A stretch of 64,000 nt of DNA from Dechloromonas sp. HYN0024 (GTDB lineage: Bacteria > Pseudomonadota > Gammaproteobacteria > Burkholderiales > Rhodocyclaceae). The notes under the pieces were generated by a model. The model ran no database searches, was not told the origin of the DNA, and was given only the letters and a program-made list of their open reading frames with translations. The position numbers and the translations under genes are program-made. Of this stretch, positions 1 through 64,000 are shown piece by piece (positions within the stretch are counted from its first letter, which is position 1; every line of letters begins with the position of its first letter). The DNA is taken from NCBI RefSeq assembly GCF_003441615.1, contig NZ_CP031842.1:2798001-2862000 (forward strand), read 5' to 3'.

Positions 1-2
1 GC

Positions 3-203
3 CCGGAAACGGGGTTCAAGGTCGCCCGCAAGCACATCTCCTGGTACACCAAGGGATTGGTTGGCTCGGCGGCCTTCCGCAAGGAAATGAACGTCCTGCC
101 CAGCATCGAACAACAGATGCAGGCAGTGAACGAGTTTTTCATCCGCCAGGCGGAAGAAAACGACATCTTAAAATATGACAAAGAGGAGGCGTTGGCAGCA
201 TGA
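3..203 (+). CDS. dusB: tRNA-dihydrouridine synthase DusB, C-terminal end (partial)
   Basis: The last 66 residues of a protein whose beginning lies outside the window. Residues such as RKHISWYTKGL and the acidic C-terminus fit the helical C-terminal domain of DusB, the flavoenzyme that reduces uridines in the tRNA D-loop. The TGA stop overlaps the ATG of the fis-like gene (ATGA at 200-203), and a dusB-fis pair is the usual arrangement in proteobacteria. The overlap suggests co-transcription and translational coupling. The catalytic barrel cannot be seen here, so the name rests on the tail and the context. Confidence 0.85.
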   Translation, partial: PETGFKVARKHISWYTKGLVGSAAFRKEMNVLPSIEQQMQAVNEFFIRQAEENDILKYDKEEALAA

Positions 204-433
204 GCCAACAAGACTTGGGGCGGTGCGTCATCAGTGCACTGGAGCAGTACTTCCGCGACCTCGATGGCGAAAAGCCGGGCGCAATCTATGACATGGTTTT
301 GAAGAGCGTCGAAAAGCCGATGCTCGAAGTGGTGCTGGCCAAGGCCGGTGCCAACCAGACGCTGGCGGCGGAGATGCTGGGCATCAACCGCAATACGCTG
401 CGCAAGAAACTGACAGAACACCAACTACTGTAA
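200..433 (+). CDS. fis: Fis-family DNA-binding protein
   Basis: A 77-residue nucleoid-associated regulator. The C-terminal half holds a Fis-type helix-turn-helix ([20 protein letters not shown]), which binds bent AT-rich DNA. It is shorter than enterobacterial Fis (98 residues) and lacks most of the N-terminal beta-hairpin arm that activates DNA invertases, as is usual for betaproteobacterial Fis. Its ATG overlaps the dusB stop codon. purH follows 5 bp after its stop, so all three are probably one transcript. The family call is firm; what it regulates cannot be told from the sequence. Confidence 0.9.
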
Positions 434-438
434 TCACC

Positions 439-2031
439 ATGACCATCAAACAAGCCCTGATTTCCGTCTCCGACAAGACGGGTGTTCTCGAATTCGCCCA
501 AGGCCTCGCCGCCCAGGGCGTCAAGCTGCTGTCGACCGGCGGCACCGCCAAGATGCTGCGCGATGCCGGCCTGTCTGTCACCGAAATCGGCGACTACACC
601 GGCTTCCCGGAAATGCTCGATGGCCGTGTCAAGACGCTGCACCCGAAGGTGCATGGCGGCATCCTGGCCCGGCGCGACCTGCCGGAACATCTGGCGACCA
701 TTGAAGCGCACGGTATCCCGACCATCGATCTGGTCTGCGTCAATCTCTACCCCTTCGCCGCCACCATCGCCAAGGCCGGCGTCACGCTGGCCGATGCCAT
801 CGAGAATATCGACATCGGTGGCCCGGCCATGGTCCGCTCCTCGGCCAAGAACTACGCCGGCGTCGCCATCGTCACCGACCCGGAAGACTACGCCCCCCTG
901 CTGGCAGAGATGAAGGCCAATGGCGGCGCCCTGCAACTGGCAACGCGTTTCGGTCTGGCCAAGAAGGCCTTCACCCATACCGCCCGCTACGACAGCATGA
1001 TCGCCAACTGGCTGACCGGTCTCGACGACGGCGTCGAAGCTACGCCGGAAGCGGCTGCCCCGGTCCCGGCCATCTTCCCGGCCAAGTTGCAACTGGCCTT
1101 CGACCGCACGGAAATCCTGCGCTACGGCGAAAACTCACACCAGTCTGCCGCCTTCTACCGTGAACCCAGCCCGGTCGCCGGCAGCATCGCCGCCTACAGC
1201 CAGTTGCAAGGCAAGGAACTGTCCTACAACAACATCGCTGACTCCGATGCCGCCTGGGAATGCGTCAAGTCCTTTGACACCCCGGCCTGCGTCATCGTCA
1301 AGCACGCCAACCCGTGCGGCGTGGCCATCGACGGCACCCTGCTCGCTGCTTACGAAAAGGCCTTCAAGACCGACTCGACCTCGGCTTTCGGCGGCATCAT
1401 CGCCTTCAACGGCGAAGTTGGCCTCGACGTCGTCAATGCCATGAACGAGCGCAAGCACTTCGTCGAAGTGCTGATCGCCCCGTCCTACACGGCGGAAGCC
1501 AAGGCCGCGCTGGCCGGCAAGACCAACCTGCGCGTCCTCGTCGTGCCCATCTCGCGCCAGCTCAACGCCCTTGAATACAAGCGCGTCGGCGGTGGCCTGC
1601 TGGTCCAGACGCCGGATGATTTCACGGCCCAGGCCTCGGGTCTGAAGATCGTCACCAAGGTCCAGCCGACCGCCCAGCAGATCGAAGACCTGCTCTTCGC
1701 CGAGCGCGTTGCCAAGTTCGTCAAGTCCAACGCCATTGTCTTCTGTGGCGGCGGCATGACCCTCGGCGTCGGTGCCGGCCAGATGAGCCGCGTCGATTCG
1801 ACCAAGATCGCCAGCATCAAGGCCCAGCACGCCGGCCTCGACCTGAACGGCTCGGTCGTCGCCTCGGATGCCTTCTTCCCGTTCCGCGACGGCGTCGACG
1901 TTCTGGCGGCGGCCGGTGCCAAGGCGGTGATTCAGCCGGGTGGCTCGATGCGCGACGACGAAGTCATCGCGGCAGCCGACGAGCATGGCCTGGCCATGGT
2001 GTTCACCGGTGCGCGTCACTTCCGCCACTAA
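439..2031 (+). CDS. purH: Bifunctional AICAR transformylase / IMP cyclohydrolase PurH
   Basis: A cytoplasmic enzyme of 530 residues, matching the usual length of about 529. It carries out the last two steps of purine synthesis: formylation of AICAR to FAICAR, then closure to IMP. The N-terminal MGS-like cyclohydrolase domain (about residues 1-150) includes [15 protein letters not shown] and [14 protein letters not shown]. The C-terminal transformylase domain includes [23 protein letters not shown] and the terminal [17 protein letters not shown]. It follows fis by 5 bp. purD lies 380 bp downstream on the same strand, with a small secreted-protein gene between them. Confidence 0.98.
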
Positions 2032-2095
2032 AAGCAGTCTGGATGGTTAGGGCGCGCACAGCGGCTAAACGTCCAGACCAATCACCAGATACTTG

Positions 2096-2401
2096 ATGAA
2101 ACACGTCATCGTCCTGTTGATACTTGCAGCACTGGCTTGGCACGGCTACGGCAAATATCAGCTGGCGACGGCACGAACGCTGGCAGCGGGGAGCCCAACA
2201 GCCCTCGCCGACCTGCCAGGGGAACGACCGCAAAGCCGGCCCGAGCGACCGGCCAGTGTGAACTACCATTGCGACGGACGAATTTACTGCTCGCAGATGA
2301 AATCCTGCGAAGAAGCAACCTGGTTCCTCAGAAACTGCCCGGGGACCAAGATGGACGGCAATAACGACGGCATCCCCTGCGAAAGACAGTGGTGCAACTA
2401 A
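2096..2401 (+). CDS. Small exported Excalibur-domain protein
   Basis: A 101-residue protein with an N-terminal hydrophobic segment (VIVLLILAALAW) acting as a signal or anchor. The C-terminal cysteine-rich module CDGRIYCSQMKSCEEA ends in DGNNDGIPCE, the EF-hand-like signature of the Excalibur domain. That domain often occurs in secreted nucleases and surface proteins and probably binds calcium, with cysteines forming disulfides. The middle (residues 25-55) is low-complexity and Pro/Arg-rich. An in-frame TTG sits just before the ATG and could be the start (2093). It lies between purH and purD, 13 bp before purD, so it is probably co-transcribed. No enzyme domain is present. Confidence 0.75.
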   Translation: MKHVIVLLILAALAWHGYGKYQLATARTLAAGSPTALADLPGERPQSRPERPASVNYHCDGRIYCSQMKSCEEATWFLRNCPGTKMDGNNDGIPCERQWCN

Positions 2402-2414
2402 CAAGGAAACAGCC

Positions 2415-3692
2415 ATGAAACTTCTAGTCATCGGTTCCGGCGGCCGCGAGCACGCCATGGCCTGGCGCCTGGCACAAACGCCCGGCCTGCAACGCGTCTT
2501 TGTCGCTCCCGGCAATGCCGGTACGGCGCGCGAGCACGAGTTGGAGAACGTCAACATAACCGATCCGGAAGCGCTGGCTGACTTCGCTGAACAGAACAAG
2601 GTGCACCTCACCGTGGTCGGACCGGAAGCCCCGCTGGCCGCCGGGGTGGTCAATACTTTCCGGGCCCGTGGCCTGAAAATCTTCGGGCCAACCAAGGAAG
2701 CTGCGCAGCTCGAATCCTCGAAGGATTTCGCCAAGCGCTTCATGGCCCGCCACAACATTCCGACCGCTGGCTTTGAAACCTTTTCCGAACCGGCTGCCGC
2801 CCATGCCTACATCGACAAGCAGGGTGCGCCTATCGTCATCAAGGCCGACGGCCTGGCCGCCGGCAAGGGCGTCGTGGTCGCCATGACCTTGCCGGAAGCC
2901 CACGCTGCCATCGACGACATGCTGTCCGGCAACAAGCTCGGCGACGCCGGTGCCCGCGTCGTCATTGAGGACTTCCTCGACGGCGAGGAAGCCAGCTTCA
3001 TCGTCATGGTCGATGGCAAGAACGTCCTGGCCCTCGCCTCGAGCCAGGATCACAAACGAATTTTCGATGGCGATCAGGGCCCGAACACCGGTGGCATGGG
3101 CGCTTATTCGCCAGCCCCGTGCGTCACCCCGGAAGTTCACGCCAAGGCCATGCGCGAAATCATCCTGCCGACGGTGCGTGGCATGGCGGCCGACGGCATT
3201 CCCTTCTCCGGCTTCCTTTATGCCGGTCTGATGATTGGCAAGGATGGCTCGGTCAAGACCCTGGAATTCAATTGCCGCATGGGCGACCCGGAAACCCAGC
3301 CGATCCTCATGCGCCTCAAGTCCGATTTCGTCGATCTGCTCGAACACGGCATCGATGGCACGCTTGACCAGGTCGAAGCCGAATGGGATCGTCGCATCGC
3401 CCTCGGTGTCGTTCTCGCCGCGGCCAATTACCCCGACACCCCGAAAAAAGGTGATGTCATCCAGGGGCTGCCGGCTGGCAACAGTTTTGGCACCGACGCC
3501 CATGTCTTCCACGCCGGCACGGCCGAGCAGGATGGCAAGGTAGTCACCAATGGCGGCCGCGTCCTCTGCGTCACGGCCCTGGGTGAAAACGTCAAACTGG
3601 CCCAGAAGGCAGCCTACGAGGCGGCCGTACAGATCAGCTGGGATGGCATGCAGTACCGCAAGGACATTGGCTTCCGGGCCATTTCCCGCTAA
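2415..3692 (+). CDS. purD: Phosphoribosylamine-glycine ligase PurD (GAR synthetase)
   Basis: A 425-residue ATP-grasp enzyme that joins 5-phosphoribosylamine and glycine in the second step of purine synthesis. Visible motifs are the N-terminal VIGSGGREHAMAW, the ATP-grasp core (IKADGLAAGKGVVVA), DHKRIFDGDQGPNTGGMGAYSP and the metal-binding EFNCRMGDPETQ. The length is typical. A ribosome-binding site (AAGGAAA) precedes the ATG. It belongs to the purH-purD group, and the gene for a membrane diguanylate cyclase starts 12 bp after its stop. Confidence 0.98.
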   Translation: MKLLVIGSGGREHAMAWRLAQTPGLQRVFVAPGNAGTAREHELENVNITDPEALADFAEQNKVHLTVVGPEAPLAAGVVNTFRARGLKIFGPTKEAAQLESSKDFAKRFMARHNIPTAGFETFSEPAAAHAYIDKQGAPIVIKADGLAAGKGVVVAMTLPEAHAAIDDMLSGNKLGDAGARVVIEDFLDGEEASFIVMVDGKNVLALASSQDHKRIFDGDQGPNTGGMGAYSPAPCVTPEVHAKAMREIILPTVRGMAADGIPFSGFLYAGLMIGKDGSVKTLEFNCRMGDPETQPILMRLKSDFVDLLEHGIDGTLDQVEAEWDRRIALGVVLAAANYPDTPKKGDVIQGLPAGNSFGTDAHVFHAGTAEQDGKVVTNGGRVLCVTALGENVKLAQKAAYEAAVQISWDGMQYRKDIGFRAISR

Positions 3693-3704
3693 GGCTCAGA
3701 GGCC

Positions 3705-5327
3705 ATGCTGGCGACCCTGGGCAGCAGTCTGAAGGCGCGGATCGCCGTCGTTTCGGTATTGCTGTTTCTCGCCGGCATCAGCCTGATCACCTTCTTTGCG
3801 ACGCGCATCCTGCATGACGACATGCAGGCCATGCTCTCCAATCGGCAGATGACCGGCGTCAGCTATATTGCGCGCGACATTGACGCCAAGTTGACGCTGC
3901 GTCAGGAGAGCCTCAAACGGGTTGCCCTGAACATGCCGCCAGCCCTGTTCACCGACCCCCCGGCGATGCAGCAATGGCTGGAGGACCGCAAGGCCATCCA
4001 CACCCTGTTCACCATCGGGCTGATGGTTGTGCCGGCTGATGGCGGCCCGACGATCGGCGACGCTCCGCGCCTGAAAACCCGCCCAAAATCGTTTGTTGAT
4101 CGCGACTGGTATATCGCTGCAACCAGTACCGGCCGCCCGGTCATCAGCAAGCCGCTGATCGCCCGGGCCACGGGCGAGCCGGCACTGGTCATCGCCATCC
4201 CCGTATTTGATAACGACAAGAAGCTGCTCGGCATTCTGGCCGGTGTGACCCCGCTCGCGGCGCCCGGTTTTCTCGACCTGATCCACGGCACCAGCCCTGG
4301 TAAACATGGCAGCTACCAACTCGTTTCGCCGCAGCATCGCCTCTTCGTTATTACCTCGGATGCCAGCAAGGCAGTCACCCCTATCCCCGCCGCCGGCGAC
4401 GACCCGATAATTGATGCGGCGATCAAGGGCCAGCGCGGCATCAAAATCATCCGCAACGCAGCACTCCAGGATGAACTGATTGCCACGGCCGAGGTACCGC
4501 GCGCCAACTGGCTTCTCGTGGCCCGACAGCCGACCGACGAGGCCTTCGAGCCAGTGTCAAACTCCCTGCGCAACACCCTGCTGATTACCGCCCTGCTCTC
4601 CCTGCCCAGCATCATCATTCTGCTCTGGGTACTGAACCGCCTGCTCCAACCGATCGCCCAACTGGCCCGCGAGCTTCACGACATGGCCGACGGGACGCGC
4701 CCGATGCAACCAGTGGCAACCCATACGGCTGACGAAGTGGCCGACGTCGCCCTCAGCTTCAATCGCTTGCAGGAACGCCTCCGGTCCCAGGAGCAGCGCC
4801 TGGCCGAGATGGCTCACCACGACATGCTGACCGGCTTGCCCAACCGGCGGATGATCGACCAGCGCCTGGACATCGAGTTGCACCGGATACAGCGTAACCA
4901 GCTTGGTCTGGCCCTGCTCTTCCTTGATCTTGATCGCTTCAAGCCGGTCAATGACACTCACGGGCACGCCGTCGGTGACCTGGTTCTGGCCGAAATCGCC
5001 GGCCGCCTTACGCGTGCCGTCCGCGATGTCGATACCGTCGCCCGCCTCGGCGGCGACGAATTCCTGATCTTGCTCACCGACACCGAAAAGCCGCAGGATG
5101 CCGCCGAACGGGTGGCCCAAAAATGTATTGCCGCACTTGCCGAAACAATCTCCATCAACAATCTGGAGATACATCTCGGGGTTTCCATCGGCATTGCCAC
5201 CTGCAGCAGCGAACAAGCCGCAACAATGACCGTCAAACAACTGGTCAGCCAGGCTGACACTGCCATGTACCAGGCCAAGGCCGAAGGCCGAAACCGCTAC
5301 GCCCTCCCCCCCACCACAGACTCCTGA
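3705..5327 (+). CDS. Membrane sensor diguanylate cyclase (Cache-HAMP-GGDEF)
   Basis: A 540-residue inner-membrane enzyme predicted to make cyclic di-GMP from two GTP. There is one membrane span near residues 11-31 and a periplasmic Cache-like sensor to about residue 285. A second span lies near 288-308, followed by HAMP (about 310-362) and a GGDEF domain. The active site is intact (GGDEF near residue 449). An RDVD sequence five residues before it fits the inhibitory I-site, so product inhibition is likely. It starts 12 bp after purD and ends 9 bp before hemF, so it may be expressed from the purine operon. The sensed ligand cannot be told from the sequence. Confidence 0.92.
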   Translation: MLATLGSSLKARIAVVSVLLFLAGISLITFFATRILHDDMQAMLSNRQMTGVSYIARDIDAKLTLRQESLKRVALNMPPALFTDPPAMQQWLEDRKAIHTLFTIGLMVVPADGGPTIGDAPRLKTRPKSFVDRDWYIAATSTGRPVISKPLIARATGEPALVIAIPVFDNDKKLLGILAGVTPLAAPGFLDLIHGTSPGKHGSYQLVSPQHRLFVITSDASKAVTPIPAAGDDPIIDAAIKGQRGIKIIRNAALQDELIATAEVPRANWLLVARQPTDEAFEPVSNSLRNTLLITALLSLPSIIILLWVLNRLLQPIAQLARELHDMADGTRPMQPVATHTADEVADVALSFNRLQERLRSQEQRLAEMAHHDMLTGLPNRRMIDQRLDIELHRIQRNQLGLALLFLDLDRFKPVNDTHGHAVGDLVLAEIAGRLTRAVRDVDTVARLGGDEFLILLTDTEKPQDAAERVAQKCIAALAETISINNLEIHLGVSIGIATCSSEQAATMTVKQLVSQADTAMYQAKAEGRNRYALPPTTDS

Positions 5328-5336
5328 AAACGCCCC

Positions 5337-6242
5337 ATGAGCATCGACACCGCCCAGCTAAAAACCTTTTTCACCGGCCTGCAAACCCGTATCGTGGCCG
5401 AACTCGAAGCGTTCGACGGACAGTCCTTCCGTACCGATAGCTGGGAACGCCCGGAAGGTGGCGGCGGCATTTCGCGACTGATCGAGGATGGCAGCTTCTT
5501 TGAGCGGGGCGGCGTCAATTTCTCACATGTCACCGGCCAGTCACTTCCGGCCTCGGCCACCGCTGTCCGTCCGCAACTGGCCGGCCGCGCCTGGGAGGCG
5601 ATGGGCGTTTCCCTGGTCCTCCATCCGCGCAATCCCTATTGCCCGACAGCCCACATGAATGTCCGCTGCTTCGTCGCCCGCAAGGAAGGTGAAGAGGATG
5701 TCTGGTGGTTTGGCGGCGGCATGGACATGACCCCCTACTACGGCCAGCGTGACGATGTCGTCCATTTTCACCAGACCTGCAAGGATGCCCTGACCCCTTT
5801 TGGTGAGATGGTCTATCCGAAATACAAGAACTGGTGTGACGACTACTTCTTCCTCAAGCATCGCAACGAACCGCGCGGTGTCGGCGGCGTCTTCTTCGAC
5901 GATCTCAATGAAGGCGGTTTCGAACGCTGTTTCGACCTCACCCAGGCCGTCGGCAATGCCTTCACCACGGCCTATCTGCCGGTGCTGGCCAAGCGCCGCG
6001 AGGTGCCTTACGGTGAACGTGAACGCGACTTCCAGGCTTATCGTCGGGGTCGTTACGTCGAATTCAATCTGGTCTGGGATCGCGGCACGCTATTCGGCCT
6101 GCAATCCGGTGGCCGTACCGAATCGATCCTGATGTCGCTACCGCCCATCGTCAAATGGCGCTACGACTGGCAGCCGGAAACCGGCACGCCGGAAGCAGAA
6201 CTCTACGAGGTGTTCCTCAAGCCGCAGGACTGGGTGGTTTAG
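5337..6242 (+). CDS. hemF: Aerobic coproporphyrinogen III oxidase HemF
   Basis: A 301-residue protein, close to the usual 299. It is the oxygen-dependent enzyme that decarboxylates two propionates of coproporphyrinogen III to give protoporphyrinogen IX in heme synthesis. Strong family motifs are [39 protein letters not shown] and [12 protein letters not shown]. The start follows the diguanylate cyclase stop by 9 bp. It converges on hemY, whose stop lies 42 bp away on the other strand. Its presence implies that the organism can make heme aerobically. Confidence 0.98.
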
Positions 6243-6284
6243 CGTTGTTGGCCGGCCATCGCTAGCGAAAAGCCAGCGACCAAA

Positions 6285-7469
6285 CTACCGACTATCGAGC
6301 AGGGCGCTGGCCCGGTAATGCTTGTTGGCTTCTTCGGGGCGTTCCAGCTGATCGAATAGCCGGGCCAGTTCAAGATGGCCCTGCTGCGATGGGTGCACCG
6401 ACAGGGAAGCTTCCAGATAGCTTTGCGCCTTGCCCCACAGTCGCTGGCGCAGGCACATGCGACCCAGGGCCTTGAGCAGGCGAGCATCGTCAGGATGGCG
6501 GCGCAGCCAGCCCTCAGCCTTGGCGATACGGGCGGTCTGCTCGCTGTTGGCCAGACGACCATAAATGGCCGCCAGGTCGGGTTGCCATTCGTCGTCTTGG
6601 GCGGCATCAAGCACACTTTCAATCAGCTTCTGCGCCTCTGCCTCGGCCCCCAGACCAACCAGCGCACGTGCGGCGGCGAGCACCACGCGGCGACCGCGCT
6701 CATCGTCAGGCACGGTGCGCAGATAGCTGGTCAGCTTGCCCTGATCGGCCACCCGCCTGGCAATATTGCCGAGGTGAGCCTGGCTGAACACTTCGCGGAC
6801 CACTTCAAGCGGCAGGGCATCACGCTTGACCAACTGACGTGCCAGCTTGAGGACGCCGTCCCAGTCACCCAGCCCCTGACGGGCCCGCAGTTCCAGGCGC
6901 AGGGCGGCAATATGACGCCCCTGCTTGCCCTGCAGCTTGTCGAGCGCGGCCAGCGCGGCATCGAAGCGCCGCTCCTCGTTGGCCATTTCGGCGTCAAGCA
7001 TGAGTGTCGCCGCCTCGGTACGTGGATCGTCTGTCTTGGCATGCTCCAGCCAGTATTGCTGTTTTTCCGGCTCACGCATGCGTTGCGCCGCCCGTGCGGC
7101 AATCAGTGCCGACAGGCCAGGGGCCGTACCGGCGCCATGGGCCTCGGTCGCTTTTTTCATGGCCTGACCGAAACGCCCCTCGAAAAGCAGCCGGACAGCA
7201 TCCTGGAAAACCAGGCCAGCGCTTTCCCGCTGCCGCTGCGCCCGGTATTCGCGCACCCGTTGCGGCAGGCCAAAGGTCACCGACAAGGCCCGAGCCGCAG
7301 CGTAAAGACCAGCGAACACGGAGAGCAGCACAAGGATGAAAAGATTCAGGGAAATCTCGACACGCCACGGTGCCAGTACCAGCAAAACATAACCATCGTT
7401 GGTACGGGCGCCGAGCGCGACTGCAACAGCCAGCCCGCACAGGGCAAGAATCCAGAGCAGCGCCTTCAC
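6285..7469 (-). CDS. hemY: HemY-like TPR membrane protein
   Basis: A 394-residue inner-membrane protein with two N-terminal hydrophobic segments (about residues 3-22 and 40-62, the HemY N-terminal domain) followed by TPR-like helical repeats. Despite its name, this proteobacterial HemY is not the Bacillus protoporphyrinogen oxidase; its role in heme synthesis is unproven and probably that of a scaffold. Its ATG overlaps the hemX stop (ATGA at 7466-7469). It is the last gene of hemC-hemD-hemX-hemY and converges on hemF. Confidence 0.9.
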   Translation of the reverse strand: MKALLWILALCGLAVAVALGARTNDGYVLLVLAPWRVEISLNLFILVLLSVFAGLYAAARALSVTFGLPQRVREYRAQRQRESAGLVFQDAVRLLFEGRFGQAMKKATEAHGAGTAPGLSALIAARAAQRMREPEKQQYWLEHAKTDDPRTEAATLMLDAEMANEERRFDAALAALDKLQGKQGRHIAALRLELRARQGLGDWDGVLKLARQLVKRDALPLEVVREVFSQAHLGNIARRVADQGKLTSYLRTVPDDERGRRVVLAAARALVGLGAEAEAQKLIESVLDAAQDDEWQPDLAAIYGRLANSEQTARIAKAEGWLRRHPDDARLLKALGRMCLRQRLWGKAQSYLEASLSVHPSQQGHLELARLFDQLERPEEANKHYRASALLDSR

Positions 7470-8506
7470 CGCTTTTCCTTGCCCTGACGCAGCGACCGCA
7501 AGGCCGCCTGGCTATCGCCGAGGTTGGGCAGCTCGACATTGATCTCGGTGGCCGTCATCTGGCGTAGGGTGGTCTGCGCCGTCTGAACTGCCTTGTCACC
7601 ACCGTCGAAATGACGGCCCAGCAAATCGAGCGCCACTTTCACTTCGTTGCGGAAAGTTGCCTGATCGCGAGAAAAGAGGGCGAGTCGGGCATTGAGCAGG
7701 CGCAGCTTGAGATTTTCGCGGAGGAAGTAACCCTGACCCGGCGCCAGCAATACTGCATCATCGCGATCCATGCGCTGGATACGAACGAGGCCCTTCATTT
7801 CCTGCCAGATCGCTTCGCCGGTACGCTGCCACCACGGCAGGGAAGCCATTGCCGGATCGCTTTCAGGCATTTTTTCCGGGTGCACCGAGGAGACCAGCGG
7901 CAACTTGTCGATTCCAATGAGTACCTGCTCGAGGCGCAGGCTGATACCCGGCATATCGACGAACGGCAAGGCGTTGAGACGGGCCAGATCCTTGGCTAGC
8001 GCCTTGCGCAACGGCAGGTGCTGCGGACGGTCGAGGCGCGCCAGCTGCGCATCGGCTGTTTGCAGGGCGAGCACGGCGACCGGCAGGTTGCCTGCCAGCT
8101 GCAATTGCTGCCCGGCCAGCACGATGGCCTGTTCAACTTCAAGAAGCGTAATTTCTTCGCGGCTACGGGCAATATCCTGATAAAGCGCCTGCAAGCTCGC
8201 CGTCTGGGTCTGGAACTCGGCCAGTTTGCCATCGACCGCGCCGAGCCGGGCCTGCAGGGCCTCGATCTGCTCACGCGACTGCTTCTGGGCACCACGGTCT
8301 TCCTTGTTGCCGGTATCGAAGGCGGCCAGTTTGCCAGCCACTTCCTGCTGCACATCGAGCAGGCGATGGCGGGTTTCGAACCACTGCCAGGCAGCCAGCA
8401 GCAGCGCGGCAATGGCAACGAACAGCCAGGGACCAGTGCGCCTGGGGCGGGGCGCCGGGAGGTAAGTCATGGCTGACGGGGAGGAGTTTTCGTTTTCGGG
8501 CATCAT
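7466..8506 (-). CDS. hemX: HemX-like membrane protein (uroporphyrinogen III methyltransferase-like family)
   Basis: About 346 residues: a short Pro-rich cytoplasmic N-terminus, one membrane span (GPWLFVAIAALLLAAW), then a coiled-coil-rich periplasmic part. The family is annotated as uroporphyrinogen-III C-methyltransferase because of its operon position, but no SAM-methyltransferase motifs are visible, so catalysis is doubtful. The ATG at 8506 overlaps the hemD stop. A second ATG follows directly at 8503, and an in-frame TTG at 8515 is less likely. The stop overlaps the hemY start, which indicates translational coupling. Confidence 0.88.
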   Translation of the reverse strand: MMPENENSSPSAMTYLPAPRPRRTGPWLFVAIAALLLAAWQWFETRHRLLDVQQEVAGKLAAFDTGNKEDRGAQKQSREQIEALQARLGAVDGKLAEFQTQTASLQALYQDIARSREEITLLEVEQAIVLAGQQLQLAGNLPVAVLALQTADAQLARLDRPQHLPLRKALAKDLARLNALPFVDMPGISLRLEQVLIGIDKLPLVSSVHPEKMPESDPAMASLPWWQRTGEAIWQEMKGLVRIQRMDRDDAVLLAPGQGYFLRENLKLRLLNARLALFSRDQATFRNEVKVALDLLGRHFDGGDKAVQTAQTTLRQMTATEINVELPNLGDSQAALRSLRQGKEKR

Positions 8507-9285
8507 GCCGGCCAATTATAAGCAACTAAGCCGGCGAGGATGCCGGCGTCGGCTGCTTCGGTGAGGAGAATGTTGCTTAAACCCAAAGCCAGGGCATTTT
8601 CGGCGATCCGGGCATGCGGAACGAACACGGGTGTGTTGTGCAGTAAGGCGCGGCCCTCGGCATCGAGCAAGTCGACCAGATAGCGCAGACCTTCACTGCT
8701 CGACACGGCCAGCGCATCGAGTCGGCCGGCCCGCCAGGCTGCCATCAGCGGCGTAGCACCTGTGGATGGCCCGGAGCGCTGATAAGCGGTGATGCAATCG
8801 ACCGTCGCACCCCGCTGACGCAGCGTCTCGGCCAGAAGCTCGCGGCCGCCATCACCACGAAAGATGGCGATGCGCCGCCCGCCAACGCGCTCGGCGCTGA
8901 GTTCGGGCAAGGCAAGCAGGGCTTCGGAATCAAAACGCTCGGTCGGCGCGATGCAATCCATGACCCCGTGCGCCGCCAGCGTCTTGACGGTGCCTTGTCC
9001 GACCGCCGCGGGAATCAGCGATGCCGGCCAGGCTTTGTCCGCCAGCAAAACCGGTAGGGCATGTTCGACCGCATTCGGGCTGATGAACACGGCCAGCGCA
9101 TAATCCTCTAACCGGGCAGCGGCTTCAACCAATGGCGCTGAATCAGCCGCCGGTGAAATCTCAAGCAAGGGGAAAATCAGCGCCGTACCACCGACCTTCG
9201 CTATCGCCTCGGCCAGCGGCGCGGCCTGCGCCTGTGGCCGGGTCACGACGATGGTTTTGCCAGCCAGAGGGCCGCCAAGGCTCAT
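8503..9285 (-). CDS. hemD: Uroporphyrinogen-III synthase HemD
   Basis: A 260-residue enzyme that closes hydroxymethylbilane to uroporphyrinogen III with inversion of ring D. The sequence diverges widely in this family, but the start (GKTIVVTRPQAQAAPLAEAI), the central TAYQRSGP segment and the SSEGLRYLVDLL segment are typical. It starts 6 bp after the hemC stop and overlaps hemX by 4 bp. This is the standard hemCD arrangement, so tetrapyrrole flux is coordinated from one transcript. Confidence 0.95.
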   Translation of the reverse strand: MSLGGPLAGKTIVVTRPQAQAAPLAEAIAKVGGTALIFPLLEISPAADSAPLVEAAARLEDYALAVFISPNAVEHALPVLLADKAWPASLIPAAVGQGTVKTLAAHGVMDCIAPTERFDSEALLALPELSAERVGGRRIAIFRGDGGRELLAETLRQRGATVDCITAYQRSGPSTGATPLMAAWRAGRLDALAVSSSEGLRYLVDLLDAEGRALLHNTPVFVPHARIAENALALGLSNILLTEAADAGILAGLVAYNWPA

Positions 9286-9291
9286 TCGACC

Positions 9292-10227
9292 CTACGCGTG
9301 GCAGGCCAGCTTGGCGAGGATGGCATCGGCGCCCTTGGCCCGGAGTTCGGATGCCAGTTGCAGGCCGAGCGCTTCATCATCAACCGGATTACCGCGCAGT
9401 TCGGCGCTGACCACTTCCTTGCCGTCAGCGGTAGCGACAAAGCCGCGCAGCCAGAGCTGGCCATTTTCGATGATGGCATAGCCACCCAGCGGCACCTGGC
9501 AACTGCCGCCCAGAGCGCGCGAGAAGGCGCGTTCGGCCTTGACGCAGTGAGCGGTCTCCGGGTCGTTAAGCGGGGCGACGACATCGGCCATATCGGCCGC
9601 ACCATCGATCAGTTCGATCCCCAAAGCACCCTGGCCGGGGGCCGGCAGCGACTGTTCGGCAGTGAGCACCGACTTGATGCGGCTTTCCATGCCGAGGCGA
9701 ATCAGACCGGCAGCGGCCAGGATGATCGCGTCGTATTCGCCGGCATCCAGCTTCTTGAGGCGGGTGTCGAGATTGCCGCGCAGGCTCTTGATAACGAGTT
9801 GCGGATACTTGGCGCGCAGAATGGATTCGCGGCGCAGGCTGGAGGTGCCGACAATGGCGCCGGCCGGCAGGTCATCCAGCGCGTTGTAGTTGTTCGAAAC
9901 AAAGGCATCGCGGGGATTTTCGCGGGCCGAGATGGCGGCCAGCACAAAGCCTTCCGGCATCACCATGGGCACGTCCTTCATCGAATGCACGGCGAGGTGA
10001 GCCTTGCCTTCCTGCATGGCGACTTCGAGTTCCTTGATGAAGAGGCCCTTGCCACCGATTTCGGCAAGCGGGCGGTCAAGGATTTGATCACCCTTGGTGG
10101 TCATGCCGAGAATGACAACTTCCGTTCCCGGATTTAAACTCGATAAGCGTTCTCTGACATGCACCGCCTGCCACATGGCCAGACGGGATTCGCGGGAGGC
10201 AATGACAATCTTGGAAGGACGGGACAT
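9292..10227 (-). CDS. hemC: Porphobilinogen deaminase HemC (hydroxymethylbilane synthase)
   Basis: A 311-residue enzyme that polymerises four porphobilinogens into hydroxymethylbilane. Motifs are [15 protein letters not shown] at the N-terminus, [30 protein letters not shown] and [12 protein letters not shown]. The last holds the cysteine that carries the dipyrromethane cofactor. The frame stays open 49 codons further upstream, but that extension lies over a divergent gene and is not Hem-like, so the ATG at 10227 is chosen. This start codon shares two bases with the ATG of the divergent thioredoxin-like gene (CATG at 10225-10228). Confidence 0.97.
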
Positions 10228-10708
10228 GAGCAGGCAATGGGCAGGGCTTTTGGGAGGGCTGATTCTAGCATGGCTGGCTGCTCCCGCCTTGGCTGCCACC
10301 GACCTCCCGGCAGCCGTAGACCTGCGCGCCGAAACGGCTCTGGCAGCGAAAGCGGGCGGCCCTCTGATCATCATCTACAGCCGCCAGGACTGCAAATACT
10401 GCGAAGCAGTCAAACGCGACTACCTCAAGCCGCTCGCCACCAACCTGCGCTTCCGTGACCGCGTGGTGATTCGCCAGATCAATCAGGATGGTGACGAACA
10501 GGCGCTTGCTGACTTCAAGGGGGCCGCCACGACGCATGCCCGGCTGGCCGCTGCGGAGAAAGTCAAACTGGTGCCGGTCGTTGCCTTTTACGGCCCGGAC
10601 GGGCGGCAACTGGCCTCACCCATCGTCGGCGCCCGGCTACCGGATTTCTACCAGAGCTACCTTGAAGACGCCGTCGAGCAATCGGCCCGCGCCGTGAAAA
10701 AACCATGA
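10226..10708 (+). CDS. Periplasmic thioredoxin-fold protein with CKYC motif
   Basis: A 160-residue exported protein. The signal peptide ([18 protein letters not shown]) would be cut near residue 24. A thioredoxin-like domain follows, with [13 protein letters not shown] carrying a CxxC active site and a later [13 protein letters not shown] holding what may be the cis-proline region. It resembles the SoxW/thioredoxin-like group, which reduces periplasmic disulfides. The partner is not evident. Longer starts (to 10094) would run through hemC and spoil the signal peptide. The stop overlaps the methyltransferase start (ATGA). Confidence 0.82.
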
Positions 10709-11310
10709 GCGAAGCGATCAAACCTCCTGAGCAGCGTCCGGAACATCCGGATTTCTGGTGCAAACGCTTTGGCGAAGGTATCACCCCCTGGGATGCCGGC
10801 AAGGTTCCCGCCGCTTTTGCTGACTACATTGCTCGCCAGCCTGCCCCACTCAACACGCTGATCCCTGGCTGCGGCAGCGCCTGGGAGGCAGCCCATCTGG
10901 CCGAACTCGGCTGGCCGGTCACGGCCCTCGATTTCTCGCCGGCCGCCATCGAAACAGCCCGTCGTGTCCTGGGCCAAGCCAGTGTCGATCTCCTCTGCGC
11001 GGACTTCTTCACCTTTAGCCCGGCCCGCCCCATCGCGCTTATTTACGAACGCGCCTTTCTCTGCGCCCTGCCGCGCAAGCTCTGGGCCGAGTGGGGACAG
11101 CGCGTCGCCGACCTGCTGCCGGCGGGCGGCCGACTGGCCGGTTACTTTTTCCTTTGCGAGCAGCCCAAAGGGCCGCCATTCGGCATCCTGCCCACCCAAC
11201 TCGAGGCCTTGCTGCAGGACAATTTCGAACGCATCGAAGACACCGAAGTCAGCGACTCCATACCGGTATTCGCCGGACGCGAACGCTGGCAGGTCTGGCG
11301 GCGGCGCTAA
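10705..11310 (+). CDS. SAM-dependent methyltransferase, thiopurine methyltransferase-like
   Basis: A 201-residue class I methyltransferase. The N-terminus (HPDFWCKRFGEGITPWDAG) and the SAM-binding LIPGCGSAWEAAHLAELG, with acidic ALDFSP at the end of strand 2, match the TPMT-like family that methylates thiols, selenium or tellurium compounds, or halides. The C-terminus RYPRR-type tail is not seen. It overlaps the preceding thioredoxin-like gene by 4 bp and is probably co-translated with it. The substrate cannot be named from the sequence. Confidence 0.82.
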   Translation: MSEAIKPPEQRPEHPDFWCKRFGEGITPWDAGKVPAAFADYIARQPAPLNTLIPGCGSAWEAAHLAELGWPVTALDFSPAAIETARRVLGQASVDLLCADFFTFSPARPIALIYERAFLCALPRKLWAEWGQRVADLLPAGGRLAGYFFLCEQPKGPPFGILPTQLEALLQDNFERIEDTEVSDSIPVFAGRERWQVWRRR

Positions 11311-11338
11311 GCCCTCGGATTACAAGCCGACACAAAGT

Positions 11339-11352
11339 TACATTTTGTTTCA
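11339..11352 (+). promoter_or_regulatory. Candidate OmpR-family (RstA-like) binding box
   Basis: TACATTTTGTTTCA differs at one position from the RstA consensus TACATNTNGTTACA as I recall it. It lies about 70 bp upstream of the secreted protein gene at 11422. No matching regulator gene is in the window, so this is a motif match only. Confidence 0.35.
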
Positions 11353-11421
11353 GGCGACAATGTCATCTACGCCTCATTGCAGCGCGTTATTCAGGCACTA
11401 ATCACCAAGGAACGACCAGAC

Positions 11422-11904
11422 ATGAAACGTTTTTTCATCGCAGCGGCGATTGCTGCAGCCACCCTGAGCAGCGCCCCGGCCTCGGCCCAGATTTCGGTCA
11501 ATATCGGCCAGCCGGGCTTCTACGGCCGGATCGACATTGGCGGCTTTGCCCCGCCGCCGCTGCTCTACCCGCAACCGATGATGATCCAGCCGGTGCCGAT
11601 GAGCCGGCCGCCGCTTTATCTCCATGTCCCGCCCGGTCACGCCCGCGACTGGCGCAAGCACTGCCATCACTACAATGCCTGCGGCGAGCGCGTCTATTTC
11701 GTGCAGAACAACTGGTATGAACAAGAATACGCCCCGCGCTACCAGGAGCGCCACGGTCACCACGACCGGCATGAATACCGTGAAGAGCGGCGTGATGACC
11801 GCCGCGATTATCGGCGCGACTACCGCGAGGAATATCGCGGTGAAGACCGAGGTCGAGGCCGCGGCGAAGGTCATGAACACGGCCACGGTCGTGGCCGCGA
11901 CTGA
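11422..11904 (+). CDS. Secreted protein with a charged Arg/Asp/His/Gly-rich tail
   Basis: A 160-residue protein with a clear signal peptide (MKRFFIAAAIAAATLSSAPASA). A short Pro/Met-rich segment and a central cysteine pair (RKHCHHYNACGERVYFV) follow. The last 50 residues are almost only R, D, H, E, Y and G (for example RRDDRRDYRRDYREEYRGED). The tail is probably disordered and could bind metal ions or nucleic acid. The middle resembles small exported proteins of unknown function that are frequent in betaproteobacteria. The ATG follows an AAGGA site; upstream extension is possible but would lose the signal peptide. Function not recognised. Confidence 0.7.
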   Translation: MKRFFIAAAIAAATLSSAPASAQISVNIGQPGFYGRIDIGGFAPPPLLYPQPMMIQPVPMSRPPLYLHVPPGHARDWRKHCHHYNACGERVYFVQNNWYEQEYAPRYQERHGHHDRHEYREERRDDRRDYRRDYREEYRGEDRGRGRGEGHEHGHGRGRD

Positions 11905-11919
11905 CCGCATAGCCAGCAG

Positions 11920-11950
11920 GTTCATCATGGCCTGACAGGCCATGATGAAC
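11920..11950 (+). terminator. Perfect 15-bp palindrome after the secreted protein gene
   Basis: GTTCATCATGGCCTG and its exact reverse complement are separated by a single A. It lies 15 bp after the stop at 11904 and 46 bp before pepN. No T-run follows, so it is either a mRNA 3' stabiliser, a weak terminator, or a protein-binding palindrome. Confidence 0.55.
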
Positions 11951-11996
11951 GGTTTGACGTATCATCGACAGCTTCCCCAGCAGCCTCGCCGATAAA

Positions 11997-14591
11997 ATGA
12001 AAACCGATACGCCCCAGACCGTCTATCTCAAGGACTACACACCTCCCGCCTACCTGATCGACACGGTCGATCTCGACTTCAGCATCGAAACCGGCAGCAC
12101 CACGGTCAGCACCAAACTGGCGATGCGCCGCAACCCGGCCGTAGCCGCCCAGCCGCTGGTCCTTGACGGTGATGAACTGACCACCTTGCGGGTAGCCGTC
12201 AACGGGAAAGAAACACCCTTTTCGGCCACCGCCAGCAGCCTGACCATCGCCGATCTGCCCGACGCTTTCACGCTGGAAACCGTCGTCCGCATCGACCCCG
12301 ACCACAACACCAAGCTTCTCGGCCTCTTCCTCTCCCACGGCAGCTATTTCACCCAGTGCGAAGCGCAGGGTTTCCGCCGCATCACCTGGTTCCTCGACCG
12401 CCCGGACGTGATGTCCACCTATACCGTCACCCTCCATGCCGACAAGGCCACCCTGCCGATTCTGCTCGGCAACGGCAACCTCGATGCGGCTGGCGACGAA
12501 GCCGATGGCAGGCACTGGGCGCGCTGGGTCGATCCCTTCCGCAAGCCGAGCTATCTGTTCGCCGTCGTCGCCGGCAAACTCGACGGCCTGTTCGACACCT
12601 TCACGACCGCCTCGGGCCGCAGCGTCAAGCTGGCGCTTTACGTTGAACCGGGCAAGCTCGACCAGGCCCCGCACGCCATGGCCGCCCTCAAAAAATCGAT
12701 GCGCTGGGATGAGGAACGCTTCGGCCTCGAATGCGACCTCGACCAGTACATGATCGTCGCCGTCGACGACTTCAACGCCGGCGCCATGGAGAACAAGGGC
12801 CTCAACATCTTCAGCACGAAATACGTGCTGGCGCGGGGCGATGTCGCCACCGACGTCGATTTCGAGAACATCGACCGCGTCGTCGCCCACGAATACTTCC
12901 ACAACTGGACTGGCAACCGCGTTACCTGCCGCGACTGGTTCCAGCTTTCGCTCAAGGAAGGCCTGACCGTCTTCCGCGACCAGGAATTCGGTTTCGACGA
13001 GCACGATCCCTCGGTCGCACGCATCAGCGACGTGCGCGGCCTGCGCGCCGCCCAGTTCCCGGAAGACGGTGGCCCGATGGCGCACCCGGTACGCCCGTCC
13101 TCGTATATGGAAATCAGCAACTTCTACACCTCGACCGTCTACGAAAAGGGCGCCGAAGTTGTCCGCATGATCCAGACGCTGATCGGCCGCGACGGTTTCC
13201 GCCGGGGCATGGACGAATACTTCCGTCGCCACGACGGGCAGGCCGTCACCTGCGAGGATTTCGTCGCCGCCATGGCTGCCGCCTCGGGTTTTGACTTCAC
13301 GCAATTCATGCGCTGGTACCAGCAGCCCGGTACGCCGCATGTCTCGGCTAGCGGAAAATTCGACCCGGACCGCCAGATTTACACCCTGCATCTCAAACAA
13401 AGCAACCCGCTGGCCAGCGATACCGCGCCTTACCTGATCCCGATCCGGGTCGCCCTCTTTGATGCCACAGGCCAACTGATTGCCGGCACCGAGAACACCC
13501 TGCTCCTGACCGAGAACGAGCAGGAATTCCACATCGAAGCCATCGCCAGCGAACCGATTCCCTCGCTGCTGCGCGATTTCTCGGCCCCGGTCATCCTCGA
13601 TTTTCCCTACCGTCCCGAACAGCTGACCCGCCTGCTGGCCCATGAGAGCGACAGCTTCAACGCCTGGGAAGCCGGTCAGCGCCTCGCGTCGACCCTCATT
13701 CTCGACGCCACCGCCGCCATCGCCGCCGGCCAGCAGCCGACCTGGCCGGGTAGCTTCATCGACGCCGCCCGCCGCCTGCTGCAAACGCACGGCCAGCGGG
13801 GCGCCGCCTTCGTCGCCGAAGCCCTCAGCCTACCCGGCGAATCGACCCTGGCCGAAGCCCTCGCCGAGGTCGATCCGGTCGCCCTGCGCGCCGCCCGCAA
13901 CGGCCTGCGCCGCCACATCGCCGAACAGCTCGAAGGCGAACTGACCGGCGTATATGCCGCCCTCGCCCCGACCCAGGCTTACACGCCGAGCAGCGCCGAA
14001 GCCGGCCGCCGAGCCCTGCGCAACGTCTGCCTCGGCTACCTGCTCGAACTCGACACCGCCGCCAACCGCCAGCTCGCCTTCCAGCAATTCAAAACGGCCG
14101 ACAACATGACCGACCAGTTCGCCGCCCTGAGCGCCCTGGCCAATGTTGAAGCCGAGAACTGCGCCGAACGCGACAGCGCGCTGGCCGAGTTCTACGACCG
14201 CTGGCAAAACGAGTCGCTGGTCGTCGACAAATGGTTTGCCGTGCAGGCAAGCAGCCGCCGCCCCAACACCCTGGCTACCATCAAGGCACTGACCGCCCAC
14301 CCGGCCTTCGACCTCGCCAAGCCGAACAAGGTCTATGCCGTCTTCCGCACGCTGGGCGGCAACCTCGCCCACTTCCACAGCGCCGAGGGCTATGCCTACA
14401 TGGCTGAACAGGTGCGCGCCGTCGATGCCCTCAACCCGCAAATCGCGTCCCGCCTGGCCCGCGCCTTCGACCGCTGGAAGAAATTCGACAGCGAACGCCA
14501 GCGCCACGCCAAGGCAGCCCTCGAAAGCATCCGCGACCATGCAGGGCTGTCACCCGACGTCTTCGAAGTGGTCAGCCGCGCCCTCAGCTAA
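11997..14591 (+). CDS. pepN: Aminopeptidase N (M1 family)
   Basis: An 864-residue cytoplasmic zinc aminopeptidase that removes N-terminal residues from peptides. The exopeptidase signature GAMENKG lies near residue 261. The zinc site HEYFHNWTGN (HExxH) lies near 298, with the third ligand glutamate in LKEGLTVF. The C-terminal half is the helical bowl of the PepN type, and the length agrees with E. coli PepN (870). It stands alone, with a palindrome before it and a strong bidirectional hairpin after it. Confidence 0.97.
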   Translation: MKTDTPQTVYLKDYTPPAYLIDTVDLDFSIETGSTTVSTKLAMRRNPAVAAQPLVLDGDELTTLRVAVNGKETPFSATASSLTIADLPDAFTLETVVRIDPDHNTKLLGLFLSHGSYFTQCEAQGFRRITWFLDRPDVMSTYTVTLHADKATLPILLGNGNLDAAGDEADGRHWARWVDPFRKPSYLFAVVAGKLDGLFDTFTTASGRSVKLALYVEPGKLDQAPHAMAALKKSMRWDEERFGLECDLDQYMIVAVDDFNAGAMENKGLNIFSTKYVLARGDVATDVDFENIDRVVAHEYFHNWTGNRVTCRDWFQLSLKEGLTVFRDQEFGFDEHDPSVARISDVRGLRAAQFPEDGGPMAHPVRPSSYMEISNFYTSTVYEKGAEVVRMIQTLIGRDGFRRGMDEYFRRHDGQAVTCEDFVAAMAAASGFDFTQFMRWYQQPGTPHVSASGKFDPDRQIYTLHLKQSNPLASDTAPYLIPIRVALFDATGQLIAGTENTLLLTENEQEFHIEAIASEPIPSLLRDFSAPVILDFPYRPEQLTRLLAHESDSFNAWEAGQRLASTLILDATAAIAAGQQPTWPGSFIDAARRLLQTHGQRGAAFVAEALSLPGESTLAEALAEVDPVALRAARNGLRRHIAEQLEGELTGVYAALAPTQAYTPSSAEAGRRALRNVCLGYLLELDTAANRQLAFQQFKTADNMTDQFAALSALANVEAENCAERDSALAEFYDRWQNESLVVDKWFAVQASSRRPNTLATIKALTAHPAFDLAKPNKVYAVFRTLGGNLAHFHSAEGYAYMAEQVRAVDALNPQIASRLARAFDRWKKFDSERQRHAKAALESIRDHAGLSPDVFEVVSRALS

Positions 14592-14611
14592 CGCGTCAAA
14601 CTAAGCGCCCA

Positions 14612-14658
14612 AAAGCGAAACGGCCTGCCAGGCATCACCCGGCAGGCCGTTTCGCTTT
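14612..14658. terminator. Bidirectional terminator hairpin after pepN
   Basis: AAAGCGAAACGGCCTGCC pairs perfectly with GGCAGGCCGTTTCGCTTT (18 bp stem, 11-nt loop). It lies between the convergent pepN (+) and the small gene at 14672-14797 (-). The A/T ends of the stem would serve as U-runs in both directions. Confidence 0.75.
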
Positions 14659-14671
14659 CAGCTTTCAGCGC

Positions 14672-14797
14672 TTAGCGATGGATGAGGGGAACCACATCCG
14701 ACGCATGCTTCTTCGCCGCCTTTGCGGTCTTCTTCTCCTTCGGCGTCAACGCCGCCGCCTTTTTCACTTCCTTGTTGCTCTTCGTAGTCTTGCCCAT
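14672..14797 (-). CDS. 41-residue lysine/alanine-rich basic protein
   Basis: A very short gene. The protein begins MGKTTKSNKEVKK, continues with a Lys/Ala-rich middle (LTPKEKKTAKAAKKH) and ends ASDVVPLIHR. A good ribosome-binding site (AAGGAG, 7 bases before the ATG) and its own terminator hairpin support it being real. The composition suggests a small nucleic-acid-binding or disordered protein. Similar tiny basic proteins of unknown role occur in betaproteobacteria, but I cannot name a family with certainty. Confidence 0.65.
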   Translation of the reverse strand: MGKTTKSNKEVKKAAALTPKEKKTAKAAKKHASDVVPLIHR

Positions 14798-15016
14798 GGC
14801 GATACTCCTTTGGTGCATCAGCAAATGACGATGCAGATTCAGTATAGGCTGATCTGGGAAGTTAATCCGGGAGGCGTTGAATATCGCCGCTCATTTGGCT
14901 AATGACTGCTCACCCAAGAATACCAATCAACTGCCCGCACATGCACAGATAACAATAAACACGAATATTCACTATGGATAATATTAATGTCATTATTTAC
15001 GCAAAGGGAAGTTCGC

Positions 15017-15223
15017 ATGGGATCTACAAAAACACCGTTTTCTGACCGCGTCGAATGTCCGGTAATTGGGCGCGTCGTTACTTTGTCTGGCATTCGCATT
15101 TCAACTGCTGTGGCCGTCGCGGTCACACATAAAAGGTGCTCTAACGTCGAAGCATGCCTGAAAGCAAATAGCCGCCTTGAACGCATCGAAGGGTGCTTGC
15201 TGCACAATCCTACAGGCAAATAG
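15017..15223 (+). CDS. Small cysteine-containing protein, unknown function
   Basis: A 68-residue protein from the ATG at 15017, with AAGGGAAG as ribosome-binding site. It has four cysteines (VECPVIG, HKRCSNVEACLKA, EGCLLHNP), which could bind a metal ion or form disulfides. The region is visibly AT-richer than its neighbours and codon choice is less biased, so recent acquisition is possible. The next gene starts 8 bp after its stop, suggesting a two-gene unit. A longer start at 14987 is possible. Family not recognised. Confidence 0.5.
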   Translation: MGSTKTPFSDRVECPVIGRVVTLSGIRISTAVAVAVTHKRCSNVEACLKANSRLERIEGCLLHNPTGK

Positions 15224-15231
15224 AGGCCTCC

Positions 15232-15660
15232 ATGCTGAACCAAAGCTATAGCAATACCGATTTAGAGAACTTGACCGCCAAGGCGCGAACACTTTGGGAA
15301 TATGACTTCAATTCCACGCCAAAGAAAATAAAACACCGTGCAAACGCCGTAGCCGACTCAGTCCCCCTCCGGGCCATATACCGAATGGTTGTGGAAGATT
15401 GGACAAAAGCAGAATTCAATTGCTATCACATCCCTTTTTCGGATGGCAGCTTTTCCCTAGTTCTCGGACTTCGTGAAGGTTGGGATATTCCAGTCGAAGA
15501 TCGCAGGTTCATTGAAAACGACATGGTGCTATTTGCCCCAGATGGCCGAACAATTCTGATCCTCCCTGAAATGGACCGGCGCTGGTGGGAAACCACTTGG
15601 TTCAATTTAACGTCATGGACTTTTGGCGCTTTGGGATTGCTTTTTGGACTCATCGGGTAA
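15232..15660 (+). CDS. Hypothetical protein with a C-terminal membrane segment
   Basis: 142 residues. The N-terminal half is soluble and mixed-charge (DLENLTAKARTLWEYDF). The middle contains an aromatic-rich beta-like segment, and the C-terminus ends in a hydrophobic stretch (WTFGALGLLFGLIG) that could anchor it to the membrane. A GAGG ribosome-binding site precedes the ATG. It shares the AT-rich island and probably the transcript of the 68-residue gene just upstream. I do not recognise the family; nothing in it points to an enzyme. Confidence 0.55.
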   Translation: MLNQSYSNTDLENLTAKARTLWEYDFNSTPKKIKHRANAVADSVPLRAIYRMVVEDWTKAEFNCYHIPFSDGSFSLVLGLREGWDIPVEDRRFIENDMVLFAPDGRTILILPEMDRRWWETTWFNLTSWTFGALGLLFGLIG

Positions 15661-15705
15661 GAAGGAACAGCCCACAGTTTCACGCCACCGGCAGCAACGC
15701 ATCCC

Positions 15706-16224
15706 TCACCCCTTCACCCACGGTCCCAGCAATTGCCGTAACTCCCCCTCGTTCCACCCCTTGATTACCTGATCGCCAACCACGACGAGGGGTACGCCGT
15801 TGCCGCCCAGGCGGCGATGTTCCTTGTAGGCGGCCGAGCTTTGCTCAATGTCCTGTTCCGTGTAGCGGATGCCGTTGGCGGCGAAGAATTCGCGGGTCAT
15901 TTTGCAGTAGCCGCACCAGCTGGTGGCGTAGAGGACGACGGCGGGTTGTTCGCCGTTGATACCGGCGACGGCTGGCTGGAGCGCGCGGGGGTGGAGCAGC
16001 GGCCGGATGTAGAGGAAGGCACCGCCGAGCAGGACGAGGATGAGCAGCCATTTGCCGAGACCGCTGCGGGCGGGCTGCGTGGCCGGACCGTACTGGATGA
16101 AGCCGGCCGGGGGCAGCGGCGTGCCGGCCTTGACGTAGGCCCGTTGGCAGGACGGACACTGCCAGTCGGGGGCGGTGTCTTCGGCCTGGCGGGCACAGTT
16201 GCAGTGCGGGCAGATCTGGCGCAT
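15706..16224 (-). CDS. Zinc-ribbon, membrane-anchored glutaredoxin-like protein
   Basis: 172 residues in three parts. An N-terminal zinc ribbon has two CxxC pairs (CPHCNC, CPSCQRAY). A single membrane span follows (WLLILVLLGGAFLYI, about residues 59-75). A glutaredoxin domain comes last, with CGYC in YATSWCGYCKMTREFF and the cis-proline segment GVPLVVVGD. It probably exchanges disulfides or glutathione at the membrane. It lies 21 bp downstream of the algR-like gene on the same strand and may share its transcript. Confidence 0.8.
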   Translation of the reverse strand: MRQICPHCNCARQAEDTAPDWQCPSCQRAYVKAGTPLPPAGFIQYGPATQPARSGLGKWLLILVLLGGAFLYIRPLLHPRALQPAVAGINGEQPAVVLYATSWCGYCKMTREFFAANGIRYTEQDIEQSSAAYKEHRRLGGNGVPLVVVGDQVIKGWNEGELRQLLGPWVKG

Positions 16225-16245
16225 CGATTTGTCTCGGCGGAGGTT

Positions 16246-17034
16246 TCAGGAGTTCTTGACGAGGGCCTTGGCGGGCACCCACTGGCGGCGGCTGACCGGC
16301 AGTTTTTCGGGGACACCGCGCAGCAGCGCCCAGCCATAGGCTTCGGCATCGTCACCGGCGGCTTTCTCGAAGCCGGCCAGGGCATTTTTGGCGACCAGCA
16401 CGGCGCGATGCAGGCGCAGGAAACGGTCGGCGAATTCGCTTTCGAGATGGGTCAGGGCTTCGTCGAGGAGGTATTCGCGCTCGACGGTACGGGCCGTGAC
16501 ATATTTGAGATCGGCCTTGAAGTAGAGCACCTCGCCGATCGGTACCAGCAGGAGCCGACCGCGTTCATGACAGGAAAGGTGGGTGCGCCCGCCGCCACGT
16601 ACTTCATGGCCGATGCCGGCAAGCAGGGCGACATCGGGTTGCTGCCCCGGCACTTTCTGCAGGGCGGCGAGCAAGCGTTGGGTGCGGACCGGTTTGAGCA
16701 GGTAATCGACGGCATTGAGGTCGAAGGCCTGCACGGCATAGTTATCGAAGGCGGTGGTGAAAATGACGGCGGGCGGCTTTTCCAGGCGGCCGAGGTGGCT
16801 GGCCAGTTCAATGCCGTCCATGCCGGGCATGCGGATGTCAGCCAGAACGACGTCAACTGGCATTTGCCGCAGGACGTCGAGGGCAAGAAGACCGTTGGCC
16901 GCTTCACCGACGACCTCGGTCGGCATTTGCCCGGCAATGTCGGACAGCAAGGCCCGCAGGCGGTCGCGGGCCAGCGGCTCATCATCGACGATGAGGACTT
17001 TCAGCGGAGCGGCGAGGGCTTGCGGCGTTGGCAT
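16246..17034 (-). CDS. algR: LytTR-type response regulator (AlgR-like)
   Basis: 262 residues. The receiver domain has the acidic pair VDDEP, the phospho-acceptor aspartate in VVLADIRMPGMDG, the threonine in FTTAFDNYAVQAF and the lysine in LLKPV. The second half is a LytTR DNA-binding domain (HLSCHERGRLLLVPIGEVLYFKAD, RLHRAVLVAK). It pairs with the kinase gene upstream, which it overlaps by 34 bp. In Pseudomonas this pair controls alginate and type IV pili; the target here is unknown. Confidence 0.88.
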   Translation of the reverse strand: MPTPQALAAPLKVLIVDDEPLARDRLRALLSDIAGQMPTEVVGEAANGLLALDVLRQMPVDVVLADIRMPGMDGIELASHLGRLEKPPAVIFTTAFDNYAVQAFDLNAVDYLLKPVRTQRLLAALQKVPGQQPDVALLAGIGHEVRGGGRTHLSCHERGRLLLVPIGEVLYFKADLKYVTARTVEREYLLDEALTHLESEFADRFLRLHRAVLVAKNALAGFEKAAGDDAEAYGWALLRGVPEKLPVSRRQWVPAKALVKNS

Positions 17035-18026
17035 GGCAGGGTGATCCGGACTTCATAGCGATGGTCACCCGTCTCGATTTCGAGACGGGCTTCCAGATCG
17101 TAATACAGGGCCAGCCGATCGCGGATGTTGGTCAGGGCAATCTGGTTGCCAGCGGCATGCTGGGCCTGACCGACGGTTGGATTGGTGATGGCAATGTGCA
17201 ATTCATCACCCTTGCGGTCGATGACAACGCTCACCGTACCGCCGTCGGCCGAGGGCTCGATGCCATGATAAACGGCGTTTTCAAGCAGCGGCTGGAGGAT
17301 CAGGGGGGGAATCCGCAGGTCCTGCGCGATGGGGCCGATTTTCCAGTCGACCACCAGCCGATCCCCCAGACGCAGGGTTTCCAGGGCCAGATATTGCCTG
17401 CTCAGGGCGATTTCATCGGCAATGCTGACCATCTCTCCCGGATCACGCATGGCGGCGCGAAACAGGTCGGACAGCGACTCCAGCGCCTCTTCGGCCTGCT
17501 GCGGACGGGCGCGGATCAGCGACAGCACGGCATTCAGCGAATTGAACAGGAAATGCGGCCGGATACGGGCGTTCAGCGCCGCTAGGCGGGCTTCGGTGAG
17601 GACCGGCGAAATGGCCCGCGAACGCAGTTCAAAATAAACCAGCAGCAGGGCCGTGGCAGACAGGGCTAGGACAACATGGCGCGCGATGTTGCCAAGATCA
17701 GCTAGCGCCAGTGAGGCGGCGTAGCCAAAAAAAATGGCCGTCAGCCCACCGGCCAGGGCCAGGACGCATGCCTGTCCAAGGCGCAGCGGCAGACGCCAGA
17801 GCAGATCGCGCAACAGTGAGAGGAGCCCGAGTCCGATCAGCAGCAACGGTTCGACGACTGCCGCCAGTTCGACATATTGCGCCGCCCAGCCGGCCAGATC
17901 GGGCGACTGGATCAGTGCCGAGAGACCGGCCAGAAGGTTGATACCCAGCAGGACGCGCAACATGACGCCGAAATTGCGCCAGTCGGGCAGGGGGTGAGTC
18001 GCGGGAAAGTGCCGTATACTTGTCAT
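17001..18026 (-). CDS. algZ: LytS/AlgZ-type sensor histidine kinase
   Basis: 341 residues from the ATG at 18026. A stretch of membrane helices fills about residues 20-145. A His_kinase domain follows (ARIRPHFLFNSLNAVLSLIR with the phospho-accepting histidine), then an ATPase domain with LLENAVYHGIEP (N-box). It probably phosphorylates the AlgR-like regulator encoded downstream and overlapping. The reading frame remains open far upstream, but that stretch is antisense to argH and is not kinase-like. It is divergent from argH, sharing a 45-bp intergenic region. Confidence 0.86.
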   Translation of the reverse strand: MTSIRHFPATHPLPDWRNFGVMLRVLLGINLLAGLSALIQSPDLAGWAAQYVELAAVVEPLLLIGLGLLSLLRDLLWRLPLRLGQACVLALAGGLTAIFFGYAASLALADLGNIARHVVLALSATALLLVYFELRSRAISPVLTEARLAALNARIRPHFLFNSLNAVLSLIRARPQQAEEALESLSDLFRAAMRDPGEMVSIADEIALSRQYLALETLRLGDRLVVDWKIGPIAQDLRIPPLILQPLLENAVYHGIEPSADGGTVSVVIDRKGDELHIAITNPTVGQAQHAAGNQIALTNIRDRLALYYDLEARLEIETGDHRYEVRITLPCQRRKPSPLR

Positions 18027-18071
18027 TCTCTGTGCAATTGATGCCTGATTTCCCGATTCTAGACCAAAGAC

Positions 18072-19457
18072 ATGACTTCCAACGCCACGCAATACACCTG
18101 GGCCGGACGCTTCTCCGAGCCGGTTTCCGATCTCGTCAAACGTTATACCGCTTCCGTCGACTTCGACCAGCGCATGTGGCGCCAGGACATTCGCGGCTCG
18201 CTGGCGCACGCCCGGATGCTGGCCAAGCAAGGCATCATCGCCGCTGCCGACCTGGCGGACATCGAACGTGGCATGGCTGTCGTCACCGAAGAAATCGAAT
18301 CCGGCAAGTTTGAATGGTCGCTTGATCTCGAAGACGTGCACCTCAATATCGAAAAGCGCCTCACCGCCCTCGTCGGCGATGCCGGCAAGCGCCTGCACAC
18401 CGGCCGCTCGCGCAACGATCAGGTAGCTACCGACATTCGTCTCTACCTGCGCGACTCCATCGACGACATCCTCGTCCTGATCAAGGCTTTCCGCAGCGCT
18501 CTGGTCGATCTGGCCGAGAAGGAAGCAGCAACGCCGATGCCCGGCTTCACCCATCTGCAAGTGGCGCAGCCGGTGACCTTCGGCCACCACATGCTGGCCT
18601 ACTTCGAAATGTTCGGGCGCGATGCCGAACGCTTCGTCGATTGCCGCAAGCGGGTCAGCCGCCTGCCGCTCGGCGCCGCCGCGCTGGCCGGCACGACCTA
18701 CCCGATCGACCGCGCCTTCGTCGCCGAACAACTGGGCTTTGAAGGCGTCTGCGAAAACTCCCTCGACGCCGTCTCCGACCGCGACTTCGCCATCGAATTC
18801 ACCAGCGCCTGCGCGCTGCTCATGATGCACATCAGCCGCCTGTCGGAAGAACTGGTGATGTGGATGAGCCCGCGCATCGGCTTCATCCAGATCGCCGACC
18901 GCTTCTGTACCGGCTCGTCGATCATGCCGCAAAAGAAGAACCCGGACGTGCCGGAACTGGCACGTGGCAAAACCGGCCGCGTGTACGGCCAGCTGATGAG
19001 CCTGCTCACCCTGATGAAGTCGCAGCCGCTGGCCTACAACAAGGACAACCAGGAAGACAAGGAACCGCTGTTCGATGCCGTGGACACCGTCACCGACACC
19101 CTGCGCATCTTCGCCGACATGGCCGGCGGCATCACCGTTCGCGCTGAAAACATGAAGGCCGCGCTGACCCAGGGCTTCGCCACGGCCACCGACCTCGCTG
19201 ATTATCTGGTCAAGAAGGGCCTGCCCTTCCGCGATGCCCACGAGGCTGTCGGCCATGCCGTCAAGGCGGCTGAGGCCAAGGGCGTCGATCTGCCACAACT
19301 GACGCTGGATGAACTTCGCGCCTTCTGCCCGCAGGTCGAGTCCGACGTCTTTGCCGTGCTCACCGTCGAAGGTTCGCTGGCCAGCCGCAACCACATCGGC
19401 GGCACCGCGCCGGAGCAGGTCAGGGCCGCCATCGGCCGCGCCCGTCAGCGACTGTAA
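18072..19457 (+). CDS. argH: Argininosuccinate lyase ArgH
   Basis: 461 residues, near the usual 457. It splits argininosuccinate into arginine and fumarate, the final step of arginine synthesis. Motifs are [20 protein letters not shown] at the start, [34 protein letters not shown] and the superfamily signature [20 protein letters not shown], which carries the flexible catalytic serine loop. It stands alone between the algZ-like kinase (divergent) and a small convergent gene, with a hairpin after the stop. Confidence 0.98.
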
Positions 19458-19466
19458 GTTAAACCA

Positions 19467-19489
19467 GCGGGCATCTTCCGGATGCCCGC
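19467..19489 (+). terminator. Hairpin after argH
   Basis: GCGGGCATC pairs with GATGCCCGC around a 5-nt loop, 10 bp after the argH stop. No T-run follows, so termination strength is uncertain. It also lies just after the convergent gene at 19500-19817. Confidence 0.55.
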
Positions 19490-19499
19490 CAGGCAGGCA

Positions 19500-19817
19500 T
19501 TAGCGCCAGGCGCGAGCCCCCATCAGGTAATTGCGGGTTTCTGTCGTCTGTTTCGTTACGTCCGGCGCAACAGCTACCGTTTCAACGACTGGCTCTACAC
19601 GAACCTCTGGCGTAACAGGCAACAGCAGATCGCGCATGCGCAGGACGGAAATCAGCAATTCCTCTTCATCGGCCGCTTCTTCGATTTCCGAAAGGCGCTG
19701 CCGGGCATAGGCCGGGTCGCGCGTCAGCCGGTCGAGATCGACCGATTGACCAATGGTGCGCCGCACCTGCAATTTGAAGCGTGCAAGAAACTGGGCTCTT
19801 TCAATCTGATTTTCCAT
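19500..19817 (-). CDS. Conserved-looking small hypothetical protein
   Basis: 105 residues from the ATG at 19817. The N-terminal part is helical and charged (IERAQFLARFKLQVRRTIG). A helix with many glutamates (LSEIEEAADEEELLISVLRMRDLL) follows, then a Pro/Val-rich tail ending GARAWR. There are no cysteines, signal peptide or catalytic motif. A longer start at 19883 is possible. I do not recognise the family. It converges on argH and has about 280 bp of gene-free DNA upstream. Confidence 0.55.
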   Translation of the reverse strand: MENQIERAQFLARFKLQVRRTIGQSVDLDRLTRDPAYARQRLSEIEEAADEEELLISVLRMRDLLLPVTPEVRVEPVVETVAVAPDVTKQTTETRNYLMGARAWR

Positions 19818-20095
19818 CCTGAGGATTTCTCCCTGTCGATCGTGATCCTTCAGAATTAGCGAAAACCGTGCCGGCTGCTGCAATGCAAAAACAGGGCAAG
19901 AAATCAGTCAGTTACGATTCCACAGGAAAAATCCGCCAATATTTTCGGCCATTTTTGGTGCGGGGGTGAAAAGACCGAGCCAGTTTGGTGCAGCGCACCA
20001 TCGGCACGATCAGACCCTCACACCGGGAAGCGGACAACCGCTTTGTCCTTGGGTATAATCAGAAAATACTAATATTCACCATCAAGGAAAACAGC
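19818..20095. other. Gene-free region upstream of the OsmC-like gene
   Basis: No protein gene is supported here. It contains a 6-bp inverted repeat, TGGTGC-AGC-GCACCA (19986-20000), and a perfect -10 box TATAAT (20054-20059), with no convincing -35 at the right spacing. The -10 lies about 37 bp before the OsmC-like start codon, so the repeat could be an operator for a factor-dependent promoter. Confidence 0.4.
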
Positions 20096-20473
20096 ATGTA
20101 CACCACCATCGTCGACAACACCCCGCTGATCAAGGTAAGCAGCGCCAAGCATGAAGCCAACTATGCCGTTAACGGCTCGCTGATGAACCCGCTCGAAGCG
20201 TTCTACGCTTCGCTCGCCGCCTGCGCTGCCGTCTATGCCAAGAAGGCCTGCAAGGAACTGGGCATCCCGGCGGCCGGCATCGAGATCGGCTGCAAGCCCT
20301 TCGCCGGCCCCGGCGGCCCGCTGACGCTGGCCCGCTTTAAAACCGAGGTGCGTTTCCCCGAGCAGTTCACGGCTGAGCAAAAAACCAAGATTCTCGACAG
20401 CATCGCCTATTGCGCGGTGAAGGATATTGTCGCCAACGGGCCTTCCATCGAGTTTCAGGTCAGCGAAATCTGA
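20096..20473 (+). CDS. OsmC/Ohr family protein
   Basis: 125 residues of the OsmC fold, which reduces organic peroxides with a cysteine pair. Both candidate cysteines are visible, one in the helix FYASLAACAAVYAKK and one in SIAYCAVKDI. The sequence is closest to the short YhfA-like branch rather than to Ohr. The ATG at 20096 follows an AAGGAAA site. It is followed by a terminator hairpin next to which an insertion sequence has landed. Confidence 0.85.
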   Translation: MYTTIVDNTPLIKVSSAKHEANYAVNGSLMNPLEAFYASLAACAAVYAKKACKELGIPAAGIEIGCKPFAGPGGPLTLARFKTEVRFPEQFTAEQKTKILDSIAYCAVKDIVANGPSIEFQVSEI

Positions 20474-20492
20474 TCACTGGCTGGACAATAAA

Positions 20493-20515
20493 AAACCGGA
20501 GACAGGCTCCGGTTT
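20493..20515 (+). terminator. osmC terminator hairpin, T-tract cut by the insertion sequence
   Basis: AAACCGGAG pairs with CTCCGGTTT around ACAGG. The left flank reads CAATAAAAAACCGGAG. Its exact complement CTCCGGTTTTTTATTG can be rebuilt by joining 20507-20515 to the bases after the insertion sequence (about 21877-21883). It was therefore probably a symmetric terminator serving both osmC (+) and grxD (-) before the insertion. Confidence 0.75.
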
Positions 20516-20521
20516 AATGAG

Positions 20522-20535
20522 ATGGTCAGCCCGAT
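20522..20535 (+). repeat. Left subterminal inverted repeat of the insertion sequence
   Basis: ATGGTCAGCCCGAT is the exact reverse complement of 21859-21872. Confidence 0.88.
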
Positions 20536-20569
20536 CCCCACCAGCGGTAAGCTGAGTGGGGATTTTTTC
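20534..20569 (+). terminator. Hairpin with T-run inside the left end of the insertion sequence
   Basis: ATCCCCAC pairs with GTGGGGAT around a 14-nt loop and is followed by a T-run, 18-24 bp before the transposase ATG. It has the form of a Rho-independent terminator. It would stop transcripts entering from osmC, or hide the ribosome-binding site when read through. Confidence 0.6.
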
Positions 20570-20586
20570 TTTTGGAGGCGATCATC

Positions 20587-21618
20587 ATGAACACGGTTAC
20601 CCTCATTGGCATTGATCTTGGAAAGCATTGTTTTCATTTACATGGGCAGGATGCCCAAGGTCGCATGGTATTTCGCAAGAAGCTTTCGCGTAGCCAGATG
20701 CTGACGCAGCTGGCCAATTTCCCGGTTTGTCGGGTTGTGATGGAGGCGTGTGCGGGTGCGCACTGGATTGCCCGGCGCCTATCGGCGATGGGTCACGAGG
20801 CGAAGTTGATTTCACCGCAGTTTGTAAAGCCGTTCGTCCAAGGCAACAAGAATGACTTTGCCGACGCGCAGGCGATCTGCGAAGCGGCGAGCCGACCGAA
20901 CATGCGTTTTGTGAGTCCGCGCAATGAAAGCCAGCAGACCATCTCGGCGACGCATCGCGTGCGTGAGGCGCTGGTGCGGGATCGGACGTCGACGACTAAC
21001 CAGATCCACGCCTTCTTGCTGGAATTTGGGATCAGCTTACCGAAAGGCCCGGCCATCATCAAACGCTTGCCAGCCGTGCTGGCCGAGCATGAAGCAGTTT
21101 TGCCACCTCGCCTGATGGCTGTTATCGAGCACTTGCGTGCGCATATCAAATATCTGGATGAACAGATCAAAGCGGTCGAGGGCGAATTGGCTCAACAACT
21201 GGCTGAAGACGAGCGTAGCCAACGCTTATTGGAAATTCCTGGCATTGGGCCGATCACCGCCAGCGTCCTGGCGGTCGAACTGGGCGATGCCCATCAGTTT
21301 GCCAATGCTCGCCAGTTCGCCGCCTCCATCGGTCTGGTGCCCCGTCAGTACAGCACCGGCGGCAAACCAACCTTGCTCGGCATCAGCAAACGGGGCGACA
21401 AGAATTTGCGACGATTGCTCGTTCAGGGGGCACGGACCATCATGCAACGTATTCAGACAAGAAGCGATGGGCTCGGTGAATGGGTACGGGACATGCTGTG
21501 CCGACGGCACTCGAATGTCGTGGCCTGCGCGCTGGCCAACAAAATGGCGAGGATCGCCTGGGCTATCCTCGCCAAAGGGACACACTATCAATCCCGTTCG
21601 CTGGCTGCCACCATCTGA
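20587..21618 (+). CDS. IS110/IS1111-family transposase
   Basis: 343 residues. The N-terminal RuvC-like DEDD domain begins GIDLGKHCFHLHG, continues with VVMEACAGAHWIA and includes KNDFADAQAICEA. A coiled-coil region follows at about residues 195-215. The C-terminal Transposase_20 domain has the helix-hairpin-helix LLEIPGIGPITASVL and the ASIGLVPRQYSTGGK motif carrying the catalytic serine. Such recombinases use an element-encoded RNA to recognise donor and target. GGAGG lies 11 bases before the ATG. No frameshift or stop interrupts the gene, so it may be active. Confidence 0.95.
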   Translation: MNTVTLIGIDLGKHCFHLHGQDAQGRMVFRKKLSRSQMLTQLANFPVCRVVMEACAGAHWIARRLSAMGHEAKLISPQFVKPFVQGNKNDFADAQAICEAASRPNMRFVSPRNESQQTISATHRVREALVRDRTSTTNQIHAFLLEFGISLPKGPAIIKRLPAVLAEHEAVLPPRLMAVIEHLRAHIKYLDEQIKAVEGELAQQLAEDERSQRLLEIPGIGPITASVLAVELGDAHQFANARQFAASIGLVPRQYSTGGKPTLLGISKRGDKNLRRLLVQGARTIMQRIQTRSDGLGEWVRDMLCRRHSNVVACALANKMARIAWAILAKGTHYQSRSLAATI

Positions 21619-21639
21619 CGGAACGCTTCACCTTTTTGT

Positions 21640-21825
21640 AACCCACCTGGTTTTGCGACGGTAGATCACGTGATGAACTAAACGGCACAACGGCCTGGCA
21701 AAGAACCTGACAATAAAAACAGCGATCACACGCTGATGGTTTTTTGAGGATTGCCAGGCGCGGCTCTCATCGTGGCGCGGGGAATTCCTTCCCCAATTCG
21801 ACGCCGGATAGATTTGCGCAAGCCA
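21640..21825 (+). ncRNA. Predicted bridge/seek guide RNA of the insertion sequence
   Basis: Two adjacent internal-loop hairpins can be drawn. Target loop: the outer stem CCTGGCAA (21694-21701) pairs with TTGCCAGG (21751-21758), and the inner hairpin is CAGCG-ATCACA-CGCTG (21720-21735). One loop strand carries CAATAAAAA (21711-21719), complementary to the right insertion flank; the other carries GGTTTTTT (21738-21745), like the left flank. Donor loop: the inner hairpin is GGGGAA-TTCC-TTCCCC (21779-21794). One strand has TCTCAT (21765-21770), complementary to the left end of the element; the other has ATAGATTT (21808-21815), identical to the right end. RNA ends are guesses. Confidence 0.72.
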
Positions 21826-21858
21826 ACTTTAGTTTAAAACAAAATCTCCCTTGCAAAA

Positions 21859-21872
21859 ATCGGGCTGACCAT
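21859..21872 (+). repeat. Right subterminal inverted repeat of the insertion sequence
   Basis: ATCGGGCTGACCAT is the exact reverse complement of 20522-20535. TTGCAA at 21851-21856, just inside, could act as an outward -35 box. Confidence 0.88.
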
Positions 21873-21897
21873 AGATTTTATTGGGACGGCAGCAAAC

Positions 21898-22218
21898 TCA
21901 GGCGGCGATACCTTCCAGCATCTGCTGCAGTTCGCCGGTCTGGTACATCTCTTTCATGATGTCGCAGCCGCCGACGAATTCGCCCTTGATGTAGAGCTGC
22001 GGAATGGTCGGCCAGTTGGCGTATTCCTTGACGCCATTACGGATTTCCTCGTCAGCCAGGACATTGACCGTGACGAAGTCGTCGACGCCGCAGACCTTAA
22101 GTATCTGCACGGCAGTAGCCGAAAAGCCGCACTGCGGGAAACGGGCGTCGCCCTTCATGTAAAGGACGACCGGGTTGCCGGTCACGGTGGCGTGGATGTG
22201 TTGCTGAACGTCGGACAT
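21898..22218 (-). CDS. grxD: Monothiol glutaredoxin GrxD
   Basis: 106 residues with the monothiol active site CGFS (FPQCGFSATAVQIL) and the glutathione-binding segments WPTIPQLYIKGEFVGGCDI. These proteins carry [2Fe-2S] clusters between assembly machinery and targets. It is the last gene of hemA-prfA-prmC-grxD, 13 bp after prmC. Its presumed terminator was split by the insertion sequence, which now begins about 20 bp beyond its stop. The start at 22218 is chosen because an in-frame upstream ATG would overlap prmC. Confidence 0.95.
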   Translation of the reverse strand: MSDVQQHIHATVTGNPVVLYMKGDARFPQCGFSATAVQILKVCGVDDFVTVNVLADEEIRNGVKEYANWPTIPQLYIKGEFVGGCDIMKEMYQTGELQQMLEGIAA

Positions 22219-22231
22219 GATTTCTCCTGAT

Positions 22232-23044
22232 TTAAAGATGACCGCCTGAAACACGGTCGATGCCGGCCAGGTCGGGGAAAGTGGATGCGGCTTTGAACCC
22301 GGCCGCAGTCAATAAGTTCCGGCTCGCTTCGCCCTGATCATAGCCGTGTTCGAAGAGCAGCCAGCCACCTGGGTTAAGGTGGGCGGCTGCATCGGCGACG
22401 ATGCAGCGAATGCAGTCCAGCCCATCGGCGCCATCGGTCAGCGCCATTTGCGGCTCGAAAGGAAGGCCGTTGAGAGCCAGATGAGGGTCACCATCGGCAA
22501 CATAGGGCGGATTGGAGACGATGAGGTTGAAGTGTTCGCCGGCCAGCGGGGCGAACCAGTCGCCAGCACGAAAATCGACCCTGGCCCTAAGCCTTCCGGC
22601 GTTGTTGCGCGCCACCGCCATCGCCGCTTCTGACAGGTCGACCGCCGTCACCGTCGCCGCCGGGCACTCGAGCGCCAGCGACACAGCGACGATGCCTGAA
22701 CCGGTACCAAGATCAACCACGCTGGGGCTGACCATCCCGGTCAGCTTGTCGAGCGCCAGATCGATCAGCACTTCGGTTTCCGGGCGCGGAATGAGGACAG
22801 CCGGCGACACCTGAAAAACCCGCCCGCGAAACTCTGCCTCGCCGACCAGATAGGCCAGTGGCTCACCTGCAGCGCGACGCGCCACCCAATCGACAAACTG
22901 GGCATAGGCCGACGCAATGACCGGGGTTTCCGGTCGCGCCAGCAAGTCCGCATGGCTGCAAGCGGTGGCGGACTGAAGCAGAAGACGGGCATCGAGCCGG
23001 TCGATCTGCCCTCTTGCCGCCGCCAGTGCCTCGCCCAGGGTCAT
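22232..23044 (-). CDS. prmC: Peptide chain release factor glutamine methyltransferase PrmC
   Basis: 270 residues. It methylates the glutamine of the GGQ motif in release factors. The N-terminal helical domain is followed by the SAM site ([17 protein letters not shown]) and the NPPY motif ([13 protein letters not shown]), which binds the glutamine side chain. The [11 protein letters not shown] segment is also typical. Its ATG overlaps the prfA stop (23041-23044), so it is translated together with its substrate. The longer open frame upstream is antisense-like sequence over prfA and is rejected. Confidence 0.96.
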
Positions 23045-24123
23045 TGCTGCTCGGCCAGTTCGGCCAGCAAATCGGCCTGATGTTCGGCCGCCAGGGCACC
23101 GAGCAATTCGTCCATGTCGCCGTCCATGATGGCGGCGATCTTGTAGAGCGTCAGGTTGATGCGGTGGTCGGTGATCCGCCCCTGCGGGAAATTGTAGGTA
23201 CGAATCCGCTCGGAGCGGTCGCCGGAACCGATCAGGCTCTTGCGCGTGCTCGAAATGTGGGCCTGCTGGGCGCGCACCTGAACGTCCTTGATGCGCGCCG
23301 CCAGCACTTTCATGGCGGAAGCCTTGTTGGCATGCTGCGAGCGGCCGTCCTGGCATTCGGCGACGATGCCGCTCGGCAGGTGGGTGATGCGCACTGCCGA
23401 GTCGGTCTTGTTGATGTGCTGGCCACCCGCGCCCGAGGCGCGGAAGGTGTCGATGCGCAGGTCGGCCGGGTTGAGGTTCACGTCTTCAACCTCGTCGACT
23501 TCCGGCATGATCGCCACGGTACAGGCCGAGGTGTGGATGCGGCCCTGCGTTTCGGTTTCCGGCACGCGCTGGACGCGATGGCCGCCCGACTCGAACTTGA
23601 GGCGCGAATAGGCGCCGTTGCCGACGATGCGGCAGATGATTTCGCGGTAGCCGCCGAGTTCCGACTCGCTGGCCGACATGATTTCGACCTGCCAGCGCTG
23701 CCGTTCGGCAAAGCGCGAATACATGCGAAAGAGGCTGCCGGCGAACAGGGCCGATTCGTCGCCACCGGTCCCGGCGCGGATTTCCAGGAGAACGCTGCGC
23801 TCATCGTTGGGATCGCGGGGCAGCAGCAATTTTTGCAGCTCTACTTCGAGTTCGGGCAGGCGTGCCTTGGCGCTGGCGATTTCTTCTTCGGCGAAGTCAC
23901 GCATCTCCGGATCGTTGCGCATCGCCTCGGCTTCGGCCAGATCGTTTTCCGCCTGACGAAAGGCATTGAACTGGGCGATCACCGGCTCGATTTCAGACCG
24001 CTCGCGCGATAGCTTGCGGAATTGATCCATGTCGCTGGACGTGCTCGGTGCCGACAACATGCGGTCGATTTCATCGAGACGGTCGACCAGCAAGTCGAGT
24101 TTCTGGCGAATGGATGGCTTCAT
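23041..24123 (-). CDS. prfA: Peptide chain release factor 1
   Basis: 360 residues, the normal length. It ends translation at UAA and UAG. The catalytic GGQ is in [18 protein letters not shown] (near residue 232), and the codon-recognising PxT-type loop region is intact ([18 protein letters not shown]). It lies between hemA and prmC; the 45-bp gap to hemA is the only space in the operon before it. Confidence 0.97.
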
Positions 24124-24168
24124 GAAATACTCGGAAAGTGCACGCGCGAAAGCAGCCCGACGGGGCCG

Positions 24169-25419
24169 CTACTCGCCGGAATGGAGGTGAAAAAGGCGGG
24201 CGGCGGTCGCCTGCAACTCGGCACGATCCGGGCCGTCGGCCTGATTCAGCGCCTGCGTCGGGGCGTGCAGGAACTTGTTGGTCAGGCGCTGCGACAGGTG
24301 TTCCAGCACCTTCTCCGGGGCCTCGCCCTTGGCCAGAAGCTTCATCGCATGTTCCATCTCGTGCCGGCGCATGCGCTCTGCCGAGTCGCGCAGGGAACGG
24401 ATCACCGGCACGGTGTCGCGCGACTGCAGCCAGCCGAGGAAGTCCTGCACCCGGTTGGCGATGATGACTTCGGCGTCGAGGACGGCGGCCTGCCGCGACT
24501 CCATGCCGCTTTCGACGACCTGAGCCAGATCATCGACGGTGTAGAGAAACACGTCATCGAGCTGACCGACTTCTTCTTCGATGTCACGCGGCACAGCCAG
24601 GTCAACCATGAATATCGGGCGGTGGCGGCGCGTCTTGATCGCCCGCTCGACCATGCCCAGACCAATGATCGGCAAGGGGCTGGCGGTACAGGAGACGATG
24701 ATGTCGTTTTGCGCCAGATGCTCGCCCAGCTCGTCGAGGCGAATCGCCCTGCCACCATACTGTTCGGCCAGGGCGCGACCGCGTTCGAGCGTCCGGTTGG
24801 CGATGGTGACCTGCTTCGGCTGACCGGCGCAGAAGTGCGCGGCGCACAGCTCGATCATTTCGCCGGCCCCGATGAAGAGGATACGCTGGCCGGCAATCGA
24901 CTCGAAGATGCGTTCGGCCAGATGTACGCCGGCGGCGGCCATCGAGACGATATTGGCACCGATCGCCGTGGTGCTGCGGACTTCCTTGGCCACCGAGAAT
25001 GATCGTTGAAAGAGCTTGTGCAACTGCGTGCCCAGGGTGCCGTTTTCTTCGGCCGTGCGCACGGCATCCTTCATCTGGCCGAGAATCTGCGGTTCGCCAA
25101 TGACCATCGAGTCGAGGCCGCTGGCAACGCGGAAAGCATGGCGAATGGCTTCCGGCTGGTCATGCGTATACAGGTAGGGTGCCAGTTCATCGCGGCTGAC
25201 CTGATGGTAGTGGGCCAGCCAGTCGATGACCACTTCCGGCGATTCGGCCGAGCAGTAAATCTCGGTACGGTTGCAGGTGGACAGGATCGCCACCTCACGC
25301 ACCGGACGGGCGTGCGTCAGGTCGGCCAGGGCATGCGGCAATTTGTCGGCGCCAAATGCCACCCGCTCGCGAATGGCGAGAGGGGCAGAATGATGGTTGA
25401 TGCCGAGGGTAAAAATCAC
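24169..25419 (-). CDS. hemA: Glutamyl-tRNA reductase HemA
   Basis: 416 residues from a GTG at 25419, giving an N-terminus (M)[19 protein letters not shown] that matches the family; E. coli HemA has 418. It reduces glutamyl-tRNA to glutamate-1-semialdehyde, the committed and regulated step of heme synthesis. The catalytic cysteine is in [11 protein letters not shown], and the NADPH-binding segment is [12 protein letters not shown]. No strong ribosome-binding site precedes the GTG. It is first in hemA-prfA-prmC-grxD and follows cysA by 72 bp on the same strand. Confidence 0.96.
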
Positions 25420-25491
25420 CGGATTGGGCAGGCGCGAACGAAATGGGGGCCGATTATACCATCCGCCCCCGGCCACCCTGGCAGCGACGAA

Positions 25492-26559
25492 TCAGAACAG
25501 GAACGCCTGCTTTTCCGGTGCCGCTCCCGGTCGGACATCGGCACCAAAGACTTTCATCTGGCGTGGCCGGAACCACACCGACTGCCCAACCGCCAGTTGC
25601 AGCATGTCATGCCGCTCGCGCGACAGCTCAACCTCGACAATCTCGCTGCCATGCAGCAACTCAATACGTACCACCGGGCCAATCGGATGCACGTGCTGGA
25701 CCGTGGCCTGCAAGCCGTCTTCGGCCGGCTGATGGGTAATGTCGATATCGTGGGGACGGACAAATGCGGTGGCTTTTTCTGCCACCTCACCGCGCTCGAC
25801 CTCGGCATAAGCACCCTGCTGGCGGCTGTGAAAGACATTCACGTTGCCGAGGAACTGGTAAACGAAGGGTGAAGCCGGGCTGGAGTAGACCTCGTCGGGC
25901 GAACCGATCTGCTCAATCTTGCCGTGATTCATGACCACCACGCGGTCGGCCACTTCGAGCGCCTCTTCCTGGTCGTGCGTCACGAAGACGCTGGAAATAT
26001 GCATGTCGTCGTGCAGGCGGCGCAACCAGCGGCGCAGTTCCTTGCGCACCTTGGTATCGAGCGCCCCGAAGGGCTCGTCGAGGAGCAACACCTTGGGCTC
26101 GACAGCCAGCGCCCGAGCCAGCGCGATACGCTGGCGTTGGCCGCCGGAGAGTTGCGACGGATAACGATCGGCCAGCCAGTCAAGCTGCACGAGGCCGAGC
26201 AGTTCCATGACCCGGCGCTTGATCTCGGCATCCGACGGCCGCTCCTGACGCGGCTTGACGCGCAGGCCGAAGGCGACATTCTCGAAAACCGTCATGTGGC
26301 GAAACAGGGCGTAATGCTGGAAAACGAAACCGACATTGCGGTCGCGGGCATGCAGGTGGGTCGCCTCGGCACCGGAAAAGAGGATGCCCCCCTGATCAGC
26401 CGTTTCCATGCCAGCGATAATGCGCAGCAGCGTGGTCTTGCCGCAGCCGGAGGGACCGAGCAGAGCGACCAGTTCGCCGGTCGGGATGTCGAGGTTGATA
26501 TTGTCGAGCGCGACGAAGTTGCCGAAGCGCTTGGAGATATTGCGGATTTCGATACTCAT
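25492..26559 (-). CDS. cysA: Sulfate/thiosulfate ABC importer ATPase CysA
   Basis: 355 residues. The ATPase domain has Walker [10 protein letters not shown], signature [15 protein letters not shown], Walker [13 protein letters not shown] and the switch histidine VTHDQEE. A C-terminal TOBE-like domain follows ([19 protein letters not shown]). It energises the CysT-CysW channel. The ATG at 26559 shares one base with the cysW stop (TGATG). The open frame continues upstream over cysW but is not part of the protein. Confidence 0.95.
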
Positions 26560-27422
26560 CAGGTTTTCTCCGGTGCCAGCACGGTATTCAACATGTCGGT
26601 TTCCTTTTTCATCCGCCATTCGACAATGGTCTTGGCGACCAGCGTGACCAAGGCCAGCAGCGCAAGAATGGAGGCGGCAGCAAAGGCACCAATGGCGTTG
26701 TATTCGTTGTAGAGGATTTCGACGTGCAGCGGCAGGGTGTTGGTTTCCCCCCGAATATGGCCGGAGACGACCGACACGGCGCCAAATTCGCCCATCGCCC
26801 GGGCATTCGACAGGATCACACCGTAGAGCAGGCCCCACTTGATATTGGGCAGGGTGATGCGCCAGAACATCTGGAACCCGGAAGCCCCGAGCGACACGGC
26901 GGCCTCTTCCTCATCCTTGCCCTGCGACTGCATGAGCGGGATCAATTCGCGGGCGATGAAAGGGAACGTAATGAACAGGGTGGCGAGGATCATGCCCGGC
27001 ACGGCAAAGATGATCTTGATGTCGTGTTCGGAGAGCCAGTTGCCGAAAGTGCCTTGCGAGCCGAAGAGCAAAATAAAAATCAGGCCGGCGACCACCGGGC
27101 TGACCGCGAAAGGCAGATCAATCAGGGTGATCAGAAGGCTCTTGCCCTTGAACTCGAACTTGGCGATGGCCCAGGCGGCCGCAACGCCAAAAACGATATT
27201 GAAGGGCAGCACGGCAAGCGCGATGCCTATGGTCAGGCCTATAGCCGAGCGGGTTTCCGGTTCTTTCAATGCTTCAATGTAGATCGGCACGCCCTGTGCG
27301 AGCGCTTCGACAAAAACCGCGACGAGGGGCAGGCCAAGGAAGAAAAACAGGAAACCGAGGCCGACCGTGAGCAGCGTATATCGCACCCAGACCGGCTCCT
27401 GCGTGGCGCGTGTCGATTTCAT
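26559..27422 (-). CDS. cysW: Sulfate ABC importer permease CysW
   Basis: 287 residues with about six membrane helices. The EAA loop near the C-terminal third ([28 protein letters not shown]) docks to CysA. Together with CysT it forms the inner-membrane channel. It overlaps cysT by 4 bp (ATGA at 27419-27422) and touches cysA by one base, so the three are translationally coupled. Confidence 0.95.
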
Positions 27423-28294
27423 GCGCTCACCCCGCTGGCCTTGGCCGCTGCCACTTCAAGCGGCTCGCTGTTTTTGTGGCGGTTGGCCGTCCACCACTGC
27501 AGGATATTGACCGCCAGCAACAGGATGAAGGACAGAAAGAGCATGACTACGGCCAGTGCCGTGGCACCCAGCACGTCATATTGTTCGAGCTTGGAGATGA
27601 TCAGCAAGGGGGTGATTTCCGAAATCAGCGGCAGGTTGCCGGCGATAAAAATGACCGACCCGTATTCGCCCACCGCCCGGGCGAAGGCCAGCGCAAAGCC
27701 AGTCAGGAGGGCCGGGAAGATGGCCGGAAAAATGACTTTGACGAAAGTCTGCCAGCGCGACGCGCCGAGCGATGCAGCGGCCTCCTCGACCTCGGTCTCG
27801 ATATCCTCAATAACCGGCTGCAGGGTACGCACGACGAAAGGCAGAGTGATGAAGGTGAGCGCCACGACAATCCCCAGCGGCGTGTAGGCGACCTTGATGC
27901 CGAGCGGTTCAAGGTACTGGCCGAGCCAGCCGTTGCCGGCATACAGAGTAGCCAGGGTGATGCCGGCGACAGCGGTCGGCAGGGCAAACGGCAGATCGAC
28001 CAGGGCGTCGACAAAACGCTTGCCGGGAAACGGATAGCGCACCAGGATCCAGGCCACGATCAGGCCAAAAAAAGCGTTGATCGCGGCAGCCAGGAAGGAC
28101 GCACCAAAGGTGACACGAAAGGCAGCCAGCGAACGCTCACCGAGTGCGATGTCGATGATCTGACCGAAGCCGAGCTCGGAGGCCTTGAGCACCATGCCGC
28201 CCAGCGGCAGGAGGATCAGTATGGAGAGATAGACCAGAGTGTAGCCAAGCGCCAGGCCAAAGCCGGGCAGCACGCGGTGGGTTTTTGCAGACAT
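27419..28294 (-). CDS. cysT: Sulfate ABC importer permease CysT (CysU)
   Basis: 291 residues from the ATG at 28294. Its six or so membrane helices begin at GFGLALGYTLVYLSILILLPL. The EAA loop EEAAASLGASRWQTFVKVIFP is intact. It is the partner of CysW. An in-frame upstream start to 28342 would add a non-conserved stretch. It begins 82 bp after the binding-protein gene on the same strand. Confidence 0.94.
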   Translation of the reverse strand: MSAKTHRVLPGFGLALGYTLVYLSILILLPLGGMVLKASELGFGQIIDIALGERSLAAFRVTFGASFLAAAINAFFGLIVAWILVRYPFPGKRFVDALVDLPFALPTAVAGITLATLYAGNGWLGQYLEPLGIKVAYTPLGIVVALTFITLPFVVRTLQPVIEDIETEVEEAAASLGASRWQTFVKVIFPAIFPALLTGFALAFARAVGEYGSVIFIAGNLPLISEITPLLIISKLEQYDVLGATALAVVMLFLSFILLLAVNILQWWTANRHKNSEPLEVAAAKASGVSA

Positions 28295-28376
28295 GGGGTT
28301 GGCCAATATTCCGGTTGACGTAAAAAGTACAGGACCGGGCATCGCCCGGTCCGCCCGACGGGGATTGCCCCCGGGC

Positions 28377-29375
28377 TTACTTGCTCACGTAGATCTGGTC
28401 GAAGCTACCGCCATCCTTGAAGTGCGTGGCAAAGGCCTTGTTGGCACCACCGAAGACTTCATCAACAGTAAAGGTTTTGACCGGTGGGAAGAAGCCGGCA
28501 TATTTTTTCAGCAATTCGGCATCGCGCGGCCGCAGGTAGTTCTGGGCAGCATTCTCCTGGCCTTCCTTCGACCACAGGTATTCCAGATAGGCCTGCGCCT
28601 GTTTGCGCGTCCCCTTCTTGTCCACGACCTTCTCCACCAGCGCGACGGGAAACTCGGTCTGCATGGTCAGGCTGGGATAGACCACCTCGAACTCGCCCTT
28701 GCCGAACTCCTTGGCAATCATCTCGGCTTCGGACTCGAAGGTGATCAGGACATCGCCCATCTTGCGCTGCATGAAAGTTGTGGTCGCATCGCGGCCACCG
28801 GCGGCAAACAGCGGTGCGTTCTTGAGGAGCTTGCCGAGGAATTCCTGGGCCTTGGCCTCGCTGCCTCCCGGCTGCTTGAGCGCCCAGGCCCAGGCCGACA
28901 GGTAGGTGTTACGGCCATTGCCGGTATTTTTCGGATGCGGAATGATCATCTGCACGCCCGGCGCGGCCACATCGGACCAATCCTTGATCGCCTTCGGGTT
29001 GCCCTTGCGGACGATGAACACCATGGCCGAGGTGTAAGGCGATGCATTGTTCGGAAACTTTTTCGTCCAGTCCTTGGCGACCAGTCCTTTTTCGGCCAGG
29101 AACTCGATGTCGTTGGCCTGGTTCATGGTCACCACATCAGCCTCCAGCCCATCGGCGACCGCCCGCACCTGCTTGGTCGAACCACCATGCGACTGCTTGA
29201 GTTCGAGACTTTCGCCCGATTTTGCCTTCCAGTATTTCTGGAACATCGGGTTGTAATCCTTGTAAACATCGCGCGCCACGTCGTAGGAGGCGTTGAGCAG
29301 GGCGACATCAGCCAGGGCGGCGCCGGCCAGAACGGCCAGAAGGAGGAAAACAAGGGGTTTGCGGATACGGATCAT
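28377..29375 (-). CDS. sbp: Periplasmic sulfate-binding protein
   Basis: 332 residues with a signal peptide (IRKPLVFLLLAVLAGAALA). The mature part is a type II binding protein with the sulfate-family segments LLNASYDVARDVYKDYN, QSHGGSTKQVRAV, PHPKNTGNGRNTYLSAW and YLWSKEGQENAAQNYLRPR. It delivers sulfate to CysTWA and is the first gene of that operon. It could also be called CysP (thiosulfate); the two cannot be separated by eye. A candidate promoter lies at 29403-29430. Confidence 0.93.
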   Translation of the reverse strand: MIRIRKPLVFLLLAVLAGAALADVALLNASYDVARDVYKDYNPMFQKYWKAKSGESLELKQSHGGSTKQVRAVADGLEADVVTMNQANDIEFLAEKGLVAKDWTKKFPNNASPYTSAMVFIVRKGNPKAIKDWSDVAAPGVQMIIPHPKNTGNGRNTYLSAWAWALKQPGGSEAKAQEFLGKLLKNAPLFAAGGRDATTTFMQRKMGDVLITFESEAEMIAKEFGKGEFEVVYPSLTMQTEFPVALVEKVVDKKGTRKQAQAYLEYLWSKEGQENAAQNYLRPRDAELLKKYAGFFPPVKTFTVDEVFGGANKAFATHFKDGGSFDQIYVSK

Positions 29376-29402
29376 GGCTTTGCTCCAAATACAGTAAACA
29401 CG

Positions 29403-29430
29403 AATATATCCGAGCCACTTATAACCACAA
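29403..29430 (-). promoter_or_regulatory. Candidate sigma-70 promoter of sbp-cysTWA
   Basis: On the minus strand, TTGTGG (29425-29430) and TATATT (29403-29408) are 16 bp apart, about 28 bp before the sbp start codon. Two direct repeats, CTTATAACC (29418-29426) and CTTATTCC (29449-29456) on the plus strand, lie 31 bp apart, about three helical turns. They could bind CysB, the usual activator of sulfate genes; this is inference. Confidence 0.45.
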
Positions 29431-29565
29431 AGATGGATTGCGAATTTGCTTATTCCAAAACGTAGAATCACACCCGCTGGCTATCTTAGGCAATGCCGAA
29501 AGCTCTATTCACGGGGCATCTGAGGGGCTATGATTCAAGCTTGCCCACGCTGCCAAAACGTCCCG

Positions 29566-30150
29566 ATGCGCGCCTCCCTGCCTGTTGCTTTCCTGCTCTC
29601 CGCACTGCTCAGCGGCTGTGCTTTCAAGGGCGAAATTCCGCCCAGCACCCACATCCTGCAGAGTGGCCCGTTCAAGGTAGACCCCGCCCTGCTTGGCCAA
29701 CCCTCCGCCGCCAGACCAGTGCCACCAACAACCGCAGCGATCGTCGCACCACCCCCGGTCACCACCAGTCCGGTCAGCGACGCCCCGATCAAACTCGATG
29801 CCATTGGCCTGCGCACCCAGCGCAGCGTCTATTTCGACGTGAACAAGGCCAACATCAAGGCTGACTATGAGCCCGCCCTGCGCGCCCATGCCCGCTACCT
29901 GGCCGAACACCGTCAGGCACGCGTGCGTATCGAAGGCAATGCCGACGAGCGCGGCACGACTGAACACAACCAGCGTCTCGGCCTTAATCGCGCCAAAAAC
30001 GTGCAATCCACCCTGCTTGCGCATGGCGCCACCAAGCAGCAGGTCAGCATCAAGACATTGGGCGCCAGCAACCCGAGGAAACTCGGGCACGACGAAGAAT
30101 CCTGGGCGGAAAACCGCCGCTCCGACGTGGTCTACGAACGGGAAGAGTAA
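29566..30150 (+). CDS. OmpA-domain lipoprotein (Pal-like)
   Basis: 194 residues from the ATG at 29566. A lipoprotein signal with lipobox LLSGC is followed by a Pro/Ala-rich linker. A C-terminal OmpA-like peptidoglycan-binding domain comes last (SVYFDVNKANIKADYEP, IEGNADERGTTEHNQRLGLNRAKNV, RRSDVVYE). It would tie the outer membrane to the cell wall. It is not next to tol genes, so it is probably a Pal paralogue. An alternative start at 29530 has a GAGGGG sequence but only 2 bp before the codon. Confidence 0.85.
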   Translation: MRASLPVAFLLSALLSGCAFKGEIPPSTHILQSGPFKVDPALLGQPSAARPVPPTTAAIVAPPPVTTSPVSDAPIKLDAIGLRTQRSVYFDVNKANIKADYEPALRAHARYLAEHRQARVRIEGNADERGTTEHNQRLGLNRAKNVQSTLLAHGATKQQVSIKTLGASNPRKLGHDEESWAENRRSDVVYEREE

Positions 30151-30167
30151 TTTCGGACCACCTCAGC

Positions 30168-30199
30168 AAAAAGGCCTCGCAATCTGGCGAGGCCTTTTT
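30168..30199. terminator. Bidirectional Rho-independent terminator
   Basis: AAAAAGGCCTCGC pairs with GCGAGGCCTTTTT around a 6-nt loop. It lies between the convergent Pal-like gene (+) and the small gene at 30217-30399 (-) and has U-runs in both directions. Confidence 0.85.
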
Positions 30200-30216
30200 A
30201 TTTAAAACATCCGGGA

Positions 30217-30399
30217 TTATTTCTCCGCTTCGTTCAAGGCCCGTACCGGCCGATAGGCCAGCCACTCCGAAAAGGGAATTTCATCAACTTCTAGGCGTCG
30301 CCTTTCGACGCTCTTGCGGCGCTCACGCCAGCCATTGGGTGGGCCCGACTCGCGCCCCCGACGATCTCCACCCATTCGCTTCTCGTTCTTGCACACCAT
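30217..30399 (-). CDS. Small basic hypothetical protein
   Basis: 60 residues, very Arg-rich (GGDRRGRES, WRERRKSVERRRLE), with a tail EIPFSEWLAYRPVRA. A strong ribosome-binding site (GAGGTG, 5 bases before the ATG) and a terminator just after the stop support a real gene. There is no signal peptide or known domain. The Arg-rich part could bind nucleic acid. Family not recognised. Confidence 0.55.
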   Translation of the reverse strand: MVCKNEKRMGGDRRGRESGPPNGWRERRKSVERRRLEVDEIPFSEWLAYRPVRALNEAEK

Positions 30400-30514
30400 T
30401 TCTCACCTCGCTCCGAAATCGCCTCTGGAGTCCATCTACCATTCACGGCTCCAAGATATCGGCAAGCGAGAAACCATTTAGTGAAGAAAATCACACCTCC
30501 CTAAAAATTGAAGC

Positions 30515-31270
30515 CTAGAAACGAAACCCCAGCGACATCCGGGTTTGCTCTTCGGGGGTGAAATTGACCTTTTTGTCCCAGGCCAGACGGACGAAGACAT
30601 CCCGATAATCATAGGTAACCGCAATCGCCGCGCCCGACACCGGCGGCGCGTCGATGCTTGATCTGCCGTGCTTGCCCGACAGGTCGAGCGTCCACCGTTG
30701 ATGCTCATCAGGCGTATGGCGCCAGACGAGATGGCTGACCGTCTGGCCGGTATGCAGCCGGTTGTCCTTGACAGCAAAAAGAGACAGGTTGGATTGCGGC
30801 GACAGATGCGCCCCGAAACCCAGGGTGAGCGCATCGTTGGGATCGAAATTGAGGTTGTAATAGTCCTGCATATTGGTCCGCCCAAGACCGATCAGCCCAT
30901 AGACCGCACCGCCCACCTGCGCATTGATGCTGCCGCCGGCAAAACCGTGCGAAGCCAGTTGCACGGAAGGCACCAACTGTAGCCAGGATAACTGCGCTGT
31001 ATATTCATAGCCGGTACGCACCTGCTCGAACGCAGCCCCGCGCCGGTAATACCCCAGCCACAAGGCATGCGGACCATGATTGGCACGCAAGTTGATGTCG
31101 GCCGCATCCTTTTCGTGCGTGGTCACATAGTACGACGGCGTCAGCTTGAAAGCCCACGTTTCATCACCCCCCTCAGCCCTTGCCTCCCCTGCAAGAACGA
31201 ACAAACCAACGAGGATCGCCAGACCCAGTACATATTTCCCGAAATTTTCGTTAACCACACACGCTCCCAT
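30515..31270 (-). CDS. Probable outer-membrane beta-barrel protein
   Basis: 251 residues with an N-terminal signal (GLAILVGLFVLAGEARA). The rest is made of alternating aromatic and polar stretches typical of barrel strands (TPSYYVTTHEKDAADI, ALWLGYYRRGAAFEQVRTGYEY). It ends in phenylalanine (MSLGFRF), the Bam recognition signal for barrel proteins. It is too short for a porin and could be a small channel or enzyme barrel. No specific family is recognised. It is divergent from the DUF1345 gene, with a perfect palindrome between them. Confidence 0.7.
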   Translation of the reverse strand: MGACVVNENFGKYVLGLAILVGLFVLAGEARAEGGDETWAFKLTPSYYVTTHEKDAADINLRANHGPHALWLGYYRRGAAFEQVRTGYEYTAQLSWLQLVPSVQLASHGFAGGSINAQVGGAVYGLIGLGRTNMQDYYNLNFDPNDALTLGFGAHLSPQSNLSLFAVKDNRLHTGQTVSHLVWRHTPDEHQRWTLDLSGKHGRSSIDAPPVSGAAIAVTYDYRDVFVRLAWDKKVNFTPEEQTRMSLGFRF

Positions 31271-31290
31271 CGCCAGGCTGTTACCCCCCC

Positions 31291-31304
31291 CTAGCTTAAG
31301 CTAG
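31291..31304. promoter_or_regulatory. Perfect 14-bp palindrome between divergent genes
   Basis: CTAGCTTAAGCTAG is self-complementary and abuts a run of eight C residues (31284-31291). It sits 20 bp upstream of the barrel gene (-) and 9 bp upstream of the DUF1345 gene (+), a fitting place for a shared operator. Confidence 0.4.
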
Positions 31305-31313
31305 CATGAGCAC

Positions 31314-32000
31314 ATGCTCGATAACTCCACTCACCAGAACTTTCCCAAACCGATCCGCCTGATCATCTCCCGGCCACGCCTGGGTATCAGCATACTAGCC
31401 GGCCTGGTGACGACCCTGATGCTGCCTGACTGGCTCGCCTCCCATCTGGTAACCCGTGCCATCATCGGCTGGAACGTTGGCACAGGTCTCTACCTGCTAC
31501 TGGCCTTTCACATGATGTTCTGGTCCTCGCATGAACGCATGCGCAGTCGTGCCCTGGTGCAGGATGAGGGCCGATTTCTGGTATTGGCCCTGGTGGTCCT
31601 GGCGGCCGTCGCTGCCCTTGGTGCCATTGTTGCCCAACTCTCGGTGGTCAAAGACATTCACGGCCCGTTGCGGACTATCCATATCGGCCTCGCCACCTTG
31701 ACGATCCTGTCGTCGTGGACCTTTACGCAAACCATGTTCGCCCTCCACTACGCCCACGATTACTACGCCAGTGAGGCGCGAGGCAATCAGGGCGGACTTG
31801 CCTTCCCTGGGGGCCACGCGCCGGATTATGGCGATTTTCTCTACTTCGCCTGCGTCATCGGCACCTCGGGCCAGACCGCCGATGTCAGCTTTACCAGCCG
31901 AAGCATGCGCCGCACCGGAACCATCCATTGCATACTGGCTTTCTTCTTCAACACAACCCTCATCGCACTCAGCATCAACATTGCCTCGGGATTGATCTAA
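31314..32000 (+). CDS. DUF1345 integral membrane protein
   Basis: 228 residues with about five membrane helices (for example [66 protein letters not shown]). The segment [10 protein letters not shown] and the late [18 protein letters not shown] match the DUF1345 family, whose function is unknown. It has its own terminator and converges on amtB. Confidence 0.85.
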
Positions 32001-32010
32001 ATCCGACAGC

Positions 32011-32040
32011 AAAAAGCCCCGAACATGAGCGGGGCTTTTT
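32011..32040. terminator. Bidirectional Rho-independent terminator
   Basis: AAAAAGCCCCG pairs with CGGGGCTTTTT around an 8-nt loop, between the convergent DUF1345 (+) and amtB (-) genes. Confidence 0.88.
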
Positions 32041-32083
32041 CAATATAGTCCGGCGGACATTATTTATACGATCAAAAAACAGA

Positions 32084-33286
32084 TCACCAGTTCGGCTCGC
32101 GCTCCGGCGTGGCCGTGATGCGGTGGATACTCAGGTCGGCACCTTCATATTCCTCTTCCTGATCGAGACGCAGGCCGAGCGTTGCCTTGAGCGTGCCATA
32201 GACGAGCAGACCGCCGGTCAGGGCAACACCAATGGCCATCGCGGTCATGATCAGTTGCGGCATGAATGCGATGCCACCCGCTCCGCCCAGCGCCTTGGTG
32301 CCAAAGATGCCGGCTGCAATGCCGCCCCAGGCACCGCACATGCCATGCAGCGGCCAGACGCCGAGGACATCGTCGATCTTCCAGCGGTTCTGCACCAGCG
32401 TGAACATGACGACAAACAGACCACCCGCCACCCCACCGACCACCAGCGCACCAATTGGGTGCATCAGATCGGAACCAGCACAAACAGCGACCAATCCGGC
32501 CAGCGGGCCGTTATGCAGGAAGCCGGGGTCATTCTTGCCAGCCACCAGGGCAACCAGCGTGCCGCCGACCATGGCCATCAGCGAATTGAGGGCGACCAGG
32601 CCGGAGATCTTGTCGAGCGTCTGGGCGCTCATGACATTGAAGCCGAACCAGCCGACGATCAGTATCCAGGCACCGAGCGCTAGGAAGGGAATGGATGAAG
32701 GCGGATGTGCCGAGATGCGGCCATCCTTGCTGTAGCGGCCGTAGCGGGCGCCGAGCAGAACCACCGCAGGCAGGGCGATCCAGCCACCCATGGCGTGCAC
32801 CACGACCGAACCAGCGAAGTCATGAAACTCCTCGCCGAAGGTCCCCTTGAGCCAGGCCTGGATGCCGAAGGCCTGATTCCAGGCGATGCTTTCGAAGAAG
32901 GGATAGACGAAGCCCACCAACAAGAAGGTGGCGATCAGTTGCGGATTGAACTTGGCCCGCTCGGCAATACCACCGGAAATGATGGCCGGAATCGCCGCCG
33001 CGAAGGTCAGCAGAAAGAAAAACTTGGTCAATTCGAAACCGTTTTTCTCCATCAGCGTTTCGACGCCACTGAAGAAATTGACGCCATAGGCGATGCTATA
33101 ACCAACAAAGAAATAAGCCACGGTCGACACGCCGAAGTCAGACAGGATCTTGACCAGCGCATTGACCTGATTTTTCTTGCGGACCGTACCGACTTCAAGA
33201 AAGGCAAAGCCAGCGTGCATGGCCAGCACCATGATGGCACCGAGCAGGACGAACAGCGTATTGCTGCTGAATTGATATGCTTCCAT
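32084..33286 (-). CDS. amtB: Ammonium transporter AmtB
   Basis: 400 residues, about eleven membrane helices. Signatures are HAGFAFLEVGTVRKKN, the pore region FAGSVVVHAMGGWIALPAVVLLGAR with one of the twin histidines, and the second histidine in HPIGALVVGGVAGGL. It moves ammonium into the cell and is normally regulated by a PII protein, but no glnK is adjacent. The ATG at 33286 follows a G-run that can serve as ribosome-binding site. Upstream are an NtrC-like site and a possible sigma-54 promoter. Confidence 0.96.
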   Translation of the reverse strand: MEAYQFSSNTLFVLLGAIMVLAMHAGFAFLEVGTVRKKNQVNALVKILSDFGVSTVAYFFVGYSIAYGVNFFSGVETLMEKNGFELTKFFFLLTFAAAIPAIISGGIAERAKFNPQLIATFLLVGFVYPFFESIAWNQAFGIQAWLKGTFGEEFHDFAGSVVVHAMGGWIALPAVVLLGARYGRYSKDGRISAHPPSSIPFLALGAWILIVGWFGFNVMSAQTLDKISGLVALNSLMAMVGGTLVALVAGKNDPGFLHNGPLAGLVAVCAGSDLMHPIGALVVGGVAGGLFVVMFTLVQNRWKIDDVLGVWPLHGMCGAWGGIAAGIFGTKALGGAGGIAFMPQLIMTAMAIGVALTGGLLVYGTLKATLGLRLDQEEEYEGADLSIHRITATPEREPNW

Positions 33287-33319
33287 GAACCCCCCCAATC
33301 AAAGAATGGAGAATCTGAA

Positions 33320-33335
33320 AGCAAGCACCATTCCA
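33320..33335 (-). promoter_or_regulatory. Candidate sigma-54 promoter of amtB
   Basis: On the minus strand, TGGAATGGTGCTTGCT has the essential GG-N10-GC spacing of sigma-54 promoters, 34 bp before the ATG. The same bases, as TGCACTGGAATGGTGCT, also resemble an NtrC half-site pair, so it may be a low-affinity regulator site instead. Confidence 0.45.
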
Positions 33336-33387
33336 GTGCATAAAAATTGTTACAAATCAGTGCGTTAAAAAACCACGCGCCCCAGCA

Positions 33388-33408
33388 TTTGCACCGTAGT
33401 GGTGCAAA
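33388..33408 (-). promoter_or_regulatory. NtrC-like binding site upstream of amtB
   Basis: TTTGCACC-GTAGT-GGTGCAAA is a perfect inverted repeat and matches the NtrC consensus TGCACC-N5-GGTGCA. It lies about 65 bp upstream of the -24 element, a usual enhancer distance. It suggests that amtB is induced by nitrogen limitation. Confidence 0.65.
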
Positions 33409-33445
33409 ATTCAAACGCCGCGCGCAGCAACGGTGCGCCGACGCC

Positions 33446-34681
33446 TTATTTCGGGGCGAGTTCAAGGGGAAGCAACACCCACAGACGACCGCTTTGCTTC
33501 ATGCGACCAGCCCGCTCACCTGCCTCCTTGCCGAAACCCCAGAAGAAATCAGCACGGACCGCCCCCTTGATCGCCCCACCGGTATCCTGGGCCATAACCA
33601 GCCGGTTCATCGACAGCGCCGAGTTCGGCTGGGTGGTCGCCAGAAAAACCGGCGAGCCAAGCGGTATCGAACGCGGATCGACGGCAATGCTGCGTTCGGC
33701 CGTCAACGGCACACCCAGCGCGCCGATCGGGCCACCCGGGCTGTTCGCCACCTCGCGGAAAAAGACGTAACTCGGATTGGTATTCAAGAGATTGTCGAGA
33801 CGTGACGGATTGGCCCGTGCCCAGGCCTGTATTCCCTGCATCGATGCCTCTTCGAGCTTCAACTCACCGCGCTCGACCAGAGCCTTGCCGATGGACTGGT
33901 ACGGATGCCCGTTCTGGTCGGCATAGTTGAGCCTGACGACGCTGCCATCTGCCAGCCTGACCCGCCCGGAGCCCTGAACCTGAAGGAAAAAGAGTTCGAC
34001 GGCATCATCAACATAAAGCAGCGTCTTCCCCGGCAGGCTCTCGCCGCGCGCAGCAATTTCGGCTCGCGACCAGTAGGGCACCACCTTGTTGCCCTCCAGG
34101 CGACCACGTACCCGCTTGTCCTTCAGCTCGGGGAAAACCGCCGACAGATCGATGGTCAGCAGGTCGTCCGGCACACCACGGACCGCTTGCTCAAATCCCT
34201 TGCTCCGTGTCCGCCGCCCCTGCAACAGGGGTTCGTAATAGCCGGTCATCATGCCGCTGGTGGCACCATCGCCGCTAACGACTGCGTAGGGTTTCAAATG
34301 TTGTTCAAAGAAACGACGCGGGTCGTGGCCGGACTTGCCTTCGGCCGCCCGCGCCAGGTCGCAGACGCGCTTCCAGCCGGCGCCATTCGGCTTGCTGGCA
34401 ACGCCGCGACAGGAAAGGAGAAAGGCCGGCCAGGCGGCGGCAACATCGTCGGCCGACCAGCCGGGTAGATCCGACCAGTTGGCCGGCTGCAAGCTACGCG
34501 AGAAGGCTGGCGGCGATGATGGCGCCGGCGGCATGATGACCGGCTCGGCAGCCGCCGGGCAGGCGGCACAGGCCGGACAAGGGGCGCAGGTCGCCGTCGC
34601 CGGAGCAACACTGGGCGGAACGGTGGAGCAGGCAGCCAGCAAGGTGAGAAATAAAAAGGCTGCGGTTTGGATTTTTCGCAT
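33446..34681 (-). CDS. mltA: Membrane-bound lytic murein transglycosylase A
   Basis: 411 residues. A lipoprotein signal (TAAFLFLTLLAACS) is followed by a Cys/Pro/Ala-rich linker. The MltA barrel follows (TGYYEPLLQGRRTRS, VDDAVELFFLQVQGSGRV), with a C-terminal 3D domain in which the aspartate of AQDTGGAIKGAVRADFFWG is catalytic. It cleaves glycan strands to 1,6-anhydro-muropeptides at the outer membrane. The start at 34681 puts the lipobox in place. Confidence 0.95.
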   Translation of the reverse strand: MRKIQTAAFLFLTLLAACSTVPPSVAPATATCAPCPACAACPAAAEPVIMPPAPSSPPAFSRSLQPANWSDLPGWSADDVAAAWPAFLLSCRGVASKPNGAGWKRVCDLARAAEGKSGHDPRRFFEQHLKPYAVVSGDGATSGMMTGYYEPLLQGRRTRSKGFEQAVRGVPDDLLTIDLSAVFPELKDKRVRGRLEGNKVVPYWSRAEIAARGESLPGKTLLYVDDAVELFFLQVQGSGRVRLADGSVVRLNYADQNGHPYQSIGKALVERGELKLEEASMQGIQAWARANPSRLDNLLNTNPSYVFFREVANSPGGPIGALGVPLTAERSIAVDPRSIPLGSPVFLATTQPNSALSMNRLVMAQDTGGAIKGAVRADFFWGFGKEAGERAGRMKQSGRLWVLLPLELAPK

Positions 34682-34726
34682 GGGTTTCGCTAGAGTTCGC
34701 AATTTGCCGCGAAGTATACCTGCCCC

Positions 34727-35617
34727 ATGCCCAACACCCTGCCTCTCGAACGCCTGCTTGCTCGTGCCGAAGCTGTTCTCGGCCGCCTTGAAGCGGTGTT
34801 GCCGCCACCCCCGCAATCGCCTGACTGGACTTCTGCCGTGGCTTTCCGCTGGCGCAAGAGCAACGGCCGCGGCTGGCTGCAGGGGGTGCGCCACCCGCAC
34901 CCGATCCGCCTCGCCGACCTCGAGAACATTGACGACCAGAAGGCCCGGATCACCGCCAACACTCGTCAGTTTGTCGCTGGCAAGACCGCCAACAACGTCT
35001 TGCTGACCGGCACCCGCGGCTCTGGCAAATCGTCACTGGTCAAGGCTGTGCTCAACGAATACGCAGGCAAGGGGCTGCGCCTGATCGAAGTGGACAAGGA
35101 AGACCTGATCGATCTGGCCGATATCGTCGACCTGCTCGATGGCCGACCGGAAAAATTCATCATCTTTTGCGATGACCTGTCCTTCGAAGCCGGCGAAACC
35201 GCCTACAAGGCGCTGAAATCAGTACTCGATGGCTCAATCGCGGCACCGCCTGACAATGTCCTGATCTACGCCACCTCGAACCGGCGACACCTGATGCCGG
35301 AATACTTTTCGGAAAATCTCGAAACACATCGTGTCGACGACGAAATTCACCCCGGCGAAACGACCGAGGAAAAAATTTCGCTGTCCGAGCGTTTCGGCCT
35401 GTGGATTTCCTTCTACCCGTTCAGCCAGGATGATTACCTGAGCATCGCCAACCACTGGGCCCGCCAACTCGGCGTCACCGAAGTGGTCATCGCCGCCAGC
35501 GAGCGCGAGGCATTGAACTGGGCTTTGAGCCGTGGCTCACGCTCTGGCCGTGTAGCCTGGCAGTTCGCCCGCGATCTGGCCGGGCGACAAAAAGCGGAAC
35601 GGAAGAAAGCCAAGTGA
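34727..35617 (+). CDS. DUF815 family AAA-type ATPase
   Basis: 296 residues. Walker A is GTRGSGKSSLVKA and Walker B is KFIIFCDDLSF. The later YATSNRRHLMPEYF segment (sensor 1 region) and EEKISLSERFGLWISFYPF match the DUF815 family of uncharacterised P-loop ATPases. It is cytoplasmic. Its stop overlaps the GTG start of the Nudix gene by 4 bp (GTGA), so the two are coupled, but the link in function is not known. Confidence 0.88.
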   Translation: MPNTLPLERLLARAEAVLGRLEAVLPPPPQSPDWTSAVAFRWRKSNGRGWLQGVRHPHPIRLADLENIDDQKARITANTRQFVAGKTANNVLLTGTRGSGKSSLVKAVLNEYAGKGLRLIEVDKEDLIDLADIVDLLDGRPEKFIIFCDDLSFEAGETAYKALKSVLDGSIAAPPDNVLIYATSNRRHLMPEYFSENLETHRVDDEIHPGETTEEKISLSERFGLWISFYPFSQDDYLSIANHWARQLGVTEVVIAASEREALNWALSRGSRSGRVAWQFARDLAGRQKAERKKAK

Positions 35618-36585
35618 GTACGGTCGTCGAGGTCGCCGCCGCCGTCATGCTCCGGGCTGATGGCCGCGAGTTTTTGCTGGCCCAGCGCCCGCCCGGCAAG
35701 GTCTACGCCGGTTACTGGGAATTTCCCGGTGGCAAGGTGGAGCCGGGTGAAAGCGTCCGCGCCGCACTGATCCGCGAACTGCAGGAAGAACTGGGCATCA
35801 CCATCACCGCCTGCTCACCCTGGCTGACCCGGCAATTCACCTACCCACACGCCAAGGTGCGCCTGAACTTCTGGCGGGTCACCGCCTGGGAGGGCGAAAT
35901 CGGCATCACCGCACCGCTTGAGCACTCAGCGATCGCCTGGCAAAAGACCGGGGAAGCGGCCACCGTCGCCCCCATCCTGCCGGCCAACGATCCCATCCTC
36001 AAAGCCCTGTCGCTGCCGACGACGATGGCCATCACCAACGCCGAGATCGAGGGCACGGAACGCCAGCTGGAGCACCTGGAAGCAGCCCTGAATGATGGCC
36101 TGCGCCTGATTCAGGTACGCGACAAGGGATGGCCGCAAGCCCAGCGCCTGTGGTTTGCCGAAGCCGTTTGCCGGCTGGCCCGCAGCCACGGCGCGCTGGT
36201 CGTCATCAACGATGATCAGGAAATTGCCCGCCGGGTGGGCGCCGACGGCCTCCACTTGTCAGCCGCCAGCCTCTCGGCCTGCCAGCAGCGTCCCGATTTC
36301 ACCTGGGTCGGAGCCTCCTGCCATGAGGCCGCAGAAATCACCCGGGCCGGTGAACTTGGTCTGGATTACGCCCTGCTCGGCCCGGTCCTGCCGACACCGA
36401 CCCACCCGGAAGCAACAGGGCTCGGCTGGGTGGCATTTGAGCAGCAGATGGCCGGAAACACATTACCGGTGCTTGCACTGGGAGGCATGAAGCGGGAAAT
36501 ACTGACCGTCGCACAGCAGCACGGCGCGCACGGTGTGGCGCTTATGCGTGGCTGGCAGGATCGGGGTCAAACCCCGGATCGTTAG
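35614..36585 (+). CDS. Nudix hydrolase fused to a thiamine-phosphate-synthase-like domain
   Basis: 323 residues. The N-terminal 130 residues are a MutT-type Nudix domain with the full box [20 protein letters not shown]. The rest is a ThiE-like barrel ([65 protein letters not shown]). The first half probably hydrolyses 8-oxo-dGTP. The second lacks some thiamine-phosphate-synthase residues, so its activity is uncertain; the fusion itself recurs in proteobacteria. It starts at a GTG and its end overlaps yacG by 44 bp on the other strand. Confidence 0.9.
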
Positions 36586-36739
36586 CATCTTCCTTGACCG
36601 GAATCCGGTAGGAATCGCTGGCCCAGCAACCCAGATCAATCTGCTTGCAGCGCTCGGAGCAGAAAGGACGCCAGGGATTCTCGGGTGCCCACACGGCATC
36701 CTTGCCGCATTGCGGACAGCGAACCTTGCGGATTGCCAT
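36542..36739 (-). CDS. yacG: DNA gyrase inhibitor YacG
   Basis: 65 residues. A zinc finger is formed by CPQCGK and [12 protein letters not shown]. YacG binds GyrB and blocks DNA binding. It lies in the usual order coaE-zapD-yacG; its ATG shares one base with the zapD stop. Its C-terminal codons overlap the convergent Nudix gene. Confidence 0.95.
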
Positions 36740-37497
36740 CAGAGATTGCAGAAGGTCAGGGCAAAGGGAACATCACGCTCGCAACCACGAGCCTTGAGTT
36801 CGCCAGCCGGCGGCCGGGTAAAGCGGATATTCAGGAAATATTTGTTGGCGCTGACTTCGGGAATCGCCGGCTCCTCGACACTCAGGGTGACGCGCACCAT
36901 CTGCGCGGCAGAGCCGCCGAGATTGAGCTGGAAATGACCACCCGTCGCCGTGTAGTCCTTGGGCCTGCCGCTTGAGCGGAGCAGGCGGAGGACAATGGCG
37001 GCAGCGTCACGCAGCGGCAGCATGGGCTTGGTCCAGCCTTCAAGCGCGCTGCGCCGCTCATCAGCCGAACGATGCAACCACCAATGATAGGACGGCAGGT
37101 CGAACTCGCAGACTCCACCGGGAATGGCGGCCCGGCTCTTGATCCCCATGAGCCAGTCGTTTTCGCGCAGATACTGGCCAATCTTGCCGGTCATGCCGAG
37201 CAGGGCAGCCGACGACTGCTCGATCTCGTAGAGGGCGCCGGACAGGGCTTCTTCGGAAATTTCGGGGTTATTGCGAAAGGCCAGCAGGGTTTGCCGTTGT
37301 CTTTCGAGTTCCTGAATGAGGTCCATCTTGAGGTCGGCACGACCGGCCACCTCGAGGATTTCGAACAGGGAAATCAGCGCCGTGTGATGCTCCTGAGGGC
37401 CATCTTCCTGGGCAAAATACGCCGTTTTTTCGAACAGATCCTCCAGACGCAGCAGCGTGCGGATGCGCTCATTGAACGGGTATTCGTAGGTAATCAC
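36739..37497 (-). CDS. zapD: Cell division protein ZapD
   Basis: 252 residues. It cross-links FtsZ filaments at the division site. The start ([21 protein letters not shown]) and the internal [16 protein letters not shown] and beta-rich C-terminus are typical of ZapD (formerly YacF). It lies between coaE and yacG on the same strand, 59 bp after coaE. Confidence 0.95.
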
Positions 37498-37556
37498 GCG
37501 GCAAGTGTCCGAGAAACGGAAAATTTTGTTTATTCTGAGCTATTTGCAAGCAAATC

Positions 37557-38180
37557 TCAACAGCATGCTTTAAGTTTTTCAGCCAAAAGTGCTAGATAGT
37601 TTGCATGCAGGGCTTTCACTTGTTCGTAAATTTTTGTCCTGCCCGCATCGTTGACCACCACATCGTCGGCCACCACCAGCCTTTGCTGACGTGTCGCCTG
37701 GGCCGCCATGATTGCCTCGACCTCCCCGGCGGCAAGACCACTGCGCGCCATGACACGCTCAATTTGCAGGCTTTCCGGACAATCAACGACCGCAATGCGA
37801 TCACACCGGTCGCGATATCCGCCGGACTCAACAAGCAGCGGCACGGCCAGAATGACATAGGGGGAACTCGCCGCCCGGCAGCGCTCATCCGATATTTGGC
37901 GAATCAAGGGATGCAGGATGCCTTCCAGCCGGCTACGCACCGAGGGATCGGCAAAGACCAGCTGACGCATGGCTGCGCGGTCGAGGGCACCATCTGCCGC
38001 CAGAATATTTCTGCCGAATTCGTCGACCAGGGCGGGCATCGCCGCCCCGCCGGCTGCGGTGAGCGCATGGGCGATTGCATCGGTATCGACCAAGCCGGCG
38101 CCCTGCTCGACAAAAAGATCGGCGACCGTGCTTTTGCCGCTCCCGATCCCGCCCGTCAGCCCGACGACATACTGGCTCAT
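37557..38180 (-). CDS. coaE: Dephospho-CoA kinase CoaE
   Basis: 207 residues. It phosphorylates dephospho-CoA to CoA. The P-loop is GLTGGIGSGKSTV, followed by VDTDAIAH. Later motifs are LRQLVF-like and IHPLIR-like segments (GILHPLIRQ) and AVPLLVESG. The ATG overlaps the stop of the SPOR-domain gene (38177-38180). The coenzyme A partner gene coaD is elsewhere in the window (53.4 kb). Confidence 0.96.
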   Translation of the reverse strand: MSQYVVGLTGGIGSGKSTVADLFVEQGAGLVDTDAIAHALTAAGGAAMPALVDEFGRNILAADGALDRAAMRQLVFADPSVRSRLEGILHPLIRQISDERCRAASSPYVILAVPLLVESGGYRDRCDRIAVVDCPESLQIERVMARSGLAAGEVEAIMAAQATRQQRLVVADDVVVNDAGRTKIYEQVKALHANYLALLAEKLKACC

Positions 38181-38953
38181 TTACAGGCCAGCGCCTCGGC
38201 CTTGGGCAGCAACTGGCCGACGGCGCCAAGCAGGGCAGCCTTTTCGCTGGCCGGCCCTCTGGCCAGCACGGTGACCTGACTATCCTTGCCCGGACGGGGT
38301 GACATCTGGGCCGAGCGGACCCCCCTGGCTTTCAGATCTGCCAGGCGTTCCTGCGCACCTTTTTCCGTCGAAAAGACACCGAGCGAAATAGCCAGACGAC
38401 TCGGCGCATCGGGCACGACGAAGAAATCGCTGATCCCCAGTTCGCGCAACTCCGCTGCCTTCTTGTCGGCATCACCCTTGCCCGGCAGGGGCGGGATGTA
38501 CACCCACCAGCCATTGCCCTCTGCGGCGATCACCTTGCGGCTGAGCTTGTAACTGCCAAAGCGTTTGACCAGCAGGGTTGAAAGCCGGTCCGCATCAGCT
38601 GCCGGGAGGGGGCGCCAGGTCAGGCAGACAGGGGCACTGTCAACCTTCTCGACCTTGGCTTCCGGCTCTGCCGGGGCCGGCTTGTCGGCTGCCTCCTTGA
38701 CCGTCTCGGTCTTAACCTCGTGGCCCTTGTCAGTCGCCGGCGGTTCCTCGGCCGGCTTTATTTCCGGCGCGACATGCTCGGCCCGGATCGGTGCTGCCGG
38801 AATCTCGCCGCGCGAAACGATCCGCATGCGATCAGGCATGACCTGCTGCTCGACCCGCCCGGCATCCGGATTGTCGGGACGACCGAAATATCCCTCGGCA
38901 AACGCATAGAACAGCAAATTGCCGAGTACCAGAAGGAAAACCAGGGCTTTCAC
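38177..38953 (-). CDS. SPOR-domain membrane protein
   Basis: 258 residues. One N-terminal membrane span (ALVFLLVLGNLLFYAFA) is followed by a Glu/Lys/Pro-rich linker. A C-terminal SPOR domain comes last (GWWVYIPPLPGKGDADKKAAELRELGISDFF, LGVFSTEKGAQERLADLKARG). SPOR domains bind denuded glycan strands at the septum, so a division-site role is likely. It lies 4 bp after TrpB2 and overlaps coaE by 4 bp. Confidence 0.85.
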   Translation of the reverse strand: MKALVFLLVLGNLLFYAFAEGYFGRPDNPDAGRVEQQVMPDRMRIVSRGEIPAAPIRAEHVAPEIKPAEEPPATDKGHEVKTETVKEAADKPAPAEPEAKVEKVDSAPVCLTWRPLPAADADRLSTLLVKRFGSYKLSRKVIAAEGNGWWVYIPPLPGKGDADKKAAELRELGISDFFVVPDAPSRLAISLGVFSTEKGAQERLADLKARGVRSAQMSPRPGKDSQVTVLARGPASEKAALLGAVGQLLPKAEALACK

Positions 38954-38957
38954 AGCA

Positions 38958-40322
38958 TCAGCCTACTTTGGGCAAGTGCTTGAGCGATTCGGTAATGGCA
39001 GCTTCCGGGTAGTCGTAGTCTTCCAGCTGCCCGGAGAAAAACTTGTCGTAGGAGGCCATATCGAAGTGTCCGTGGCCAGTCAGACTGAACAGGATGGTCT
39101 TCGGCTCGCCGGTAATCTTGCACTTGAGTGCTTCATCGATGGCGGCGCGGATAGCATGACAGGACTCCGGGGCCGGGATGATGCCTTCCGCCCGGGCGAA
39201 CTGGACACCGGCGTCAAAGGTCGCCACCTGTGGCACGGCCAGGGCCTCGATCTGCCCCTCGTGCAGCAACTGGGAAACCAGCGGCGAATCGCCGTGATAG
39301 CGCAGGCCGCCGGCATGGATACCGGGCGGCATGAAATCGTGGCCGAGGGTGTACATCTTCATGATCGGCGTGTACCCCGAGACATCGCCGTAGTCGTAGG
39401 CGTAGTGGCCCTTGGTCAGCGTCGGACAGGAGGTCGGCTCAACGGCAACGCAGCGCAGATTGGTCGCCCGCTTGTCCCCGGCGGCCTTGTCGGCCAGGAA
39501 GGGGAAGGCGATGCCGCCGAAGCTTGAACCACCACCGCAAGGGCCAAAGATCACATCGGGATAGAGCCCGATCTTGTCGAACTGCTTCTTGGCCTCAAGA
39601 CCGATCACCGACTGGTGCAGCAGCACATGATTGAGGACCGAACCGAGGGTGTAGCAGGTGCCGGGTTCGGCAGCGGCCTCTTCAACAGCTTCCGAGATGG
39701 CCAGACCGAGCGACCCCTGATTGTGCGGATCGGCGGCCAGGGCGGCGCGCCCGGCATTGGTCAGGTTGGTCGGGCTGGCGAAGACGTCGGCACCCCAAGT
39801 CTGCATCATTGAGCGACGAAACGGCTTCTGCTCATAGCTGACCTTGACCATGAAGACACGGACAGGCAGGCCGAACATCTGGCCGGCGAAGGCAATCGAC
39901 GAGCCCCACTGGCCGGCGCCCGTTTCGGTGGTCAGCTTCTTGGTACCGGCAATCTTGTTGAAATAGGCCTGCGGCACGGCAGAGTTGGGTTTGTGCGAAC
40001 CGGCCGGCGAGACACCTTCGTACTTGTAGAAAATCTTGGCCGGCGTACCGAGCGCCTGCTCCAGGCGCAGGGCACGACAGAGCGGGGCCGGACGCCACAG
40101 AGCGTAAATCTGGCGGACTTCTTCAGGAATGGCGATCCAGCGTTCAGCCGACATTTCCTGTTCAAGAATCGGCCCGGGGAAAATCGCCCCCATCGCTTCC
40201 GGCGGCACCGGGTTGCCATCCGGCCCGAGCGGCGGGGCAGGCGGGTTCACCATGTCGGCAACGACGTTGTACCAGTGGGTCGGAATATCTTCTTGTTCTA
40301 GATTGATCCGCAGTGGCGTCAC
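38958..40322 (-). CDS. TrpB2-type tryptophan synthase beta-like enzyme
   Basis: 454 residues, longer than TrpB1 (about 397) and with the N-terminal extension of the TrpB2 group. The PLP lysine is Lys111 in GVSPAGSHKPNSA. Other family segments are TETGAGQWGSSIAFAG and GPCGGGSSFGGIAFPF. TrpB2 condenses indole and serine and often works without TrpA; no trpA is near. The start is a GTG with GGGAGAG before it. It could also be a serine- or threonine-deaminating relative. Confidence 0.9.
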   Translation of the reverse strand: MTPLRINLEQEDIPTHWYNVVADMVNPPAPPLGPDGNPVPPEAMGAIFPGPILEQEMSAERWIAIPEEVRQIYALWRPAPLCRALRLEQALGTPAKIFYKYEGVSPAGSHKPNSAVPQAYFNKIAGTKKLTTETGAGQWGSSIAFAGQMFGLPVRVFMVKVSYEQKPFRRSMMQTWGADVFASPTNLTNAGRAALAADPHNQGSLGLAISEAVEEAAAEPGTCYTLGSVLNHVLLHQSVIGLEAKKQFDKIGLYPDVIFGPCGGGSSFGGIAFPFLADKAAGDKRATNLRCVAVEPTSCPTLTKGHYAYDYGDVSGYTPIMKMYTLGHDFMPPGIHAGGLRYHGDSPLVSQLLHEGQIEALAVPQVATFDAGVQFARAEGIIPAPESCHAIRAAIDEALKCKITGEPKTILFSLTGHGHFDMASYDKFFSGQLEDYDYPEAAITESLKHLPKVG

Positions 40323-40488
40323 TTTTCTCTCCCGGAAAGTGTTTTTCTGAAAGCCGGTAAGTTACTCCAAAAGGACTACGCGACCAAGGGCACAGATCGA
40401 TTTTGGCCCTTATTTCGAGTCAACCGCGACAGCAGCCGAAACAAGCAGTTAAAGTACCGTCTGCCCAAAATTCTCCCTTGCCCCTGCC

Positions 40489-41040
40489 GTGTCCGTCCCG
40501 ACCATCTCGCCCCTGCTCAGACACCCTGGCGCTCCCTGCTCCGGCCCCGACCGCCTTGAAGTGACCGCGACGCACCTGGCTGATGGCGGATTGATCCTGT
40601 ACTACCGCCTCTTTGGCCGCCCGGAACTTATCCGAACACCTGCGCAAAAGCCACCCGGCCCGGCCGACGGCCTGTGGCAGCACACCTGCTGCGAAGCCTT
40701 CGTGGCAGAAGCTGGCACCGCTTATCGGGAATTCAACTTTTCACCCTCCGGCCAGTGGGCCAGCTACCGTTTCACCGACTACCGGAAGCGGGATGAGGTC
40801 TATGCCCCAGCTGCCCAGCCGCACCTCGCCTTTTCCCTGCTGCCGGATGGTTTTGCGCTGCAGGCAACGATCCCGGCTACCTTGCTGCCCGTTGACGAGC
40901 GCCCAGACCTTGGCCTTACGGCAATCATCGAAGCTGCTGATGGCAGCAAGAGCTACTGGGCGCTGACCCACTGCGCCGCCCAACCCGACTTCCATCTCCG
41001 CCAGAGCTTTACCCTGGCCCTGAACCGACCCGCCCCATGA
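40489..41040 (+). CDS. DOMON-like domain protein
   Basis: 183 residues. A beta-sandwich-like sequence with alternating short strands (LEVTATHLADGGLILYYRLFG, EFNFSPSGQWASYRFTDYR, FALQATIPATLLPVD) resembles the DOMON-like family seen beside muramidase or mur-type genes. Such domains bind sugars or heme. The start is a GTG with a poor ribosome-binding site. The stop overlaps the NamZ-like gene by 4 bp, which points to a joint role in cell-wall sugar handling. Confidence 0.7.
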   Translation: MSVPTISPLLRHPGAPCSGPDRLEVTATHLADGGLILYYRLFGRPELIRTPAQKPPGPADGLWQHTCCEAFVAEAGTAYREFNFSPSGQWASYRFTDYRKRDEVYAPAAQPHLAFSLLPDGFALQATIPATLLPVDERPDLGLTAIIEAADGSKSYWALTHCAAQPDFHLRQSFTLALNRPAP

Positions 41041-42251
41041 CACACACCATCCAGTTTGGCATCGACCGCCTGCTTGCCGCCCCCACCCTGCGCCGACCGC
41101 TGGCCGGCAAACGCCTGGCCCTGCTCGCCCACCCGGCCTCGGTGACAGCCGACCTGACCCACTCGCTGGATGCACTGGCGGCGCTCCCCGACCTCACGCT
41201 AAGCACTGCCTTTGGCCCGCAGCACGGCCTGCGCGGCGACAAGCAGGACAACATGGTCGAGTCGCCTGATTTTCTCGATCCGCAACTCGGCATCCCGGTC
41301 TTCAGCCTGTACGGCGAAGTGCGCCGGCCAACCGATGCCATGATGGCGACCTTCGATGTGCTGCTCGTCGATCTTCAGGATCTCGGCTGCCGCATCTACA
41401 CCTTCATCACCACGCTGCGCTATGTGCTCGAAGCCGCCGCCCGGCACGGCAAGAGCGTCTGGGTACTCGACCGCCCCAACCCGGCCGGCCGACCGATCGA
41501 AGGCCTGACCCTGCGCGCCGGATGGGAGAGCTTCGTCGGTGCTGGCGCCATGCCAATGCGGCACGGCCTGACCATGGGCGAACTGGGCCACTGGTTCATT
41601 GCCACGCTCAAACTCGACGTCGATTACCAGGTAATCACTCTGCAGGGCTGGCAGCCCGACGCCGCACCCGGCTACGGGTGGCCGCTGGGCGAACGCACCT
41701 GGATCAATCCCAGCCCGAATGCGCCCAACCTGTCGATGGCCCGCGCCTACGCCGGTACGGTGATGCTTGAAGGGACAACACTTTCCGAGGGTCGGGGCAC
41801 GACCCGGCCGCTTGAACTGTTCGGCGCACCGGACATCGATGCCCGTGCCGTACTCGCCGAGATGCGCCACTTTGCCCCGCCCTGGCTGGCTGGCTGCAAG
41901 CTGCGAGAATGCTGGTTCGAACCGACTTTCCACAAGCATGCCGGTCAGCTCAATCATGGCCTCCAGATTCATTGCGAAGGGCCGTACTACGACCACGCCG
42001 CCTTCCAGCCCTGGCGTATCCAGGCCCTCGCCTTCAAGGCAATCCGCCGTCTTTATCCGGAATATCCGCTGTGGCGTGATTTCGCCTATGAATATGAACA
42101 CGACCGCCTGGCCATCGACCTTATCAACGGCTCGCCACTGCTTCGCCAGTGGGTTGATGATCCCGCTGCACTGGCCAGCGATCTGGACTGCCTGACACAA
42201 GCAGACGAAGTCGCCTGGCGGGAAAAAATCCGCCCCTTCCTGCTCTACTGA
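41037..42251 (+). CDS. NamZ-like exo-beta-N-acetylmuramidase (DUF1343)
   Basis: 404 residues. The DUF1343 family includes Bacillus NamZ, which cuts terminal N-acetylmuramic acid from peptidoglycan fragments. Matching segments are LLAHPASVTADLTHS, TAFGPQHGLRGDKQDN, VFSLYGEVRRPTDAM, LLVDLQDLGCRIYTF and WVLDRPNPAGRPIEG. There is no signal peptide, so it probably acts in cytoplasmic cell-wall recycling. It overlaps the DOMON-like gene by 4 bp. Confidence 0.88.
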   Translation: MTHTIQFGIDRLLAAPTLRRPLAGKRLALLAHPASVTADLTHSLDALAALPDLTLSTAFGPQHGLRGDKQDNMVESPDFLDPQLGIPVFSLYGEVRRPTDAMMATFDVLLVDLQDLGCRIYTFITTLRYVLEAAARHGKSVWVLDRPNPAGRPIEGLTLRAGWESFVGAGAMPMRHGLTMGELGHWFIATLKLDVDYQVITLQGWQPDAAPGYGWPLGERTWINPSPNAPNLSMARAYAGTVMLEGTTLSEGRGTTRPLELFGAPDIDARAVLAEMRHFAPPWLAGCKLRECWFEPTFHKHAGQLNHGLQIHCEGPYYDHAAFQPWRIQALAFKAIRRLYPEYPLWRDFAYEYEHDRLAIDLINGSPLLRQWVDDPAALASDLDCLTQADEVAWREKIRPFLLY

Positions 42252-42358
42252 AGCCGGCGCCGGGCGATCATGCCATCTGCAAAAAAACACCAAAAATATA
42301 ACAACCTGCTAATATTATTCGGAAACAAAATGAAGTAATAAATTCGAGTGGAGTTTGT

Positions 42359-45300
42359 GTGGGCCCATATAGCGAGGACTCAGTCAGCCATTGGCTCGGC
42401 AAGGCCGTGGCGACCCTGTGCCTGCTGTTCGGACTGTCCTCTGCCTGTGCCAGCCAGGATGCCCCGGCAACAACGTCCGATACGACGCTGGCATCGACCA
42501 TCGCTCCCTCCCCTGCCGTGCTTGGTGGCAGCACCAAAAGGATAGCGAAATTTGCCGTCCTGGCGATTCGCCCGAAACCCGAAAGCGAAGCCCGCTGGCG
42601 CCCCCTGATCGACTACCTCAACAAGACCAACCCGAACCGGCCGCTCGAACTCGCCATACTGACCTACCCGGAACTGGAATCAGCAATCCGCAACAAGCAG
42701 GTCGACTTCGCACTCACCCAACCGGCCCACTACATTACGCTGACCCAGCGCGAGGGCTTGCTCTCCCCTCTCGCCTCGCTGGTTGAAATCCAGGACGGCA
42801 AGCCCCTTGCTGCACTCGGCGGGGTCATCGCAGTGCGCAGCGAGCAGAAAGACATCCAGAATCTTACCGACCTTGTCGGAAGGCGGATCGCCACCAGCAC
42901 CAAGTCATCACTGGGCAGCTACCAGGCCCAGGCCTATGAACTGCTGATGCGCGGCATCGATCTGACCAGCGACGCCACCGTCATCGAGACCGGGCAACCT
43001 CAGGACCTGGCTGTCGAGCAGTTGCTGGCCGGCAAGGTCGATGTTGCCTTTGTTCGAACGGGCATTCTCGAAGCCATGATCAAGGAGCACAAGCTCGATA
43101 TCCGGCAGTTGCGCATCATCACCCCCCGTGACGATGGCTTTCCCCAGATGCACTCGACACGCCTCTATCCGGAATGGCCTGTGGCGGCGATGCCATGGGT
43201 CGACGAAGACCTTGCCCGCAAGGTCGCTGCCGACATCCTGACCCTGCCGCACGGCGGCGACGTTGCCCGGGCAGCCGGCATCCACGGTTTCAACATTCCC
43301 GGCGACTACCGCCCGGTCGGGGAATTATTGCAACAGCTTCGCCTGCCCCCCTTCGATGCGCCCCCCAGGGTCACCATCAAGGACATCATCAACCAGTTCG
43401 GCTGGGTGATCGGTCTGGTTGGCATCGCCCTGGCCAGTGGCTTGATGCTCTTTGTCGTCACCCTGTTCAGATCGAATCGGCAACTCAAGGCAGAACGCGC
43501 CCGGACGGCGCTGGCGATGTCCGATCTGGCTGCTACCGAAGCCCGCTTCCGGGCCATTTTCGAGAACGTCGATGCCCTGGCCATTCAAGGCTATCTGGCC
43601 GATGGCACCGTCGCCTACTGGAACCACGCCTCGCAGACGCTGTATGGCTACCCGCCCAGCGAAGCCTTGAATAGGTCACTGCTTGAACTGATCGTCCCGA
43701 CCCCATTGCAGGAACGGCTGCGCGACGCCATGCAGTGGATGTTCGCCAACAAGGCCGGCATTCCGGCCGGGCGTCTCACCCTGCGCCACAAGGACGGCCA
43801 CCCGGTCGAGGTGTACTCGAGCCACACGGTCGTCGACACCCCTGACCGCGGCCCGATGATCTTTGGCTTCAACGTCGACCTGAAAGACCTGGTCAGCGCC
43901 GAACATGCACTGCGCGAAAGCGAGGCACGCCAGCGCATGATTCTGGAAACCCTCGGCGAAGGGGTTTTCGGCACTGACGCCGATGGCATCTGCACCTTCA
44001 TCAATCCGGCCGGACTGGCCATGCTCGGCTTCACCGAACGTGAAGTACTCGGTCGCAATCTCCATAACCTCTTCCACCACCATCATGTTGATGGCACCCC
44101 CTACGCGCCGACCGAATGCCCGGTCCGCAAAACAGCCGGCGATGGCATCACGCGCCGGACGCAAGACGCTTTCTGGCGCAAGAACGGCGAGCTTTTCCCG
44201 GTCAACCTGACGATCACGCCAACCCGCCGCGATGGGCTGGTCAGCGGCGTTGTCGTCTCCTTCTCGGACATCAGCGAAATCCAGCGCACCGCCAAGGAAC
44301 TCGAGAAACACCGCCAGAATCTGGAAATTGAAGTCCGACAGCGCACCGAACAACTCGAGATTGCCCGTCAGGCAGCCGAGATGGCCAGCCGCTCGAAGAG
44401 CGCCTTCCTGGCCAACATGAGCCACGAAATTCGGACCCCCCTCAATGCCGTACTCGGCATGGTTCACCTGATCCGTCGCGACAATCCAACGCAGCTCCAG
44501 GTCGACCGGCTCGACAAGATCGATGCGTCATCGCAGCACCTCCTTGCCGTCATCAACGACATTCTCGACATCTCGAAGATTGAAGCCGGCAAACTGCAAC
44601 TCGACGAGGCCACAGTCGACGTGAACAGCATCCTCAAGCGGGTCGTCTCCGTCCTTGGCGAACGTGCCCGCGAGAAGGGACTGACCTTGCAGACTGAATC
44701 AGCCGAATTCACGCGGACAATGCTCGGCGACCCGACCCGTATCACCCAATGTCTGATCAACTACACCGCCAACGCGATCAAATTTACCGAACAGGGCAGC
44801 ATCACCATCCGGGCGGGCAATATCTCGGAAAATGCCAACGAAACCCTGCTCCGCTTCGAGGTCGAAGACACCGGGGTGGGCATAGCCGAAGACTCCATTC
44901 CCCGGCTCTTCGGGATATTCGAACAGGCTGACGCGTCAACCACCCGCAAATTTGGCGGTACCGGCCTTGGTCTGGCCATCACCCGCCGCCTCGCCGAATT
45001 GATGGGCGGCCAGGTCGGGGTCAGCAGCCGCCTAGGCAGCGGCAGCCGGTTCTGGTTCACCGCCCGCCTGAAGCCAGGCAGCGAATTCAATGCCCTCGTC
45101 ACCTCGAGCTACGCCGGCATGCCGCCTCAGGCCGTCCAGGATTCCCTGGCCGGGCGCCACCTGCTGATCGTCGAGGACGAACCGATCAACCGCGAGATCG
45201 CCCTGGAACTGATCCAAGAGTTCGGCACCACGGCCGACACCGCCGAAAATGGCCGGCAGGCCCTCGACATGCTCAAGAAGCGCAGCTACGACCTGATCCT

Positions 45301-45517
45301 GATGGACATGCAGATGCCGGAAATGGATGGTCTGGAAGCCACCCGCCAAATTCGCGCCGACCCGCAATATGCCCTGCTGCCGATCATCGCCATGACGGCC
45401 AACGCCTTTGCCGAAGATCGCGAACGCTGCCTTGCTGCCGGAATGAACGACTTCATCGTCAAGCCGGTCGACCCGGATGACCTGAAAATGCAGCTGCTGC
45501 GCCATCTGGCAACTTAG
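42359..45517 (+). CDS. Hybrid sensor histidine kinase with PhnD-like ligand domain
   Basis: 1052 residues from a GTG at 42359 with GGAG before it. Order: membrane or signal segment (about 14-31), a periplasmic PhnD-like binding domain (about 60-335) and a membrane span (about 347-368). Two PAS domains (about 395-510, 520-640), HisKA with the phospho-histidine in NMSHEIRTPLNAV (near 690) and an HATPase with DTGVGIAEDSIPRLFGIFEQ follow. A receiver comes last, with its aspartate in LILMDMQMPEMDG (near 983). It probably senses a phosphonate, phosphite or oxyanion. No separate response regulator is adjacent. Confidence 0.93.
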   Translation: MGPYSEDSVSHWLGKAVATLCLLFGLSSACASQDAPATTSDTTLASTIAPSPAVLGGSTKRIAKFAVLAIRPKPESEARWRPLIDYLNKTNPNRPLELAILTYPELESAIRNKQVDFALTQPAHYITLTQREGLLSPLASLVEIQDGKPLAALGGVIAVRSEQKDIQNLTDLVGRRIATSTKSSLGSYQAQAYELLMRGIDLTSDATVIETGQPQDLAVEQLLAGKVDVAFVRTGILEAMIKEHKLDIRQLRIITPRDDGFPQMHSTRLYPEWPVAAMPWVDEDLARKVAADILTLPHGGDVARAAGIHGFNIPGDYRPVGELLQQLRLPPFDAPPRVTIKDIINQFGWVIGLVGIALASGLMLFVVTLFRSNRQLKAERARTALAMSDLAATEARFRAIFENVDALAIQGYLADGTVAYWNHASQTLYGYPPSEALNRSLLELIVPTPLQERLRDAMQWMFANKAGIPAGRLTLRHKDGHPVEVYSSHTVVDTPDRGPMIFGFNVDLKDLVSAEHALRESEARQRMILETLGEGVFGTDADGICTFINPAGLAMLGFTEREVLGRNLHNLFHHHHVDGTPYAPTECPVRKTAGDGITRRTQDAFWRKNGELFPVNLTITPTRRDGLVSGVVVSFSDISEIQRTAKELEKHRQNLEIEVRQRTEQLEIARQAAEMASRSKSAFLANMSHEIRTPLNAVLGMVHLIRRDNPTQLQVDRLDKIDASSQHLLAVINDILDISKIEAGKLQLDEATVDVNSILKRVVSVLGERAREKGLTLQTESAEFTRTMLGDPTRITQCLINYTANAIKFTEQGSITIRAGNISENANETLLRFEVEDTGVGIAEDSIPRLFGIFEQADASTTRKFGGTGLGLAITRRLAELMGGQVGVSSRLGSGSRFWFTARLKPGSEFNALVTSSYAGMPPQAVQDSLAGRHLLIVEDEPINREIALELIQEFGTTADTAENGRQALDMLKKRSYDLILMDMQMPEMDGLEATRQIRADPQYALLPIIAMTANAFAEDRERCLAAGMNDFIVKPVDPDDLKMQLLRHLAT

Positions 45518-47163
45518 CGCCGGGCGACTTTCCCGAACACCCGCTCGGCCGCCAGTACGCCCCGATACTGCGCCTCCTCGAATAACGAAAAGCCTGAGAG
45601 ATCGGCATGGGCCAGAGTGATGCGCGGACTTTGAAAGCTGGCCATGATTTCCCGCTGACCGGAAAACAGACTGCCCGGCACGGGTCGGCGCATGGCATGG
45701 CCGTTGCGGAAGATGTCGAGGCGCGTCGTCAGCCGCCGGATATCGGGATGAACCCGCTCCAACTCAGCCAGAATCCCTTCTGCCCAGGCTTCGCGTGGCG
45801 TTTCCATAAGTAGCCGGCGCCCCTCGGCCGGTGCAACATCATGCAGCGAACGATAATAGGTAAACACCGTGCCGGCCGGGCGACGCCGGATCAGCTGATG
45901 GGTTGCCGTGACGTAGCCCAGCCCCGGACTGTCATAGAACACGTTGTCCCAGGCCGGCGGCGCACCATACCGTTCTTCCGGCCAGGCGGAAAGGTGCAGA
46001 TTGGCGGTCAGCCATGGGGCGTAGTCGCCGGCCAGTGCTGCGCTTCGCAAATCACCGGGGATGCCCGGCCAGACCCGTGGCAGGACAAATGCCGGGGCCG
46101 CCCAGATCAGCTGACTGGCTTGATAGCGGACGGTTTTTTCTCCGACCAGCACATCAACCATCACCGACGACTTTTGCTCCTCGACATGCCACGCCAGCGC
46201 CCCCGTCAGCACACGACTGCCCGCTCTTTTGGCCAGGCCACGCACCAGCCAGGCATTACCCTCAGGGGCGGTGAGTACGGTATCGCTGGACGCATTGGCC
46301 GCCTCGCCGTTGCGGCAGGCGAAGTAATGCAATCCGGCCCAGGCCGAGACCTGATCGCTGGCTGTTCCGTAATCGTCACGGCAGGCATAGTTGGCCAGCC
46401 AGCTTAGCGTCGGCGCCGTAAAGCCGTTGTCGCGCAGCCATTGGGCAAAGGAAATCCGGTCGAGGGCCAGCCATTCCCGGTCACGACTGGACAGCGCCAT
46501 CGGGATGGCGAACAGGCGACGCCCGTCACGGCCGCGGGCCTGCTTGAGTACATCTATTCTTTCGTGAAAACGACGCTGCTGTGCCCGCTCCTCGGCATCG
46601 AGTCCCCGTTGCGGCAGCAGGCCCTCGTCCCACAGGCTGTTGCGATATATCCGCTCCTGCGGCGTGGCGCACAGATAACGCTCGTCATAGGTGGGCTGTG
46701 GCGCATGCGGATCACCCTGCAGGACGCCGAGTTCCGCCAGAAGTTCGCGCACATGCACCGATTCGCGACTGGGCAGCGGCAGGTAGTGTGCGCCCCAGGG
46801 ATAGGCGACAAGCGACGACTGTCCGGCCCGCGAATTGCCGCCAGCTTCGGTTTCCATGTCGACTACGAGAAAATCGTCGAATCCCGATTTGGCCAGGCTC
46901 CATGCCGCCGACAGTCCGGAAATGCCGCCCCCGACGATCAGCACACCGGTCTTGCGTACCTCGCCAGGAGCGGGGAAATTACTGTCGCGCAGCCGATGGC
47001 CGAGTGCCTGATTGAACCCGAGCAATTCACCCGGCGGCAAGGCTGGCCTTCCGGCCGGAGCACAACCGGCGAGGGCGGCCGCCCCCACCGTGCAAAGAAA
47101 ATCGCGCCGACTGAACCCCGCCTCGGCGTCGCCAGAATCGATACCGTGCCTGGGACTAATCAA
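45514..47163 (-). CDS. Tat-exported FAD-dependent amine-oxidase-like protein
   Basis: About 549 residues. The N-terminus has a twin-arginine signal (FSRRDFLCTVGAAALAGC) whose end also fits a lipobox. The FAD-binding GVLIVGGGISGLSAAWSLAKSG follows, and the rest resembles flavin amine oxidases and carotenoid-desaturase-like proteins. No ATG fits; the TTG at 47163 is the only in-frame start close to the signal and overlaps the ftsX stop by 8 bp. The frame is open further upstream but over ftsX. The substrate is unknown. Confidence 0.78.
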   Translation of the reverse strand: MISPRHGIDSGDAEAGFSRRDFLCTVGAAALAGCAPAGRPALPPGELLGFNQALGHRLRDSNFPAPGEVRKTGVLIVGGGISGLSAAWSLAKSGFDDFLVVDMETEAGGNSRAGQSSLVAYPWGAHYLPLPSRESVHVRELLAELGVLQGDPHAPQPTYDERYLCATPQERIYRNSLWDEGLLPQRGLDAEERAQQRRFHERIDVLKQARGRDGRRLFAIPMALSSRDREWLALDRISFAQWLRDNGFTAPTLSWLANYACRDDYGTASDQVSAWAGLHYFACRNGEAANASSDTVLTAPEGNAWLVRGLAKRAGSRVLTGALAWHVEEQKSSVMVDVLVGEKTVRYQASQLIWAAPAFVLPRVWPGIPGDLRSAALAGDYAPWLTANLHLSAWPEERYGAPPAWDNVFYDSPGLGYVTATHQLIRRRPAGTVFTYYRSLHDVAPAEGRRLLMETPREAWAEGILAELERVHPDIRRLTTRLDIFRNGHAMRRPVPGSLFSGQREIMASFQSPRITLAHADLSGFSLFEEAQYRGVLAAERVFGKVARR

Positions 47164-48055
47164 GCTTCCGCAGCGACAGGCTGACCGACAACTGCGCCCC
47201 CAGCCAACCGAGGAAAGCGCCAAGCGCAGCCAGGCCTGCCGTTTCAACAATGCCGGGCGGACGCAGGCTGAAGTTGCCGCCATACAGGGCAGCCAGCTCA
47301 CCAACCGGGCCGGCCAGCAGGCGCAGCGCCGCAAGGACAAGCCCCCCGGCGAGCAGGCCGCCGAACGCCCCCTGCAAGGCGCCAAAATAGTAGAACGGCC
47401 GGCGGATGAAGGCATCCGTCGCGCCGATCATGCGCGCCACTTCAATCTCGGCTGACTGGGCCATGACCTGCAGACGGATGGTATTGAAGGTCACCGCCAC
47501 CAGCCCGGCCCCGAACAGCCCGGCCAGCATCCAAAGGGCCAGCTTGCCAAGACGCAGGAAGGCGTCGAAGCGCTTGACCCAGGCTGAATCGAGCTGGACA
47601 TGGGCCACCTTCGGCCAGCCGGCGATTTCCTTGCGCAGAACTTCCAGCGCTTCCGGCTCGGTATTGGCCGGTTCGACGACAAAGGCATCAGGTAGCGGAT
47701 TACGCGGCAGGCTGGCGACGATCTCGGCCATCCCTTCACTCGACTGCATACGCTTCAGGGCCTCCTCTTTCGGCACGAAACGCCATTTGCCGTTGGCCGC
47801 CAGACGCAGCCGGCTTTCAATTTCGCCGACTTCCTTCTTGCTGGCCTCGAGGTTCATGAACAGGCTGATCTGCTGGACACCGGACACATTACGGCCAAGA
47901 TCGCGCAGATTATCGAGGGCCACGTAGCCAAAAGCCGGCAAGGTCAGCGCAATGCCGATGACCAGGAGCGACAGCAGGGTGTTGAGCGGGGTCGCCCAGA
48001 GGCGGCGAAAAGCGGCCGCCAGGGCCGACCGGTGCTGGATCAGCCAGGTATTCAT
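47156..48055 (-). CDS. ftsX: Cell division ABC permease FtsX
   Basis: 299 residues with four membrane helices (one near 30-50, three after about 170). A periplasmic loop of about 120 residues activates cell-wall hydrolases. The helix start RRLWATPLNTLLSLLVIGIALTLP is typical. It is the partner of FtsE, whose stop it overlaps by 4 bp. The flavoprotein gene downstream overlaps its end. Confidence 0.96.
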   Translation of the reverse strand: MNTWLIQHRSALAAAFRRLWATPLNTLLSLLVIGIALTLPAFGYVALDNLRDLGRNVSGVQQISLFMNLEASKKEVGEIESRLRLAANGKWRFVPKEEALKRMQSSEGMAEIVASLPRNPLPDAFVVEPANTEPEALEVLRKEIAGWPKVAHVQLDSAWVKRFDAFLRLGKLALWMLAGLFGAGLVAVTFNTIRLQVMAQSAEIEVARMIGATDAFIRRPFYYFGALQGAFGGLLAGGLVLAALRLLAGPVGELAALYGGNFSLRPPGIVETAGLAALGAFLGWLGAQLSVSLSLRKLD

Positions 48056-48705
48056 GCGCTTACTCTCCCGTGGTCCAGGCGCAGCACATTGGGGTGGTAA
48101 CGCTCGATCCAGCTCTGGTCATGGGTGGCGACGACAACCGTCACCCCGACGCGGTGAAACTCGGCAAAGATATCGAGAATGGCCATACCGGATTCGACAT
48201 CAAGATTGCCGGTCGGCTCGTCGGCGATCAGGATGGTCGGCCGGTTGACCACGGCCCGGGCTATCGCCAGACGTTGCTGTTCGCCACCGGACAGGGCGAT
48301 CGGATTGGCTTTCTCACGGGCCAGCAGACCAACCTTGTCGAGCGCCGCCTGCGCCCGCCGCAGCGCCTCACGGCGCGGCATCCCGGCGATATGCAGGGGG
48401 AGCAACACGTTCTCCAGTGCATTGCGGTCGAACAGCAGCTTCTGATCCTGGAAGACCATGCCAAAGTGCCGGCGCACATGCGGAATGGCGCTACGCCCAA
48501 GGGCGGAAAGATTTTGACCATTGACCACCAGACTACCCGAGGTCGGTCGCTCGATGGTCGAAATGAGCTTCACCAGCGTTGTTTTGCCGGCCCCGGAATG
48601 ACCGGCGATGAGCACCATCTGACCGGCCTTGATCGAGAAACTCGCATCCTTGACGGCCTCAAAACCGCCGGGATAGCGCTTGGTCAGATTGCTCGCCTCG
48701 ATCAT
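48052..48705 (-). CDS. ftsE: Cell division ABC ATPase FtsE
   Basis: 217 residues from the ATG at 48705. Walker A is [15 protein letters not shown], the signature is [15 protein letters not shown], Walker B is [12 protein letters not shown] and the H-loop is VVATHD. It drives FtsX conformational change at the divisome. It overlaps ftsY by 4 bp and ftsX by 4 bp. The open frame continues upstream over ftsY but is not part of the protein. Confidence 0.97.
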
Positions 48706-49688
48706 TGCTCGAACATTGCATCCACGAAGTCGCGGGCGGAAAACGGCCGCAGGTCGTCGATCTGTTCGCCGACACCGATGAAACGGATCGGCTTCGGGCA
48801 TTGCCGGGCAATCGCCGTGACGACGCCGCCCTTGGCCGTACCGTCGAGCTTGGTCAGGACCAGTCCGGTAACGTTGATTGCCTTGTCGAAAGCCTTGACC
48901 TGCTGGAGCGCGTTCTGGCCGATGTTGGCATCGAGGACGAGGAGGGTTTCGTGCGGGCCTTCCGGCTCGATTTTCTGGATGACGCGGCGAACCTTGGCGA
49001 TTTCTTCCATGAGGTGCAATTGCGTCGGCAGACGGCCGGCCGTGTCGGCCAGCACGATGTCGATGCCACGCGCCTTGGCGGCAGAAATGGCGTCGAAGAC
49101 GACAGCAGCCGGATCACCCTTGTCCTGAGCAATCACTGTGACATTGTTGCGTTCGCCCCAGGTTTCCAGTTGTTCGCGTGCAGCGGCCCGGAAAGTGTCG
49201 CCGGCTGCGAGCAGGACGCTCTTGCCCTGGCTCTGGAAATACTTGGCTAGCTTGCCGATCGACGTCGTCTTGCCGGCACCGTTAACCCCGGCAATCATGA
49301 TCACGAAAGGCTTGTGGGTCGACACATCGAGGGGCTTTTCGAGCGGCTGAAGGGTTTCGAGCAGGGCGTCGTGAAGTGCCTTCTGGATGGCCTCCGGCGT
49401 TTCCAGCTTGTCGCGCTTGGCGGCCTTTTTCAGTTCGTCGAGCAGGTGGGTCGTCGCCTCGATGCCGCAATCGCTCGTCAGCAGGAGGGTCTCCAGTTCT
49501 TCGAGCAGTTCGTCGTCGACCTTGCCGCGCGAGAAAATGGTCTTGAGCTTGCCGCCCCACTGGGCGCGGGTCTTGGCCAGGCCCTTGAAGAGGCGTTCGC
49601 GCCATGAGGGAGCAGCCGCTTCAGCCGTGACGTCGGCCTTGTGATCGGCTTTGGTGTCGGTGCCGGATTTTTTCAGGAAACTGAACAT
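48702..49688 (-). CDS. ftsY: Signal recognition particle receptor FtsY
   Basis: 328 residues: a short charged N-terminal segment, the helical N-domain, then the G-domain with GVNGAGKTTSIGKLAKYF, LAAGDTFRAAAREQLE, VLADTAGRLPTQ and LTKLDGTAKGG. It binds Ffh at the membrane and delivers nascent chains to the Sec translocon. It is first in ftsY-ftsE-ftsX and divergent from the M16 protease gene. Confidence 0.97.
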   Translation of the reverse strand: MFSFLKKSGTDTKADHKADVTAEAAAPSWRERLFKGLAKTRAQWGGKLKTIFSRGKVDDELLEELETLLLTSDCGIEATTHLLDELKKAAKRDKLETPEAIQKALHDALLETLQPLEKPLDVSTHKPFVIMIAGVNGAGKTTSIGKLAKYFQSQGKSVLLAAGDTFRAAAREQLETWGERNNVTVIAQDKGDPAAVVFDAISAAKARGIDIVLADTAGRLPTQLHLMEEIAKVRRVIQKIEPEGPHETLLVLDANIGQNALQQVKAFDKAINVTGLVLTKLDGTAKGGVVTAIARQCPKPIRFIGVGEQIDDLRPFSARDFVDAMFEQ

Positions 49689-49797
49689 GGGGATGGTGGT
49701 CTCAAGCCTTGCTGACAGGCGGGCGGCAAGCCGTTAAGATGCCGTCCGGTTCGATGCAAAATCAGCCCCGAATTCTAGCAGAAAGCCCAGTACCCCC

Positions 49798-51156
49798 ATG
49801 CGCCTCAAATCCCTGCTCTCCGTTTTGCTCGCTGCCGGGCTATCTACCGCAGCTTTCGCCAACCCCTACGAAACAACGCTCAAGAACGGCCTGCGCATCA
49901 TCGTCAAGGAAGACCACCGGGCACCAACGGCGGTCCAGATGGTCTGGTACCGCATCGGCAGCACCGATGAGGTCGATGGCGCCTCTGGTGTCGCCCACGT
50001 GCTTGAACACATGATGTTCAAGGGCACGCCGAGCGTCGGCCCCGGCGAATTCAACAAGCGCGTTGCCGCCGCCGGCGGGCGCGACAATGCCTTTACCAGC
50101 CGTGACTACACCGCCTATTTCCAGCAGGTGCCCAAGGAAAAACTGCCCGACATGATGCAGCTTGAAGCCGACCGCATGCGCCACCTCAACGTGGACGCCA
50201 AGGAGTTTGCGCAGGAGATCAAGGTCGTCATGGAAGAGCGCCGCATGCGCACCGACGACAATCCGCAAGCCAAGCTGTTCGAGCAGATGAACGCCGTCGC
50301 CTTCCAGGCCCACCCCTATCGCCGGCCGATCATCGGCTGGATGAACGATCTCGAAACGATGACGGCGGCCGATGCCAAAGCTTGGTACAACACCTGGTAC
50401 GTGCCCAACAACGCTTATGTGATCATCACCGGCGACGTGGACCACAAGGACGTCTTCGCCCTGGCCGAAAAACACTATGGTCAACTGGAAGGCCGCGCCC
50501 TGCCACAGCGCCGGCAACAGATCGAACCGGCCCAGGAAGGTAGCCGCCGGCTTACCGTCAAGGCCCCGGCCGAACTGCCGGTGCTGATCATGGGCTACAA
50601 GGCACCCATCCTGCGCGATATCGACAAGGACAGCGATCCCTACACTCTGGAAATGCTCGCCGCCATCCTCGATGGCCATGACGCCGCCCGCTTCAACAAG
50701 AAACTGGTCCGCGAGGACAAGGTGGCGCTGTCGGCCGGCATCGATTACGACAGCACGGCACGCGGCCCCGGCATGCTCTACCTGCATGGCACACCGTCCG
50801 AAGGCCGAACGGTCAGCGACCTCGAGGCCGCCCTCCGGGCCGAAATTGCCCGCGTCCAGAAGGAGGGCGTCAGCGAGCAGGAACTCAAGCGAGCCAAGGC
50901 GCAACTGATCGCCGGCCAGGTCTACAAGCTCGACTCGATGTTCGGCCAAGCCATGGAAATCGGCCAGATCGAATCGGCCGGCCTGCCCTACCAAAAACTC
51001 GACCACATGCTCGACAAGCTCCAGAAAGTGACGGCAGCCGAGATTCAGGCCGTGGCCAAAAAGTATTTCAACGACGATGCGCTGACCATTGGCGTCCTCG
51101 ACCCGCAACCGCTCGACGGCAAGCCACGCCGTCCGGCCGTTGCCACCCGACACTAA
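49798..51156 (+). CDS. Zinc peptidase of the M16 family, catalytic subunit
   Basis: 452 residues with a signal peptide (MRLKSLLSVLLAAGLSTAAFA). The inverted zinc motif HVLEHMMFKG (HxxEH) and the distant glutamate (FAQEIKVVMEERRMR) are both present, so it should be active. It degrades peptides in the periplasm. A second M16 gene follows after a small coiled-coil gene, as in heterodimeric M16 proteases. It resembles the PqqL/processing-protease group. Confidence 0.93.
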   Translation: MRLKSLLSVLLAAGLSTAAFANPYETTLKNGLRIIVKEDHRAPTAVQMVWYRIGSTDEVDGASGVAHVLEHMMFKGTPSVGPGEFNKRVAAAGGRDNAFTSRDYTAYFQQVPKEKLPDMMQLEADRMRHLNVDAKEFAQEIKVVMEERRMRTDDNPQAKLFEQMNAVAFQAHPYRRPIIGWMNDLETMTAADAKAWYNTWYVPNNAYVIITGDVDHKDVFALAEKHYGQLEGRALPQRRQQIEPAQEGSRRLTVKAPAELPVLIMGYKAPILRDIDKDSDPYTLEMLAAILDGHDAARFNKKLVREDKVALSAGIDYDSTARGPGMLYLHGTPSEGRTVSDLEAALRAEIARVQKEGVSEQELKRAKAQLIAGQVYKLDSMFGQAMEIGQIESAGLPYQKLDHMLDKLQKVTAAEIQAVAKKYFNDDALTIGVLDPQPLDGKPRRPAVATRH

Positions 51157-51168
51157 GGCCGCCAGCAC

Positions 51169-51573
51169 ATGCCCTTACCGTGGAAAACCATCCTCACCAA
51201 CGTGCCGTGGCGCGATGTGCTGGGCAAGGCACCGGTCATCGCCGACGGCGCGAGGAAGCTCTGGCAGGGACTGGGTCGCAAAAATGGCGAGGGAAGCATC
51301 GCCGAGGCCGAAGCCTTGATTCCGCCGGATGCCGATCACGCCAGCCGACTGACCGGCCTGGAAGCCGCCCAGCGAAAATTACGCACACAGATTCTCGCCT
51401 CTGGCGAACTGATCCAGGCACTCAGCGAACAAAACGCCCAACTGGTCGCGCAGATCGAAATGCTGCGCCGCCGCGCCCAACATCAGGCCTGGGGCCTTGC
51501 CGCCACCGCGCTGCTCGCCAGCCTCGCCCTGCTGCTCGTCTGGCAACCCCGCCTAACGGAGTTTTTTGCATGA
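51169..51573 (+). CDS. Coiled-coil protein with C-terminal membrane segment
   Basis: 134 residues. A helical, coiled-coil-prone part spans about residues 60-105 (EAAQRKLRTQILASGELIQALSE). A C-terminal membrane helix follows (GLAATALLASLALLLVW). It lies between the two M16 protease genes, 12 bp after the first and overlapping the second by 4 bp. It could anchor or bridge the protease pair. Function not recognised. Confidence 0.65.
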   Translation: MPLPWKTILTNVPWRDVLGKAPVIADGARKLWQGLGRKNGEGSIAEAEALIPPDADHASRLTGLEAAQRKLRTQILASGELIQALSEQNAQLVAQIEMLRRRAQHQAWGLAATALLASLALLLVWQPRLTEFFA

Positions 51574-52859
51574 AAAAACTGCTCACCGCCACCTTCGCCC
51601 TGCTCATCGCGCAAACATCACTGGCCAGCGTCAACATCCAGCACTGGGTTTCGCCGTCCGGCGCCCGCGTCCAGTTTGTCGAAAGCCGGGTCTTGCCGAT
51701 GCTCGATGTACAGGTTGATTTTGCCGCCGGCTCAATGTTCGACCCGGAAGGAAAATCCGGCCTCGCTGCGCTGACCCGTGGTGCGCTCGACCTCGGCACC
51801 GGCAAGTTCGATGAAACGGCCATCGCCGAACAGATGGCCGACATCGGGGCCAGCCTGGCTGGCGGTGCCGACACCGACCGGGCCAATATCTCCCTGCGTA
51901 CCCTGTCGGCCAAAGACAAGCGCGAACCGGCCCTGACCATCCTTAAAAGCGTGCTGCACGCCCCGCTTTTCGACACCGCCATTTTTGAACGCGAAAAGGC
52001 GCGCACCATCGCCGGCCTGAAAGAAGCGATGACCCGCCCCGACAGCATCGCCGGCAAGGCCTTCTGGGCCGCCATGTACCCGAAGCACCCCTATGGCCGG
52101 CAGGCCACACCGGAGACCGTTGCCGCGCTTAGCCGTGATGATCTGGCCGCCTTCCACGCCCGTTACTACAATGCCGCCAACGCCAGCATCACGCTGGTTG
52201 GCGACCTTTCCCGGGCCGAGGCCGAGCAGATTGCCGAAGCCATCGCCGCCGGCCTGCCCAAGGGCGAGGCGGCAACCCTCCCCGATGCGCCGGAAAAGCC
52301 GAAATGGTCGATCACCCAACTGCCCCACCCGGCCAGCCAGGCCCACATCTACATCGGCCTGCCCGCCATCGAGCGGGGCAATCCTGACTTCTTCCCCCTG
52401 CTCGTCGGCAACTACACGCTGGGCGGTGGCGGCTTTGTCTCGCGCCTGATGAAGGAAGTCCGCGACCAGCGCGGCTACGCCTACAGCATCTATAGCTACT
52501 TTGCTCCGCTCAAGCAGACCGGCCCCTTCCAGATCGGCCTGCAGACCAAGCGCTCGCAGGCCAAGGATGCGCTCAAGCTAACGCGCGAGATCCTCACCGG
52601 TTTCCTCAAGAACGGTCCGAGCGAAGATGAACTGGCCGCCGCCAAGGCCAACCTGACCGGCAGCTTCCCGCTGCGCCTGGACAGCAACAAGAAGATTCTT
52701 GAAAACGTTGCCAATATCGGCTTCTACGGCCTGCCCTTCGATTACCTCGACCAGTACCAGGCGCGGGTGCAAGCGGTCACCGCCGACGACATCCGGCAGG
52801 CCTTCGCCCGCCGCATCCGCCCGGAAAACATCATCACCGTCACGGTGGCGGCGGACTGA
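51570..52859 (+). CDS. M16 family protein lacking the zinc motif (partner subunit)
   Basis: 429 residues with a signal peptide (KKLLTATFALLIAQTSLA). The fold-wide features are present (GLAALTRGALDLGTG; TLGGGGFVSRLMKEVRDQRGYAYSI with the substrate-binding arginine/tyrosine pair), but the HxxEH is absent at the expected place. It is therefore probably the non-catalytic subunit that pairs with the upstream M16 protein, as in mitochondrial processing peptidase. It overlaps the preceding coiled-coil gene by 4 bp. Confidence 0.9.
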   Translation: MKKLLTATFALLIAQTSLASVNIQHWVSPSGARVQFVESRVLPMLDVQVDFAAGSMFDPEGKSGLAALTRGALDLGTGKFDETAIAEQMADIGASLAGGADTDRANISLRTLSAKDKREPALTILKSVLHAPLFDTAIFEREKARTIAGLKEAMTRPDSIAGKAFWAAMYPKHPYGRQATPETVAALSRDDLAAFHARYYNAANASITLVGDLSRAEAEQIAEAIAAGLPKGEAATLPDAPEKPKWSITQLPHPASQAHIYIGLPAIERGNPDFFPLLVGNYTLGGGGFVSRLMKEVRDQRGYAYSIYSYFAPLKQTGPFQIGLQTKRSQAKDALKLTREILTGFLKNGPSEDELAAAKANLTGSFPLRLDSNKKILENVANIGFYGLPFDYLDQYQARVQAVTADDIRQAFARRIRPENIITVTVAAD

Positions 52860-52862
52860 GCC

Positions 52863-54186
<1,324 letters not shown>

Positions 54187-54197
54187 CATTTCTGCAA

Positions 54198-54241
54198 GGC
54201 CAACAAAAAAACCCGCGAGCTTCGCGGGTTTTTTGTTGGCC
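54198..54241 (+). terminator. Strong terminator after the ferredoxin gene
   Basis: GGCCAACAAAAAAACCCGCGA pairs with its complement, with one unpaired A, around a very short loop. It has a T-run in both directions and may also serve the convergent dynamin-like gene. Confidence 0.85.
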
Positions 54242-54272
54242 GGCATCTTCCCTTATCGCCGGAGAGCGCGCT

Positions 54273-56222
54273 TCACGCCGCCTGCAACTCGCACGCCTCG
54301 CCCGGCACCAGCATATCCTGGACACGGCCGACAATTTCTTCCAGCGCCTCGATTTGCTCGAGCAGGTTCTTTTCGACGCCGTCGAGTTCGGTAATCCGGT
54401 CTTCCAGCGTGTCGGTTGCCTGATGGATACGCTTGATGCTTTCCAGACGGCGCTTGAGCTGGATCTGGTGTTCGCGGACCTGGGTTTCCATCGGTGCCAT
54501 GATGGCGCGCAGCCACACCTCGGCATCGCGATTGGCATGCTCGAAGGCGCGCCGCACCTGGGTCGCCACTTCCTCGAAGAATTTATGCGTGATGTTCTTC
54601 TTGTCGTGGGTGAGCAGGCTGACCATCGTGTTGAGGTGATCGTCACACCATGCCTGCAAGCGATCCAGTTCCTTCTCGTAACGCAGCAGCGAGAAGGGTG
54701 TCGGCGAGCCCAGCTTGAGACCGTGCTCAATGGCGAACTTCTTGTAGACCGCTTCCATCATGGCGAGAATTTCGCTGATTTCGCCATTCGACTTGGCGAG
54801 GGCATTGCGCGACCCGGCAAAAAAATCGGCCATGGCATGCGACAAGGTTTTCGAAAACGCCGCTTCAAGCATCACGTCGCGGGTTTCCTGCGTCAGCTGA
54901 CGCAGGACGTCGAGGCCAAGATGGCCGAAGAGCTTGTTGGTCAGCGTCGAAAAGACGCTGCGCACAGCGTAATAGCGTTGCAGGCCGGACTCGAATTCGT
55001 CCTTTTCGGCCCGCACTTTGCCCATCATGTATTCGACGACGCCCTTATTCTTGCCGCGTAGTTCAGTGAGTTCGGTCAATTGTTCGCGCAGGCCGAGCAG
55101 ACGTGCGTCAAGCAGACCGCGCACGCGGCGGCTGACATCGCCGAACTCGCCTTCGGTACTTTCACAGACGATGTCGCGCTTGGCCGGAATCAATTCTTCC
55201 GAAAGCGCCGCTTCCAGCAGAGGCAAACGACTCCGTTCGAGCAGGGCGGCATCGCCGTTAATCTTGGCAACCAGACCCTTCTGCGCCGATACAGGGAAAA
55301 CCTGGCTGACCGGCAAGTCGAGAATGGCGGCGCTGGTATCGGCCTGACGCTGGATTTCTGCATCGATTTCCTCGATGGACTTCAACTCGTCCCACTGGCC
55401 ATCGATCTTGTTGAGGACAACCATCCGGCCACGCTTGGCCATGCCACCACCGCAGATATGCTCGCGCCAGATCGCCAGATCGGATTGCGTGACGCCGGTA
55501 TCGGCCGCCAGAATGAAGAGCACAGCATGGGCATTGGGCAACAGCGAAAGGGTCAGTTCCGGCTCGGCACCGATGGCATTGAGGCCCGGTGTATCAAGGA
55601 TGACCAGCCCCTGTTTGAGCAACGGATGGGGGAAATTGATCATGGCGTGGCGCCAGCGCGGCACCTCAACCAGCCCGTCCTCGCCGACGACATAGAGGTC
55701 AATCTGCCCCTCGCCGACCTGGAAGCCCAGGCGGCCGGCTTCCTCGGGGCTGACCCGGGTCGTTTCGCTGACATGGCGCAGGGCGTCCTGCATCGCTTCC
55801 GGCGATTCGGTATCGAGCGACACTTTCGTCCACTCGTCGGCAAAACGCTTGTATTCCGTGACGCTGGAACTGGAGGCCCGCGTCTGGATGGGCAGTAGCT
55901 CGATGCACGGTGCCTTGTTGCTGTCGAACAGCAGTTCGGTCGGGCACATGGTTGTGCGGCCGGCCGACGAAGGCAGCATCCGGTTGCCGTAGTCAGCAAA
56001 GAAAATGGCGTTGATCAGTTCCGATTTGCCGCGCGAAAACTCGGCGACGAAGGCCACGTTCAAGCGATCTTCACGCAAGCGATCAAGGAGTTGCGTCAGG
56101 CGTAGGTCGCTCTGGGCATCCGACAGCTCGTTCTGGCCCAGCCAGCCCTGCAGCTCGGCAATATTGGAGGCCAGGCGCGAGCGCCAGGTGGTGTAGGCAG
56201 CGAATTGGTTGGCGAGCGACAT
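54273..56222 (-). CDS. Bacterial dynamin-like GTPase
   Basis: 649 residues. The G-domain has P-loop AEFSRGKSELINAI, switch threonine in SSAGRTTMCPTE, DTPGLNAIG and NKIDGQWDE. The C-terminal half is long and helical, with coiled-coil stretches (LRGKNKGVVEYMMGKVRAEKDEF, VEKNLLEQIEALEEIVGRV). Bacterial dynamins remodel membranes and help against membrane stress and phage. The single-gene form here lacks a neighbouring partner. The first residue of the P-loop is alanine rather than glycine, which is accepted in dynamins. Confidence 0.9.
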   Translation of the reverse strand: MSLANQFAAYTTWRSRLASNIAELQGWLGQNELSDAQSDLRLTQLLDRLREDRLNVAFVAEFSRGKSELINAIFFADYGNRMLPSSAGRTTMCPTELLFDSNKAPCIELLPIQTRASSSSVTEYKRFADEWTKVSLDTESPEAMQDALRHVSETTRVSPEEAGRLGFQVGEGQIDLYVVGEDGLVEVPRWRHAMINFPHPLLKQGLVILDTPGLNAIGAEPELTLSLLPNAHAVLFILAADTGVTQSDLAIWREHICGGGMAKRGRMVVLNKIDGQWDELKSIEEIDAEIQRQADTSAAILDLPVSQVFPVSAQKGLVAKINGDAALLERSRLPLLEAALSEELIPAKRDIVCESTEGEFGDVSRRVRGLLDARLLGLREQLTELTELRGKNKGVVEYMMGKVRAEKDEFESGLQRYYAVRSVFSTLTNKLFGHLGLDVLRQLTQETRDVMLEAAFSKTLSHAMADFFAGSRNALAKSNGEISEILAMMEAVYKKFAIEHGLKLGSPTPFSLLRYEKELDRLQAWCDDHLNTMVSLLTHDKKNITHKFFEEVATQVRRAFEHANRDAEVWLRAIMAPMETQVREHQIQLKRRLESIKRIHQATDTLEDRITELDGVEKNLLEQIEALEEIVGRVQDMLVPGEACELQAA

Positions 56223-56290
56223 GAGGCGTCCTTCCCGGATGCAATCGGAAATTCCAATTTAGCATAAAAACAGGGGCTTGGAGAGAGCAA

Positions 56291-57124
56291 TTAATGCTGG
56301 CAACCAGCGCAGTAGAAGGTGCTTCGCCCGCCCTGCCGAATTTGCCGGACGACCCCGCCACAACGCCGGCATGGCTGCCCGGCCCGCCCGTAGACGCCAG
56401 CCTGGATCTGGAACCAGCCAGCACTGCCATCACTATGCACATAGTCACGGATGCTGCTGCCACCAGCGGCAATGGCATCCGACAGGGTGGCGCGAATGGC
56501 GGCGACGAGTTGCCCATAGCGCGCCCGGCTGATCCGGTTGGCCGCCCGCAGCGGCGAAATGCCTGCGCGGTAAAGACTTTCCGAGGCATAAATATTGCCG
56601 ATGCCGACAATCAGGTGGCTATCCATCAGGGTCGGCTTGATCGGCCCACTGCGCTTGGCCATGGCCGAAACCATCCAGTCGACGGTGAAATCGTCGGACA
56701 AAGGCTCGATTCCCTGTGTTGCCAGCAGCGGATGCTGCCCGGCCGCTGCCGGCGGGCCGGCTTGCCAGAGCACGACACCGAAGCGGCGCGGATCGGAAAA
56801 CCGCAGAATCTGGCCAGGCAGGACCAGATCGACATGATCATGCCGGGCCGGCAACTGGCCGTGCGGCACAAAACGCAGATTGCCCGTCATCCCGAGATGG
56901 ACGATCAGACTACCCTCGACATCATCCCGCCGGCAATCGATCAGCAGGTACTTGCCACGTCGGCGAATGGCGGCGATACGGCAACCGGGCAACAGATCGA
57001 TCAACTGGCGCGGAATCTCCTGGCGCAGTTTGGGGACGCGGATTTCCACCCCCTTGATCAAGACACCTTCCAGTTCCGGCGCCAGGCCGCGACGACACAC
57101 CTCTACTTCCGGCAATTCCGGCAT
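56291..57124 (-). CDS. mutM: Formamidopyrimidine-DNA glycosylase MutM
   Basis: 277 residues. The catalytic proline and glutamate are at the start (MPELPEVEVCRRG), and the DNA-binding lysine is in RRRGKYLLID. The C-terminal zinc finger has CRRCGG and FYCAGCQH. The helix-two-turns-helix (SESLYRAGISPLRAANRIS) is intact. It removes 8-oxoguanine. It is divergent from the TPR gene, 101 bp away. Confidence 0.97.
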   Translation of the reverse strand: MPELPEVEVCRRGLAPELEGVLIKGVEIRVPKLRQEIPRQLIDLLPGCRIAAIRRRGKYLLIDCRRDDVEGSLIVHLGMTGNLRFVPHGQLPARHDHVDLVLPGQILRFSDPRRFGVVLWQAGPPAAAGQHPLLATQGIEPLSDDFTVDWMVSAMAKRSGPIKPTLMDSHLIVGIGNIYASESLYRAGISPLRAANRISRARYGQLVAAIRATLSDAIAAGGSSIRDYVHSDGSAGWFQIQAGVYGRAGQPCRRCGGVVRQIRQGGRSTFYCAGCQH

Positions 57125-57225
57125 TGCTTGTTCCTCCGGGCAAACCCCAATAACATCGCAAACTTATCCGATTCCATGCGTTCCAATAAAGCAATTCTTG
57201 CGCAATCCTTGATCGAAAGCCGTCC

Positions 57226-58941
57226 ATGCTACTGAAGCGAATCGCTGCCGCCCTTACCCTCGCCCTGGGACTGACCCACGGCGGCTATGGCCTGGCCGCT
57301 GGCGACGCTGCCGCCAAACCGGCCAGCAAGCGCCCGAACCCGCAAGCCGCCTCGGAGGATCTGCTGGCGCGTACGGTCTTTCAAGCGCTGGTTGGCGAAT
57401 TCGCGCTGCAGCGCGGCGATGCCAAACTCGGCTCCGACGCCTGGACCGATCTGGCCCAGCGCACCCGTGACCCGAAAGTGCTGGCCCGCGCTACCGAGGT
57501 GGCCGGCCAGGCCCGCCAGTTCGATCGCGCCCTCGAGCTTTCCCGACTGTGGCTTGAGGTTGAACCTGACTCAACCCAGGCGCGGCAATCGCAGTCCTCG
57601 CTGCTGATTCTCGCCAAACGCCTCGACGAACTCGCTCCGCAACTGACCCAGTTGCTCGAACAGGACAAGGTCAACCTCGGCACCAACCTCATGCATCTCA
57701 ACCGCATGCTGTCCCGCCACGAGGACAAGAAAGCCGTCCAGTCCCTCGTCGACCGGGTTGCCTCGCCTTATGACAAGTTGCCCGAGGCCCATTTTGCAAT
57801 GGCCCAGGCCGCAGCCAATGCCAACGATAACCTGCGCGCCCTGAACGAAACCGAAAAGGCGCTGCAGTTGCGCCCCGACTGGGAAAGCGCCGCCCTGGCC
57901 CGGGCCCAATTGCAGTCCCGGCTGTCCATCCAGACCGCAATCGACAGCCTGGACCGTTTCGTCAACGCCAACCCGACCGCCCGCGACGCCAGAATGGCCC
58001 TGGCCCGACTGTTCATCAGCGAAAAGCGCTACGACGACGCCCGCCGTCATTTCGACCGCCTGATCAAAGACAACCCGGACAGCCCCGAGCTCATCTACCC
58101 GGTCGCCATGCTGGCCCTGCAACAGGGCGACCTGAACACCGGTCGCAGCCAGCTCGAACACCTGCTCTACACGGATTTCGCCGACAAGAGCAGCATCCAC
58201 TTCTTCCTCGGCCAACTCGACCAGGAACAGAACAAGGCCGACGCTGCCGCCGAACACTTCCGCCAGGTTACGGCCGGCGAACAATATGTCGCCGCTCGTT
58301 CGCGACTAGCCCAACTCCTCCTCCAGCAGGGCAAGATCAACGAGGCTGTCGACCTCCTTCACAACACCCGCGGCGGCACAGCCACCGAACAGTCCCAACT
58401 GGTCCTTGCCGAGTCGCAGATTCTGCGCGAAGCCGGCCGGCACACCGACGCCTACGGCGTTCTCGAAGCCGCCCTCAAGCGCCAGCCAGACAATCCGGAA
58501 CTGCTCTACGAAGCCGCCCTGACGGCAGAACGCATCGGTCAGCCGGCGGCCCTCGAAGGCCACCTCAAGCACCTGCTCAGCCTCAAGCCGGATCACGCCC
58601 ATGCCCTGAACGCCCTCGGTTATTCATGGGCCGACCGCAACATCCGCCTGCCGGAAGCCAACGCCCTGATTGCCAGGGCGCTCAGCCTGATGCCGGAAGA
58701 CCCCTTCATCATGGACAGCATGGGCTGGGTTCTCTACCGCCAGGGCAAACTGGCCGAAGCCTTGAAGACACTGGAGCAGGCCTACCGCATCAAGGCCGAC
58801 CCGGAAATCGCCGCCCACCTGGGCGAAGTCCTCTGGGTACTCAACCGCAAGGATGAAGCCGGCCGCCTTCTCAAGGAAGCCGCCAAAGCCAATCCGGACA
58901 ATGAAGTCCTGGGGGCCGCCGTCAAGAAATTCCGGCCTTGA
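57226..58941 (+). CDS. Secreted TPR protein
   Basis: 571 residues with a signal peptide (LKRIAAALTLALGLTHGGYGLAAG). About ten TPR-like repeats follow (for example SAALARAQLQSRLS, LYEAALTAERIGQPAALEGHL, DSMGWVLYRQGKLAEALKTLEQAYR). TPR scaffolds assemble complexes in the periplasm or outer membrane. It lies directly before lolB and overlaps it by 4 bp, an order typical for betaproteobacteria. The specific partner is not known. Confidence 0.88.
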   Translation: MLLKRIAAALTLALGLTHGGYGLAAGDAAAKPASKRPNPQAASEDLLARTVFQALVGEFALQRGDAKLGSDAWTDLAQRTRDPKVLARATEVAGQARQFDRALELSRLWLEVEPDSTQARQSQSSLLILAKRLDELAPQLTQLLEQDKVNLGTNLMHLNRMLSRHEDKKAVQSLVDRVASPYDKLPEAHFAMAQAAANANDNLRALNETEKALQLRPDWESAALARAQLQSRLSIQTAIDSLDRFVNANPTARDARMALARLFISEKRYDDARRHFDRLIKDNPDSPELIYPVAMLALQQGDLNTGRSQLEHLLYTDFADKSSIHFFLGQLDQEQNKADAAAEHFRQVTAGEQYVAARSRLAQLLLQQGKINEAVDLLHNTRGGTATEQSQLVLAESQILREAGRHTDAYGVLEAALKRQPDNPELLYEAALTAERIGQPAALEGHLKHLLSLKPDHAHALNALGYSWADRNIRLPEANALIARALSLMPEDPFIMDSMGWVLYRQGKLAEALKTLEQAYRIKADPEIAAHLGEVLWVLNRKDEAGRLLKEAAKANPDNEVLGAAVKKFRP

Positions 58942-59510
58942 TATTGCGCCTCGCCCTGCTCCTCGCGGTCAGCCTGCTGACTGCCTGCACCAGCCTGCCG
59001 CCGGCGCCAATGGCCGAGCGCGACACCCTGGGCGATTTTGTCCTCGAGGGACGCTTTGCGCTGCGCGTCTCAATGCCCGGCCAGGCCGCGCAAAACTCAG
59101 GTGGACGCCTGACTTGGACGCACCAGAAAACTGGCGACCGCGTCCTGCTCGCCAGCCCACTCGGCTACGGCCTGGCCGAAATCGAGACCACGCCGGAAAT
59201 TTCCCGTCTGCGCACGGCGGATGGCAGGACACGCGAATCAAGCGACCCCGACACCCTGATTGAAGACGTCACCGGCCAGCGCCTGCCGATCAGCCGGCTG
59301 CCGACCTGGTTGCTCGGCCGCTCGGGTGGCGCGGCGCAGATCACGCGCGACCCCCTTGGCCGCCCGGTCCGTCTGATCGAAGACGGCTGGCAAGTCGATT
59401 ACAGCTTTGAAGATGAGCACCCGGGTGCGCTGCCCGCCCGCCTAACCCTGTCGCGCCCGGGCGAAATCGAATTGCGCCTGCGCATCGAAGCATGGAAGGA
59501 CGGGCAATGA
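58938..59510 (+). CDS. lolB: Outer-membrane lipoprotein receptor LolB
   Basis: 190 residues from a TTG (58938) that overlaps the TPR gene stop. The lipobox is LLTAC. The mature part has the LolB fold segments FVLEGRFALRVS, NSGGRLTWTHQ, LLASPLGYGLAEIE and SRLPTWLLGR. It receives lipoproteins from LolA and inserts them into the outer membrane. Its stop overlaps the ispE start. Confidence 0.93.
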   Translation: MILRLALLLAVSLLTACTSLPPAPMAERDTLGDFVLEGRFALRVSMPGQAAQNSGGRLTWTHQKTGDRVLLASPLGYGLAEIETTPEISRLRTADGRTRESSDPDTLIEDVTGQRLPISRLPTWLLGRSGGAAQITRDPLGRPVRLIEDGWQVDYSFEDEHPGALPARLTLSRPGEIELRLRIEAWKDGQ

Positions 59511-60355
59511 CCGACTGGAACTGGGATAGCGCCTGGCCAGCCCCGGCCAAACTGAATCTTTTCCTGCACGTCGTGGGTCGCCGCGCCGATGGCTATCATT
59601 TGCTGCAAACCGTTTTCCGTTTCATCGACCGGGCCGATACCTTGCGCTTTGCGCCGCGCAGCGATGATCAAATCGTTCTCGCCACGCCGATCCCCGGCGT
59701 CCCCGCCGACACCGACCTGACGGTCCGTGCCGCCCGGCAACTGCAGGAAGCCTCCAGCTGCCGGCAGGGCGTCACCATCCACCTCGACAAGCAGCTGCCG
59801 ATGGGCGGCGGACTGGGTGGCGGCTCCTCCGACGCGGCGACCGTATTGCTCGCGCTGAACCACCTATGGCAAACCGGCCTCGACCGACCCACCCTGGAAA
59901 AGATCGGGCTCAGCCTTGGGGCCGACGTCCCGGTTTTCGTCCATGGTCACAACACCTTTGCCGAAGGCGTTGGCGAGGCGTTTACCGATGTCGCGTTACC
60001 CGCAGCCAGCTACCTGATCCTGCACCCCGACGTTCACGTGCCGACCGCAGCCATTTTCGGCGCGGCCGATCTGAAGCGGGACACCCCGGCCATCAGCCCG
60101 ACCGACTGGCAGCCCGGCCAGGGCCACAACGACCTGGAGCCGGTTGCCTGCACCCGCTTCCCGGCCGTCGCCGACCATCTCGACTGGCTCAAGGGCCACG
60201 CCCCCCAGGCCATGATGACCGGTTCCGGGGCCTGCGTCTTTGCCGCCTTTGCCCGACGCAGCGAGGCCGAAGCCGTTCTGGCCAAGTGCCCGACCGGCAT
60301 GCGGGGCTGGGTTGCCGACGGCCTCGCCGCCCACCCGCTCGCAAAAATTCGCTAA
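59507..60355 (+). CDS. ispE: 4-diphosphocytidyl-2-C-methyl-D-erythritol kinase IspE
   Basis: 282 residues. This GHMP kinase works in the MEP isoprenoid pathway. Motifs are [21 protein letters not shown], the ATP-binding [15 protein letters not shown] and [12 protein letters not shown] near the C-terminus. It overlaps lolB by 4 bp. The tRNA-Gln gene follows 73 bp later. Confidence 0.97.
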
Positions 60356-60360
60356 AGGGC

Positions 60361-60389
60361 TGGATTTCCCGCCAGAGCTACTGTATTAT
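60361..60389 (+). promoter_or_regulatory. Candidate promoter of tRNA-Gln
   Basis: TATTAT (60384-60389) with TGGATT 17 bp upstream (60361-60366), about 40 bp before the tRNA. The bases after the -10 box are GC-rich (CGCGCC), the discriminator type found at stable-RNA promoters under stringent control. Confidence 0.4.
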
Positions 60390-60428
60390 TCGCGCCTCGC
60401 TCGGACGCGAACCCGTTCGAGCAACCGC

Positions 60429-60505
60429 TGGGGAGTCGCCAAGTTGGTCAAGGCACCGGATTTTGATTCCGGCATTCGAAGGTTCGAATCCTTCTTCCCC
60501 AGCCA
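60429..60505 (+). tRNA. tRNA-Gln (anticodon UUG)
   Basis: A 77-nt cloverleaf. The acceptor arm pairs TGGGGA with TCCCCA, the anticodon stem CCGGA/TCCGG holds the loop TTTTGAT with anticodon TTG, and the T-arm contains GGTTCGAATCC. The 3' CCA is encoded. It lies between ispE and prs, its common position in betaproteobacteria. Confidence 0.96.
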
Positions 60506-60590
60506 AGTTTCCTTCGGGCAGGTCACAAGCCTGCCCAATTTTCATTGTGGCGGGCAAATGCACGTAAGCATGCAAAAAGTCCGGAGGAAC

Positions 60591-61547
60591 ATGGGAATGG
60601 CCTACAACAGCTTGATGGTCTTCACCGGCAATGCCAATCCAAAACTGGCTGCCGACGTCGCAACGCAACTCAATGTCGATCTCGGTCGCGCCAATGTCGG
60701 TCGTTTTTCCGACGGCGAAGTCAGCGTCGAACTGCAGGAACACGTTCGTGGCCGTGACATCTTCGTGCTGCAATCGACCTGCGCACCCTGCAACGACAAC
60801 CTGATGGAACTGCTGGTCATCGTCGACTCGCTCAAGCGCGCCTCGGCCGGCCGTATCACCGCCACCATCCCCTACTTTGGCTACGCCCGCCAGGACCGCC
60901 GTTCGCGCTCCTCGCGCGTGCCCATCGCCGCCAAGCTGGTCGCCAACATGCTCGTCGCCTCCGGCGTCGACCGCGTCCTGACCATGGACCTCCATGCCGA
61001 ACAGATTCAGGGCTTCTTCGACATTCCGGTCGATAACATCTACGCCCTGCCCATCCTGCTCGACGACATCCGCAAGCAGCATTATGAAAACCCGATGGTC
61101 GTTTCGCCCGATCACGGCGGCGTTGTCCGCGCCCGCTCGCTGGCCAAGCGTCTCGAATGCGATCTGGCGATCATCGACAAGCGCCGCCCGAAAGCCAACG
61201 TCTCCGAAGTGATGAACATCATCGGTGAAGTCGACGGACGCACCTGCATTATCATGGACGACATGGTCGACACCGCCGGCACCCTGTGCAAGGCCGCCAC
61301 CGCGCTGAAAGCCAATGGCGCCAAGAAGGTTGTCGCCTACTGTACCCACCCGGTACTGTCCGGCCCGGCCGTCGAGCGCGTGAACAGCTCCGACCTCGAC
61401 GCCCTGGTCGTCACCGATACCATCCCGCTGCGCGACGAGGCTGCTGCATCGCCCCGTATCCGTCAGCTTTCCGTGGCCGAAATCATGGCCGAAACCATTC
61501 GCCGCATCAGCAACGACGACTCCGTCTCGTCGCTGTTCATCGACTAA
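60591..61547 (+). CDS. prs: Ribose-phosphate pyrophosphokinase Prs
   Basis: 318 residues, near the usual 315. It makes PRPP for nucleotide, histidine and tryptophan synthesis. Motifs are [50 protein letters not shown] and the PRPP loop [18 protein letters not shown] sits 6 bases before the ATG. The frame is open upstream over the tRNA but is not used. Confidence 0.97.
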
Positions 61548-61603
61548 GTTTTTTTAACCTTCCCGAACTGGTCGCGGTCCGGGAAACCTACTGGAGTATC
61601 ACC

Positions 61604-62209
61604 ATGCAATTTGAACTTAACGCCCAAGCGCGTACGCTGCAGGGAACGGGTGCGAGCCGCCGCCTGCGTCGCGCTGGCACCGTCCCGGGTATCGTCTACG
61701 GTGGCGAAGCTGCCCCGGTAGCCATCGAAACCAACCACAACGAACTGTTGCTCAAGCTGAAGAAGGAAGCCTTCCATTCTTCCGTGATCAACCTCGTGGT
61801 CGATGGCAAGAAGGAACAAGTCCTTCTCCGCGATTACCAGATGCACGCCTACCGTCCGCTGGTTCTGCACATCGACTTCCAGCGCGTCGACGCCACGCAC
61901 GAACTGCACATCAAGGTGCCGCTGCACTTCGTCAACGAAGAAATCGCCCCGGGCGTCAAGCTCAATGGCGGCCTGGTCAACCACGTCATCACCGAAGTCG
62001 ATGTCCACTGCCTGGCCAAGGATCTGCCCGAGTTCGTCGAAGTCGACCTGTCGGCCCTGAAGATCGGTGACAGCATCCACCTCTCCCAGCTCAAGCTGCC
62101 GAACGGCGTCAAGCTCGTTGCCCACGCCACTGACGACGTCGTCGTCGGCATCGTCGGCAAGGGTGGTTCGACCGAAGAAGCCGCTGAAGGCGAAGCTGCT
62201 GCCGAGTAA
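61604..62209 (+). CDS. rplY: 50S ribosomal protein L25 (general stress protein Ctc form)
   Basis: 201 residues: the L25 domain that binds 5S rRNA ([30 protein letters not shown]) plus the C-terminal TL5/Ctc beta domain, ending in an acidic Ala/Glu tail. It follows prs by 56 bp with its own ribosome-binding site (TGGAG). Confidence 0.96.
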
Positions 62210-62231
62210 TTTCCGGCCCCAAGCTGTGATG

Positions 62232-62265
62232 GCCGCCGCTGGCTTTTTGCCGCCGGCGGCTTTTT
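62232..62265 (+). terminator. Terminator between rplY and pth
   Basis: GCCGCCG pairs with CGGCGGC and is followed by five T residues, 23 bp after the rplY stop. It would partly separate rplY from pth. Confidence 0.65.
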
Positions 62266-62278
62266 CATTTTACTGACC

Positions 62279-62857
62279 ATGAACCCACCCCGCCTGATCG
62301 TCGGCCTCGGCAACCCCGGCCCGGAATACGAAGCGACCCGACACAATGTCGGCTTCTGGTTTGTCGACCATCTCGCCGACAAACTGAAGATGGCGCTCGC
62401 CCCCCAGGCCAAGTTCCATGGCAAGGCGGCGCGCAGTGGTGAAACCTGGCTCCTCCAGCCAAGCACCTTCATGAACCGCTCCGGTCAGTCGGTCGCTGCG
62501 CTGGCCAATTTCTACAAGATTCCCGCCGAAGAGATTCTCGTCATCCATGATGAACTTGACCTGCCACCCGGCGGCATTCGCCTCAAGCAGGGCGGCGGCA
62601 ATGGCGGACACAACGGCCTGAAGGATATTCAGGCCAAACTCGGCACGCCGGATTTCTGGCGACTGCGCCTCGGCATCGGCCATCCGCGCACCCTCGGCCT
62701 GTCCCAGCAGGTTGTAGACTTCGTGCTGCACCAGCCGCGCAAGGAAGAACTGCCGGACATTGAACACGCCCTCGCCCGCTGCCTGCTGGCCTGGCCCAAA
62801 CTTGCCGCCGGAGACTTTGCCGGCGCCCAACAACAGTTACACGGTAAAGCCGTCTAG
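62279..62857 (+). CDS. pth: Peptidyl-tRNA hydrolase
   Basis: 192 residues. It recycles peptidyl-tRNA released early from ribosomes. The catalytic histidine is in [13 protein letters not shown], and the other conserved parts are [26 protein letters not shown] and [13 protein letters not shown]. It starts 13 bp after the terminator T-run and is followed by ychF. Confidence 0.97.
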
Positions 62858-62882
62858 TTGGCAACCATTTAGGAAAAACCTC

Positions 62883-63974
<1,092 letters not shown>

Positions 63975-64000
63975 CAGGAAGATTAGAATTGGCGCATACA

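What the first reader, a model, noticed from the sequence alone, without database searches (positions are those of the whole stretch)
21694..21819. Guide RNA of an IS1111-type element whose donor and target guides can be read by eye
Two internal-loop hairpins can be drawn in the right end of the insertion sequence. In the first (stem 21694-21701 with 21751-21758), one loop strand has CAATAAAAA, complementary to the right flank of the insertion (TTTTATTG at 21876-21883). The other has GGTTTTTT, like the left flank GGTTT (20511-20515) plus the original T-tract. In the second, one strand has TCTCAT, complementary to the left end ATGAGA (20517-20522), and the other has ATAGATTT, identical to the right end (21871-21878). 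In both loops the right-side guide comes first and the left-side guide second, so the four matches agree in polarity. That is opposite to the order I recall for IS621. Each match is short and AT-rich, but their placement in the two loop strands is unlikely by chance.
Basis: partly seen in the sequence, partly recalled or inferred. Interest (0 to 1): 0.92.

Follow-up and report, generated by a model that had tools for sequence, protein, structure and literature searches.

The report
RNA-guided jumping gene targeting transcription terminators
A small mobile DNA element carries a predicted RNA whose four short guide segments match the element's own two ends and the two halves of its landing site, and close relatives of this element mostly land in the stop signal at the end of a gene's transcript.

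Summary
The window carries an intact IS1111-type insertion sequence (20515-21875) with a predicted two-loop guide RNA in its right end. For the two IS ends relatedness inflates the scores (unrelated windows reach z 5.7). In 35 wider relatives the right-end guide equals the right end in 35 of 35, over six variants and at least 8 changes on a tree. Of 27 stem pairs 19 show compensatory changes. The guide order is the published IS1111 order. All 5 own copies and 7 of 7 in a second genome sit there; overall 28 of 53, against 18 of 206 matched control positions. Family and mechanism are known. The terminator target and a covarying IS1111 donor loop seem not to be in print, by searches of one open-licence library. 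No RNA or transposition was measured.

The parts
20515..21875 (+). IS1111-type insertion sequence, whole element (7-nt left and 3-nt right extensions included)
   Evidence: sTIR pair with extensions; 5 copies in the genome; uninterrupted sites in same-genus genomes
20494..20514 (+). left half of the target: intrinsic terminator hairpin AACCGGAG[ACAGG]CTCCGGTT, ending at the element
   Evidence: a hairpin at the same place in 14 of 14 same-genus loci read
21876..21883 (+). right half of the target: rest of the T-tract, TTTTATTG
20515..20521 (+). left extension TAATGAG; its first base may be a shared core base; gives the -10 when the ends are joined
20522..20535 (+). left sub-terminal inverted repeat ATGGTCAGCCCGAT
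20534..20568 (+). leader hairpin plus T-tract just upstream of the transposase gene (terminator-like by a lenient test in 30 of 41 guide types)
20587..21618 (+). transposase gene (343 aa): DEDD_Tnp_IS110 and Transposase_20 domains
   Evidence: an in-frame TTG start at 20572 would give 348 aa
21686..21824 (+). predicted guide RNA (seekRNA/bridge RNA), two internal-loop hairpins
   Evidence: covariance-model match 147.8 bits (the model was built from this family and includes this copy); 19 of 27 pairs with compensatory changes
21693..21759 (+). target-binding hairpin: stems 21693-21701/21751-21759, 21706-21708/21747-21749, 21720-21724/21731-21735
21711..21718 (+). right target guide CAATAAAA, complementary to right flank TTTTATTG
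21736..21745 (+). left target guide ATGGTT|TTTT, same as the left flank (pairs with the bottom strand)
21760..21819 (+). donor-binding hairpin: stems 21760-21761/21818-21819, 21774-21777/21802-21805 and an inner stem
21765..21770 (+). donor guide for the left IS end, TCTCAT, complementary to ATGAGA 20517-20522
21808..21815 (+). donor guide for the right IS end, ATAGATTT, same as 21871-21878
21851..21856 (+). -35-like TTGCAA; joined ends give TTGCAA-17-GATAAT
   Evidence: such a promoter-like pair in 37 of 40 guide types
21859..21872 (+). right sub-terminal inverted repeat ATCGGGCTGACCAT
21873..21875 (+). right extension AGA

Best explanation
This is an IS1111-family insertion sequence close to IS4321/IS5075. 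Its right end encodes a two-loop guide RNA. The first loop pairs with the two halves of the target (right half first, left half second). The second loop pairs with the two IS ends as joined in the circular intermediate (left IS end first, right IS end second). The DEDD recombinase joins them at a core base or bases shared by target and element. In this lineage the target guides mostly spell the 3' foot of an intrinsic terminator hairpin plus its T-tract (here GGTT|TTTTATTG), so the element lands inside terminators, in one orientation, with its transposase gene co-directional with the transcript being ended. It brings its own hairpin-plus-T-tract just inside its left end, which probably takes over termination and shields the transposase gene from read-through. 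Shown by sequence: boundaries (to within one T), uninterrupted sites, fold, four guide-partner covariations, terminator targets. Inferred: that the RNA is made, binds the transposase and pairs with DNA; that both loops act; that the leader hairpin terminates.
For: Four guides found blind at the claimed places (40 guide types, 0 of 5000 permutations each). In 35 wider relatives: right target guide 6.60 of 8 vs 3.51 permuted, left 4.09 of 5 vs 2.20, left-end guide 5.20 of 6 vs 4.42, right-end guide 5.00 of 5 vs 3.94, 0 of 20000 permutations each. Right-end guide equals the right end in 35 of 35 with 6 end variants and at least 8 changes on the tree. Fold: 97.2% of 1107 cells paired, 19 of 27 pairs with double changes, 0 of 500 shuffles reach this. 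Terminators: 28 of 53 insertions with a left flank vs 36 of 12831 random, 28 of 681 NTTTT and 18 of 206 SSNTTTT control positions; 5 of 5 own copies, 7 of 7 in G706; 18 of 40 guide types have at least one such insertion, 10 of 14 among the closest. Hairpin at the same place in 14 of 14 same-genus loci read, with a run of at least three T's at the junction in 13. Positive control: IS5075 and IS4321 copies carry the same RNA, and by eye its right guide matches 9 of 9 bases of their right flank (the same type scored 9 of 9 as L153). Their target, the ends of Tn21-family transposons, I know from recall and from a cited title.
Against: No RNA, binding or transposition data. Relatedness inflates the end-guide scores: windows with no role in the model reach z 4.1 (left end), 4.7 and 5.7 (other polarity of the left and right ends; the last 0 of 5000). 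Target-guide matches are imperfect in some members: right guide 2 of 9 in L045, 4 in L119, 5 in L122; left guide 0 of 5 in L058, 1 in L038, 3 in L054 and L057. The own flank is best or tied-best among all flanks in only 15 of 33 right and 30 of 37 left guides. The left-end guide is exact in only 11 of 35, and the TAAT of the left end is also kept as a -10 element. The tree has long branches (L067, L056, L071) and the program warns about one of its joins. An 82-nt seekRNA sufficed for ISEc11 transposition (PMC11187229), which questions the need for a donor loop. 25 of 53 insertions fail my strict hairpin test.
Confidence: 0.92

Rival explanations
1. The transposase recognises the DNA hairpin of terminators (or attC/REP-like folds) by shape, and the RNA matches are secondary.
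For: Most insertions of the closest relatives abut a hairpin (19 of 23 with transposase identity of 74% or more). In the own genome 12 of 23 sites within one mismatch of GGTTTTTTATTG are terminator-like, yet 5 of 5 copies are at terminators. A stem-loop as insertion site was proposed for IS1111 itself (passages of PMC2104537).
Against: 25 of 53 insertions fail the hairpin test but several of these match their own guides well, e.g. L153, L056 and L054 on the right flank. Both flanks covary with the RNA.
Confidence: 0.12
2. Terminators are hit only because insertions elsewhere are selected against; the guide has no terminator bias of its own.
For: 11 of 23 guide-like sites in the own genome are not terminator-like, so survivorship could sharpen the picture.
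Against: The left guides of many members read GG followed by one or two bases and a T-run, and their right guides an A-run, so a bias towards terminator feet is written in the guide.
Confidence: 0.2
3. Only the target loop is a guide. The second loop matches the ends for another reason: a shared repeat, promoter constraint, or RNA processing.
For: The short seekRNA of ISEc11 was sufficient (PMC11187229). TAATGAG supplies the -10 of the circle promoter. The left-end guide is exact in only 11 of 35. Relatedness inflates the end scores.
Against: Right-end guide follows 6 end variants in 35 of 35, at least 8 changes on the tree. Left-end guide has compensating changes outside the TAAT (L105, L041, L072, L076).
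Confidence: 0.15
4. Chance matches in AT-rich sequence.
For: Each match in the single copy is short and T/A-rich.
Against: Permuting the flanks among elements keeps their AT-richness, and 0 of 20000 permutations reach the observed match.
Confidence: 0.01

Closest known systems
IS4321 / IS5075 (IS1111 family; target the terminal repeats of Tn21-family transposons, from a cited title and recall)
   Same: 56-57% transposase identity; same ends (TAATGAG, sTIR, AGA); same RNA fold (124 bits, though one such copy is in the model's alignment); donor guide strands agree in the core (CTCAT, ATAGATT)
   Different: Different target guides and target: a transposon end rather than a terminator
seekRNA elements ISEc11, ISKpn4, ISPa11, ISPst6 (Siddiquee et al. 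2024, PMC11187229)
   Same: NCR downstream of tnp; top-strand guide 5' of bottom-strand guide; 7-nt extension; circle-junction promoter
   Different: Targets are a linear site, attC or REP; that paper describes target guides and leaves the role of the long RNA open; here the 3' half carries covarying donor guides
IS621 bridge RNA (IS110 group; Durrant et al. 2024, PMC11208160)
   Same: Two internal loops, four guides, target plus donor joined at a core
   Different: In IS621 the RNA lies in the left end and the bottom-strand guide comes first; long sTIR here; IS621 transposase matches this one only over residues 183-335 in the PDB sequence search
IS1111 of Coxiella burnetii (passages of PMC2104537 and PMC5896051)
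   Same: Founding family member; inserts into a repeated palindromic stem-loop site
Group IIC introns (passages of PMC7923331)
   Different: Retroelement with unrelated machinery

Membership tests
IS1111 family | DEDD (RuvC-like) N-terminal domain plus Transposase_20 C-terminal domain | tested here: met
   PF01548 1.7e-17, PF02371 4.3e-25; NF033542 357.8 bits, cut-off 140
IS1111 family | Sub-terminal inverted repeats with about 7-nt left and 3-nt right extensions | tested here: met
   14-nt perfect sTIR, TAATGAG and AGA
IS1111 family | Long non-coding region downstream of tnp | tested here: met
   21619-21875 after the stop codon
IS1111 family | Guide complementary to top strand 5' of guide complementary to bottom strand | tested here: met
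   21711 before 21736; covariation
IS1111 family | Specific site, no target duplication | tested here: met
   Joined flanks give one terminator like that of same-genus relatives; plus or minus one T cannot be placed
IS1111 family | Circular intermediate with promoter at the junction | not testable with these tools
   Only the sequence is seen: TTGCAA-17-GATAAT if ends join
IS1111 family | RNA co-purifies with the transposase | not testable with these tools
   needs experiment
IS110 group (IS621-type bridge RNA) | Guide RNA in the left end, upstream of tnp | tested here: not met
   RNA lies downstream
IS110 group (IS621-type bridge RNA) | Bottom-strand guide 5' of top-strand guide in each loop | tested here: not met
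   order reversed
Bridge RNA in the wide sense (target loop and donor loop) | Both loops covary with target and with donor ends | tested here: met
   left-end guide weaker than the other three; function untested

The most novel reading that the evidence does not exclude
An IS1111 lineage has turned intrinsic terminators into a genome-wide, renewable safe harbour. Its RNA guides read the one part terminators share (GC foot plus T-tract). It splits the terminator in a fixed orientation and supplies its own hairpin and T-tract in exchange. Its RNA is a true bridge RNA of reversed polarity, with a donor loop that pairs with both IS ends, although a short RNA with target guides alone was reported to suffice in another IS1111 element.
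Probability: 0.55. Interest if true: 0.75.

Novelty: new variant of a known kind. Interest (0 to 1): 0.62.

Why it matters
It gives a natural data set (57 insertions, 41 guide types; plus 21 more distant relatives) in which all four guides of IS1111-type RNAs can be read against their partners. That makes an open question testable: whether IS1111 elements use a donor loop, and what the long seekRNA is for. It also adds intrinsic terminators to the target classes (attC, REP, transposon ends) reached by short RNA guides, and terminators are attractive insertion sites for engineering because insertion there spares genes.

Tried and rejected
Rfam scan of the window at gathering thresholds: only a tRNA, so no Rfam family covers this RNA at that threshold. 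A first covariation scan missed the left target guide because a gapped alignment column broke the windows; removing mostly-gap columns fixed it. Positions printed are 2-4 too high before the removed columns; coordinates here are read. Rows dropped before the 57: L043 (assembly artefact), L007 (false repeat pair), elements with no sTIR pair found (12 with identity over 60% listed, 8 of which end inside the gene at a contig end), rows under 46% identity (L064 among them), repeats of the same insertion (8), and right extensions other than AGA or ACA. The 57 still hold near-repeats: L036/L037, L053/L103 (one guide, two sites), L104/L107/L109, L117/L121, L124/L125. The set of 35 was hand-picked: 14 from the main clade, chosen for variety in the ends, and the 21 other relatives with a credible repeat pair; 8 with a doubtful pair (L009, L027, L031, L075, L082, L084, L086, L098) were left out. 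All 35 gave a model match, but 12 of them are in the model's alignment. Viral contigs added 2 loci. An extra model hit in L004 (628-777, minus strand, 20.2 bits) lies outside the IS and was left aside. Whether the hairpin itself is needed could not be settled: 12 of 23 guide-like sites in the own genome are terminator-like, but selection confounds it. The search for an empty site of one G706 copy matched mainly the upstream gene; 10 of 11 fetched neighbours have a different terminator there, so it was not used. ISfinder was not available, so the element may already be named there. Statements about print rest on listings from ten searches of an open-licence PMC library. Papers: PMC11187229 abstract, Results and Discussion read, plus passages; PMC11208160 one section (Diverse IS110s encode bridge RNAs) plus passages; PMC2104537, PMC7923331, PMC1525189, PMC8450116, PMC10969869, PMC5896051 passages only; others listings only.

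Full report
What is there. The element is an IS1111-type insertion sequence with an open transposase gene. By the sub-terminal repeats and the family convention it runs 20515-21875. The genome holds five copies, four at 100% (rounded) and one at 94%; the 94% copy has one in-frame TAG. It interrupts the bidirectional terminator between an OsmC-like gene and a convergent glutaredoxin gene. Of 60 same-genus genomes searched with the joined flanks, 58 (the own genome among them) have some match. In the 14 other loci that were fetched, the best-scoring ones, a terminator-like hairpin stands uninterrupted at the matching place in 14 of 14, with at least three T's at the junction in 13; L171 lacks the T-run.

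The RNA. Aligning 41 guide types gives two hairpins with internal loops. Of 27 pairs 19 show double compensatory changes and 97.2% of 1107 cells pair; 0 of 500 shuffles reach this and sliding the partners drops pairing to 31-41%. The fold of the single sequence agrees in outline. A covariance model from this set finds the RNA in IS4321 and IS5075 copies at 124 bits and in all 35 wider relatives given, 12 of which are in its own alignment.

The target guides. Scanning every window of the non-coding region against the flanks by permutation, in both polarities, the best window for the right flank is the claimed CAATAAAA (z 7.8; 5.3 is the same guide shifted by one; then 3.2), and for the left flank ATGGTT (z 12.4; then 2.9). 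In the opposite polarity nothing exceeds 2.1 and 3.5. Elements whose target is not T-rich give the cleanest matches: L054 TACTTGAT, L153 TTCCGTTTT, L025 TGACTTCTGC, L032 TGGTACTTCG. Members that fail are L045, L119 and L122 on the right and L058, L038, L054 and L057 on the left. The own flank is best or tied-best in 15 of 33 right and 30 of 37 left guides, as expected when many targets share a T-run. The scores allow one- or two-base slips, in the permutations too, because in T-tracts the junction cannot be placed exactly.

The donor guides. TCTCAT is the best window for the left end (z 8.1; next 4.1), and ATAGA is best for the right end (z 6.3), tied only with the right end itself (next 4.5). 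These z values are inflated, since the ends change rarely and along the tree: in the opposite polarity unrelated windows reach 4.7 and 5.7. The wider set is the better test. There the right end is AGA, ACA, CTA, GTA, GCA or ATA, and the guide follows in 35 of 35, with at least 8 changes on a transposase tree (the tree has some long branches and one warned join). The left-end guide is weaker: 5.20 of 6 on average and exact in 11 of 35, with compensating changes in L105, L041, L072 and L076, wobble-compatible differences in some others, and poor matches in L116, L038 and L054. Some left-end conservation must be promoter: joined ends give a promoter-like pair (TTGCAA-17-GATAAT here) in 37 of 40 guide types. 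The first base of the left extension equals the first base of the right flank in 30 of 35, which fits a shared core base.

Order. In both loops the guide for the right partner (right flank; left IS end, which is the right half of the joined donor) comes first. For target guides this is the published IS1111 order. I did not see the donor order stated in the text that I read; the 2024 bridge RNA paper shows predicted donor guides for three IS1111 elements in a figure that I could not see, and says that in many IS1111 orthologues potential donor-binding nucleotides lie in a multi-loop. So a donor loop in IS1111 elements is proposed already; the covariation test on many elements is what this adds, as far as I saw.

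The target class. With a strict hairpin test, 28 of 53 insertions (57 less 4 lacking a left flank) abut a terminator-like hairpin followed by T's, against 36 of 12831 random, 28 of 681 NTTTT and 18 of 206 SSNTTTT positions in the same loci. It is 19 of 23 where transposase identity to the window is 74% or more and 9 of 30 below; by guide type 18 of 40, and 10 of 14 among the closest. All five own copies and all seven copies found in G706 are at such sites. Members with other guides land elsewhere, some at the edge of annotated plasmid genes (L117, L121, L123), so the preference most likely sits in the guide, not in the enzyme. Group IIC introns are the nearest parallel in target choice, and Coxiella IS1111 inserts into a repeated palindrome.

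The leader. Between the left repeat and the transposase gene 30 of 41 guide types have a hairpin with a T-run by a lenient test. For an element that splits terminators this would restore termination and protect the transposase gene from read-through; this is inference. In ISPpu9 a structured 5' leader hinders tnp translation, so translational control is an alternative.

Novelty. The family, the guide RNA and the reversed target order are known. Searches of an open-licence PMC library listed no paper that by title, abstract or opened passages describes an IS1111 or IS110 element targeting terminators (two listed papers holding both words were opened by passages). By sequence search the PDB copy matched only IS621 and ISCro4. 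I therefore file it as a new variant of a known kind.

Noticed in passing
window 20534-20568: Terminator-like hairpin and T-run just upstream of the transposase ribosome-binding site; 30 of 41 guide types have one by a lenient test, with diverged but complementary stems.
   Followed up: partly
L117 and L121: Two near-identical plasmid elements at the same site differ by one T in the left target guide and also by one T in the right flank; could be chance or a matched change.
   Followed up: no
L111 / L005 (own genome, 94% copy): This copy has one in-frame stop in the transposase and an altered left target guide; its left flank ends GGGTTG and its right flank departs after TTTTA.
   Followed up: partly
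right end plus left end, 21851-21875 joined to 20515-20521: Joined ends build a promoter-like pair (TTGCAA-17-GATAAT) whose -10 is replaced by GATTTT in the inserted state.
   Followed up: yes
same-genus genomes (e.g. G964, G985, G954): The OsmC-like and glutaredoxin matches lie several kilobases apart in these relatives, so this intergenic site may take up other DNA too, or the genes are simply not neighbours there.
   Followed up: no
L041, L042 left ends (TAATAGG) and guides (CTCCCAT): Compensating change at one left-end position while a neighbouring position is mismatched, perhaps an intermediate step in end evolution.
   Followed up: partly
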